Notes under the pieces: generated by a model
Databases searched by the model: none
Told to the model about the DNA's origin: nothing
Seen by the model: the letters and a program-made list of their open reading frames with translations, nothing else
Assembly: GCA_902797695.1 (NCBI GenBank)
Contig: CADBTW010000043.1
Coordinates: 1-47,149, forward strand
Origin: an uncultured Sutterellaceae bacterium
GTDB lineage: Bacteria > Pseudomonadota > Gammaproteobacteria > Burkholderiales > Burkholderiaceae_F
Direction: 5' to 3'
Length of the DNA stretch: 47,149 nt
Program-made: the position numbers and the translations under genes
Part shown: in pieces, positions 1-47,149 of the stretch
Layout: every line of letters begins with the position of its first letter
Position numbering within the stretch: position 1 is the first letter of the stretch

Positions 1-20
1 ACTCAGGTCAATTTCGCCGC

Positions 21-80
21 CGGGCGGAGGTGGGACGCCCGGGCGGATTTCTGGGATTCATCGGGCGGATTTGGTGGGAC
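21..80. repeat. Three imperfect direct repeats upstream of the AlpA-like gene
   Basis: The core CGGGCGGA occurs at 21, 40 and 62, each time followed within about ten bases by TGGGA or CTGGGA. The units start 19 and 22 bases apart, about two helical turns, and the last ends right before the regulator's start codon. The phasing suggests a protein-binding array, for example an operator for the AlpA-like protein or an excision/replication site. That function is inference. The array may continue left of the window. Confidence 0.5.
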
Positions 81-81
81 T

Positions 82-303
82 ATGCACCGTCAGCCTGGTT
101 TTCAATTCCAGGATCTTCACGAGCAGCAGATGATCAGAGCCAAGGACATAGCCCGCCTGCTCGCGGTTTCACCTGATGCCATCTATCGAATGGCAGGGGA
201 AGGCCGCTTCCCTAGGGCTATCAAGCTGGCTGATCGCGTAGTCGTTTGGCGGCTTTCTGAGGTGAAAGCGTGGATCGAAAAGAAAGCGGAGGCAAGGGAA
301 TGA
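82..303 (+). CDS. AlpA-family DNA-binding regulator (prophage/satellite type)
   Basis: A 73-residue protein with an AlpA/excisionase-type winged helix-turn-helix. From about residue 17 the order is the typical one: helix (MIRAKDIARLLAVS), recognition helix with the AIYRMAGEGRFP signature, then IKLADRVVVWRLSEVKAWI. AlpA proteins activate or modulate the integrase and excisionase genes of P4-like islands. The ATG at 82 has a GGTGGG upstream. An internal ATG at 130 is possible but would trim the segment before the first helix. Its stop overlaps the next gene's start (ATGA), so the two are probably cotranslated. The family call is firm; the target genes are not visible here. Confidence 0.85.
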   Translation: MHRQPGFQFQDLHEQQMIRAKDIARLLAVSPDAIYRMAGEGRFPRAIKLADRVVVWRLSEVKAWIEKKAEARE

Positions 304-689
304 GCGAAAAGAATAATAACGGAGAAATCAAAGAACTTTCGTACCGGGATGTCGTTCAGCCTTTCTGCAAGGCGTATTGCGAACAATTCATGAAAGAATT
401 TCCCGATTCTGATCTTGAAATGAGAAAAGCCTCTATGGCTCTTGTGGATCCTCTTACCTCGCTGGGAGGGGTTCACTTCGAAGGCGCTGCGCTGCCTTCT
501 GATTTTGGGAAAAAACTTTACGCCGCCTGCTCGTACTTGGAAAGCCTTAACAACAAGGAGGCCGAGCGGCACGCTAGAGCCTTGGCGCTCGTGTCGTGCG
601 CCCTTGCCGGGCTAACAATTTATGTAGTGGCCGCTTGGGATTTGGCAACGAGAGAACAGCAGCAATCCCGCCCGGTAGGCCATTGCTGA
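300..689 (+). CDS. Hypothetical element-encoded protein
   Basis: A 129-residue protein of unknown function. The ATG at 300 overlaps the regulator's stop and has GGAGG at 288-292, so this start is preferred over an in-frame upstream ATG at 270 that lies inside the regulator. The N-terminal half is polar and charged. The C-terminal part (about residues 93-115) is a run of Ala, Leu, Val and Ile that could be one membrane helix, followed by a short polar tail ending in Cys. No catalytic motif is recognised. Its position in the regulator operon suggests an accessory function of the satellite element. Confidence 0.7.
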   Translation: MSEKNNNGEIKELSYRDVVQPFCKAYCEQFMKEFPDSDLEMRKASMALVDPLTSLGGVHFEGAALPSDFGKKLYAACSYLESLNNKEAERHARALALVSCALAGLTIYVVAAWDLATREQQQSRPVGHC

Positions 690-701
690 GGGGCGTGAAT
701 C

Positions 702-1004
702 ATGAAAATGAAATCCAGCAAACGGCCCAGCGGTGCTAAACTGCGTCCATCCGTATTAACAAGCGGATACGGCTTTCGCAGGCCGAACGGTTCTAGGCGA
801 GCAATCGCCGCACTTCTCCAAGCGCGGTTTTTTGTTGCTCCATCTCATGGCACTAGTGCGCCCGCAGCTTCTATGGGCGTGCCGTGCGGGACGCCTTCGG
901 GCGTGCCGGTTCCTAGAACCCGGTCTGCGAACCCGCACGGTACCGCCCGCCCTTTCGCAGGGGTGAACGGTTTCCTCCAATCAGTTCTAGGAGCCAAGCC
1001 ATGA
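702..1004 (+). CDS. Small ORF resembling Ash/Icd-type satellite proteins; possibly not translated
   Basis: This 100-codon frame spans the structured RNA at 875-948 and its upstream target. The predicted protein has the layout I associate with small ORFs often annotated Ash or Icd-like in P4-type islands: an SGYGF segment early, then FFVAPSHGT, a Gly-Pro-rich centre (MGVPCGTPSG) and a tail rich in Asn, Pro and Arg. Much of the sequence is constrained by RNA pairing, so the frame may be a by-product of the RNA gene. The ATG at 702 has only a weak GAGGGG upstream. Its stop overlaps the next start at 1001 (ATGA). The family assignment rests on memory of the family. Confidence 0.4.
   Translation: MKMKSSKRPSGAKLRPSVLTSGYGFRRPNGSRRAIAALLQARFFVAPSHGTSAPAASMGVPCGTPSGVPVPRTRSANPHGTARPFAGVNGFLQSVLGAKP
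775..797 (+). promoter_or_regulatory. Upstream antisense target copy (seqA-like)
   Basis: Bases 775-785 pair with 921-931 of the structured RNA (11 pairs, one of them G-U). After a three-base bulge, 789-797 pairs with 912-920 (9 pairs). The segment shares TTTCGCAGG, GAACGGTT and TTCTAGG with the second copy at 952-993. In phage P4 the equivalent seqA lies upstream of the CI RNA and pairing there drives premature transcription termination. The same role here is inference. Confidence 0.65.
808..833 (+). terminator. Candidate weak attenuator between target and antisense RNA
   Basis: CCGC at 808-811 can pair with GCGG at 824-827, followed directly by six T residues at 828-833. The stem is short (4 bp), so this is weak by itself. 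It sits where a P4-type immunity system would place its regulated terminator, between the upstream target copy and the antisense RNA. Pairing at 775-797 could favour it. Confidence 0.35.
875..948 (+). ncRNA. Structured antisense RNA of the C4/CI immunity type
   Basis: The closing stem pairs 875-890 with 932-948: 16 pairs including one G-U, with a single bulged C at 943. It encloses two hairpins. The first is 891-895/900-904 with the stable C-UUCG-G tetraloop. The second pairs CCGGTTC (906-912) with GAACC-C-GG (916-923), with a three-base loop. The second hairpin and the strand 924-931 are complementary to target copies at 775-797 and 954-993, the latter covering a Shine-Dalgarno sequence. Phage P1 C4 and P4 CI RNAs are processed from the leader of the transcript they control, partly by RNase P. 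Structure and complementarity are read from the sequence; family and function are inference. Confidence 0.7.
954..993 (+). promoter_or_regulatory. Downstream antisense target copy covering a ribosome binding site
   Basis: TTCGCAG at 954-960 pairs with 925-931 of the RNA, and GTTCTAGGA at 984-992 pairs with 911-919, with G993 able to wobble-pair to 910. The second block contains AGGAG (989-993), the ribosome binding site of the gene starting at 1001. Antisense pairing would therefore hide it. The gene at 1001 overlaps the replication gene, so repression could pass on by translational coupling. Confidence 0.65.
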
Positions 1005-1381
1005 GCGAATCCTGCTTTAAGCGCGAACATTCCTTCCTGTCCGAATGTTTCCCGGACGAAGACTTCATTAATTTCTACACCCTTTCGAACGCTTTACGAA
1101 AGCTGCAAACCCCCACGCGCCAAAACCTTGAGGCCGCACGGGGCGGGCTGGCTGAAGTTCAGGGTGAAATCAATTGCGTTTTGGCCTGCCTGTCCGAGTT
1201 AATGGCCTACAGGCACTTTCATCCCGAGGAAAAGAGCCTTTGCACGGACTACTCCGTGAGTCAGGCCTTGGGATTTTTAACCGGCATTTCCGAGTTCTGC
1301 TCGCATTCTATTGAGACAATTGAAGCGAGGCTGGGCCTGCGGGTGTATGCAGCGGAGGATTCAGCCCATGACGGAAATTAA
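1001..1381 (+). CDS. Hypothetical protein coupled to the replication gene
   Basis: A 126-residue soluble protein of unknown function with several Cys residues and a predicted mostly helical composition. The ATG at 1001 has AGGAG at 989-993 with good spacing, and that site lies inside the downstream antisense target. The gene ends 14 bases after the start of the replication gene, so its translation probably drives translation of the primase/helicase. It may act mainly as the regulated entry point of the replication operon, or be a replication accessory or toxic 'kil'-like protein. Nothing in its sequence decides this. Confidence 0.75.
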   Translation: MSESCFKREHSFLSECFPDEDFINFYTLSNALRKLQTPTRQNLEAARGGLAEVQGEINCVLACLSELMAYRHFHPEEKSLCTDYSVSQALGFLTGISEFCSHSIETIEARLGLRVYAAEDSAHDGN

Positions 1382-4322
1382 GTACAGCATTGTCAAAGGC
1401 GTCCGTTCTACGGTTGCGGAGCCTCACGCTGCGGAAAGCTTTCGGGCGTTCTATGACGCGCTGACGCTCCGGCCTTTGTGGGCTGGAACACCCGAGGAAA
1501 AGGCTGCGTTGACCGGCCCCCTTTTCGCGCCACAGTTCCCCAACAACTCGAGGGCTGCGAAGAGCGTACCCCTTGGATCAGCCTTCTGTGTTATCGATTA
1601 CGACCAAGGGAACAAGGCCGTATCGCGCGCGCTCCAGCAGGCCGCAGCGGCCTTCGGGTGGTCTTTCTTCTGCTTCACCACCGCGAGCCACACAGAAGAG
1701 CAACCCCATATCAAGCTTGTCATTGAGCTTGACCGCGAGGCAACGGCTCAGGAGCGGCTGGCGGCTTACGACAGCTGCGCCCAAAGGCTGAGCGCAGAGC
1801 TTACGGGCAAGGGCTTCAAGCCGGTCGGCGGGGCTGGCTTCTTCGACCCCACGGCTCGAAAGCCCGAGCATTTGCAGTATGTTCCCGGTCGGGCAGCAAA
1901 GCATTCTTTCCACGCGGGCGCCCCGGTTTCCGTGGACAAGGCCGTAAGCGCCCTTAAAACGCCCTTGGAGGCCCGCGCCGGGCAAGAGGGAGCAGTTACT
2001 GCCCCGGCTTGTCCGACTGCCTCCAAGCGCGTTTCTGAGGCGGCGGGCAGCGCTCCGATCCCGAGGGCTGACGAAGACCCGGTTTTAAACGCCCTGCTTG
2101 ACCGAGGATTGACCGAGGGGGAAGTGCGGCCTGACGGAGGCATCATCTGCACCTGTCCGTTCGAGGATGAGCATACGGAAAAGGCTGCGGGCAACGATAC
2201 TTCCTGCGTCTACTACCCCCCGACAGTTCAGGCTCGATCTGACAAGCAGGGGAAAGACTTCTTCTTGGGCCGCATTGTCTGCCTCCATGCCCATTGCCAA
2301 GGCCGGACAATGAAGGACTACTGCCGGAGGCTTCGCGTCAGCTATGCGGATTTCGTGAAGTACTGCCGTGCGGCGCAAAACGGGTTTAAGGATGAGGAAG
2401 AAACGCGGGCGCTGCTGGGTGATCCCGAGGGGCTGTTTCCTCAGGTGGTGGGGAAGGATTACCTGTATGTTCCCGAGGGGCGCTATTACTACGCCCACAA
2501 AATGACGGACAAGGGCAACGACAATAACTTCCCGCTTTGCACCCTGATCCGCGTAACGGGCCAGTACAAGGCCGAAGACCAACGGGAGCGCGGCCTGATG
2601 CTGGAGGTTTACGGGGAGGATGATGATCCCCCGGTCGAAATCAGCGTATCCAAGGATCTTGTGACAAAGCCCGACCGGCTTGTGTCTGATCTTGTGAACG
2701 CCGGGCTTGAGGATAAAGCCCTTTCAATGCAGAACGGCAAGAGGCTGATTTGCGAACTCATTGCCAATTTTCCCAAGGACAAGGTGCCTTCATTCCGGGG
2801 CGTGGACTACTGCGGATGGGTGGACGGCAGCGAGGGCTACTGCTTCATGAAGCCGGGCGGGGAAGTGCTGGGGGCGTGCCGTGATGGGATGCGGTGTTTC
2901 TACACAGGCCGCGAGGCGCCGGACGAAAGCCGGGGCAGTCTCGAGGAATGGCAGCAGAAGATCGCCCTGCCCGCGCTCAAATCCTCTCGCGTTGTTGCCT
3001 GCTTGGGCGTGGGCTTTGCCGGGGCGTTGTTTCGCCTGATCGGAATGCCGTCCCGGGGGCTGAACATTGTAGGCAAGTCCGGGGTGGGCAAATCCACCGG
3101 CCTGAAGGCCGCCTGCTCGATCTACGGGAGCGCTCGGCCGGGGCTTCGCTTTGGATCCTGCGACACTTCACGCGGGGGCGCCGAGGCCATCATGGCCCGG
3201 GCAAACGGCACTCTTGCCATACTGGACGAAGTGCAGCAGGGAAACCCGAAATTTGTTGAAAAGATCGCCCTGACGCTGGGGAACGAGGCCCCGCGCACCC
3301 GGCAGTCAATCAACCTCACGCTGCGCCGCCAGCATTCGTGGAGCGAGGGTTTCCTGAGTTCTTCGGAAATCCCCCCTCAGGTCTATCTGCTGCGGCATAA
3401 GATCACAATGGCTGTAGGCGCCGAGCGGCGCGTACCCTGCGTGGAGGCTCAGCCCAAGGGAGGCTACGGATGCTGCGAGCGCGAAGGCTTCAGCAGTATT
3501 GAGGAATCAGCCAAATGGGCGGCGCAGCTGAAGCGGGCGGCTGAGCATGAGGCCTACGGAACGGCAGGGAACGAATGGCTTAAGGCCATCATTGCCTCGG
3601 TAGAACGGGACGGCCTTGAGGCGTGGAAAGACCACTTCTTCAGCCTCAGGGACAAGGCCGGGGCGCGGCTGGCGCCCGGGAAACTTTCAAGGCTCGAGGC
3701 CCAGCAGCTGATTGATGTGCGCGAAAGCTTTGAAGCCTACGCTGCGGCCCTGCTCTTAGCCCGCGAGTACGGGATTCTGCCGCCCCAGTACACGGAAGAA
3801 GCGATCTTCAAGGCCATAGGGGCCTGCTGGGAAAGCGCAGCCAGTACCTTCAGAGGAACAGCTGGCGAGGTGCAGGACATTGCGGAGGCCATCCTAGGCA
3901 TAGTGGCCTCGAAGGCCGACCAGTTTGATGCTACAGCAGGCCGAAACGTGCTGTACAAGGCGCCCTCCTATCAGGATAGGCTTGGAATCATCTTCAGCAC
4001 GGTAACGGATGATGCCTCGCTGCGGACGGCCTCCGACTGGAACAGCGTGCCCGATACGCCCGAGTCGATCCGCAGGAACCCGGAAACGGTTTTTTTCATT
4101 CCGAAGGCGTTCAAGGACAAGATCCTTGAGGGTCAGAGCATAAATGCAGCCATGCGGTTCTTCCCTGCGGAATGCTTTGCGGGGAACGAGGGAGAAAGCC
4201 GCCCGTGGTACTTCCATGCGGCCCAGCGGGGCCGGGTACAGTACGCCGGGATGTCTGCCGGTCAAAGGTATTTGGCCTTCAAGGTCGAAGCGCTGAAGCG
4301 GATAGCTGAAGGTGATCTGTAG
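1368..4322 (+). CDS. Primase plus DUF927-type helicase, satellite replication protein
   Basis: A 984-residue replication initiator in three parts. Residues about 65-175 look like an archaeo-eukaryotic-type primase domain, with the acidic CVIDYD motif near 74-79, TTASHTEEQPH near 104-114 and FFDPTARKPEHLQYVPG near 158. A zinc finger follows with C261, C263, H269 and then C305, H307, H309 and C310. The C-terminal half is a DUF927 P-loop ATPase with Walker A GKSGVGKST at about 569-577 and Walker B LAILDE ending at D620-E621. This matches the P4 alpha idea of primase and helicase in one chain. The ATG at 1368 has GGAGG at 1354-1358; an upstream in-frame GTG/ATG extension would run deeper into the preceding gene. 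Confidence 0.9.
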   Translation: MTEIKYSIVKGVRSTVAEPHAAESFRAFYDALTLRPLWAGTPEEKAALTGPLFAPQFPNNSRAAKSVPLGSAFCVIDYDQGNKAVSRALQQAAAAFGWSFFCFTTASHTEEQPHIKLVIELDREATAQERLAAYDSCAQRLSAELTGKGFKPVGGAGFFDPTARKPEHLQYVPGRAAKHSFHAGAPVSVDKAVSALKTPLEARAGQEGAVTAPACPTASKRVSEAAGSAPIPRADEDPVLNALLDRGLTEGEVRPDGGIICTCPFEDEHTEKAAGNDTSCVYYPPTVQARSDKQGKDFFLGRIVCLHAHCQGRTMKDYCRRLRVSYADFVKYCRAAQNGFKDEEETRALLGDPEGLFPQVVGKDYLYVPEGRYYYAHKMTDKGNDNNFPLCTLIRVTGQYKAEDQRERGLMLEVYGEDDDPPVEISVSKDLVTKPDRLVSDLVNAGLEDKALSMQNGKRLICELIANFPKDKVPSFRGVDYCGWVDGSEGYCFMKPGGEVLGACRDGMRCFYTGREAPDESRGSLEEWQQKIALPALKSSRVVACLGVGFAGALFRLIGMPSRGLNIVGKSGVGKSTGLKAACSIYGSARPGLRFGSCDTSRGGAEAIMARANGTLAILDEVQQGNPKFVEKIALTLGNEAPRTRQSINLTLRRQHSWSEGFLSSSEIPPQVYLLRHKITMAVGAERRVPCVEAQPKGGYGCCEREGFSSIEESAKWAAQLKRAAEHEAYGTAGNEWLKAIIASVERDGLEAWKDHFFSLRDKAGARLAPGKLSRLEAQQLIDVRESFEAYAAALLLAREYGILPPQYTEEAIFKAIGACWESAASTFRGTAGEVQDIAEAILGIVASKADQFDATAGRNVLYKAPSYQDRLGIIFSTVTDDASLRTASDWNSVPDTPESIRRNPETVFFIPKAFKDKILEGQSINAAMRFFPAECFAGNEGESRPWYFHAAQRGRVQYAGMSAGQRYLAFKVEALKRIAEGDL

Positions 4323-4351
4323 CGCGGGGCGCCGCAGGGGCAAAACGGAGG

Positions 4352-4379
4352 AGCGGGACTGGAAACGGCCCCGCTTTTT
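4352..4379 (+). terminator. Intrinsic terminator of the element replication operon
   Basis: AGCGGG at 4352-4357 pairs with CCCGCT at 4370-4375, followed by T4375-T4379. It lies 30 bases after the replication gene stop and closes the satellite operon. Confidence 0.7.
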
Positions 4380-4394
4380 GCTGCTTCAGGCCGT

Positions 4395-4520
4395 GATCCA
4401 CGGCATTTTTGCCTGTGTTCCACGAAGACCCCCAAAAGTTGTGGAACAAAAACGATATTTAAAATCAGTATGTTACGTGCTTGTTCCACAGATCCACAAA
4501 TTCCACACGATTTTATATAG
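4395..4520. other. Candidate replication origin: AT-rich segment with TGTTCCAC iterons
   Basis: TGTTCCAC occurs at 4416-4423 and 4482-4489, its inverted form GTGGAACA at 4441-4448, and a partial copy ATTCCAC at 4500-4506. Related ATCCAC words lie near 4396 and 4492. Between them the DNA is the most AT-rich of the window. Together with the primase/helicase just upstream this fits a satellite origin where iterons bind the initiator. The rest of the non-coding stretch 4323-4675 holds the terminator before it and the arm-type repeats after it. I see no gene there. Confidence 0.5.
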
Positions 4521-4611
4521 GCTCGTAGTATTGGGAAAAACAGAGCAAAACCCGAAGGGGCTTCAAGCGGATTTCGAGGGGGTTGGGACTAACGGCCTAG
4601 CAAGGCTCTTC

Positions 4612-4633
4612 ATGTAGTCCATTATGTAGTCCA
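4612..4633. repeat. Arm-type direct repeat ATGTAGTCCA near the attachment site
   Basis: ATGTAGTCCA occurs at 4612-4621 and again at 4624-4633, twelve bases apart. A related inverted word (GGCTACAACAT) follows near 4646. Short repeats beside a tRNA 3' end are typical integrase arm or excisionase sites. The attachment core is probably inside the 3' part of the tRNA-Arg gene, but the partner copy lies outside the window. Confidence 0.45.
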
Positions 4634-4675
4634 CGACCAAAACATGGCTACAACATATTGATTTTATTGATTAGA

Positions 4676-4751
4676 TGGTGCCCCCGCTGAGACTCGAACT
4701 CGGATCTAACCCTTAGGAGGGGCTCGTTCTATCCAGTTGAACTACGGGGAC
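4676..4751 (-). tRNA. tRNA-Arg (anticodon CCU)
   Basis: On the minus strand the 76 bases fold as a complete tRNA. The acceptor GTCCCCG pairs with CGGGGGC, the D arm contains AACTGGATAGAAC, the anticodon stem AGCCC/GGGTT encloses loop CTCCTAA with anticodon CCU, the T arm has the TTCGAGT loop, and the 3' end is encoded as A-CCA. Its 3' end faces the satellite element, which has inserted there and replaced whatever terminator the tRNA once had. Confidence 0.95.
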
Positions 4752-4788
4752 ACCGGGCCTTCAGGCTTTGCCTGAACGCAGATTGGGG

Positions 4789-4818
4789 ATTGTAGCTGAA
4801 AAGTCCCGCAATTGCGAA
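4789..4818 (-). promoter_or_regulatory. Predicted promoter of tRNA-Arg
   Basis: Reading the minus strand, TTCGCA (4813-4818) and TACAAT (4789-4794) are 18 bases apart. The -10 is followed by a CCCC discriminator, as often seen at stable-RNA promoters. The start would be near 4782, about 30 bases before the tRNA. The leader contains a perfect hairpin TTCAGGC-TTT-GCCTGAA near 4759-4775. Confidence 0.5.
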
Positions 4819-4821
4819 TGA

Positions 4822-4855
4822 CGGGATTCCCGTGCGGTACGATTAGGGAATCCCG
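4822..4855. repeat. Perfect 10-bp inverted repeat between tRNA-Arg and the AI-2E family gene
   Basis: CGGGATTCCC at 4822-4831 and GGGAATCCCG at 4846-4855 are exact inverted copies separated by 14 bases. There is no T tract on either side, so a terminator is unlikely. The spacing centre to centre of 24 bases would suit two protein half-sites between the divergent tRNA and transporter promoters. Its function is unknown. Confidence 0.5.
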
Positions 4856-4891
4856 CCGGCAATCCCGGCCAACAACAGGATTTTCATCACC

Positions 4892-6070
4892 ATGAAACTC
4901 CAGCTTTCAGGCCTGAAGAATTCCCTCGGGGACAGGATCGACCTCCTCGTCAAGGTGGCGTTCGGCGTCGCGATCGCGATCGGCTGCTACTTCGTCGTGG
5001 CGCCGTTCGGCACGGCGATCCTCGTCGCCGCCATGCTCTGCGTCGTGACGTGGCCCTTCTTCCTCCGGGTCGACCGCCTCACCGGAAACCGCAGGACGGC
5101 GTCCGCCGTGCTGATGGTCGCGCTGATCGCCGTGATCGTCCTCATCCCGCTCACGATCCTCATCGTCTTCGTCGTGCAGCAGATCTCGTCCTCCGTGATC
5201 CTCATACGGGAGTGGATCGCGGAAGGGATGCCGCTTCCCGCCTGGGTCACGTCGCTCCCCTACGTCGGCCCGTACCTGAGGCAGCCTCTCGAGATCTTCA
5301 AGTACCCGGAGGTCTCCGCCGCGCTGAAGCAGCTTGCGACCGCGGGGTCGAAGGGCATCATCACGTCGACCGCGTCGGTCGCGAACATCCTCGTCCAGCT
5401 CCTCCTCATCGCCGCGATCGCGTTCGTCTTCTTCCGGAACGGAGAGGCGCTCGCGCAGAAGGTACAGGGAGCCCTCGACCGCGTGGGCGGCAACCTCTCG
5501 AAGTCCTTCGGCTCGATCCTCGTCAACACGACCCGGTCCGTCGTCTTCGGGATTTTCGGCACGGCTCTCGGCCAGGCGCTCCTCGCCTACATCGGGTTCT
5601 GGATCTGCGGGATCGAGCACAAGACCCTCTTCGCATTCATGGTCTTCGTGCTCTCGATGGTCCCGATGGGGCCGCCGCTTGTCTGGGGACCGGTCGCGGT
5701 CGCGCTCTACCTGAAGGGCGAGACCGGCTTCGCTATCTTCCTCGCCCTCTGGGGGACGCTTGCGGTCTCGAGCGTCGACAACTTCCTGAAGCCGATGCTG
5801 ATCTCGAAGGGAACCCCGCTCCCGATGGCGCTCGTCTTCCTCGGGGTCTTCGGCGGCATGATCTCGTTCGGGTTCCTCGGGATCCTGCTGGGGCCGATCT
5901 TCCTCTCGCTCGGCTCCGCGCTATTCACGGCCTGGCTCCAGAGGCCCGCGGCAACCCCGGCTCCCGCGGCCGAGGCGATCACCTCGGGCAGCGACGCTCC
6001 CGATGCCCCAAATGAAGAGCCGGAAAAAGAGCCGCCCCGTGCCTCCGAAGGGAAGGAAGGAGCGGGCTAG
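4892..6070 (+). CDS. AI-2E family transporter (YdiK/PerM-type membrane protein)
   Basis: A 392-residue inner-membrane protein of the AI-2E/PerM family, whose members export small molecules or act as ion/proton antiporters; the substrate cannot be read from sequence. It has paired N-terminal helices (about 20-55), a helix near 70-95, a soluble helical segment, then a C-terminal bundle of four to five helices with the family's Gly-Pro motifs (PMGPPLVWGPVAV near 252). A proline-, alanine- and glutamate-rich hydrophilic tail (about 355-392) is probably cytoplasmic and looks lineage specific. The ATG at 4892 has AGGA upstream. It stands alone between the tRNA and a strong terminator. Confidence 0.85.
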   Translation: MKLQLSGLKNSLGDRIDLLVKVAFGVAIAIGCYFVVAPFGTAILVAAMLCVVTWPFFLRVDRLTGNRRTASAVLMVALIAVIVLIPLTILIVFVVQQISSSVILIREWIAEGMPLPAWVTSLPYVGPYLRQPLEIFKYPEVSAALKQLATAGSKGIITSTASVANILVQLLLIAAIAFVFFRNGEALAQKVQGALDRVGGNLSKSFGSILVNTTRSVVFGIFGTALGQALLAYIGFWICGIEHKTLFAFMVFVLSMVPMGPPLVWGPVAVALYLKGETGFAIFLALWGTLAVSSVDNFLKPMLISKGTPLPMALVFLGVFGGMISFGFLGILLGPIFLSLGSALFTAWLQRPAATPAPAAEAITSGSDAPDAPNEEPEKEPPRASEGKEGAG

Positions 6071-6090
6071 CCACTTACCGCCGTACACGC

Positions 6091-6129
6091 AAAAGCCGGC
6101 GCGCCCGAAGAGGGGCCGCGCCGGCTTTT
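6091..6129. terminator. Bidirectional intrinsic terminator
   Basis: GCCGGCGCG (6095-6103) pairs with CGCGCCGGC (6117-6125), flanked by AAAA on the left and TTTT on the right. It serves both the rightward transporter gene and the leftward orn gene, whose 3' ends face each other here. Confidence 0.9.
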
Positions 6130-6190
6130 CCTTACCTGTAGCCTCGCCCGCGGCGGAACATCCCGCCCCGAAACGAGTTCCCGGAGGGAA

Positions 6191-6757
6191 TCAGATCTTC
6201 ATGTCGAGCTTCCGGTAGTGCCGGAGCTCCTCGATCGACTCCTCGATGTCCGAGATCGCCTGGTGCTTCGTCGCGCGGCAGGACACCCACACGTCCTCGG
6301 GCTTCCAGCGCTTCACGAGCTCCTTCACCGACGAGACGTCGATCGATCGGTAGTGGAAGAACTGCTCGAGCCTCGGCATCCAGCGCGCCATGAAGCGGCG
6401 GTCCTGGCCGATCGTCGAGCCGCACATCGGGCTCTTCCCCGCGGGAACAAACCGGGAGAAAGTCTCGATGCAGATGTCGGTCGCCTGCTCCTCGTCGATC
6501 GTGCTCTCAAGCACCCGGGCGGTGAGGCCGGAGTTCCCGTGCGTCTTCGTGTTCCACTCGTCCATCGAGTCCATGATCGCCTTGTCCTGGTGGATCGCGA
6601 TCACCGGACCCTCGTGCAGGATGTTGAGCTGCGAATCCGTGATGATCGCGCCGAGCTCGATGATGCGGTTCACCTCAGGCTGCAGCCCGGTCATCTCGAG
6701 GTCGATCCAGATGAGGTTCGATTCGGAGTAGATCGGGTCGCGTACAATTTCTGCCAT
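6191..6757 (-). CDS. orn: Oligoribonuclease
   Basis: A 188-residue 3'-5' exoribonuclease of the DEDDh family that degrades two- to five-base RNA to mononucleotides in the cytoplasm and also clears pGpG. Exo I is NLIWIDLEMTGL with D19 and E21. Exo II contains the conserved GNSGL and DEWN segments, and the catalytic His-Asp is in KHQAISDIEESI near the C-terminus (the usual KHxALDDI with a small variation). Length is normal. It diverges from rsgA across about 135 bases, a neighbour pair common in proteobacteria. Confidence 0.95.
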   Translation of the reverse strand: MAEIVRDPIYSESNLIWIDLEMTGLQPEVNRIIELGAIITDSQLNILHEGPVIAIHQDKAIMDSMDEWNTKTHGNSGLTARVLESTIDEEQATDICIETFSRFVPAGKSPMCGSTIGQDRRFMARWMPRLEQFFHYRSIDVSSVKELVKRWKPEDVWVSCRATKHQAISDIEESIEELRHYRKLDMKI

Positions 6758-6892
6758 TTACTGTTTCCTTGGAATCCCCTCTTGGCGCCGGAAGCCCCGC
6801 TTCAGGCGCCATGGGGCTGAATGCGTTGCCGGAATTCTAATCCCGCGAGGGTGCCAGTCCCGGCCGCTTCCTCCTCCCGACATTCGCCCGAC

Positions 6893-7834
6893 ATGGCAAG
6901 ACCCGCAAAAAAGAAGCCCTCTTCCGACACTTCACGCCTCCCCGTCGGCCGCGTGACCGAGAGCCACGGCCGCCACCACTACGTAAGGGCCGCTGACGGC
7001 TCGCTCTACGAAGCGCACCGCCGGGGGAAGCGCGGCGACGTGGTGGTCGGGGACCTCGTGCGGTATTCGGAGCCCTCGGGCGGCATCGTCGCGATCGAGG
7101 AGATCCTCCCGCGGGAGACACTCCTCTACAGAAGCGACGAATGGCGCGTGAAGGAGCTCGCGTCGAACATCGGCCAGGTCGCGGTCGTCTTCGCGAGCCG
7201 CCCGACCTTCAACCCGTGGTTCATTTGGAAGGCGCTCCTCGCGGCCTCGAAGGCCGGGATCGAGCCGCTCGTCATCCGGAACAAGACCGACATCGCGGAG
7301 GGAGCGGACGAGACTGTCCGGGCTCTCGCCCTCCTCTCCTCGCTCGGCTGCCGCACGGCGTCGGTTTCGGCCGGCAACGACCCTGAAAAGGCGCTTGGAA
7401 CGCTTGAACCCCTTTTCCATGGCCGCCGCACGCTCCTCATCGGCCAGTCCGGCATGGGGAAGTCGACGATCCTCAACCTCCTCATTCCGGAAGCGCGCGC
7501 GGAGACGCAGGAATTCTCCGAGGCTCTCGACCTCGGGAAGCAGACCACCACGGCGACCCGCTGGCACGGGTTCGGCGCGGACGGCGCGATCGTGGACTCA
7601 CCCGGATTCCAGGAGTTCGGGCTCGAGCACCTGGGGCTAGAGGACGTCATCCGCGGGATGCCTGACATCGCGCGGCACGCCTTCAGCTGCCGGTTCGCGA
7701 ACTGCCGGCATCTCACGGAGCCGGGGTGCGGCGTGAAGGCGGCGCTCGACGCGGGCGAAATCGACCCGAAGCGCTACGAGTTCTACCGGGCGATGGCGGA
7801 ACGGATCCTGAGGCGGAAGGCCTACCCCGCCTGA
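6893..7834 (+). CDS. rsgA: Small ribosomal subunit biogenesis GTPase RsgA
   Basis: A 313-residue circularly permuted GTPase that assists late 30S subunit maturation and RbfA release. An N-terminal OB-fold (about 15-80) precedes the permuted G domain: G4 RNKTD near 131, G1 GQSGMGKST at about 184-192, G3 DSPGF near 228. A C-terminal zinc knuckle (Cys, Cys, His, Cys in SCRFANCRHLTEPGC) follows. The ATG at 6893 gives the usual MARPxKKK-like basic start but has no clear ribosome binding site. An in-frame ATG at 6821 would add 24 residues. The gene ends 7 bases from the convergent mutM stop with no terminator between them. Confidence 0.93.
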   Translation: MARPAKKKPSSDTSRLPVGRVTESHGRHHYVRAADGSLYEAHRRGKRGDVVVGDLVRYSEPSGGIVAIEEILPRETLLYRSDEWRVKELASNIGQVAVVFASRPTFNPWFIWKALLAASKAGIEPLVIRNKTDIAEGADETVRALALLSSLGCRTASVSAGNDPEKALGTLEPLFHGRRTLLIGQSGMGKSTILNLLIPEARAETQEFSEALDLGKQTTTATRWHGFGADGAIVDSPGFQEFGLEHLGLEDVIRGMPDIARHAFSCRFANCRHLTEPGCGVKAALDAGEIDPKRYEFYRAMAERILRRKAYPA

Positions 7835-7841
7835 TTCCCCG

Positions 7842-8666
7842 CTACTTCTGGCACTTCGGGCAGAAGCGCGTGCCGCGGCCCGAGACCCGCGAGAGCTCGA
7901 TCGGGGTTCCGCAAACGGGGCAGGGCTCGCCTTCGTGCTCATAGACCCGGAGGTTCGAGACGTTCCCGCCCTCCTTCCCTTCGCCGTTCAGGAAATCGCG
8001 GAACGTGGTGCCGCCCGCACCGAGCGACTCCCCCATCACGGCCTTCACGGCGCGGACGATCGAGTCCGCTTCCTCTGCCGTCACCGTGCGCGACGGCCGG
8101 TCAGGCCGCACCCGGGCGAGGAAGAGCGCCTCGTCCGCGTAGATGTTCCCGATTCCGGCGACCGCCGTTTGGTCGAGGAGCACGGCCTTCACGGGCTTCC
8201 GGACCCGCTGGAGCGCCGCGCGGAGAATTTCCCCCGTGAACCCGGGGGACACGGCGTCAGGCCCCAGCGTGTCGTAGCCCGGGATCCCGGTCGGCCCTTT
8301 CGTCGGAACGATCCAGAGGCACCCGAGCGTCCGGACGTCGCCATAGGAAAGGCGGCCCGAGGAAAGGCGGAAGACGATGTGCGTATGCGGCGGGAGCCCG
8401 GGACCCGGCGTTTCCTCGAAGATCATCCGTCCCGTCATCCTGAGGTGCACGAGGAGCGACTCCGGGCCGTCAAGCGGGAGGAAAAGATATTTGCCCTTCC
8501 GCCCGGCCCCCGTGAACGCGCGGCCAGAAAGGGCCCGGGCGAACTCTTCCGGAGTCCTGTTCCGGACGAGCCTCGGGAGGCGCACGTCGACCGACTCGAT
8601 CCGCTTTCCCGGGAGCTTCTCTCCGAGGTACCGCCTGACTGTCTCGACCTCTGGGAGTTCCGGCAC
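7842..8666 (-). CDS. mutM: Formamidopyrimidine-DNA glycosylase (Fpg/MutM)
   Basis: A 274-residue bifunctional DNA glycosylase/AP lyase that removes 8-oxoguanine and formamidopyrimidines. The start is a GTG at 8664-8666, because the mature enzyme must begin PELPEVETV with catalytic P2 and E3. A longer frame starting upstream would bury the catalytic proline. The conserved GRKGKYLF lysine and the C-terminal four-Cys zinc finger (CPVCG and CPKC) are present. GGGG precedes the start. It begins 4 bases after the stop of the FKBP gene, so the two form an operon. Confidence 0.95.
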   Translation of the reverse strand: MPELPEVETVRRYLGEKLPGKRIESVDVRLPRLVRNRTPEEFARALSGRAFTGAGRKGKYLFLPLDGPESLLVHLRMTGRMIFEETPGPGLPPHTHIVFRLSSGRLSYGDVRTLGCLWIVPTKGPTGIPGYDTLGPDAVSPGFTGEILRAALQRVRKPVKAVLLDQTAVAGIGNIYADEALFLARVRPDRPSRTVTAEEADSIVRAVKAVMGESLGAGGTTFRDFLNGEGKEGGNVSNLRVYEHEGEPCPVCGTPIELSRVSGRGTRFCPKCQK

Positions 8667-8670
8667 GGCG

Positions 8671-9333
8671 CTAGTTCCCCTTCTTCGGGATGAAGGACGT
8701 GAAGAGCCCGGTGCCGAGCGCTTCAGCCGGCTTTTCCATCTCCTCCCGCTTCGCCTCGCGCTCCTCTTCCTCCGCGAGCTTCCGGCGCGCCTCGTCCACT
8801 TCAAGCCGGTCCTCGGCCTCTTCCTTCACCTTTTCGTTCGCGACGCGGAGGAAATCCGGGATGAAGAAGTCGGACTCGTTCACGTCGCCATCCTCCACGG
8901 TCTCGACGCGAAGCACCGTGATCTCGAACCGCAGGGTCCATCCCGCGTACGGGTGGTTCCCGTCCAGCACCGCCATGCCGTCCCCGATGTCGGTCACGAT
9001 GTAGCCCCGGCCGCCGTCCGCGGGAACCCCGGGAATGTGCGCGAAGCGCATGCCCTTCCTCGGCTCCTTCACGCCGAGGCGCTCCGCGGGGACAAGATAG
9101 ACGAGGTTCTCGTCGAAGTCCCCGAAGCTCTCCTCGGGCTCGAGCACGAGGTCGAACCGGTCGCCGTCCTTATGCTTCAGGAGCTCCTGGTCCATGCGCG
9201 GGAAGACGTCCTCGTTCCCCGCGCGGAGCGTCACGCCCTCTTCCCCCGTCTCGTCCACCACGTTCCCCTGGAGGTCCCAGACGGTCACGTGGACCGTGAC
9301 GAGGTCGCCCTCTTCGATCTTTTTCTTTTCCAT
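8671..9333 (-). CDS. SlyD-like FKBP-type peptidyl-prolyl isomerase with acidic helical tail
   Basis: A 220-residue cytoplasmic FKBP-type prolyl isomerase/chaperone of SlyD architecture. The N-terminal FKBP half (about 5-70) is interrupted by an insert-in-flap chaperone domain (about 70-125) and closed by VLDGNHPYAGWTLRFEITVL, the counterpart of SlyD's VDGNHxLAG segment. Residues about 150-205 form a long Glu/Lys/Arg-rich helix, probably coiled coil. The His/Cys metal-binding tail of E. coli SlyD is absent. The ATG at 9333 is chosen; a TTG two codons upstream is possible. It is cotranscribed with mutM. Confidence 0.85.
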   Translation of the reverse strand: MEKKKIEEGDLVTVHVTVWDLQGNVVDETGEEGVTLRAGNEDVFPRMDQELLKHKDGDRFDLVLEPEESFGDFDENLVYLVPAERLGVKEPRKGMRFAHIPGVPADGGRGYIVTDIGDGMAVLDGNHPYAGWTLRFEITVLRVETVEDGDVNESDFFIPDFLRVANEKVKEEAEDRLEVDEARRKLAEEEEREAKREEMEKPAEALGTGLFTSFIPKKGN

Positions 9334-9373
9334 TTGCAAGCCTTGTCCTTGTCAGAGGAGAAGGGGAGGGAAC

Positions 9374-9838
9374 TTATTTTCCTTCGTCCTTCGCCTTCGG
9401 CCCGACCTCGTCCATCACGGACCCCGGCCGGGCCTCATCGTGAAGCTTCGCGAGGAGCCGCGGGTCGTCGATCCGCAGCATCCCCTTCGGGTTCTCGCCC
9501 CAGCGGTTCGCGCCGGGCTTCGACTCCGTGATGAGGAGCGGGACGAAGCCGAGCACGGGGACGAGGAACACGGCGGCGACCCACGCTCCGGGCCGCCCCA
9601 TGTCGTGGAGGCGGCGGACCGACGCGACCCCGATGAACCAGGTGCCGACGAGCGCGGCGAGCGTCCCCGCGGCGGGGGTTCGGCCCGTGCCGAGCGCGAA
9701 GCAGAAGAGCGCCGCGCCGAGCGCCGCGACAAGTCCCCAGAGCACCAGGGCCGCCGCGTAGCGGCTTCGCACGAGCCGGCCCTCAGGGCGCCACGCGGTG
9801 ATGTCGCGGAAAAGCGTCGTGTCCTTTGCGAGTGCCAT
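9374..9838 (-). CDS. DUF805 family inner-membrane protein
   Basis: A 154-residue protein of the DUF805 (YhaH/YhaI) family of unknown function. Three hydrophobic helices (about 28-48, 56-72, 85-105) surround the family motif RRLHDMGRPGAW. The usual terminal GANRWGENP segment follows. A charged, Lys/Asp/Glu-rich tail of about 35 residues is longer than in most members. It lies between bamC and the FKBP gene on the same strand, but a strong hairpin separates it from bamC, so it probably has its own promoter. Confidence 0.85.
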   Translation of the reverse strand: MALAKDTTLFRDITAWRPEGRLVRSRYAAALVLWGLVAALGAALFCFALGTGRTPAAGTLAALVGTWFIGVASVRRLHDMGRPGAWVAAVFLVPVLGFVPLLITESKPGANRWGENPKGMLRIDDPRLLAKLHDEARPGSVMDEVGPKAKDEGK

Positions 9839-9854
9839 GTTCCTTTCTTTTTAG

Positions 9855-9950
9855 AAAAACTGCGGGGGCGGGGCCTGCGGGAAAAGGGCACGGAAGCCGT
9901 CGGAAGGGCCCGTCGCCCTTCCTCCCTTTCCCCGGCAGGCTGCGCCCCCG
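9855..9950 (-). terminator. Large composite hairpin terminating the dapA-bamC transcript
   Basis: The arm 9861-9888 (GGGGGCG, GCCTGC, GGGAAAAGGG in order) pairs with 9924-9950 (CCCTTTCCCC, GGCAGGC, GCCCCC). An inner hairpin AAGGGC (9904-9909)/GCCCTT (9915-9920) lies within it. On the minus strand it is followed by TTTTT (A9855-A9859). A smaller GGGGC-TTCGC-GCCCC hairpin sits at 9971-9985 next to the bamC stop. Confidence 0.7.
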
Positions 9951-9999
9951 GGATTCCCGGCGAAGCGGCCGGGGCTTCGCGCCCCGCCGCCCTCCGGCC

Positions 10000-11217
10000 C
10001 TATCGGGTCTGCTCGCCGAGCAGCGTCACGATCTTCGGCGCGACACCGGTCTTGTCCGGGTTCCCGTTCCCGTCGAGGACGGTGAGCCGGGTCTGCGTGC
10101 CTTCGTTCGCGAGCTTGATCTCGTAGAGCGGCGGCTCAATCGTCTTCGTCTGGCTGAAGAGGTTTGTGAAGAAGCCCTGCTTCCGCTTCATCTCCTCCTC
10201 GTACGAGGGATCGAGGTACTTCACGAGGAAGATCCCCTTCGTGCGGTCGCGGTCGGAAACCGTGAAGTTCATGCGGTCGATCGCGAGCGCCGTGCGGCGC
10301 CAGGCGCGGTCGAACGGCTCCTTGATGATGACGGCGGCGGCCTTGCCGTCCGCGCCGTTCACGATCTCGCTCTTGTAGACCGGGGTGGAGAGCCCGGTGT
10401 CGCCCGCCGCCTTCTCGGCCTTCGCGGCCTTGACGGACGGCAGCTCGGACTTCTTCAGGTTCGGGTTGAACTCCTCCTCGATCTTCTGTGCGAGCCGCGT
10501 CGCCATCTCGGCCTCAAGCTGCGGGTCGCGGGGGCCCGGCTGCCAGACGGTCTGGTCGTTCTGGCTCCCCTTCACCACCTCGACCATCGAGCGGTGGGTG
10601 ATGTAGATGTCAGTCGCGCCGTCCTCGGACCGCTCCATGCGGCAGCGGTACTGGTCACGCTCGCCGGTCGAGTAGATCGCGTCGATCAGCTTCCCGATCG
10701 TCGCGCGGATGATGTCCTGCGGGAGCCGCGCCTTGTTCTCGGCCCACTCGGTCTCGATGTAGCCGGTCTTCGGGTCCTGGCTGCGGATCGTGAGGCCGAC
10801 GGAAGCCCAGAAGTCCTGCACCACCGGCCAGAGCTTCTCGGCCGGGACCTTCGTGTGGACCCAGCGGATGTCGCCCTCGTGCATCACCTTCGCGGTCACC
10901 GTGACGGGGAGGACGTTCGCGGATCCGGGCTGGACCGTCGTCGCGCCCGGGTGCGACGCCTTCGTCTCGGCTTCGGCGCGGCGTGAGATGTCCGTCGCGC
11001 TCACGGCGCCGGGACGCGCCGGCACGTTGTACTTGTTTTCGCGCGGAAGCTGCGAAAGGTCCGGCGGGACCTCGAGCGGCGCCCTCGACGTGCTCGACTC
11101 GTACTGGATCTTGTCCGTCGTGAACTGGGAGCCGAGGCTGTTCAGGTAGGAGCAGCCGCTGAGCGCAAGCACGGGAACCGCGGCGAGAAGAGCGGCGCGG
11201 CAAAGTTTTTTCGTCAT
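10000..11217 (-). CDS. bamC: Outer membrane assembly lipoprotein BamC
   Basis: A 405-residue lipoprotein subunit of the BAM complex, which folds beta-barrel proteins into the outer membrane. The signal peptide ends in the lipobox LALSGC. An unstructured BamD-binding stretch follows (about 25-110, with the conserved DKIQYESSTSRAPLEVPPDL region), then two helix-grip domains. The ATG at 11217 gives a proper MTKK lipoprotein signal; a longer frame upstream would disrupt it. At 405 residues it is longer than E. coli BamC (344). It lies 32 bases after dapA, the same dapA-bamC (nlpB/dapX) order as in enterobacteria. Confidence 0.9.
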   Translation of the reverse strand: MTKKLCRAALLAAVPVLALSGCSYLNSLGSQFTTDKIQYESSTSRAPLEVPPDLSQLPRENKYNVPARPGAVSATDISRRAEAETKASHPGATTVQPGSANVLPVTVTAKVMHEGDIRWVHTKVPAEKLWPVVQDFWASVGLTIRSQDPKTGYIETEWAENKARLPQDIIRATIGKLIDAIYSTGERDQYRCRMERSEDGATDIYITHRSMVEVVKGSQNDQTVWQPGPRDPQLEAEMATRLAQKIEEEFNPNLKKSELPSVKAAKAEKAAGDTGLSTPVYKSEIVNGADGKAAAVIIKEPFDRAWRRTALAIDRMNFTVSDRDRTKGIFLVKYLDPSYEEEMKRKQGFFTNLFSQTKTIEPPLYEIKLANEGTQTRLTVLDGNGNPDKTGVAPKIVTLLGEQTR

Positions 11218-11249
11218 ATAAGCAAAAAAGCGTTCAATGCAGGATGGGA

Positions 11250-12131
11250 TCAGATGAGCCCGGCGTGGGCGAGCGCCGCTTCGACCTTCGGTTCGCAGCC
11301 CTTCGAGAGCCAGGTGAGCGGAAGGCGGATTCCGGACGGGATCTTCCCCATGCGCCAGAGCGCCCACTTCACGGGGATCGGGTTCGATTCGCAGAAGAGG
11401 TTCTTGTGGAGCGGGAGGAGCTTCTCGTTGATCTCACGGGCACGCGCGAGGTCGCCCGAGAACACGGCCGCAGCCATCTCGTGCATGAGGCGCGGGGCGA
11501 CGTTCGCCGTAACCGAGATCACGCCCTGGCCACCCGCCGCCATGAAGGCGAAGGCGGAGTCGTCGTTCCCGGAGAAGAGCGAGAAATCGGCGCCCTTCGG
11601 AAGCGCGGCGAGGAGCTGCTCCTCGCGCGCGAGGTCGCCCGTCGCATCCTTGAGGCCCGCGATCCCGGGGACTTCGGCGAGCCGGAGCACGGTCTCGTTC
11701 GAGAGGTCGCGTCCGGTGCGGCTCGGCACGTTGTAGAGGATAACGGGGAGGCCGCCTTCGCGCGCGATGGTGGAGAAGTGCTGGAAAAGCCCTTCCTGCG
11801 TCGGTTTGTTGTAGTAGGGGACGACCTGCAGCGTGTAGTCGGCGCCGACTTCCTTCGCTTCGCGCGTGAGCCGGACAGCCTCTGCGGTGCTGTTCGCGCC
11901 GGTGCCCGCGACCACCGGGACACGGCCCGCGACCGCCTCCACGGCGGCCTTCACGACCGCGGTGTGCTCTTCCATCGAGAGCGTCGGGCTTTCGCCCGAG
12001 GTCCCGACGGTTACGATCCCGTCGGCGCCTTCCTGCACCTGCCAGTCGATCAGCTTCCTGTAGCAGTCGAAGTCAACCGATCCGTCTTCCTTCATCGGAG
12101 TGACGACCGCGATCAATGCGCCTTTAATCAT
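11250..12131 (-). CDS. dapA: 4-hydroxy-tetrahydrodipicolinate synthase
   Basis: A 293-residue (beta/alpha)8-barrel aldolase that condenses pyruvate with aspartate semialdehyde, the first committed step to diaminopimelate and lysine. The Schiff-base lysine is K161 (GLKDATGD). Y133 and R138 (YNVPSRTGRD) complete the active site at the same positions as in E. coli, and GTSGES near 43-48 is conserved. A GAGG ribosome binding site precedes the ATG. It is followed by bamC in one operon. The window also holds dapL, which suggests that the diaminopimelate route branches to the aminotransferase variant. Confidence 0.96.
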   Translation of the reverse strand: MIKGALIAVVTPMKEDGSVDFDCYRKLIDWQVQEGADGIVTVGTSGESPTLSMEEHTAVVKAAVEAVAGRVPVVAGTGANSTAEAVRLTREAKEVGADYTLQVVPYYNKPTQEGLFQHFSTIAREGGLPVILYNVPSRTGRDLSNETVLRLAEVPGIAGLKDATGDLAREEQLLAALPKGADFSLFSGNDDSAFAFMAAGGQGVISVTANVAPRLMHEMAAAVFSGDLARAREINEKLLPLHKNLFCESNPIPVKWALWRMGKIPSGIRLPLTWLSKGCEPKVEAALAHAGLI

Positions 12132-12260
12132 GGGAAAACCTCATAAAGAACCCTGCTCGCCGGAATTCCGGGCGAGGATCCTGCTCCAACCGGGCAGGGA
12201 AAAATTCAATAAGCCAGCCGATTTTAAAACAACGGGAGGGACTGCATTTCCTGGCCCCGC

Positions 12261-12827
12261 CTACTTCGAGCGCAAGGGGAACCGGAGCGCGGCCCCAGGC
12301 CTCGCTTCCTTCACGGCGCAGATCCGCTCGACATAGGCCCCGCCCGCCTTCCCGCACTCGTACGCCGCGACGGCAAGGGGCCTGACAAGCTCCAGAAGCT
12401 CTCCCGCCCGGAGCCAGTGCGCCGGATTCGCGGGCTTCCCGAAGACCTCGGCCTGGGGCGACGTGAAGGTCTGGCAGATGAGGACGCCGCCGGGCTCAAG
12501 CGCATCGACGAGATGGGGAAAGAGCGGCCTGTGGAGATAGTTGCAGACGATGATCCCCGCGAACTTCTCGCTTCCAAGCGGCCACCCGCCGCTTTCGAGG
12601 TCAGCCCGCCGGAACTCGATCTCGGGGAACCCGAGCGCGCGGCCCGCGAACGCGGGATCCCGATCTACCGCGAGCACCCGGTATCCGTAGAGCGCGGCGA
12701 GGAGCGAATGCCGTCCGAGGCCGCAGGCGACGTCAAGCACCCGGCTGCCGTCCTCCGGAACGCAGGGGAGGAACCGCTCGACCCAGGGGCAGATCGAAAG
12801 CGTCGTGCCGGTTCTCGCTGTCGTCAT
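12261..12827 (-). CDS. Class I SAM-dependent methyltransferase, substrate unknown
   Basis: A 188-residue Rossmann-fold methyltransferase of the Methyltransf_25/TehB-like group. Motif I is VLDVACGLGRHS (about 29-40), the acidic ribose-binding residue is in VLAVDRDP near 50, and motif IV is GIIVCNYLHRPLF near 95. The substrate cannot be told from sequence. The ATG at 12827 has AGGAG at optimal distance (12837-12842 reversed). It lies 33 bases after the M50 protease gene on the same strand and is probably cotranscribed with it. Confidence 0.85.
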   Translation of the reverse strand: MTTARTGTTLSICPWVERFLPCVPEDGSRVLDVACGLGRHSLLAALYGYRVLAVDRDPAFAGRALGFPEIEFRRADLESGGWPLGSEKFAGIIVCNYLHRPLFPHLVDALEPGGVLICQTFTSPQAEVFGKPANPAHWLRAGELLELVRPLAVAAYECGKAGGAYVERICAVKEARPGAALRFPLRSK

Positions 12828-12859
12828 TCGGTGTCTTCTCCTAACGAAAGGCCCGCGGC

Positions 12860-13513
12860 CTAGAGGTCCGCGACAAACATGACCACGGACTGGCCGAACG
12901 AAACGAGGGGTCCAACGAAGAACCCGCTCGCCCCGACGAAGACGAGCGCGAGCACGATCCACATTCCGTAGGGCTCGAGCCGGTCGAGGTAGCGGCCGAC
13001 GCTCCAGGGAAGCACCCCGACCGCGACCCGGCCGCCGTCAAGCGGCGGTATCGGGATCAGGTTGAAGGCCATGAGGAAGATGTTGATGCTGATTCCGAAG
13101 GCGGCCATCCGGAGGAAGAATTCCTCGCTCACCCCGAGCACGAGGAGCACCTTGAGGAGGATCCCCCAGAGGATCGCCTGCAAGAGGTTGCTCGCGGGCC
13201 CCGCGAGCGCGACCCAGATCATGTCCCGCTTCGGGTTGCGGAGCGCGCCGAAGTTCACGGGAACCGGCTTCGCCCAGCCGAAGATGAAGCCCGCGGCCCC
13301 GGTCGCAGCCGACCCGGCGAGCATGATGAGCGGAAGGATGATTGTCCCGAAGGGATCGATGTGCTTCGCCGGATTCAGCGTGACGCGGCCCGCGAACCAC
13401 GCGGTCCGGTCGCCGAAGCGCATCGCGGCGTAGCCGTGCGCCGCCTCGTGGAGCGTGATCGAGAAGATGAGCGGGATCGCGCAGACTGCTATCAGCTGGA
13501 TGATCGAATTCAT
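12860..13513 (-). CDS. Site-2 protease family membrane metallopeptidase (M50)
   Basis: A 217-residue polytopic membrane protease of the compact M50 group without PDZ domains. The zinc motif HEAAH is at residues 22-26 in the first helix, and the third ligand is in NLIPIPPLDGGR near 150-161. About five hydrophobic helices cover the chain. Relatives cleave substrates within the membrane, but the role of this short group is poorly known. In many betaproteobacteria it neighbours the PHP phosphoesterase gene, as it does here (62 bases apart). Confidence 0.9.
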   Translation of the reverse strand: MNSIIQLIAVCAIPLIFSITLHEAAHGYAAMRFGDRTAWFAGRVTLNPAKHIDPFGTIILPLIMLAGSAATGAAGFIFGWAKPVPVNFGALRNPKRDMIWVALAGPASNLLQAILWGILLKVLLVLGVSEEFFLRMAAFGISINIFLMAFNLIPIPPLDGGRVAVGVLPWSVGRYLDRLEPYGMWIVLALVFVGASGFFVGPLVSFGQSVVMFVADL

Positions 13514-13575
13514 GGTGGGCAGAGTTTATCAGGGGAAGGAAGGGCAAAGGAGCCCGTTCCGCCCCCTTCCCTTCA

Positions 13576-14436
13576 TCAAGCCGAGCGGAACGATTCGGAA
13601 AGCCCCGGGATGTGACGCCACACGGGATCGAGCCCCTCGGGGAGCGGGTGCAGGTCACCCGGCCTCGGGCGGTGCCCGGAGAGCGAATGGAAGTCGGAGC
13701 CGACGCTCGCAAACAGACCGTGGCGCCTCGCGAAGGCCTCGATCGAGCGCTCGGTGTCGGGGCTCTGGCTCCCGGAGCAGACCTCGATCCCGCGGCCGCC
13801 TTCCGAAACGAAGAGCTCGACGAGCGACGAGAGCGGATGCTCGGGCTCGAGCTTGTAGCGGCCGGGGTGCGCGAGGACCGGGATCCCGCCCGCGCTCCGG
13901 ATGATCCTGATCCCTTCGCCGACGGTCGGCCACACGGTTTCGACGAAGGCGGGGCAGCCGTCCCCGAGGTACTTGTCGAAGGCGTCCTGCACGTTCGGGA
14001 CATAGCGGTTCAGCTTCATCCAGCGCGCGAAGTGCATGCGGGAGAGGCTTCCCGGGTTCTTCGCGAACCGGAGCGCCCCCTCGTACGCGCCCGGGAACCC
14101 GAGCGCCTCGAGCTTCCGGCCGATCTCGACCCCGCGGGCGAGCCGCTGGCTTCCGACCCGGGCGAAGGCCGAGTCGAGCACGCCGTCTGTGTAGTTCACG
14201 CCGAGCCCGACGATGTGGATCGAGTGATGGTGCCAGAGGGTCGAGACCTCGACCCCCGGCACGAAGGGGATGCCGAAGGAAGCGGCCGCGGCCGCTGCTT
14301 CCGCGACACCGCCCACCGTGTCGTGGTCCGTGAGCGCGAGAAGGTCCACGCCGCAGGAGTCTGCGAGCGTCACGAGTTCCGTCGGGGACAGCGTCCCGTC
14401 GGACGCCGTCGAATGCGTGTGGAGATCTGGCTTCAT
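13576..14436 (-). CDS. PHP-domain phosphoesterase (Rnm/YciV-type 5'-nucleotidase/exonuclease)
   Basis: A 286-residue PHP-fold metal hydrolase. Metal ligands are visible in LHTHSTASDG (5-14), ALTDHDT (about 34-40), E63 in PGVEVS, HPGRYK near 190 and GSDFHS near 244. Characterised relatives (E. coli Rnm/YciV, Chromobacterium CV1693) release 5' nucleotides from RNA ends or dephosphorylate 3',5'-bisphosphates. The ATG at 14436 starts the domain exactly at the PHP motif. The longer open frame upstream is not coding, since it would overlap the hslO start. It diverges from hslO. Confidence 0.85.
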   Translation of the reverse strand: MKPDLHTHSTASDGTLSPTELVTLADSCGVDLLALTDHDTVGGVAEAAAAAASFGIPFVPGVEVSTLWHHHSIHIVGLGVNYTDGVLDSAFARVGSQRLARGVEIGRKLEALGFPGAYEGALRFAKNPGSLSRMHFARWMKLNRYVPNVQDAFDKYLGDGCPAFVETVWPTVGEGIRIIRSAGGIPVLAHPGRYKLEPEHPLSSLVELFVSEGGRGIEVCSGSQSPDTERSIEAFARRHGLFASVGSDFHSLSGHRPRPGDLHPLPEGLDPVWRHIPGLSESFRSA

Positions 14437-14566
14437 TTGTTCTTGTCCGGACGAGCTTCCCGCCGGGGGAAAGGGAAGGCCGTCCGGTCCTCGATAAAAC
14501 TGATTCTCATATGGTACGACCGCTCGGGGCCTGCCGGGGCCCCCGCGTGCACCCGCCTCCAAGGTA

Positions 14567-14594
14567 TTGAAAACCGCCTCGCAGGTCCCCATAT
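14567..14594 (+). promoter_or_regulatory. Heat-shock (sigma-32 type) promoter of hslO
   Basis: TTGAA at 14567-14571 and CCCCATAT at 14587-14594 are 15 bases apart, which fits the sigma-32 consensus CTTGAA-N13-17-CCCCATnT. Transcription would start near 14601, about 45 bases before hslO. The redox chaperone Hsp33 is a heat-shock gene in E. coli, which supports the call. Confidence 0.75.
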
Positions 14595-14645
14595 AAGCAG
14601 GTATATTGGCTTTCCACTTCTTACAGCAATAGGGATCGATTCCGC

Positions 14646-15563
14646 ATGTACGACAAGCTTGAGCACTTCTACTTCCCCCGGGCGAACGCCCGCGGGAGCG
14701 CAATCCGACTCCAGGAGGCGTGGCAAGCCATCCTGAAGCGCCGCGACTACCCTCAGGCGGTCCAGAAGCTGCTTGGGGAAATGACGGCGGGCGCCGCGAT
14801 GATCGCGGGTTCGATCACGTTCCCAGGATCCGTGCTCCTCCAGCTGATGGGGGACGGTCCTGTCCGGCTCGCGATGGTCGAGGTGAAGCCTGACCTCGGC
14901 ATCCGCGCGGTGGCGCGCCTTGATGAAAAGACGGGCGGGATTCCGGATGACGCAACGCTCTCCGACCTCGTGAACGTCCACGGGAAAGCCCGCTGCGCGA
15001 TCACCCTCGTGCAGCCGGACCCCACGCTCCGGACCCAGAGCTACCAGGGAATCGTCGACATCGCGGGGTCGAAGTCGGTCGCAGAGGCGCTTTCCGCCTA
15101 CATGACGCATTCCGAGCAGGTCGAGACCCGCATGTGGCTCGCGTCGGACGCCGTGGCGGCCTCCGGGATCATGCTGCAGAAGGTGGCGGGCGAAGGCGGG
15201 AAGGGGACGGCCGCGGACTACGACCCGGAGGACTGGAACCGAGTCCAGAAGCTCGCCGAAACGGTGACGCCTGAAGAGCTCCTGAAGCTCGAGCCCCGGG
15301 AGCTCCTCACACGGCTTTTCTGGGAAGAGAACCCGCGGATGGCCGAGCCCCGGGAGCCGAAGTTCGAGTGCGGATGCTCACGCGAGCGGGTTTCCGGCAT
15401 GATCAGGGCGCTCGGGGAAAGGGAGGCGCTTGAGCTCGTCGCGGAGCGTGGCTCGATCGACGTCACATGCGAATTCTGCGGGAAGACCTACAGCTTCGAC
15501 CCGATCGACGTCCGCGCGCTCTTCGAATCCCGGACGCCAAGCGGCACCGAGACCCGGCACTAG
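14646..15563 (+). CDS. hslO: Redox-regulated chaperone Hsp33
   Basis: A 305-residue cytoplasmic holdase switched on by oxidation and unfolding. The N-terminal domain (about 1-180) carries the family's GEMTAGAAMIAGS-like core, then a linker, then the C-terminal zinc centre with C242 and C244 (ECGCS) and C275 and C278 (CEFC). Disulfide formation at these four Cys activates the chaperone. Length is slightly above the E. coli protein (292). It is a single gene behind a sigma-32-type promoter and ahead of a strong terminator. Confidence 0.95.
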   Translation: MYDKLEHFYFPRANARGSAIRLQEAWQAILKRRDYPQAVQKLLGEMTAGAAMIAGSITFPGSVLLQLMGDGPVRLAMVEVKPDLGIRAVARLDEKTGGIPDDATLSDLVNVHGKARCAITLVQPDPTLRTQSYQGIVDIAGSKSVAEALSAYMTHSEQVETRMWLASDAVAASGIMLQKVAGEGGKGTAADYDPEDWNRVQKLAETVTPEELLKLEPRELLTRLFWEENPRMAEPREPKFECGCSRERVSGMIRALGEREALELVAERGSIDVTCEFCGKTYSFDPIDVRALFESRTPSGTETRH

Positions 15564-15615
15564 CCACCGGGGGAAAACCGCCCCGGCAACCTGGTCCCGG
15601 TCACGGAGACCCAGC

Positions 15616-15656
15616 AAAAAGGCGCTCTTCCTCAGGCTTGAGGGGAGCGCCTTTTT
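15616..15656. terminator. Bidirectional terminator between hslO and ftsB
   Basis: GGCGCTC (15621-15627) pairs with GAGCGCC (15645-15651), with an inner CCTCA-GGCT-TGAGG hairpin. AAAAA precedes and TTTTT follows, so it can stop transcripts from both converging genes. Confidence 0.9.
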
Positions 15657-15675
15657 CCCTGCTTAAAAAGACTGC

Positions 15676-16158
15676 CTACTTTGCTTTCCGGGCGGACTTC
15701 TTCGAACTCTTCGCGGGCTGCTCGTCCTTCGCCATCGCGGCTTCGTCCACCGCGGGGGCGTCGTCCGTCTCGACCGGGTTCTCCTTCTTCGCCCGCGCGA
15801 GCGCGTTCGACTCGGCGCGCATCGCCTCGGCGGCGCGCGACGCCTCTTCGGCCGCGATCTTCGCCTGCTCCTCAGGAGACCGCTGGACCCGGAAGAGCAC
15901 CTCGCCCTGCTTCACCATGTAGAGCTCGCGGCGGGCACGCTCCTCGATCGCGGAGGTCCCTTCGTGAAGCGAACGGACTTCTGCGACGAGCGCCTCGTTC
16001 TCGGCCTTCTCGTGCTCGATCTCGGCCTGAACCTCTACGAGGCGCTGCCGCAGCTCGACCACCCTGAGCCAGCCGCCCTTTCCGAACCAGAGGGGCCACT
16101 GGATCAGGATCGCAAGAGTCCAGATGAGGAGGCAGAGCCAGATTCTCCAGCGACGCAT
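15676..16158 (-). CDS. ftsB: Cell division protein FtsB
   Basis: A 160-residue single-pass divisome protein. A basic N-terminus and one membrane helix (about 5-24) lead into a leucine-zipper-like periplasmic coiled coil (about 32-75) with the FtsB signature EERARRELYMVKQGEVLFR. FtsB joins FtsL and FtsQ to activate septal peptidoglycan synthesis. Residues about 100-160 are an Ala/Lys/Glu-rich low-complexity extension, making it longer than E. coli FtsB (103). It lies 32 bases after eno, the standard eno-ftsB arrangement. Confidence 0.92.
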   Translation of the reverse strand: MRRWRIWLCLLIWTLAILIQWPLWFGKGGWLRVVELRQRLVEVQAEIEHEKAENEALVAEVRSLHEGTSAIEERARRELYMVKQGEVLFRVQRSPEEQAKIAAEEASRAAEAMRAESNALARAKKENPVETDDAPAVDEAAMAKDEQPAKSSKKSARKAK

Positions 16159-16190
16159 GGCTGCCCAGTTCCCTCAAGCGGAGCGCCTTC

Positions 16191-17573
<1,383 letters not shown>

Positions 17574-18431
17574 CTACTCGAAGCTCTCCTCGAGGTAGGT
17601 TCCCGGCTGCTTCACGACGCGGTCAAGCGCGACGAGCGACCGGAGGAGCTCTTCCATGCGTCCGAGCGGGACGGCGTTCGGGCCGTCGGAAAGCGCGTGG
17701 GCGGGATCCGGGTGCGTCTCCATGAAGAGGCCGGAGACCCCGACCGCGGTCGCGGCGCGTGCGAGCACGGGGACGAACTGCCGCTCGCCGCCCGAGCTCC
17801 TGCCGTTGCCGCCAGGGAGTTGCACCGAGTGCGTCGCGTCGAAGACCACGGGGCAGCCGGTCTCGCGCATGATGGCAAGCGACCTCATGTCGGAAACAAG
17901 GTTCCCGTAGCCAAAGCTCGCGCCACGCTCGCACACCATGAAGCGGTCATCTGAAAGCCCCGCCTCGCGCGCGGCGATCCTCGCCTTCTCGACCACGTTC
18001 CTCATGTCGTGGGGCGCGAGGAACTGGCCCTTCTTGATGTTCACGGGTCGGCCCGAGCGGGCGCACGCCGTGATGAAGTCGGTCTGCCGGCAGAGGAACG
18101 CCGGGGTCTGGAGAACGTCGACGACGCTCGCGACCTCGGGCACCTCGCCTTCCGTGTGGACGTCCGTGAGGACGGGGACGCCGAGCTCGGAGCGGACCCG
18201 CTCGAGGGCGGCGAGGCCCTTCTCCATCCCGATCCCGCGGAAGCTCGAGGCGGACGTGCGGTTCGCCTTGTCGAAGCTCGCCTTGAAGATGTAGGGAATG
18301 CCGAGTTTTCCGCAGATCTCCTTCATCCGCGAGGCGATCTCAAGGCAGAGCGCTTCGCTCTCGATCACGCAGGGGCCCGCGATGAGGAAGAACGGGCGGT
18401 CAAGCCCGATTTCAAAGCCGCAGAGCTTCAT
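17574..18431 (-). CDS. kdsA: 3-deoxy-8-phosphooctulonate synthase (metal-dependent type)
   Basis: A 285-residue enzyme that condenses phosphoenolpyruvate with arabinose 5-phosphate to make KDO-8-phosphate for lipopolysaccharide. Key segments are [31 protein letters not shown] and [12 protein letters not shown]. Cysteine C21 in GPCVIE, where E. coli has Asn, marks the metal-dependent class. The ATG at 18431 is chosen; a GTG directly upstream (18434) touches the pyrG stop and has slightly better spacing to AAGGAG, so either may be used. It is cotranslated with pyrG. Confidence 0.96.
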
Positions 18432-18434
18432 CAC

Positions 18435-21133
<2,699 letters not shown>

Positions 21134-21165
21134 GATTCTCAAGAACTTCCTTCTGAAAACACGCG

Positions 21166-21210
21166 AAGCGCCCCGCGCGGCCTTGTCGCCAAGGCGCGCG
21201 GGGCGCTTTT
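21166..21210. terminator. Strong GC-rich terminator between argG and the CDF gene
   Basis: AAGCGCCCCGCGC (21166-21178) pairs with GCGCGGGGCGCTT, and the hairpin extends inward through CCTTG/CAAGG around a short loop. TTTT follows on the plus strand; on the minus strand a TTTT comes after an 8-base spacer. It probably ends the argG transcript. Confidence 0.65.
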
Positions 21211-21258
21211 CCTACGGGGAGGAAGCCTTCTGACGGGCCTCCTCCTTCCTGGGCTTCC

Positions 21259-22704
<1,446 letters not shown>

Positions 22705-22714
22705 CTAACCCGAT

Positions 22715-22723
22715 ATTATTGCA
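22715..22723 (-). promoter_or_regulatory. Candidate extended -10 promoter for argG
   Basis: On the minus strand TGCAATAAT combines an extended TGn with AATAAT, one mismatch from consensus. No -35 match is visible. The transcript would begin near 22708, about 100 bases before argG. No arginine-repressor box was recognised, so this is tentative. Confidence 0.35.
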
Positions 22724-22771
22724 GAGACCCGGAGGGTGCTGCATCCATTCCGCATTCAGGGGACTTCCTTT

Positions 22772-23344
22772 CTACCTAGATTTTCCTGTAGCGATGACGC
22801 GCTCGGCGCGGAAGAGCGCGGCGATCGTCTTCGAATCCTCGATTCCCCCTTCGAGCGCCATCCGGACCGCGTCCCCGAAGGGCATCCATTCGAGGTCGAG
22901 GAACTCGCCCGGGTCGAGGTGCCGGCGCCCTGCCCCGGAGGCCCTAGCGAGGAAGAGATGGATCACCTCGTTCGAGTATCCGATCCCAGGGCACATGAAC
23001 CCGAGGCTCTTCCAGCCTTCCGCGTTCCACCCGGTCTCTTCCGAAAGCTCGCGCTTCGCGCAGACGAGCGGGTCCTCAGCGCCGTCAAGCTTCCCCGCGG
23101 GAATTTCCCAGAACGCCCTCGAGAGGGGGTAGCGCCACTGGCGCTCGAGAAGCACCCGCCCTTCCCCGTCAAGGAGCACGACCGCGCTCGCCCCGGGGTG
23201 CCGGATGTACTCGCGGGTCGACTCGCGCCCGTCCGGAAGCCTCACGCGGTCCCGGTAGACGTGGAGCAGCCTCCCCTCGAACACAGGCTCGCCCCCGAGC
23301 CTCGTTTCGCGAAGCCTCTCGTCTTCCTCTTTCTTTCCAGCCAC
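22772..23344 (-). CDS. Nudix hydrolase, ADP-ribose pyrophosphatase-like
   Basis: A 190-residue Nudix hydrolase of the NudF/ADP-ribose pyrophosphatase type. The Nudix box is complete: GKLDGAEDPLVCAK followed by RELSEETG. The preceding VLLERQWRYPLSRAFWEIPAG is typical of ADP-ribose and sugar-nucleotide hydrolases. The start is taken as GTG at 23342-23344, which has GAGGAGG (23351-23357) six bases away. The only upstream alternative is a TTG at 23377 inside the rplS terminator. It lies after the rplS operon but beyond a strong terminator. Confidence 0.85.
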   Translation of the reverse strand: MAGKKEEDERLRETRLGGEPVFEGRLLHVYRDRVRLPDGRESTREYIRHPGASAVVLLDGEGRVLLERQWRYPLSRAFWEIPAGKLDGAEDPLVCAKRELSEETGWNAEGWKSLGFMCPGIGYSNEVIHLFLARASGAGRRHLDPGEFLDLEWMPFGDAVRMALEGGIEDSKTIAALFRAERVIATGKSR

Positions 23345-23375
23345 TTCAGCCCTCCTCTTCCCGAACCCAAAAGGC

Positions 23376-23415
23376 AAAAAAATCCGCCCAAAGAGGATAT
23401 TCCTCCGGGCGGATT
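23376..23415 (-). terminator. Intrinsic terminator of the rpsP-rplS operon
   Basis: AATCCGCCC (23381-23389) pairs with GGGCGGATT (23407-23415), with an inner GAGGA-TAT-TCCTC hairpin. On the minus strand seven T residues follow (A23376-A23382). It stands right after rplS. Confidence 0.9.
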
Positions 23416-23476
23416 TCCGCTTCGCTCTCCTCCCCTTTCTGAAAAAGGACGAAAGGGGAGAGGCTTGAAGCCCTTC

Positions 23477-23878
23477 TTAGGCGGCCTTCGGGGCGTCCTT
23501 GCGGGTGAGCTTCTCACGGATGCGGGCGGTCTTGCCGGCGCGGTCGCGCAGGTAGTAGAGCTTCGCACGACGAACGGCGCCGCGGCGCTTCAGCTCGACA
23601 GCTCCGACGAGCGGGGAGTACGTCTGGAACGTACGCTCGACGCCTTCGCCGGACGAAATCTTGCGAACCGTGAAGGAAGAGTTGAGGCCGCGGTTGCGGA
23701 CCGCAATCACGATGCCTTCATAGACCTGAACGCGGGTGTGGTCGCCGTCCTTGATGTTCACGGAAACGGCAACGGTGTCGCCGGGCCCGAACTTGGGGAA
23801 CTTCTTGTCAAGACGGGCGATTTCTTCCTTCTCAAGGACTTCGATGATGTTCTGTGCCACTTCAAATTCTCCAGCCAT
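23477..23878 (-). CDS. rplS: 50S ribosomal protein L19
   Basis: A 133-residue ribosomal protein at the 30S-50S interface. The L19 signatures [27 protein letters not shown] and the basic [22 protein letters not shown] region are present, with a short C-terminal tail. The ATG at 23878 is used; a GTG immediately upstream is an alternative. It is last in the rpsP-rimM-trmD-rplS operon, 74 bases after trmD. Confidence 0.97.
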
Positions 23879-23952
23879 CACTGCGGCATTAGGGATTGGT
23901 GTTGGTTGCGGCAGTAGGATGACAACGGTAGTGAAAAAACTGGAAGCCTGCC

Positions 23953-24741
23953 TCAGGCTTCCGGCGCCCTGGCGCCGGAGGGTGATGCCTCTTCCTTCAG
24001 CCTCCGGACGATCTCTCGGACGGACTTCTCGTCCGCCTTCGAAAGCGATCCGCAGGAACGAGCAATTTTAACAAGATCCGGACGGAATTTGCAAGTCGCC
24101 TCGAGCGCCCGGTCCCGGTTCCAGCGGTCGACCGCCGCGTGGTCCCCCGAGAGGAGCACGTCCGGCACTTTCTTCCCCCGCCAGGCCTCGGGCCGCGTGT
24201 AGTGCGGATAGTCGAGGAGCCCGGTCGCGAAGGACTCGTCCGAAGTCGAGAGGTCGCGGATCGCGCCCGGGATCCTGCGCACCACGGCGTCGATCAGGCA
24301 GAGCGCCGGAAGCTCGCCGCCGGAAAGCACGAAGTCCCCGATGCAGTACTGCGTGTCGACGTAGTCCTCGAGGAACCGCTCGTCGATTCCCTCGTAGCGG
24401 CCGCAGACGAGGACGAGGGGCTCGTCCCGCTCCACGATTTCCGCGATGTCGCGGTCCTCGAGCTTCTTCCCGGACGGCGCGAAGGAAATGACACGCCCCC
24501 GGTTCCCTGCCCTGCGGATCCGGTCGACGGTCCGGGCGAGGGGCTCCGCCATCAGCACCATGCCGGGGCCGCCGCCGAACGGGCGGTCGTCCACCGTACG
24601 GTGGGGATCATGCACCTCGTCCCGCGGGTTCCAGAGCCCGATGTCCCAGAGGCCCCGCTTCCGGGCCCGGGCGGTGATCCCGCACTCGGAGACTGCGGAG
24701 AACATTTCGGGGAACAGCGTTACGGCATCAAACCGGATCAT
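23953..24741 (-). CDS. trmD: tRNA (guanine-37-N1)-methyltransferase
   Basis: A 262-residue SPOUT methyltransferase that makes m1G37 in tRNAs reading CNN codons and prevents +1 frameshifting. The N-terminus [14 protein letters not shown], the [13 protein letters not shown] loop and the trefoil-knot motifs [13 protein letters not shown] and [13 protein letters not shown] are all intact. The C-terminal domain is present in full. Its start lies 15 bases after the rimM stop. Confidence 0.97.
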
Positions 24742-24756
24742 CCTCGATTCCTCCCC

Positions 24757-25263
24757 TCATGACCAGTCGCGCTGCCAGTCGGCCGTGATCAGCTTCGAAG
24801 CCGCGTCCACGCCGAGGACGTAGGCGGGGACGACCGGGATGAGGAGGCTCTTCCCCGACCCCGGGTTCACTTCAAGGATGTCCTGCGCGCCGTTCGAGAG
24901 GAGCGAGCGTACGACGCCGAGCTCTTCTCCCGCCGGAGTAAGCACCCTGCACCCCACGAGGTCGCAGGCCCACCATTCGCCCTCAGGGAGATCCGGGAAG
25001 TCGGCGCGGTCGACGAGGATCCGCCCTTTCCACCCCTTCGCCGCCTCCGGGCTCTCGCAGCCCTTCCACTTCGCGATGAGGCCTTCACCGTGCGGCTTCA
25101 CGCCCTCTACCTCAAGCCGGACGGGATCCCCGCCCGCGAGCGGCTGGTACCACCAGGCTCGGGTCGAGCTGAGCACCGCGCCGTCCTCTTCCGGCGCGAC
25201 GCGGATCCAGCCGCGCACCCCATACGGGGACTGCGTGCGGCCGACTTCGATCAGATTCGGCAT
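24757..25263 (-). CDS. rimM: Ribosome maturation factor RimM
   Basis: A 168-residue 30S assembly factor binding S19. The N-terminal beta-barrel begins IEVGRTQSPYGVRGWIRV. The PRC-barrel domain contains EWWACDLVGCRV and the terminal LLIPVVPAYVLGVD segment, both hallmarks of RimM. Normal length. It sits second in the rpsP operon, but the 215-base gap before it holds a nested RNA structure that ends in a T tract, so its expression is probably lowered relative to rpsP. Confidence 0.95.
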   Translation of the reverse strand: MPNLIEVGRTQSPYGVRGWIRVAPEEDGAVLSSTRAWWYQPLAGGDPVRLEVEGVKPHGEGLIAKWKGCESPEAAKGWKGRILVDRADFPDLPEGEWWACDLVGCRVLTPAGEELGVVRSLLSNGAQDILEVNPGSGKSLLIPVVPAYVLGVDAASKLITADWQRDWS

Positions 25264-25283
25264 GATTCGTCCTTTCCGAAGGC

Positions 25284-25390
25284 AAAAAAACAGGCTCCCC
25301 TTCCGAACGACTAGATACAGGGGTTAAGCACTCGCAGCGGCGAGACACGTAGCACGCCGCAAAACCCCGGACGTTCGAAAAAAGGGAGCC
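25284..25390 (-). terminator. Nested long-range RNA structure with T tract between rpsP and rimM
   Basis: Three helices nest around one 12-base loop. GGCTCCC (25293-25299) pairs with GGGAGCC (25384-25390), extended by GAAC/GTTC (25305-25308, 25373-25376). Inside, GGGGTT (25320-25325) pairs with AACCCC (25363-25368), and inside that GCGGCG (25337-25342) pairs with CGCCGC (25355-25360). On the minus strand the outer arm is followed by TG and seven T residues (25284-25290). A further GCGCGCC/GGCGCGC hairpin (25419-25444) lies nearer rpsP. It could be an attenuator that lowers rimM-trmD. Confidence 0.6.
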
Positions 25391-25478
25391 GGACAGAACC
25401 CGTCAGGGCGGAAGCCTTGCGCGCCGGAAGGCATTCAGGCGCGCGCCGCCCCGCAAGGGCTCATGGGGCGCCTAGGAA

Positions 25479-25832
25479 CTAGGCAGCCTCTTCGGCGTTC
25501 TTCGCGTCAGCGGCAGCCTGGGCGGCGGCCTTCTTGGCGGCGTTCTTCGCAGCGGTGGCGGCCCTCTGCTCGGCGGTTTCCGGAGCGGCGAGCGCAGCGC
25601 GGTTCTTGAAGAGGCGGGCGACCGTGTCGCTCATCTGGGCACCCTTGGAAACCCAGTAGTTCACGCGATCCTCGGCGACAGCGAGACGGACGTCGGCACC
25701 GGCGGCAACAGGATTGTAGTAACCAAGACGCTCGATGAAGGCGCCGTCGCGACGCTTGCGGGAGTCAGCGACGACGATGTTGTAGAAAGGACGCTTCTTG
25801 GAGCCGCCGCGAGCCAGACGGATAACAACCAT
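25479..25832 (-). CDS. rpsP: 30S ribosomal protein S16
   Basis: A 117-residue ribosomal protein. The core is canonical: [19 protein letters not shown] then [21 protein letters not shown]. After about residue 82 it adds an Ala-, Lys- and Glu-rich tail of about 35 residues that many S16 proteins (about 82-90 residues) lack. A GAGG ribosome binding site lies ahead of the ATG. It heads the rpsP-rimM-trmD-rplS operon. The 192 bases upstream hold an inverted repeat CCGTCCGC/GCGGACGG (25932-25956) of unknown role, and no clear promoter. Confidence 0.96.
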
Positions 25833-26024
25833 GCTAATTACCTCTTAACTTTTTGCTTAGAGCTTTAAGTGAAAACCGGCCGAACCGCCTGATTCTTTTG
25901 GGAACGGCCGTAGAAAAATTTGGTTCCTGCCCCGTCCGCGGGAAAATTGCGGACGGTCAAGAATTTTTGATTTTATGCGAAAAGGAAGATCCCTGCAACT
26001 TATTTTTCTCGCCGAGCGCCGGAA

Positions 26025-27143
26025 TCAGAGCTTCCGCTTCAGCCCCGAGGGCGCGTTCGCCGCGGCGAGCCGTATTCCCTTCCGGTCGAGCTTCCCGGTC
26101 CGAGTCTCGGGGAGCTTCCGGACGAAGACCGCGACCCGGGGCTTCCAGTAGGGTGAAAGCCCCTTCTCCTTCATCACCGCGCGGAAGTCGGGGAGCGGCA
26201 TTCCAGGCTCGCCCTCGACCACAGCCGCGACCGCGCTCCCGAGATCCGGGTCCGGAACCGGGGCGATTGCGAACGGCACCGGAATCGAATCCCGGAGTGC
26301 TTCCTCGACCTGCTCCGCGGGAACCTTGATCCCGCCCGAGTCGATCACGTTGTCGACCCGGCCGAGGATCCGGAAGCGGGTGCTTCCGGGGCGGAAGAGC
26401 ACGAGATCGTTCGTCTCGATCCGGCTGACGCCGATCGCCGGTGCCTCGATCGCGAGCGTCCCGCGCTCGGTCGAAGAGACCGCGACCCCGTCGAGCGGCT
26501 CGTACCAGGAGCCAGCCTCGAGCCCTGAAAGCGGCCGAAGCGCGACGTGGGAAAGCGTTTCCGTCATCCCGTAGGTGGACCAGACCTCGTGCGGGAATCC
26601 CTTCAGCTCGGACGCAAGCCCGGGATCCACGGCGGCCCCTCCGATGATGAGCTCCCGGACCGCCCGGAGCGCCTCCCGCTCCTCAGGGACCTCGAGCGAC
26701 GCCTTCACCTGAAGGGGAACGAGCGCGGCGAAGTCGACCGAACCCGAGAGCCCGGCGAACGGATGCCGGGACGGCGTCACGGGAACGAGCTCGAGCCCCG
26801 CGAGCATCGCGCGGACCACCACCATCTGGCCCGCGATGTAGTCAAGCGGCAGGCAGAGCAGCGCGCGGTCGCCCGCCCTGAGCCCGAGCCGCCTCACGGT
26901 CATCGCGGCGCTCGCCGCCATCTCGCGCTTCCCGGCGAGGAACGGCTTCGGGGTGCCGGTCGAGCCCGAAGTGTGGAGGAGCATCGTTTCCCCCGGGCCG
27001 CACCAGCGTGCGCAGAAATCGAGTACGCGCGCCGTGAACGGGTCCCGCTCGGTCTCCAGCGCCTCGAGGAACGCGTCCTTCCCGTGAAGCTCCTGGCCGC
27101 CGATCCTGAGGGAGTCCGGCAGCGCTTCCCTTTCCGAAGCCAT
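26025..27143 (-). CDS. menE: o-Succinylbenzoate-CoA ligase, short form
   Basis: A 372-residue AMP-forming acyl-CoA synthetase. The P-loop LLHTSGSTGTPKP, the YGMTET motif, LGRVDNVIDSGGIKVP and the catalytic lysine in ETRTGKLDRKGI are all present. Substrate assignment comes from its place beside menB and from its small size, since many MenE proteins are shorter than typical ligases; at 372 it is on the short side, with a reduced N-terminus. It activates o-succinylbenzoate for menaquinone. Its ATG lies 2 bases after the menB stop, so translation is coupled. Confidence 0.85.
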   Translation of the reverse strand: MASEREALPDSLRIGGQELHGKDAFLEALETERDPFTARVLDFCARWCGPGETMLLHTSGSTGTPKPFLAGKREMAASAAMTVRRLGLRAGDRALLCLPLDYIAGQMVVVRAMLAGLELVPVTPSRHPFAGLSGSVDFAALVPLQVKASLEVPEEREALRAVRELIIGGAAVDPGLASELKGFPHEVWSTYGMTETLSHVALRPLSGLEAGSWYEPLDGVAVSSTERGTLAIEAPAIGVSRIETNDLVLFRPGSTRFRILGRVDNVIDSGGIKVPAEQVEEALRDSIPVPFAIAPVPDPDLGSAVAAVVEGEPGMPLPDFRAVMKEKGLSPYWKPRVAVFVRKLPETRTGKLDRKGIRLAAANAPSGLKRKL

Positions 27144-27145
27144 CT

Positions 27146-27967
27146 CTACGGAAGCCTCGGGGAGTTGGAGAAGTCGGGCTTCCTCTTCTCGAGGAACGCC
27201 TTCCCGCCCTCCTGCGCCTCGTCCGTCATGTAGTAGAGCATCGTCATGTCGCCCGCGAACTGCTGGAGGCCAAGCTCGCCGTCAAGCTCTGCGTTGAGGC
27301 CGAATTTCAGGAACCGGAGCGCGAGGGGGCTGTACTGCTGCATGCGCTTCGCCCACTCGACCGTCGTCTCCTCGAGCTTCTCGAACGGCACCACGGTGTT
27401 CACGAGCCCCATCTCGAGCGCTTCCTTCGCGCTGTACTGCCGGCAGAGGAACCAGATCTCTCGGGCCTTCTTCTGCCCGACGATGCGGGCAAGGTACGAG
27501 GCGCCGAGCCCCGCATCGAAGCTTCCGACCTTGGGGCCGGTCTGCCCGAAGATCGCGTTTTCGGACGCGATCGTGAGGTCGCAGACAGTCGCGAGCACGT
27601 TCCCGCCCCCGATCGCGTAGCCGTTCACCATCGCGATCACGGGCTTCGGAAGGAACCGGATCTGCTTCTGGACGTCGAGCACGTTGAGGCGCGGGACTCC
27701 GTCCGGCCCCACGTAGCCGCCGCGGCCCTTGAAGTGCATGTCGCCGCCCGAGCAGAAGGCCTTGTCGCCCTCTCCCGTGAGGATCACGACCGAGATGTCC
27801 GAGCGCTCGCGGCAGATCCGGAAGGCTTCGCCCATCTGCGCCACGGTGACGGGGGAGAAGGCGTTCCGCACTTCCGGCCTGTTGATCGTGATCTTCGCGA
27901 TTCCCTCGAAGAACTCGAACCGGATGTCCGAGTATTCCTTCAACGGCTTCCACTGAATGGCTGTCAT
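27146..27967 (-). CDS. menB: 1,4-Dihydroxy-2-naphthoyl-CoA synthase
   Basis: A 273-residue crotonase-fold enzyme that closes the naphthoquinone ring in menaquinone synthesis. [29 protein letters not shown] and [16 protein letters not shown] are MenB-specific signatures, including the Asp and Tyr residues of the active site. The ATG at 27967 has AGGAACAGGA upstream; a longer open frame further upstream overlaps the thioesterase gene and is not coding. It lies between menE and a MenI-like thioesterase, all on the same strand. Confidence 0.95.
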
Positions 27968-28041
27968 TTTCCTGTTCCTAGAAAAACGGAACCGGGGACA
28001 CGATCCACCCCCGGAACCAATGAAATCATGCCGCGCAGCCC

Positions 28042-28452
28042 CTAGGCCGCCTTCCTGCCGCCAGCGAGCCCGCGCTTCACGGCGTTCGTCACGCGGGCGC
28101 TCGACACGAGCTCTCCCGCCTCGTTGAAGAGGTCGACGTTCCAAACCTGTATCCGGTAGCCGCGCTGCAGGGCCCGGGCGACGGCGCGGACGCGCCCTCC
28201 GACCGGGACCGCCTTCACGTGGTTCGCGCTCACCTGGATCCCGAGCGGCAGAGCGTCCTCGCCCGATATCCGACGCGAACCGACTCCGGCAAGCGTTTCC
28301 TCAAGCGCGAGGAACGCGCCCCCGGAGCAGAATCCGAAAGGCTGCGAGAGGGCTGGCGTCACCTCCATCTCGGCCTCCACCACGCCCTCCTCTGCTTCCG
28401 GAAGGATCCGGAAGCCGAGGGTCGAAACGAGGCCTCCGCTATTCTCCGCCAC
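28042..28452 (-). CDS. Hotdog-fold thioesterase, probably DHNA-CoA thioesterase (MenI-like)
   Basis: A 136-residue PaaI/YdiI-type hotdog thioesterase. The helix motif [18 protein letters not shown] matches the QPFGxxHGGAxxxLxE pattern of DHNA-CoA thioesterases, although the usual His is Ser here (CSGG for LHGG). The catalytic Glu is kept. Beside menB and menE it most likely releases dihydroxynaphthoate from its CoA ester. It starts with GTG at 28450-28452, five bases after the etfA stop. A general acyl-CoA thioesterase role is possible. Confidence 0.75.
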
Positions 28453-28457
28453 GGTCG

Positions 28458-29384
28458 TCAGAGCGCCTTTTCAAGCGCTTCGACCGCCTCGCGGGCGTCT
28501 CCGACGAGGCCGTAGTCGGCGACGTCGAAGATCGGCGCCTCAGGATCCTTGTTCACGGCGACGATCACCTTGGAGCCCATCATGCCGGCGAGGTGCTGCA
28601 GGGCGCCCGAGATTCCGAACGCCATGTAGAGGTCAGGAGCGACGACCTTCCCGGTCTGCCCCACCTGCCACTCGTTCGGGCAGAGGCCGTTGTCCACGAC
28701 GACGCGGGTCGCGCCGATCGCAGCGCCGAGCTTGTCGGCGAGCGCCTCAAGCGCCTTGAACCCCTCCTCGTCAAGGCCCTGGCCGCCCGCGACGACGCGC
28801 TTCGCGGTGAGAAGGTCGGGGCGGTCGCTCTTCACGATTTCGACCGACCGGAAGGCGTTCCCCGCGAAGGGAACCACCGCGGGGACCTCTTCCACTGCGG
28901 CCGCGCCGTCGTCAGGCCCGAGTTCGAATGCGGTCGTCCGGACGGTCGCGACGACAGGGCTCCCTTCCGGGGCCTTCACGGTCGTGATGACGCCGCCCGC
29001 GTAGATCCCGCGCTTGAAGGTCAGGGGATCGAGAACCGCAGTGATTTCGGAAAGCGGCTGCACGCCAAGCTTCGCCGCGACCCGCGGCATCGCGGCGCGG
29101 TTCGCGAACCCGTAGGAGAAGAAGATGTGGGAGGCACCCTCCGACACCGCGAGCACCTGCTCCGCAACCGTTTCCGGCGCGATGTGCTCGAGCGCGTCCG
29201 AATCGGCGACGAGCACCTTCGCTACGCCGTGAAGCTTCGAAGCGGCGCCGGCAGCGGCGCGAGCGCCCTTCCCCGCGATGAGGAGGCGGACCTCTCCCCC
29301 GACCTGGTTCGCCGCAGCCACTGCAGCGCGCGTGGAAGCCTTCAGGCTCCCTTCGTTAAAGTCAGCAACAACAAGAATCGACAT
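28458..29384 (-). CDS. etfA: Electron transfer flavoprotein alpha subunit
   Basis: A 308-residue FAD-binding subunit of the electron transfer flavoprotein, which carries electrons from flavin dehydrogenases towards the quinone pool. The N-terminal Rossmann-like domain begins [12 protein letters not shown]. The C-terminal FAD domain has [36 protein letters not shown] and [13 protein letters not shown]. The ATG at 29384 is chosen over a TTG two codons upstream. It is 26 bases after etfB and directly before the MenI-like gene, linking the ETF with menaquinone synthesis in one operon. Confidence 0.95.
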
Positions 29385-29410
29385 TTCCAATACGCCCGTG
29401 CAGTAAGTAA

Positions 29411-30169
29411 TTAGAGGACCTTCGCTTCGTTGCGGAGCTTTTCGACAAGCTCCCCGACGCTCGAAACCCGAACGCCCGCCTTGCGGGAGGCCGGGGCGTC
29501 GAAGCGCACCGTGCGGAGCTTCGGCGCGTAGTCCGCGCCGAGGGTCGCCGCCTCGAGCGTTTCGACCGGCTTCCTGCGGGCCTTCATCATCGAGGGAAGC
29601 GTCACGTAGCGGGGCTCGGCGAGACGGAGGTCTGACGCGAACGCGGCGGGGAGGGTGAGCGCCCGGACTTCCTTGCCGTCAGTCGTCTGGGAAGTGACGA
29701 CAAGCGTCCCGCCCTCAAGCTCCACCTTGTCCGCGCAGGGGCCGAACGGGATCCCGAGGATCGCGGAGACCATGGCGCCGGTCTGCGCCGCATCGTCGTC
29801 GATCGCCTGCTTGCCGAAGGCGATGAGGTCGGGCTTCTCGCGCTGCGCCACCGCCGCGATGAGGCGCGCGGCGCCGAGGGGCTCGAGCTTCTCGTCCGTC
29901 TTCACGTGGATTCCGCGGTCAGCGCCCATCGCGAGCGCGACGCGGATCGTGTCGGCCGTCTTCGCGCCGCCTGCCGACACCACGACCACCTCGTCAGCCT
30001 TTCCGGCTTCCTTCAGCTGCACCGCGGCCTCGACCGCGATTTCGTCGAACGGGTTCATCGAACGCTTGACGGCGGGCTTCGCGTCGACATCAAGGCCGCT
30101 TCCGTCAGGAAGCGCGTGCACCTTCACGTTGTAGTCAACGACCCGCTTAACTGCGACCAGCACCTTCAT
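29411..30169 (-). CDS. etfB: Electron transfer flavoprotein beta subunit
   Basis: A 252-residue AMP-binding subunit that pairs with EtfA. The N-terminus MKVLVAVKRVVDYNVKV, SMNPFDEIAVEAAVQLKE, the GKQAIDDDAAQTGAM nucleotide site and the recognition loop LRLAEPRYVTLPSMMKAR are classical. The KARRKP portion after the loop belongs to the segment that contacts partner dehydrogenases. AAGGAG lies 11 bases before the ATG. It is the first gene of an etfB-etfA-menI-menB-menE run. Confidence 0.95.
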   Translation of the reverse strand: MKVLVAVKRVVDYNVKVHALPDGSGLDVDAKPAVKRSMNPFDEIAVEAAVQLKEAGKADEVVVVSAGGAKTADTIRVALAMGADRGIHVKTDEKLEPLGAARLIAAVAQREKPDLIAFGKQAIDDDAAQTGAMVSAILGIPFGPCADKVELEGGTLVVTSQTTDGKEVRALTLPAAFASDLRLAEPRYVTLPSMMKARRKPVETLEAATLGADYAPKLRTVRFDAPASRKAGVRVSSVGELVEKLRNEAKVL

Positions 30170-30321
30170 TGCTAAGAAACTCCTTCCTTGCGCTTGGGCC
30201 AGGACGGGGGAAGCGCCTCGATCACGAGAAACAGCTTCCCCTTCATTCGGCTTCGGGCGGCCCCGCGTCCCACGAAGGGGAAGGCCCGCCGCCCTGCCCG
30301 GCCAGTTCGAGATAGCGGGAA

Positions 30322-30327
30322 ATTATA
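30322..30327 (-). promoter_or_regulatory. Predicted -10 element of the etfB-men operon
   Basis: A perfect TATAAT on the minus strand within CCCTTATAATTTCC, the same 14-base word as before pyrG. Transcription would begin near 30315, giving a leader of about 146 bases. No -35 match; a run of C and T residues lies upstream. Confidence 0.5.
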
Positions 30328-30383
30328 AGGGGGGGAAAAGTCGGGCCGCAGGACCCCGAATAACCCCCTTTGAGGTATTAGCC

Positions 30384-30434
30384 GGGGACGGTAATAGATC
30401 TTCCGGCAGATAGCCGTCCCCGTCCGTCATCTGC
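30384..30434 (+). other. Candidate H-type RNA pseudoknot in the fhs upstream region
   Basis: GGGGACGG (30384-30391) pairs with CCGTCCCC (30414-30421). Within the loop, GCAGAT (30406-30411) can pair with ATCTGC (30429-30434) to form a pseudoknot. An AAGGAG follows at 30441-30446. The gap 30170-30661 between etfB and fhs is 492 bases and holds no gene I can support. This element, the hairpins at 30472-30540 and the etfB promoter are its visible contents. Confidence 0.4.
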
Positions 30435-30471
30435 GAAAATAAGGAGATTGGCCGGGAAGAGGGTGCGGCGG

Positions 30472-30540
30472 GAGGCGGAAAACGCCTCAGGCCCCCTCGA
30501 AGAGACCGGCATTCGCAGGGCGGAACGCCCTGTCCGGCTC
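30472..30540 (+). other. Paired hairpins in the fhs leader
   Basis: GAGGCG-gaaaa-CGCCTC spans 30472-30488. CAGGGCG-gaa-CGCCCTG spans 30516-30532 and is enclosed by CCGG on both sides. A third, weaker GAGGAA/TTCCTC pairing follows further downstream. If transcribed, they form a structured 5' leader of fhs ahead of its AGGAG (30651-30655). No known riboswitch consensus was matched. Confidence 0.4.
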
Positions 30541-30661
30541 CTTCCCGTGGGCTCTGAACAGGACGAGGAAAGACACGGCTCTCAGTTCCTCCCCGCGGCT
30601 GAAAGAGATTCCGAGACTTTTGTTCTTTGGTTTTTTGCTTTTTCCCTTTTAGGAGATTCCC

Positions 30662-32308
30662 ATGCTTTCTGATATCGAAATCGCCCACTCCGTGAAGCTG
30701 AAGCCGATCGAACAGCTCGCCCACGAGATCGGGCTCTCCGACGCCGAGTTCGAGCCCTACGGCCGCGACAAGGCGAAGGTGAGGCTCGACCCCTCGAAGA
30801 AGCCCCACGGCAAGCTGATCCTGATGACCGCGACCTCCGGCATGCCCGCGGGCTCCGGCAAGACCACCACCTCGATCGCGCTCGCCCAGGGCCTCCGGAA
30901 GATCGGCAAGAATTCCTGCGTCGCGCTCCGCGAGCCTTCCCTCGGGCCGTGCTTCGGCATGAAGGGCGGAGCGGCCGGCGGCGGCTACTCCCAGGTTCTC
31001 CCGATGGAGTCGATCAACCTCCACTTCACGGGCGACTTCCACGCGATCACCTCGGCGAACAACCTCCTCGCCGCGGTCCTCGACAACTGCCGCTACCGCG
31101 GGCAGTTCGACATCAAGGAAATCCTCTGGAAGCGTGTCGAGGACATGAACGACCGGAACCTCCGCTTCATCGTGACGGGCCTGAACGGCCACGCGAACGG
31201 CCTTCCGACCGAGACGGGCTTCGACATCACGGTCGCCTCCGAGCTGATGGCGATCCTCTGCCTCGCGAAGGACGAGGCTGACCTCCGCGACCGCATCAAC
31301 CGCCTTGTCGTCGCCGTGAAGAACGACGGCAGCCCGCTCACCTGCGGCGAAGTGGGCGTCACCGGCGCCCTGATGGCGCTGCTCCTTGAGGCGACGAAGC
31401 CGAACCTCGTGCAGACGATCGAAGGCGGCCCCGCCTTCATCCACGGCGGCCCCTTCGCGAACATCGCCCATGGCTGCAACTCTGTCGCGGCGACGAAGGC
31501 CGCCCTCACGATCGCGGACTACGCGGTCACGGAGGCCGGGTTCGGTTCCGAGCTCGGGGCGGAGAAGTTCTTCGACATCAAGTGCCGGTCCGCAGGCCTC
31601 AAGCCGAGCGCGACCGTCCTCGTCACGAGCCTGCGCGCCCTCCACTGGCACGGCGGCGCGCCGCTCGCCGAGATCGGGAAGACCAATCCGGAAGCGCTGA
31701 AGAAGGGCCTCTGCAACCTCGACCACCATATCCGCAACCTCCAGGCCTTCGGCCCGAACATCGTGGTCTCCCTCAACCACTTCGCGAACGACGACGAGGC
31801 CGAGATCGAGATCGTGCGCTCGCGCTGCAAGGAGTTCGGCGTCCGGTTCGCGATCTGCGACGGGTTCGCGAAGGGGGGCGACGGAGCGGTCGACCTCGCG
31901 CGCGAAGTGGTCGCCGCGTGCGAAGGCGACCCGAAGCCCCTCAACTATGCCTACGACGCCGACGCCCCGATCCTCGAGAAGCTCCAGGGCGTCATCACGC
32001 GCTGCTACGGCGCGTCCGGGTTCGAGCTCTCCGCGAAGGCGCAGAAGGACCTGAAGCAGATCGAGGACTGGGGCTTCGGCCACCTTCCGATCTGTGTCGC
32101 GAAGACCCCGCTCTCCCTCTCCCACGATCCGAAGCTGCTCGGCGCGCCGAAGAACTTCACGATTCCGGTCGAGCGGATGATCCTCAACGCGGGCGCCGGG
32201 TTCGTCGTGATCACGACGGGCTCGATCCTCAGGATGCCGGGCCTCCCGAAGGCCCCGAACGCGTTCAAGATCGACGTCGTGAACGGCGAGATCGTCGGGC
32301 TCTCCTGA
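30662..32308 (+). CDS. fhs: Formate-tetrahydrofolate ligase
   Basis: A 548-residue ATP-dependent enzyme making 10-formyl-THF from formate, feeding purine synthesis and one-carbon metabolism. Recognisable segments are LREPSLGPCFGMKGGAAGGG, GDFHAITSANNLLAA, EGGPAFIHGGPFANIAHG and TTGSILRMPGLPKAP. The phosphate-binding loop reads SGMPAGSGKTT where the family has TPTPAGEGKTT, so the usual Glu is Ser. AGGAG at 30651-30655 fixes the ATG. The gene stands alone behind a long leader and ends in two hairpins. Confidence 0.96.
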   Translation: MLSDIEIAHSVKLKPIEQLAHEIGLSDAEFEPYGRDKAKVRLDPSKKPHGKLILMTATSGMPAGSGKTTTSIALAQGLRKIGKNSCVALREPSLGPCFGMKGGAAGGGYSQVLPMESINLHFTGDFHAITSANNLLAAVLDNCRYRGQFDIKEILWKRVEDMNDRNLRFIVTGLNGHANGLPTETGFDITVASELMAILCLAKDEADLRDRINRLVVAVKNDGSPLTCGEVGVTGALMALLLEATKPNLVQTIEGGPAFIHGGPFANIAHGCNSVAATKAALTIADYAVTEAGFGSELGAEKFFDIKCRSAGLKPSATVLVTSLRALHWHGGAPLAEIGKTNPEALKKGLCNLDHHIRNLQAFGPNIVVSLNHFANDDEAEIEIVRSRCKEFGVRFAICDGFAKGGDGAVDLAREVVAACEGDPKPLNYAYDADAPILEKLQGVITRCYGASGFELSAKAQKDLKQIEDWGFGHLPICVAKTPLSLSHDPKLLGAPKNFTIPVERMILNAGAGFVVITTGSILRMPGLPKAPNAFKIDVVNGEIVGLS

Positions 32309-32323
32309 TCGCCTCCCCGGAAA

Positions 32324-32410
32324 CCCGGGCCTTTCCCCCTCTTGCGAGGGGATGCCCGGGGCAAGAAAAATCCGCAGCGCCGCTCCCGCGGCCTGCGGAT
32401 TTTTTCTTGC
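32324..32410. terminator. Tandem hairpins, the second a bidirectional terminator, between fhs and pgsA
   Basis: The first hairpin pairs CCCGGGC (32324-32330) with GCCCGGG (32354-32360), with inner CCCCTC/GAGGGG. The second pairs 32361-32377 with 32393-32410 (GCAAGAAAAATCCGCAG and its complement, one extra T). It is A-rich on the left and ends in six T on the right, so it stops both converging transcripts. Confidence 0.88.
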
Positions 32411-32427
32411 CGGAGGAAATCCGGCTC

Positions 32428-33027
32428 CTACCGGTCCTGGTTCTTCAGCTCCTCGTCCGGGTAGAGGAACGGGATCGCCTGCTTCACGTAGACGCAGAAC
32501 GAGTAGAGCGTTAGGATAACTGCGATCCAGATGAGCCAGCTTCCGATTTCCCCGACATTGAAGGCGCCGATCGGGTCGTACCAGAGAAGCATCGGGATCG
32601 CGACCATCTGCGCGATCGCCTTCACCTTCCCGTACCAGTTCACCTTGGTGTGCGAGGAGGCGCCGATCTTCGCCATCCACTCGCGGAGCCCCGTCACCGC
32701 GATCTCGCGCCCGACGATGATGAGCGCGACCAGCATCCCGATCCGGCCGAGGGCGAGCAGCGCGATGATCGCGGCGCAGACGAGGAGCTTGTCCGCGACG
32801 CTGTCGAGGAACGCCCCCATCGGGGTCGTGAGGTTGAAGCGCCGCGCGATGAAGCCGTCGAGCGCGTCCGTGATCGCGGCGACCGCGAAGATCACGCAGG
32901 CGATGACGTTCTGCGCGTGCTGGGAAAGGAACGTGAGGTAGAAGACGCCGACCACGAACGGGATCAGTGCGACGCGGGTCCAGGTGAGCGCCATCGGGAC
33001 ATTGAGGCGCGCCCTTTCCTTCTTCAT
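32428..33027 (-). CDS. pgsA: CDP-diacylglycerol-glycerol-3-phosphate 3-phosphatidyltransferase
   Basis: A 199-residue inner-membrane enzyme that makes phosphatidylglycerol phosphate, the first step of acidic phospholipid synthesis. The CDP-alcohol phosphotransferase motif D-G-A-R-G-D-D is present as TDALDGFIARRFNLTT then FLDSVADK. Several helices and the REWMAKIG segment follow. The start is uncertain: ATGs at 33060, 33027 and 32994 all lack a clear ribosome binding site. 33027 is chosen as the usual short N-terminus. It follows uvrC, a common order. Confidence 0.93.
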   Translation of the reverse strand: MKKERARLNVPMALTWTRVALIPFVVGVFYLTFLSQHAQNVIACVIFAVAAITDALDGFIARRFNLTTPMGAFLDSVADKLLVCAAIIALLALGRIGMLVALIIVGREIAVTGLREWMAKIGASSHTKVNWYGKVKAIAQMVAIPMLLWYDPIGAFNVGEIGSWLIWIAVILTLYSFCVYVKQAIPFLYPDEELKNQDR

Positions 33028-33222
33028 GTTCGATGCGGTTTGAGATTCAGCTGAAGCCATGGGAAACAGAACTGCGCCGCCCCTTCGGGGGAAGAGGCGC
33101 CGCCTGAAGCGTTTTTCTACTCCGTGATCCAATCACGGTTCGTAAGCCATTCTAACGCGCGTTTCCCGCCGGAAAGGCGCCGGGAACCGCAACCTTCAGG
33201 CTTTTTCCGGCCTCCCTCCCCC

Positions 33223-35094
33223 TCAGGCGGACGCCTCGCCGTGGAGCTGGAGGTAGATCGCCTCGGCGAGCTTCTTCGAAATTCCTTCCACCGTCTCGAT
33301 CTCCTCGACCGAGGCGTTCCTCAGGCCCTTCAGCCCCCCGAACCTCGCGAGGAGCCTCGCGCGGCGCTTCGGCCCGACCCCTTCGATGTCCTCGAGCTGG
33401 CTTCGGTTCCGGACGCGCGCGCGGCGTGCCCGCATCCCGGTGATCGCAAAGCGGTGCGCCTCGTCCCGAACCTCGGCGACAAGCATCAGGGCGGCGGAGT
33501 GCTGCCCGAGAACGAGGGGATCCCGTCCGCTCCCCTTCGGGAAGACGAGGGTTTCGAGCCCGACCTTGCGTCCTTCGCCCTTCGCGACGCCGACGATCCG
33601 GGAAGTGTCGAGCCCGAGGTCCTCGAAGACCTCGCGCGCCATCTCGACCTGGCCCCTGCCGCCGTCGATCAGGACGACGGTCGGGAGCGCAGCTTCGCCG
33701 CGCGACGCGGGAAGGTATCGCCGCGTGATCACCTCGCGCATCGCGGCGTAGTCGTCACCCGGCGTCACGTCGTCGATGTTGAAGCGGCGGTATTCGGAAC
33801 TGTCCATCTTCCCGTTCCGGAAGACGACGCAGGAGGCGAGTGTCGCCTCGCCCGCCGTGTGGCTGATGTCGAAGCACTCCATTCGGAAGTCCTTCAGGTC
33901 CCCGCTCTCAGGCATCATGCCAAGCGCGTCCGAGAGCTGCCTGAGGCGCGACATCTCGTTCTGGCTCACCGCGATGTGGCTTTCGAGCGCGAGCCGCGCG
34001 TTCGCCTGCGCCATCTCGAGCCACCGCTTCCTCGGACCCTGGGGGTCGCGGACGACGGGAACGCGCCGCTTCGCGATGTCGGAGAGGAAGAGCGAAAGCT
34101 CGTCCGGGTCGCGGCTGTCAGCGGTAATCACGAGCGCCGGGATCGGAAGGTTCTCGTAGTGGTGCGAGACGAACGCCTCAAGCACTTCGCCCGGGTCTTC
34201 CGCCGCGGCCCCCTCCCCGATCGCGGGGAAGAACGCCCGGTCGCCGAGGTGCCGGCCGCCCCGCACCATCGCGAGGTTCACGCAGGCCTCTCCGTGCGAG
34301 AGGGCAATCGCGATGATGTCCGCGTCGACCGTCCCCCCGGTCGTCTCCACGGTCTGGCCTTCGAGCACCGTGGATAGCGCCGCGATCTTGTCGCGCTCGC
34401 GCGCCGCGTCCTCGAACCGGAGCTCAGCCGCCGCCTTCGACATCGCCTCCTGCAGCTCCGAAAGGATCTCGGTCCCGTCCCCCGAGAGGAAGCGCTTCGC
34501 GCGCCCCACGTCACCCGCGTACTCCTCCTTCGAAACCCGCCCGACGCACGGCGCCGAGCAGCGCCCGATCTGCCCGAGGAGGCAGGGCCGGGACCGGTTC
34601 GAGAAGACCCCGTCGTCGCAGGTCCTGAGCTGGAACACCTTCTGCAGGATCGCGATCGAGCTCCGGACCGCGGAACTGCTGGGGAACGGCCCGTAGAAGG
34701 AGCTCTTCCGGTCGACCCCGCCCCGGTAGAAGCTGATCCGCGGGTAGTCCCCGCGCCCGATCTTCAGGTAGGGGTAGGTCTTGTCGTCGCGGAAGACGAT
34801 GTTGTACTTCGGGCTGAGCGCCTTGATGAGGTTATGCTCGAGGAGCAGCGCCTCAGCTTCCGACCGGGTCACAGTGGTCTCGAGCTTCGCCACCTGCGAC
34901 ACCATGAGGGCGATCCTGGGCGAGAGGTCGCTCTTCTGGAAGTAGCTCGAGACGCGCTTCTTCAGGTCCCGCGCCTTCCCGACATACAGGCAGTTGCCGG
35001 AAGCATCAAAATAGCGGTACACGCCGGGGAGCGGCGGCAGGTTCCTGAGGATCGTCTTGTAGTCGAATTCCTGCGGGGGGACGCCCTTTGGCAT
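33223..35094 (-). CDS. uvrC: UvrABC system protein C
   Basis: A 623-residue nuclease that makes both incisions of nucleotide excision repair. The GIY-YIG domain (about 15-95) has [11 protein letters not shown] and [13 protein letters not shown] Cys-rich linker follows ([17 protein letters not shown]), then the UvrB-interaction helix, the RNase H-like domain with [18 protein letters not shown], and the C-terminal helix-hairpin-helix pair ([13 protein letters not shown] and [12 protein letters not shown]). The ATG at 35094 has GAGGAG upstream and starts 52 bases from the divergent earP gene. A 13-residue longer frame is less likely. Confidence 0.96.
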
Positions 35095-35146
35095 TTCTCT
35101 CTTCTCCTCGCCCTTACGGTTTCTTTTAAGCACTTGGAATAGGCAA

Positions 35147-36295
35147 ATGGTAAGCGCTCAAACTCCTTCCGGAGGGGCACGAAGCATAACGTGCGACGTC
35201 TTCTGCCACGTGATCGACAACTTCGGCGACGCGGGCGTCTGCTGGCGGCTCGCCCGCGCGCTCTCGACCGAGGAAGGCTTCAGCGTGACGCTCTACGTAG
35301 ACCGGTTCCCGACCCTCGCCCGGATCGTTGAGGGAATCCGCCCGGACCCGGTTCCGCAGGAAGCCTCCGGCGTGCGGGTGCTCCCATGGGACGAATGCCT
35401 TCGCCGCGAGCCTTCGGACGTCGTGATCGAAACCTTCGGCTGCAGGCTCCCGGACGAGTTCGAGGAGGCGATCGCGCGCCGCACGGCTTCAGGCCGGAAA
35501 GTCGCGTGGCTCAACCTCGAGTACCTCTCCGCCGAGGACTGGGTCGAGGAGTGCCACGGGCTCCCCTCGCCCCACCCGAGGCTTCCCGTGACGAAGACGT
35601 TCCTCTTCCCGGGGTTCACGCGGCGAACCGGCGGCGTCACGATCGAGCGAGGGCTCCCGGCCGCCCGGGACGCCTTCACGCCCGGGGACCGGAGGGCCTT
35701 CCTCTCTTCCCTCGGCGCGAAGGACCCGGCGGCTCCCTTCAGCCTTTTCTTCTTCTCATACCCTGAAGCCCCCGTGGGGCAGCTCGCTCGCGCGCTCGCG
35801 TCGGACGCGCGGCCAGTGCAGGTAGTGGCGGCGCCAGGCGCCGCTTCCCGCGAGCTCTCCGACGCGCTCAGCTCGACCGGCGCCCGGCATGTCGTCTTCT
35901 CGCCCGTGCCCGCTGTTCCGCAGCAGGACTTCGACCGGCTCCTCTGGTGCTGCGACGCGCTCGTCATCCGGGGCGAGGACTCCTTCGTCCGGGCGCAGCT
36001 CGCGCAAAAGCCCTTCCTCTGGACGATCTACCCGCAGACCGAGGGGACGCACATCGTGAAGCTGAAGGCGTTCCTCGGGCGGATCTCCCCCGCCTTCGGC
36101 GCAGAGGACGCGGAGCTCTGGAGCCGCGCGAACCTCGCCTGGAACGAGTCGAGTCTCACCCCGGAGCTCTGGGCCGGGTTCAGGAGCCGGATCCCGTCCC
36201 TCCTCCCCGGGTTCCGCAGGTGGGAGGAGCACCTCGAGTCGCTCGGGTCCCTCTCCCACGCAGTGGCGGAAACAGCGAAAAAAGTTTTAAAATAG
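35147..36295 (+). CDS. earP: EF-P arginine rhamnosyltransferase EarP
   Basis: A 382-residue inverting glycosyltransferase (GT104) that attaches rhamnose from dTDP-rhamnose to arginine 32 of EF-P. The catalytic N-terminal motif [17 protein letters not shown] (about 21-37) contains the conserved Asp residues. The C-terminal donor-binding motif [18 protein letters not shown] is near 277. Two GT-B Rossmann halves cover the chain. The ATG at 35147 is followed by a short extra N-terminus of about 14 residues. It lies directly upstream of efp, its only known substrate gene. Confidence 0.95.
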
Positions 36296-36385
36296 ATTGC
36301 TTGAGATTTTTCTGCCCGGCAGCGTCTGCCATTTCCCATGCGCACGCCTCAGCGGCCAGGCAACTTTTAAGGTGAAACTACATCT

Positions 36386-36946
36386 ATGAAAACCGCACAG
36401 GAACTTCGCGCCGGCAATGTCTTCATGGTCGGCAAGGACCCGCAGGTCGTCGTGAAGGCCGTTTACTCCAAGGGCGGCCGTGGTGCTTCGACGGTCAAGA
36501 TGAAGATGCGCAATCTTCTGACCGGCGCCATCACTGAAACCGTCTACCGCGCCGACGACAAGTTCGAGGACCTCATCCTCGAGCGCAAGGAAGTGACCTA
36601 CTCCTACTACGCCGATCCGTCCTATGTCTGGATGGACGCCGAGTACAACCAGTACGAGGTGGGCGAGGAAGCGATGGAAGAGGCGAAGAAGTATCTCCAG
36701 GAAGAGATGCCCGCCGAACTGACCTTCTACAACGGCCAGCCCATCTCCGTCGAGCTCCCGACGAAGCTCGTCCGTGAAATCGGCTACACCGAGCCCGCCG
36801 TTAAGGGCGACACCTCCGGCAAGGTGATGAAGCCCGCAAAGCTGAAGGACACCGGGTACGAGCTCCAGGTTCCGGCCTTCATCAACGTCGGCGACAAGAT
36901 CGAAATCGACACCCGTACGGGTGAGTACAGCAACCGCGTGAAGTAA
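36386..36946 (+). CDS. efp: Elongation factor P (arginine-rhamnosylated type)
   Basis: A 186-residue three-domain tRNA mimic that rescues ribosomes stalled on polyproline stretches. The modified loop is [16 protein letters not shown], with R32 at the tip, the residue used by EarP (E. coli type EF-P has Lys34 instead). Domains II and III contain the usual [19 protein letters not shown] and the terminal signature [19 protein letters not shown]. Adjacent earP confirms the rhamnosylation route; the dTDP-rhamnose genes are not in this window. AAGGTG precedes the ATG. It ends before a terminator. Confidence 0.97.
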
Positions 36947-36997
36947 TTTCCGCGCCGGGCGATGCCGGAGCCCGCTCTCCGGCCTGCTGTAATATCC

Positions 36998-37028
36998 AAG
37001 GCCTGAAGACCCGTTCTTCAGGCCTTTT
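36998..37028 (+). terminator. Intrinsic terminator of efp
   Basis: AAGGCCTGAA (36998-37007) pairs perfectly with TTCAGGCCTT (37017-37026), followed by further T. It stands just before the ribosome binding site of the nitroreductase gene. A smaller GCCGGAG/CTCCGGC hairpin precedes it. Confidence 0.88.
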
Positions 37029-37059
37029 CATTTTCCCAACCCCTGAGGAACCGGGCCAC

Positions 37060-37809
37060 ATGTCCATCCGAAAGCAGCTGAAGAAACTCGAGTACCGGAG
37101 CCGGGCGCTCCAGGTGAAGCTCGGCGAAACGGTGACTGCCCCATTGAGGAACCGGAGCGCGGCGGACCTCGGAATCATGCGGCCGCTCCCCGAGCCCGAG
37201 CCGCTCTCGATGACGCTCACCGATGCGCTCCAGTCCCGGCACTCCGAGCAGCAGTTCGCCGAGCGGACGATCTCGGACCAGCAGCTCGTGAACATCCTCT
37301 GGGCCGTGAACGGCGTGAACAGGAAGGACGGAAAGCGCACCACGCCTTCCCCCTGCGGCTGGAACGGGATCCTCGTCTATGTCGTGAAGTCGAACGGCGC
37401 GTGGCTTTGGACTCCGGAAAAGGGCGCCCTCACCTACGTGAAGGGCGGCGACCTCCGCTCTAGCGTCGTGCCGCTGAACCCGCTCGTCGCCCGGGCCCCA
37501 GTGCACCTTGTCTACGTCGCGGACCTCTCAAGCACCCGGCTGAAGGCGTTCGAGTCGGCGGGCGAATTCCTCACGCTCTTCAGGAGCGGCAGCTCGAAGC
37601 GGCTCGGCGCCTGGGCGAACAACGCGGTCCGCAGCACCGTGATGATCGACGTCGGCGCGAAGGTCCAGACCTGCTACCTCGCCTGCGCCGCAATGGGGCT
37701 CGCGTCGCTCTGCTGGTACACCCCGGACCACCAGAAAACCGCCGAAGCGCTCTCGCTCGGACCCCGCCAGGTCGTGATCGCGTCCCAGGCGGTGGGGCAC
37801 CCGTTCTAG
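37060..37809 (+). CDS. Nitroreductase-family (SagB/ThcOx-like) flavoprotein
   Basis: A 249-residue protein with the FMN-dependent nitroreductase fold. After a basic leader of about 50 residues, the FMN phosphate site is SLTDALQSRHSEQQF-like, with the R-H-S pattern where most members have R-R-S. The QLVNILWAVNGVNR segment and the C-terminal MGLASLCWYTPDH loop are typical of SagB-type dehydrogenases. No Tat or Sec signal is clear, and the substrate is unknown. It begins after the efp terminator and ends at a convergent terminator, so it is probably independent. Confidence 0.75.
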   Translation: MSIRKQLKKLEYRSRALQVKLGETVTAPLRNRSAADLGIMRPLPEPEPLSMTLTDALQSRHSEQQFAERTISDQQLVNILWAVNGVNRKDGKRTTPSPCGWNGILVYVVKSNGAWLWTPEKGALTYVKGGDLRSSVVPLNPLVARAPVHLVYVADLSSTRLKAFESAGEFLTLFRSGSSKRLGAWANNAVRSTVMIDVGAKVQTCYLACAAMGLASLCWYTPDHQKTAEALSLGPRQVVIASQAVGHPF

Positions 37810-37830
37810 GCTCCGGGGAAGCGTGGAAAA

Positions 37831-37876
37831 AAGAAAAGGGCGGGTTCCCGAAAACAGGAAGCCGTCCTCTTTTCTT
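37831..37876. terminator. Convergent terminator between the nitroreductase gene and dapL
   Basis: AAGAAAAGGGCGGGTTCC (37831-37848) pairs with GGAAGCCGTCCTCTTTTCTT (37857-37876) with two small interruptions. The arms are A-rich on the left and T-rich on the right, so it works in both directions. Confidence 0.8.
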
Positions 37877-37896
37877 GAAGGGAAAGGAAAACCCGG

Positions 37897-39126
37897 CTAC
37901 TTGAAGAGCGCCCCGATCCGCTCAAGCGCCTCGGCCGTGTCCGCCGGGGACCCGAACGCGGTCATCCGGACGTAGCCCTCGCCCGCCGCGCCGAAGCCAA
38001 CCCCAGGCGTGCAGATGATGCAGGCCTTCTCGAGGAGCAGGTGGAAGAAGCCCCAGGAATCGTACCCTTCGGGGGCCCTTACCCAAAGGTACGGGGCGTT
38101 CTTCCCGCCGTAGACCTTCAGCCCGTAGGACTCGAGCTTCTCAGTCATGAGGCGGGCGTTCTTCTTATAAACCGCGATCGCCGCCCAGATCTCCTTCTGG
38201 CCCTCGTCGGAATAGACCGCCTCGGCCGCGCGCTGCACGATGTAGGGGCAGCCGTTGTACTTCGTCGCGACGCGCCGGCTCCATTCGGGCTTCAGGGCGA
38301 CGCGGCCGCCGTTGCCGTCAGAGACCGTAAGGGTGGAAGGCACGACGACGAAGCCGCAGCGAAGCCCTGTGAACCCGGCGGTCTTCGAGAAGCTCCGGAA
38401 CTCGACCGCGACGTCGCGGGCGCCTTCGATCTCGTAGATGCTGTGCGGAACGTCTTCCTCCTCGATGAACGCCTCGTAGGCGGCGTCGTAGAGGATCAGG
38501 CTGCCCTCGCGCTTCGCCCAGGCGACCCAGGCCTCGAGCGCCTTGCGAGTGATCGTGGCGCCGGTCGGGTTGTTCGGGAAGCAGAGGTAGACGATGTCAG
38601 CGTGCTCTTTCGGGAGCTCGGGCATGAAGCCGTTCTCCTTCGTGCAGGGGAGATAGACGATCCTGTTCCAGCGGCCGTCCGCGAAGTCGCCCGCCCGGCC
38701 CGCCATCACGTTTGAATCAACGTAGACCGGGTAGACGGGGTCGGTCACGGCGACGATCGAGTCGCAGGAGAAGAGCTCCTGAAAGTTCCCGACGTCGCAC
38801 TTCGCACCGTCACTCACGAAGATCTCGGACGCGTCCACGTTGATGCCGCGGTCCTGGTAGTCGTGCTTCGCGATCGCCTCGCGGAGGAAGGGATACCCCT
38901 GCTCGGGGCCGTAGCCGCGGAAGGTCTCGGCCTTGCCCATTTCGTCCGTCGCCTTGTGGAGGGCTTCGATCACGGCCTTCGCGAGGGGCTGCGTCACGTC
39001 GCCGATGCCGAGGCTGATGACGCGCTTGTCGGGTCCGGTCTTCTTAAAGGCCGCGACCTGGCGCGCCACTTCCTGGAAGAGGTAGATGCCGGGGAACTTG
39101 AGGAAATTCGTATTGATGGTGGTCAT
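37897..39126 (-). CDS. dapL: LL-diaminopimelate aminotransferase
   Basis: A 409-residue PLP enzyme that converts tetrahydrodipicolinate directly to LL-diaminopimelate. The N-terminal [19 protein letters not shown], the GIGDVTQPL segment, [15 protein letters not shown] and the PLP lysine in [13 protein letters not shown] are DapL signatures, separating it from general aspartate aminotransferases. Length matches. With dapA in the same window it indicates the aminotransferase route for lysine and cell-wall synthesis, in place of the succinylase route usual in proteobacteria. Confidence 0.93.
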
Positions 39127-39232
39127 TTCTGTCCAATGCGTCCGGTTGCCGGACGGAATAAGGGGCGGATGAAGGGAAACAGTATTTTCTGATTCTAACC
39201 GCAGGACGGAACGGGACCTTCGCCTCTATCGG

Positions 39233-40399
39233 CTAGCGTCTGCGGTCCCGCACGGCTTCCCGGAAGTGGACGAGCGCTGAGGCGCCGAGCATGAGCGCGC
39301 CCTGGAACATGAAGATCCAGAAGACGCCGATCGCCGCCGTGATCGCGCCAAACCCGACCGGGAGGACCGTGTGCGCCGCGTTCCGGAACATGGTGCGGAC
39401 CCCGAGCGCCTCACCGACCCTGCCCTCGGGCGTCACCCGGTGCAGGAGGCTCATCACGTTCGGCTGGCTCGCGCCGAGTCCGAGCCCGAGGACGAACGCG
39501 ACCGCGAGGAGCGGGGGAAGCGTTGAAAAGAACGGGAAGACGAGGTAGGAAGCGCCCCCGAGCGCGAGGACGAGAACGAGGAACTGCCACTCGGAGAACC
39601 AGCGCGTCATCACCGGGATCAGGAGCCGGACCGCGAAGGTCGCGGCGAAGAACGTACCGATCAGCCAGCCGATCTCGGTCGCCGTGAGCCCGATCGCGTG
39701 GCCGTAGACCGGGAACATGAAGTTCTCGAGCTCCCAGGCCATGGAGACGAGCGCCGAGACGAGGATCACGTTCCGGACGCTCGGAAGCCGCATCAGATCG
39801 AAGGCGCCCTTCTTCCCGCGCTTCTTCGGGCCAGTGCCCCAGGAAGCCGGGATCACGCTCCGGAAGAGGAGGAAGAGCGCGAAGCCCATGGCGACATAGA
39901 GGACCGAGATCCCATAGGCCGCGCGGAACCCCGCGAGATCGATCGCGTAGCCCGCTATCACCGGGTTCACGAGCCCTGAAGTCGCGAATCCGAGCGCGAG
40001 CACGGCGAACGAGCTTGTCCGGACCTCCGGCCTCGAGACCTTTCCGACGATCTCAAGCGTCGCCATCTGAAGGAAGAGGAATCCGATTCCGTCGAGGACC
40101 ACGACCGCGTAGAGCGGCGCGAGACCGAAGGAACCGGCGGGAAAAAGGACCCCGGCCGCGGCCGCGGCGAGGAGGAGAGCCGAAGAGAGCACGATCGGTT
40201 TCCGTCCGCCGGCACGATCGATCCAACGGCCTCCCGGCATCGCGAGGAGCGTCGGGAAAAGGGCGAGGAGGCTCATCAGCACCCCGACCTGGAAGGCGCC
40301 GAAGCCGTTCGCGAGCGCGTCGAGGCTCGCCGTCACCCGCATCGACCCGTAGGCCATGTGGAGAAACACGGAGAAAAAGACAACCTTCCAGACTGACAT
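39233..40399 (-). CDS. MFS-type efflux transporter
   Basis: A 388-residue major facilitator with twelve predicted helices. The loop 2-3 motif PGGRWIDRAGGRKP is the antiporter signature, and the second-half copy is degenerate. The central cytoplasmic loop is basic (GPKKRGKKG). The ATG at 40399 places the first helix correctly but lacks a ribosome binding site; upstream ATGs at 40456 and 40477 give non-conserved extensions. It diverges from the TetR gene, with a palindromic operator in the 211-base gap, so it is a likely member of the same regulon. The substrate is unknown. Confidence 0.85.
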   Translation of the reverse strand: MSVWKVVFFSVFLHMAYGSMRVTASLDALANGFGAFQVGVLMSLLALFPTLLAMPGGRWIDRAGGRKPIVLSSALLLAAAAAGVLFPAGSFGLAPLYAVVVLDGIGFLFLQMATLEIVGKVSRPEVRTSSFAVLALGFATSGLVNPVIAGYAIDLAGFRAAYGISVLYVAMGFALFLLFRSVIPASWGTGPKKRGKKGAFDLMRLPSVRNVILVSALVSMAWELENFMFPVYGHAIGLTATEIGWLIGTFFAATFAVRLLIPVMTRWFSEWQFLVLVLALGGASYLVFPFFSTLPPLLAVAFVLGLGLGASQPNVMSLLHRVTPEGRVGEALGVRTMFRNAAHTVLPVGFGAITAAIGVFWIFMFQGALMLGASALVHFREAVRDRRR

Positions 40400-40554
40400 C
40401 ACGGGGGCCCGGCTGAGGAAGATGACTGAGGAAGATGAAACGAGGAACGACTCCATCCTACCGCTGCGTGGCCTCATTCAGGAATGGAGCAGGATCCTGA
40501 GGGAAAGTACTGATCCGGCGGAAAAATCCAGACCTTCAGTCGAAACAGCCGTCT

Positions 40555-40560
40555 TATACT
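40555..40560 (+). promoter_or_regulatory. Predicted -10 element of the TetR-RND operon
   Basis: TATACT within GTCTTATACTTTCC, similar to the pyrG and etfB promoter word. It lies 12 bases before the palindromic operator, which would then cover the transcription start. No clear -35 hexamer is visible. Confidence 0.5.
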
Positions 40561-40571
40561 TTCCTCAACTT

Positions 40572-40589
40572 ACTAACTGTTCAGTCAGT
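40572..40589. promoter_or_regulatory. Palindromic operator for the TetR regulator
   Basis: ACTAACTG-TT-CAGTCAGT is an 18-base palindrome with one mismatch, resembling operators of AcrR/TtgR-type repressors. It lies just downstream of the -10 element and 20 bases before the regulator's start, where a bound dimer would block initiation. Confidence 0.7.
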
Positions 40590-40609
40590 TTAAAAAAATG
40601 AGGCGCCAC

Positions 40610-41206
40610 ATGGAAGATAACAGCTGCGCGCCGGGAAGCAGGAACCGGAACACATTCATTCTCGCCGCGAAGCCGCTATTTGCGGCGCGCGGGTTCGAGG
40701 GCGTCACGATGCGGGACATCGCGAACCGGCTCGGCGTCACGCAGGCGGCCCTCTACTACCACTTCAGGAGCAAGAGCGAGCTCTACCTCGCTGTCCTCGA
40801 AAAGGCGGCGGCGGGCCCGATCCAGAAGATCCGGGAAGCGGCCGGGGAGAAAAGCTCGCCCTCCGAGAGGATGCGTGCCGGAATCCTCGCGCTTCTCCGG
40901 GAATTCGCGCGGGACGCCGACCTGAGCCGGCTTCTCATGAGGACCGTGATCGACGAGGACCAGGACCGGGGCCGGGTGCTCGGGGAGAAGATCTTCGCTG
41001 AAGGCTTCCGGTTCTTCAGGGGCGAAGCCTCGGCGCTTCGCCCCGGGCTCGACCCGGGGGAAACCGCGTCCGCCGTGATCGCGGCCTGCACCTTCCCCTA
41101 CGCGGCGTCCGGCCTCGGCACGCACCTCGCGGGGCTGTCTCCCACGCCTCCGTCGCCTGACGCGCTCGCCGCCCACCTGATGCGCCTCTTCAATTTCGGG
41201 GACTAA
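40610..41206 (+). CDS. TetR-family transcriptional repressor of the efflux locus
   Basis: A 198-residue regulator. The N-terminal helix-turn-helix is canonical: ILAAKPLFAARGFEGVTMRDIANRLG in outline, then VTQAALYYHFRSKSELYLAVL. The C-terminal ligand-binding half is helical and moderately hydrophobic. The ATG at 40610 has GAGG seven bases upstream; an ATG at 40598 has none. It lies 5 bases before the adaptor gene, so it is the first gene of the RND operon and probably autoregulated through the operator just upstream. Confidence 0.9.
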   Translation: MEDNSCAPGSRNRNTFILAAKPLFAARGFEGVTMRDIANRLGVTQAALYYHFRSKSELYLAVLEKAAAGPIQKIREAAGEKSSPSERMRAGILALLREFARDADLSRLLMRTVIDEDQDRGRVLGEKIFAEGFRFFRGEASALRPGLDPGETASAVIAACTFPYAASGLGTHLAGLSPTPPSPDALAAHLMRLFNFGD

Positions 41207-41211
41207 ACGCC

Positions 41212-42324
41212 ATGAAGAAGAAACTCCTTCCCCTCCTCATCCTCGCAGCGTCCCTGCTCCCCGGCTGCTACGACCATCCGGGCGATTTCGCGAAAGCGGG
41301 CGCGTCGGGCCCCGAGCCCGCCCGGGTGGAAACCACGGCGCCTGTCCGTCACACCACTGCGGTGCGGGAATTCTCGGGTTCCGTCGCGTCCCTTCGGCAG
41401 CTCCCGATCGCGTCCCGGCTCCCTGCCTACATCCGGTCAGTCCGGAAGAACGAGGGGGACATCGTGCGGAAGGGAGAAGTACTCGTGACGCTTGACGACG
41501 CGGACGTTCGTTCCGCCGCGGAGCAGGCCGGCGCGGACGTGCGGGCGGCCGAGATCCGGCTTCGCGACGCGCAGACCGACGTCGAGAAGTTCGAGGGGCT
41601 CTACCGGGAGGAAGCGGCGAGCGAAATCGAGCTCCGGAAGGTCCGGCTCGTCCGGGACCAGACCGCGGAATCGCTTCGCGCTTCACGCGCCCGGCTCCGC
41701 CAGGCCCGCGAGCGGCTCGGGGACGCGGTGATCCGGGCGCCCGAGGACGCGCGGGTCATGACGGTCCTCATGCAGCCCGGCACCCTCGCGGTACCGGGAC
41801 TCCCTATCATCCGGCTCGAGTCGCTCGGGGAACAGGTGTTCGAGGTGCACGTGCCGGCAGAGTTCCTCGGCTCGGTCCGGCCGGGCACCGCGGCAACCGT
41901 ACGGCTCGACGGCCGCGACTCCCCGATCGAGGGCAGGGTCCTCCGCTCGGTGCAGTCGGCCGACCCCGTGACCCGGACGGGACTCGTGAAGATATCGCTT
42001 CCGCAGAACGAACGGCTCCTCTCCGGCACCTTCGGACGCGCGCAGGTTGAGGGCGGCGCCTCAGAAGAGGGCCTTTACGTGCCGAAGGACGCCCTCGCCG
42101 AGCGCGGGGGGCTCTCCGGGGCGTTTGTCGTGAATGGCGGGAAGGCCGAGTTCCACTGGCTGCGGCTCGGGAAGACGCTCCCTGACGGGAGCCGCGAGGT
42201 GCTCGCGGGGCTCTCGGGCGGCGAAACGCTCGTGAAGGCCCCGCCCGCGACCCTTTTCGACGGAAATCCGGTGAAGGCGCCTGAAGCCGCCCCGGCCGCC
42301 GCTCCCGAGGAGAAGAAGCCGTGA
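41212..42324 (+). CDS. RND efflux periplasmic adaptor (membrane fusion protein)
   Basis: A 370-residue lipoprotein adaptor that connects the inner-membrane pump with the outer-membrane channel. The lipobox LLPGC puts the lipid on C19. A split biotinyl-lipoyl domain (about 55-95 and 165-200) encloses a short alpha-helical hairpin (about 98-160), followed by beta-barrel and membrane-proximal domains and an Ala/Pro/Lys-rich tail. Its stop overlaps the pump's GTG start (GTGA), so the pair is translationally coupled. The substrate is unknown. Confidence 0.92.
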   Translation: MKKKLLPLLILAASLLPGCYDHPGDFAKAGASGPEPARVETTAPVRHTTAVREFSGSVASLRQLPIASRLPAYIRSVRKNEGDIVRKGEVLVTLDDADVRSAAEQAGADVRAAEIRLRDAQTDVEKFEGLYREEAASEIELRKVRLVRDQTAESLRASRARLRQARERLGDAVIRAPEDARVMTVLMQPGTLAVPGLPIIRLESLGEQVFEVHVPAEFLGSVRPGTAATVRLDGRDSPIEGRVLRSVQSADPVTRTGLVKISLPQNERLLSGTFGRAQVEGGASEEGLYVPKDALAERGGLSGAFVVNGGKAEFHWLRLGKTLPDGSREVLAGLSGGETLVKAPPATLFDGNPVKAPEAAPAAAPEEKKP

Positions 42325-45300
42325 GAGAGCCGCTCAACTATCCCGGGCGCTTCGCGCACTGGTTCGTCGACTCGAAGATCACGATCCTCGTCATCATCGC
42401 GAGCCTCGTCGCGGGGATCGTCGCGGTGCTCACGACGCCGCGCGAGGAGAACCCGCAGATCACGATGCCCGCGGCCGAGGTGATCGTGACGCTTCCCGGC
42501 GCCTCGCCCTCCGAAGTGGAGGAGCAGCTCGTGAAGCCGATCGAGCGCGTGATCAACCAGATTCCGGGAATCGACCACGTCTACTCCACCGCGATGGACT
42601 CCGCCGCCGTCCTCACCGTGCAGTACAAGGTGGGGGAGGAGAAGCAGTCAAGCCTCGTGCAGCTCTACGACCGCCTGAACAGCGCCCGCCACACGCTCCC
42701 GAAGGAAGCGGGGGCGCCGCGGGTGATCAGCGCTGACGCGGACGACGTCCCGATCCTCACCGTGACGCTTTCAGGCGGCGGCTACGACGACTACGCGCTC
42801 CGGAGGATCGCGGAGCGGTTCGTGGAAGGACTCACGAGCCTGAAGACGGTTTCGAACGCCTACGTCTACGACGGACGCACGAGGCAGTTCGAGGTCACGG
42901 TCGACCCGAAGAAGCTCGCCTCCTTTGGCGTTCCGTCAGAAAGCGTCCGCGCGGCGCTCCAGACCGCGAACATCTCCGCCCCCCTCGGGGACGAGGCGGC
43001 CTCGGGCGAAGGCCGGCGCCTCCGCTACTCGGGGTTCGTCACGTCGGCCGAAGCCCTGCGGCACCTCGTGATCGCGGCGCCGCTCGGGCGCCCCGTGCTG
43101 CTCCAGGACGTCGCCGAGGTGTCTGACGGCCCCGCAACCGAGCGGACGCTCCTCAGCCGCTGGGCCCCGGGCCCCGCGTCGGACCTGAAGGGAAGCACTC
43201 CGGGCGAAGAGCCCTCAGTCACCTTCGCCGCGGCGAAGAAGAAGGGGGCGAACGCCGTTAACGCGGCGGACGACATGCTTGGCCGGATCGACCGGATGAA
43301 GGCGCAGTACCTGCCGTCCGGCGTCCGCATGGTCGTGACGCGGAACGACGGCGCGAAGGCGAACGATGCCGTGAACACGGTGATCGGCCACATCGGGATC
43401 TCGATCGCCGCGGTCTTCGGGATCACGTGGCTCTTCCTCGGGTTCCGCGCCGCCTGCATCACCGGGATCACGATCCCGCTCATCATGGCGCTCACCCTCT
43501 TCATCAACGAGGCTGCGGGGCTCACCATCAACCGCGTGACGCTCTTCGGGTTCGTGATCGCGCTCGGGCTCCTCGTCGACGACTCGATCGTCGTGATCGA
43601 GAACATCGACCGGAACTACGCGGCGGACCCGAAGGCGGACCGGAGCTACACGGCGGCGCGCGCGGTGGCCGAGATCGGCTACCCCACGATGATCGCGACC
43701 TTCACCGTGATGCTCGTCTTCTACACCCTCATCCCGACGCTCCAGGGGATGCCGGGCCAGTACTTCTTCTCGATCGGGTTCACGGTGCCGAGCGCGGTCT
43801 TCTGCTCGCTCGTCATCGCGTACTCCGTCGCCCCGTGGGCGGCGAAGCGGATTCTCAAGGTTCCCGCGGTCGCAAAGAAGGAGTCGGGCGCCCCGGAGCT
43901 GAACCGGCTCGGGAAGCTCTACTACCGGACCGCCTCGAAGCTGATTGGGAAGAAGGTCCCGACCCGGGTCTTCCTCACGGTCCTCGTCGTGCTCGTCGCG
44001 CTCTCGCTCCTCATGCCGCTCTGGCAGTTCGTGCGGCCGCAGGGGGTCGGGGGCCCCGTGTCCCTCTTCGGCGTGCAGACCGGTTTCCTTCCGAAGGACA
44101 ACAAGAACACCTTCAACGTGACGCTGAAGCTCGCGGACGGGACGCCGCTCGAAGTGACTGACCGCGCGGTGCGGGATGTCTCGGCCGTGGTCCGCAGCAT
44201 CCCCGAGGTGACCGACGTCCTCAGCTGGTCGGGCGGCTCGGGCGTCCCGGACTTCACGGCGCTCTTCCGCGGCAGCACCGGGAAGGGAAGCAACATCGGA
44301 GCTGTCCGCGTGAACCTCGTCGACAAGAAGAAGCGCGACCGGAGCTCGATCACGATCGCGGAAGAACTTCGCGAGAGCCTCCGGCCGGTCGCCGCGCGCT
44401 ACCCGCTCTCCACAATCCAGGTGGTCGAGGAGCCGCCGGGTCCCCCGATGCGGGCGACCGTGCTCGCCGAGGTCTACGGAACCGACGGCGACCGGATGAG
44501 AGCAGTTGCGGAACGGGTCCGCGACGAATTCCGGAAGACCTACGACATGGTGGAGACGACGAGCTCCGAGCAGACCGACATTCCCGAAGCACGCTTCGAA
44601 GTGGACCAGGAGAAGGCGGCGCTCGCGAAGGTCGTTCCTGCGCAGGCCGCCCTCGCCCTCAGGCGCTACACCGCGGGCGAAACGCTCGGGTACGCGCACG
44701 CGGCGGGCGAGCGGAACGCCCAGCCCGTCATCCTTCGCGCGGACTACGGGAGCAAGGTGGATCCCGCGGCGCTCTCCGGGCTCACGGTGAAGAACCGGCT
44801 CGGCGAGGACGTGCCGCTCTCGCAGATCGTCCGCGTGACGCGAGCGACCGTTGAGCATCCGATCCTCAACAAGGACGGGGCGCGCACGATCCTGATCGGA
44901 GGCGAGCTCGGGCACTCGGTCCCGGTCTACGCGGTCCTCGACCTCGACAGGAGGCTGGACGGCATGGCGGCGGGACTCGGGGAAACGCTCCGCACCGGGA
45001 ACCTCGGGCTCGTGCCCGTGCGGGCGGACCTCTCCCGCGCCCCGATGCAGCTCCTTTGGGACGGCGAGATGCGGATGACGCTCGACTGCTACCACGACCT
45101 CATCATCGCGCTCTCCGCGGCGATCCTGATCATCTACTTCATCCTCGTCGCCTACTACCGCTCGTTCCTGCTTCCGCTCACCGTGATGTCGGCGATCCCG
45201 GTCTGCTTCATCGGCCTCTTCCCCGGGCACTGGGTGACGGGACAGATCTTCTCGGCTACCTCCCTCATCGGGCTCGTCACGCTGACCGGCGTCCTCGTGC

Positions 45301-45602
45301 GGAATTCGCTCCTCATCGCGGACTTCGTGGTCGAGTACATGCAGCGCGGGCTCCCCGTGTTGCAGGCGGTGCTCGACGCGGGGGCGGTGCGCCTCCGCCC
45401 GATCATGCTCACGTCGCTCGCGATCATCTTCGGGAGCTGCATCATGCTGGTCGACCCGGTGTTCGGGGGCCTCGGCTGCTCCTTCATCTTCGGCACGATC
45501 GCGTCCACCGCGTTCACGATGGCGCTCACCCCGGTGATGCTCTACTGGTACTACACGCGCTGGCCCTACAAGCCCGCGGATTCCGAAAGGACGGAGGCCT
45601 AG
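42321..45602 (+). CDS. RND-family multidrug efflux pump, inner-membrane subunit
   Basis: A 1093-residue AcrB-superfamily proton antiporter. It has twelve helices in the usual 1+5+1+5 pattern with two large periplasmic porter domains (about 35-345 and 570-880). The proton-relay pair lies in LLVDDSIVVIENIDR (helix 4), and the helix-10/11 signature is LTGVLVRNSLLIADFVVEYM. The N-terminal REENPQ motif is shared with the TriC/heavy-chain type of HAE-1-like pumps. It starts at a GTG that overlaps the adaptor stop. The drug or metal substrate cannot be read from sequence. Confidence 0.92.
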   Translation: MREPLNYPGRFAHWFVDSKITILVIIASLVAGIVAVLTTPREENPQITMPAAEVIVTLPGASPSEVEEQLVKPIERVINQIPGIDHVYSTAMDSAAVLTVQYKVGEEKQSSLVQLYDRLNSARHTLPKEAGAPRVISADADDVPILTVTLSGGGYDDYALRRIAERFVEGLTSLKTVSNAYVYDGRTRQFEVTVDPKKLASFGVPSESVRAALQTANISAPLGDEAASGEGRRLRYSGFVTSAEALRHLVIAAPLGRPVLLQDVAEVSDGPATERTLLSRWAPGPASDLKGSTPGEEPSVTFAAAKKKGANAVNAADDMLGRIDRMKAQYLPSGVRMVVTRNDGAKANDAVNTVIGHIGISIAAVFGITWLFLGFRAACITGITIPLIMALTLFINEAAGLTINRVTLFGFVIALGLLVDDSIVVIENIDRNYAADPKADRSYTAARAVAEIGYPTMIATFTVMLVFYTLIPTLQGMPGQYFFSIGFTVPSAVFCSLVIAYSVAPWAAKRILKVPAVAKKESGAPELNRLGKLYYRTASKLIGKKVPTRVFLTVLVVLVALSLLMPLWQFVRPQGVGGPVSLFGVQTGFLPKDNKNTFNVTLKLADGTPLEVTDRAVRDVSAVVRSIPEVTDVLSWSGGSGVPDFTALFRGSTGKGSNIGAVRVNLVDKKKRDRSSITIAEELRESLRPVAARYPLSTIQVVEEPPGPPMRATVLAEVYGTDGDRMRAVAERVRDEFRKTYDMVETTSSEQTDIPEARFEVDQEKAALAKVVPAQAALALRRYTAGETLGYAHAAGERNAQPVILRADYGSKVDPAALSGLTVKNRLGEDVPLSQIVRVTRATVEHPILNKDGARTILIGGELGHSVPVYAVLDLDRRLDGMAAGLGETLRTGNLGLVPVRADLSRAPMQLLWDGEMRMTLDCYHDLIIALSAAILIIYFILVAYYRSFLLPLTVMSAIPVCFIGLFPGHWVTGQIFSATSLIGLVTLTGVLVRNSLLIADFVVEYMQRGLPVLQAVLDAGAVRLRPIMLTSLAIIFGSCIMLVDPVFGGLGCSFIFGTIASTAFTMALTPVMLYWYYTRWPYKPADSERTEA

Positions 45603-45609
45603 GAGAAAA

Positions 45610-46965
45610 ATGAGACAGAAAACACTTCTTCCGGCCCTCCTCGCCGCGATCGCGTCAGGCCTTTTCCCCGCTGCGGCCCTGGAACCCCCGGCAGAGGACG
45701 CTCAGGCCGCCCCCGGGATCACGGCTGCCGCCCCTGGAACCCCGGAAACGCTTGAGGAGGCGGCCGATGCCGCGGCGGCGGGGAGCCTCCCGCTCAGGTC
45801 CGCGCACGAACTCACCGAAGCCGCCCGCGCGAACCTCGACGCCGCACGGGGCCGCAGGCTTCCGACTGTCACCCTCTCCGCGAACCACCTGAGGCTCGAC
45901 CGCGAGCTCGGCATGAACGTGAGCCTCTTCGGATTCTCGGCTTCGGTCCCGATCACGGATGACAAGACGACCGGGTTCGCGGCGAGCGCCGCGCTCCCGC
46001 TCTTCACCGGCGGACGGATCACGAAGACGATAGAAGCGGGAGAAGCCGGGGCGAAGTCCGCCGAACTCACTGAAGCGGCCTCGCGGTCCGACATCCGGCT
46101 GAAGGCGGCCGAGCTCTTCATCAGCGTGAAGGAAGCCCGGGCGCTGCTCTCTGCCGCCCGCATCCACGAGGCGGCGCTCGAAGCCCACCTCGCGCGCGCG
46201 AAAGCCCGCTTCAGGAAGGGAATGGCGGTGAAGAACGAGGTGTACGCCGCCGAGGCGGCGCTCGAGACCGCACGGGATAGCACGATCACCGCAGACACCG
46301 CAGTGAAGACCGCTGAGTCCGCCTACAACCGCCTCCTCGGGCGGCCGCTCGACTCTCCGGTCTCCCTCGCGCCGCTCCCGGAACCTGTCGTCACGGACAC
46401 GCTCGCGGAACTCACGGATAAGGCGGTCCGCTCAAGCAGCCGCCTCGGATCGATCAGCGAGAAGGCCCGAGCCGCGCGGGCGACATCCGTCGCCGAAAAG
46501 GCTGGGCTCCTTCCCCAGGCGTCGCTTGTCGGCGGCTGGGTGCGCCAGAACAGCCAGTACCTGAACCAGGGGCACCGCTCTGGCTGGGTCGCGGGCGTCG
46601 TCCTCTCTTGGAACGTCTTTGACGGCGGCATCCGCTCGTCTCTCGCCCGCTCGAGCGAACGGACCGCGGCTGCGCTCACCGCGGCGCGCGATGAGGAGGA
46701 ATCCGTCCTCCGGCTCGCGGTCCGGACCGCGTGGCTCAAGTGGGAGGAGACCGAGTCTAGGAAACGGGCGGCGGACGCGTCGCTAAGAAGCGCCGAGGAG
46801 AACCTGCGGGTTTCGGAGCGGCGGTTCGAGACCGGACTCGCGCTCCATACCGAGGTGCTCGACGCGGAGTCGCTTCGTGAAGCCGCGCAGGCGAGGCTCG
46901 TGCGGGCAGAGGGCGAGCGCCAGAGGGCCTACTATCGGCTCCGGAGGCTCGCGAACACGATCTGA
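45610..46965 (+). CDS. TolC-family outer-membrane efflux channel
   Basis: A 451-residue outer-membrane factor. A signal peptide (about 1-23, ending AAA) is followed by an Ala/Pro/Glu-rich linker and two OEP repeats, each made of long coiled helices (about 60-100, 135-235 and 290-450) flanking beta strands such as AALPLFTGGRI and VVLSWNVFDGGIRS. The repeat pairing is the trimeric channel fold. It is shorter at the front than typical TolC because the first helix pair is condensed. It lies 7 bases after the pump gene and completes the tripartite operon. Confidence 0.9.
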   Translation: MRQKTLLPALLAAIASGLFPAAALEPPAEDAQAAPGITAAAPGTPETLEEAADAAAAGSLPLRSAHELTEAARANLDAARGRRLPTVTLSANHLRLDRELGMNVSLFGFSASVPITDDKTTGFAASAALPLFTGGRITKTIEAGEAGAKSAELTEAASRSDIRLKAAELFISVKEARALLSAARIHEAALEAHLARAKARFRKGMAVKNEVYAAEAALETARDSTITADTAVKTAESAYNRLLGRPLDSPVSLAPLPEPVVTDTLAELTDKAVRSSSRLGSISEKARAARATSVAEKAGLLPQASLVGGWVRQNSQYLNQGHRSGWVAGVVLSWNVFDGGIRSSLARSSERTAAALTAARDEEESVLRLAVRTAWLKWEETESRKRAADASLRSAEENLRVSERRFETGLALHTEVLDAESLREAAQARLVRAEGERQRAYYRLRRLANTI

Positions 46966-46971
46966 GAAGCG

Positions 46972-47005
46972 AAAAAAGAGGGCGGCCCAGACCTGGAACG
47001 CCCTC
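46972..47005. terminator. Bidirectional hairpin after the efflux operon
   Basis: GAGGGCG (46978-46984) pairs with CGCCCTC (46999-47005), with AAAAAA on the left (46972-46977) and TTCTCC on the right. It lies 7 bases after the channel gene. On the minus strand its T tract is strong, so it also backs up the tRNA-Gln terminator. Confidence 0.75.
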
Positions 47006-47027
47006 TTCTCCACTTCGCACGGGCAAG

Positions 47028-47057
47028 AAAAAACCGGAAGGCTCATCGCGCTTCCGG
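47028..47057 (-). terminator. Terminator of the tRNA-Gln transcript
   Basis: CCGGAAG (47034-47040) pairs with CTTCCGG (47051-47057). On the minus strand TTTTTT follows (A47028-A47033). It lies 20 bases downstream of the tRNA 3' end. Confidence 0.85.
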
Positions 47058-47076
47058 TGTTCTCTTCAGGATTGGT

Positions 47077-47149
47077 TGGCGGGGGTGGTAGGACTCGAAC
47101 CTACGGATATCGGATTCAGAATCCGATGCCTTAACCAACTTGGCGACAC
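47077..47149 (-). tRNA. tRNA-Gln (anticodon CUG), 5' end beyond the window
   Basis: On the minus strand the anticodon stem TCGGA/TCCGA encloses loop TTCTGAA with anticodon CUG. The T arm GTAGG-TTCGAGT-CCTAC and the 3' acceptor CACCCCC-G-CCA with encoded CCA are complete. The window stops inside the 5' acceptor strand, about four bases short of the end. Confidence 0.93.

Follow-up and report, generated by a model that had tools for sequence, protein, structure and literature searches.

The probable immunity region and its element

The features that lie near the start of the window, i.e., the whole stretch of 47,149 nucleotides that was analysed, are given below in order of position.

82 to 303, + strand: AlpA-like regulator or excisionase (PF05930, E 5.3e-13)
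737 to 742, + strand: possible -10 box TAAACT of a leader promoter, read by position, 32 nt before a1, with no recognisable -35
775 to 781, + strand: a1 target, TTCGCAG, exact complement of 925-931
789 to 797, + strand: b1 target, GGTTCTAGG, exact complement of 912-920
796 to 809, + strand: putative antiterminator hairpin GGCGA-GCAA-TCGCC, from folding and the comparison of leaders; its first two bases are the end of b1
808 to 833, + strand: predicted intrinsic terminator, from folding, with its stem at 808-827 and T6 at 828-833; it shares 808-809 with the hairpin
869 to 954, + strand: C4 antisense RNA (cmscan, RF01695, 71.7 bits, E 3.9e-12)
954 to 960, + strand: a2 target, TTCGCAG, exact complement of 925-931, beginning on the final base of the C4 model match
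984 to 992, + strand: b2 target, GTTCTAGGA, exact complement of 911-919, overlapping AGGAG at 989-993
1001 to 1381, + strand: first gene proposed to be controlled, 126 aa, without a family match; its last 14 nt are shared with the start of the primase
1368 to 4322, + strand: primase/helicase-like protein, DUF927 (PF06048, E 8.7e-30; phrog_1139 DNA primase, E 2e-20)
4676 to 4751, - strand: tRNA-Arg(CCT), probably the attachment site, oriented with its 3' end towards the element

The gene order is that of the AlpA-like gene, an unknown gene, the immunity region, another unknown gene, the primase and the tRNA-Arg(CCT), and the element, judged by its sequence, looks P4-like, with a DUF927 primase, at tRNA-Arg(CCT). 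For the primase, whose listed frame opens at 1311, the ATG at 1368 was chosen as the start by eye, and the 126-aa product of the gene at 1001 to 1381 found no match in Pfam, PHROGs or NCBIfam. The genome of origin holds one match to this DUF927 primase and a single C4 match.

The contig begins inside the element, leaving the left end and any integrase located there off the contig, and no attachment repeat of the tRNA 3' end was found inside the window, the left part of the element being missing from the contig. The element at L030 (L and G numbers being our labels for loci and genomes) spans ~9.1 kb between 14-bp repeats of the tRNA-Arg(CCT) 3' end, and that at L027 covers ~10.2 kb, bounded by 22-bp repeats at tRNA-Leu; both carry a tyrosine integrase and a DUF927 protein. 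At the opposite end of the window (47080-47149), a tRNA is truncated by the window end.

Antisense pairing on both sides of the RNA

With its 71.7 bits, the RNA exceeds the curated RF01695 cut-off of 45, and its pairing parts are a loop (b', 911-920) and a junction (a', 925-931). GGG is present at 875-877, within the RNA, and the processing of C4 RNA is described in passages of PMC5320573.

The original prediction had placed two copies of a target at 773-797 and 952-993, which is borne out by the sequence and by script, with the coordinates agreeing within 1-2 bases. The RNA strand at 911-931 was expected to pair with the upstream copy over 20 bp (11 + 9, with a three-base bulge), and the predicted C4-a1/b1 duplex has exactly those blocks, three target bases being left unpaired between the 11 and the 9 pairs, at -33.6 kcal/mol. 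In the downstream copy, for which blocks of 7-8 and 9-10 pairs had been proposed, TTCGCAG (954-960) and GTTCTAGGA (984-992) are exactly complementary to the RNA, the duplex with a2/b2 being predicted at -22.8 kcal/mol, and this block does include part of the AGGAG of the gene at 1001, given that AGGAG lies at 989-993, b2 at 984-992 and the ATG at 1001. The sequence GAACGGTT, also named as shared, is real and common to both copies but, being partly inside the bulge of three bases, does not form a pairing block of its own. The c4-a1b1 targets are present by pairing, yet the motif is not assignable to RF03163, whose match at 736-789, spanning a1, is weak (23.2 bits, below the cut-off of 46.7).

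Complementarity of this kind may also be fortuitous, and a less strict scan of the 47-kb window, on both strands, did find three other places with 16 or 17 matches for a single pair. On the other hand, dinucleotide shuffles gave at least 16 exact matches in the same order in 2 of 2000 cases for the upstream 250-nt flank and in 0 of 2000 for the downstream 100-nt flank, and the C4 loci described below distinguish their own flanks from swapped ones. While a lone 16-match pair is not rare, two same-order pairs flanking the RNA are not the product of chance, and this explanation, whose probability is practically nil, was rejected on the shuffles and on the own-versus-swapped flanks, being refuted by the relatives. 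As a separate observation, a chance-looking 17-match pair to the C4 core is found at 40651-40750, within the helix-turn-helix of a regulator gene (by eye).

C4 matches were found in 16 of the 67 genomes of the window's family (24 matches, 20 of them above the Rfam cut-off, with L015, L016, L020 and L021 counted although below it) and in 24 of the 369 genomes of an even draw from its class, where 30 of the 55 matches listed were taken as loci and 29 of these were new and used. The comparison thus covers 55 C4 loci (24 from the family, 29 new class loci, P1 and P4), including some that are not independent (L001-L003 with L017, L015 with L016, and L052 with the close L066).

A pair was counted when the junction and the loop each found at least six exactly pairing bases, in the correct order, each locus being matched to its own RNA. 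An upstream pair is present in 51 of the 55 loci (with none in L004, L041, L062 and L064, and with L047 counted although its pair, 154 nt from the RNA and with a wide gap, is perhaps spurious), a downstream pair in 48 and both pairs in 45. When the flanks were swapped between loci, 146 of 2970 combinations passed upstream and 56 of 2970 downstream, and given that the loop letters vary widely among the loci, the result reflects matched change rather than mere conservation.

An energy version of the comparison, run on the 24 family loci, agrees with these counts, with own-flank means of -34.7 versus -24.8 upstream and -27.9 versus -20.4 downstream. Its misses are L005 upstream, where 23 other flanks were equal, and, downstream, L022 (22 flanks) and L016 (six flanks), the first of which is due to a pair lying beyond the 170 nt searched. 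At 206 nt before the RNA, this L005 pair is more distant than those of the other family loci. L022 and L019 (G061:C34) present two C4 RNAs ~900 nt apart, L022 having an upstream pair and no downstream pair, and several C4 matches occur in single genomes (ten in G340, and six each in G433 and G327).

In the window's genus, the junction core takes the forms GCGAA (L001), GCTAA (L002 and L003) and GTCAA (L017), with matching changes in both targets. L003 and L017 are found in one genome (G047), in elements ~80% alike over 4.3 kb, and their RNAs differ in a' and in one base near the b' loop, a coexistence that would be expected if the two elements belong to different immunity groups. For P1 and P7, a 4-nt deviation is treated as sufficient to restrict, presumably, the cross-action of the RNAs in passages of PMC5320573.

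The region of the window RNA is crossed by a 100-codon open frame (702-1004), which runs through a1b1, the terminator and C4, and its repeats may be read as the coding matter of a protein-coding gene. A frame that passes through the RNA from an upstream ATG is also found in L002, L003 and L017, it is likewise open in the more distant L005, L007, L008, L009, L018 and L023, and the translated matches reach 71-75% identity to L026-L028, with weaker ones to L029-L031. However, the 702-1004 translation has no match in Pfam, PHROGs or NCBIfam, the equivalent frame is interrupted ahead of the RNA or inside it in L014, L019 and L021, the inferred promoter falls 3' of the ATG at 702, and the P4 record likewise draws a 137-aa protein over its CI RNA. 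Although the frame is open in several relatives, the lack of domain matches and the frames closed in others make a coding gene highly improbable, and the annotation of frames over C4/CI RNA as genes is likely an artefact.

Consensus scans found no promoter in the window, which is not among the 24 of 51 upstream-pair loci that have a consensus promoter before a1, a number to be compared with the 1.8 expected from mononucleotide shuffles. In L002, L003 and L017, the hexamer TAAAGT ends 32 nt before a1.

The ribosome binding site and the predicted leader terminator

On the downstream side, b2 covers the Shine-Dalgarno sequence of the gene at 1001 and ends 8 nt before its ATG. An ATG is found 4-12 nt (median 8) 3' of b2 in 47 of the 48 downstream-pair loci, a count sought 2-17 nt after b2 and made without a shuffle control, and, at the level of the sequence, it is general among the C4 loci that b2 reaches into the region where the next gene starts. 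By prediction, the ribosome binding region of the window forms a structure of its own in which most of the Shine-Dalgarno is paired (990-993 being unpaired at 0.02-0.14), so that the site is possibly closed without C4, and C4 may add to a closure that already exists in part. The first-gene proteins examined are Rha or Bro-N antirepressor-like in 8 of 10 cases and match nothing in the other two, these ten having been picked, mostly as long ones, from 45, many of the remainder being short.

On the upstream side, the stem of the window terminator is CCGC...GCGG (808-827), although a stricter pattern scan of the window listed no terminator. A predicted stem followed by a T-run is found between b1 and C4 in 47 of the 51 upstream-pair loci, a presence that was scored without a shuffle control and includes some weak stems, while L044, L047, L065 and L069, which have no usable T-run by the rule applied, were excluded from the 47 leaders.

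The helices of the hairpin and of the terminator have at least two bases in common in 44 of the 47 leaders (mean 4.3), and the hairpin partner includes at least one b1 base in 41, both counts being without a shuffle control; the shared triples include the G-C-G, C-G-C, A-U-A and U-A-U kinds. Hairpins that reach the terminator arm occur in 42 of 47 leaders against 31.7 expected from spacer shuffles, which is a modest excess, and given the weakness of this count, tests of the hairpin strength and of the end dinucleotide were added. The strength was equalled by at most 5% of the spacer shuffles in 29 of 47 leaders, and in 38 of 47 no other dinucleotide would suit the hairpin strictly better than the natural end of b1, among them P1 with its TG and 8 of the 12 leaders whose b1 ends in letters other than GG.

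In a transcript that has just arrived at the 5' arm, the b1 end is predicted to be paired downstream at above 0.5 in 37 of the 47 leaders with a 25-nt lead, and in 35 with leads of 20 and of 30 nt. At equilibrium, the blocking of b1 brought a rise of more than 0.1 in the predicted terminator in 21 of 47 leaders and a fall of that size in none (25-nt lead), the equivalent numbers being 24 and 2 with a 20-nt lead and 24 and 0 with a 30-nt lead, whereas control blocks raised it in 5 of 47 at 25 nt, 6 at 20 and 9 at 30.

For the window itself, the predicted terminator stands at 0.94 in the absence of C4 and at 1.00 once b1 is blocked (25-nt lead), and any effect of C4 there must therefore be kinetic. 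With a 35-nt lead, the change was from 0.02 to 0.96, a large effect that is gone at 25 nt; the 35-nt leads before a1 probably included untranscribed DNA, and the calculations were repeated with 20, 25 and 30 nt. The result for the window hangs, then, on where the transcript starts. The corresponding hairpin of P4 is weak, at -3.0 kcal/mol. In the partial P4 transcript, the pairing probability of the b1 end is 0.49, and the terminator goes from 0.98 to 1.00 with b1 blocked. From these folding models, the hairpin-terminator architecture is general among the loci examined, and the size of its effect would rest on folding kinetics. An antiterminator hairpin receives no mention in the pertinent passages of PMC2864571, PMC4825925, PMC5320573, PMC8198154 and PMC8201110, a scope outside which the central P1/P4 papers lie, and it may well be published.

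Known systems and the proposed mechanism

The comparison with P1 C4 made in the original prediction is sustained by the family assignment of the window RNA, which is that of P1 C4, and by the P1 record AF234172, which annotates a1, b1, C4, a2, b2 and icd in the same order and with similar spacing. The a1-b1 gap is 7 nt in both, a2 begins a few nt from the end of the RNA in both, and the distance from the end of b2 to the ATG is 10 nt in P1 (icd) and 8 nt in the window. The immI operon of P1 and P7 (c4-icd-ant) carries icd and the antirepressor ant, whereas the window presents a small unknown gene and a DUF927 primase. In the P1 C4 region, transcription and translation control are combined.

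The parallel drawn with the seqA-seqB-seqC layout of P4 is also upheld, given that the CI RNA of P4 (X51522) scores as C4, with 74.9 bits, in the same family as the window RNA, and that P4 has, like the window, targets on both sides of the RNA and a stem with a T-run between the upstream target and the RNA. In the corresponding places, P4 also matches isrK above the cut-off (60.8 bits) and c4-a1b1 just under it (44.1). Briani et al. (2000) are said to have found, between the promoter and cI of P4, an intrinsic terminator, t1, that needs CI RNA and seqA. The P4-type order, i.e., upstream target, predicted intrinsic terminator, RNA, downstream target and replication gene, is present in the window. 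The genes controlled in P4 are said in passages of PMC4825925 to be replication genes, as here, although the replication protein of the window is, unlike that of P4, of the DUF927 type. The idea that transcription and translation control may be combined at this locus gains from the predicted stem and T-run of the relatives, but the combination is not special to the window, as it is described for P4 in the same passages.

Antisense-driven leader attenuation of the kind considered here is found in the pT181 and pIP501 types, in which the antisense RNA shifts the nascent leader of a replication gene from an antiterminating to a terminating fold. In those systems, the antisense RNA comes from the opposite strand, whereas the C4 RNA of the window would come from the same transcript. 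The leaders of RF03163 (c4-a1b1), which Rfam describes as the a1 and b1 targets of the C4 antisense RNA, and of RF01394 (isrK) resemble that of the window in having a1 in a hairpin loop, followed by b1, and neither model pairs the end of b1 with a terminator arm. Both C4 and c4-a1b1 already appear in the table of Weinberg et al. 2010 (PMC2864571), and it is proposed in a passage of PMC4825925 that the RNA following IsrK might influence termination at the terminator of IsrK in the way that CI does.

By its sequence, the region appears to be a complete C4/CI-type immunity switch, a mechanism well supported by homology and comparison, which would serve as the immunity region of an integrated P4-like mobile element. 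A single transcript would be expressed from a start before a1, and those transcripts that pass the terminator at 808-833 would be processed, with the C4 RNA being cut out. The junction and loop of this RNA would then pair with a2/b2, cover the Shine-Dalgarno and silence the gene at 1001, with the primase also being silenced through the gene overlap and polarity, and C4-type immunity through this occlusion of the ribosome binding site is considered very probable. In a second step, C4 would pair with a1/b1 on the nascent leader, remove the base of the competing hairpin (796-809) and favour the terminator, which would lead to less synthesis of C4 and of the operon; for this C4-driven attenuation, which derives from folding models, the chances are about even. 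The outcome would be a resident element that is kept quiet and is immune to elements with the same a/b letters.

One alternative is that C4 acts on translation at a2/b2 only, with a1/b1 being a leftover duplicate or an RNA sponge, and the terminator being unregulated. This would be in keeping with a change of at most 0.1 in the predicted terminator when b1 is blocked in 26 of 47 leaders (25-nt lead), and with the predicted unaided formation of the window terminator, but upstream targets that match the own RNA are kept in 51 of 55 loci, the match holds even where the RNA differs among the four same-genus loci, and the own b1 end is not strictly bettered for the hairpin in 38 of 47 leaders, all of which renders a restriction to translation rather doubtful. 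It has also been considered that the short a1/b1 leader RNA is itself the regulator, either by titrating C4 or by activating the downstream gene, in the manner of IsrK, which passages of PMC4825925 describe as activating anrP in Gifsy-1. The P4 leader does score as isrK (RF01394, 60.8 bits) and isrK matches below the cut-off are found in 5 of the 13 relatives searched, while no isrK match was obtained at E 0.1 in 650-1100 of the window, and the pairing geometry alone fits titration and attenuation equally; such a leader-borne function is judged unlikely.

The attenuation reading may be extended across the C4 family, including P1 and perhaps P4 too. In this extended form, the 3' end of b1 would be common to two competing helices, one being the C4-b1 duplex and the other an antiterminator hairpin, which would use the 5' arm of the terminator as its second arm. 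C4 would set its own level by attenuation, and C4, b1 and the arms of the terminator would change together, a proposal that could prove either right or wrong with similar likelihood.

The layout itself is already known from P1 and P4, at the textbook level, and what is new is the setting and the controlled gene, by which a primase-bearing element is added to those run by the classic RNA immunity switch. The many natural paired changes found in the relatives provide a ready-made test of specificity. If the attenuator reading is true, the retention of the upstream target in 51 of the 55 loci would follow from a single structural rule, and the autoregulation of P4 could be tested as a property of C4 RNAs in general. 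C4 immunity would then be a generally self-limiting circuit, with a single RNA controlling transcription on its upstream side and translation on its downstream side, and the shared design of b1, hairpin and terminator is the part worth testing.
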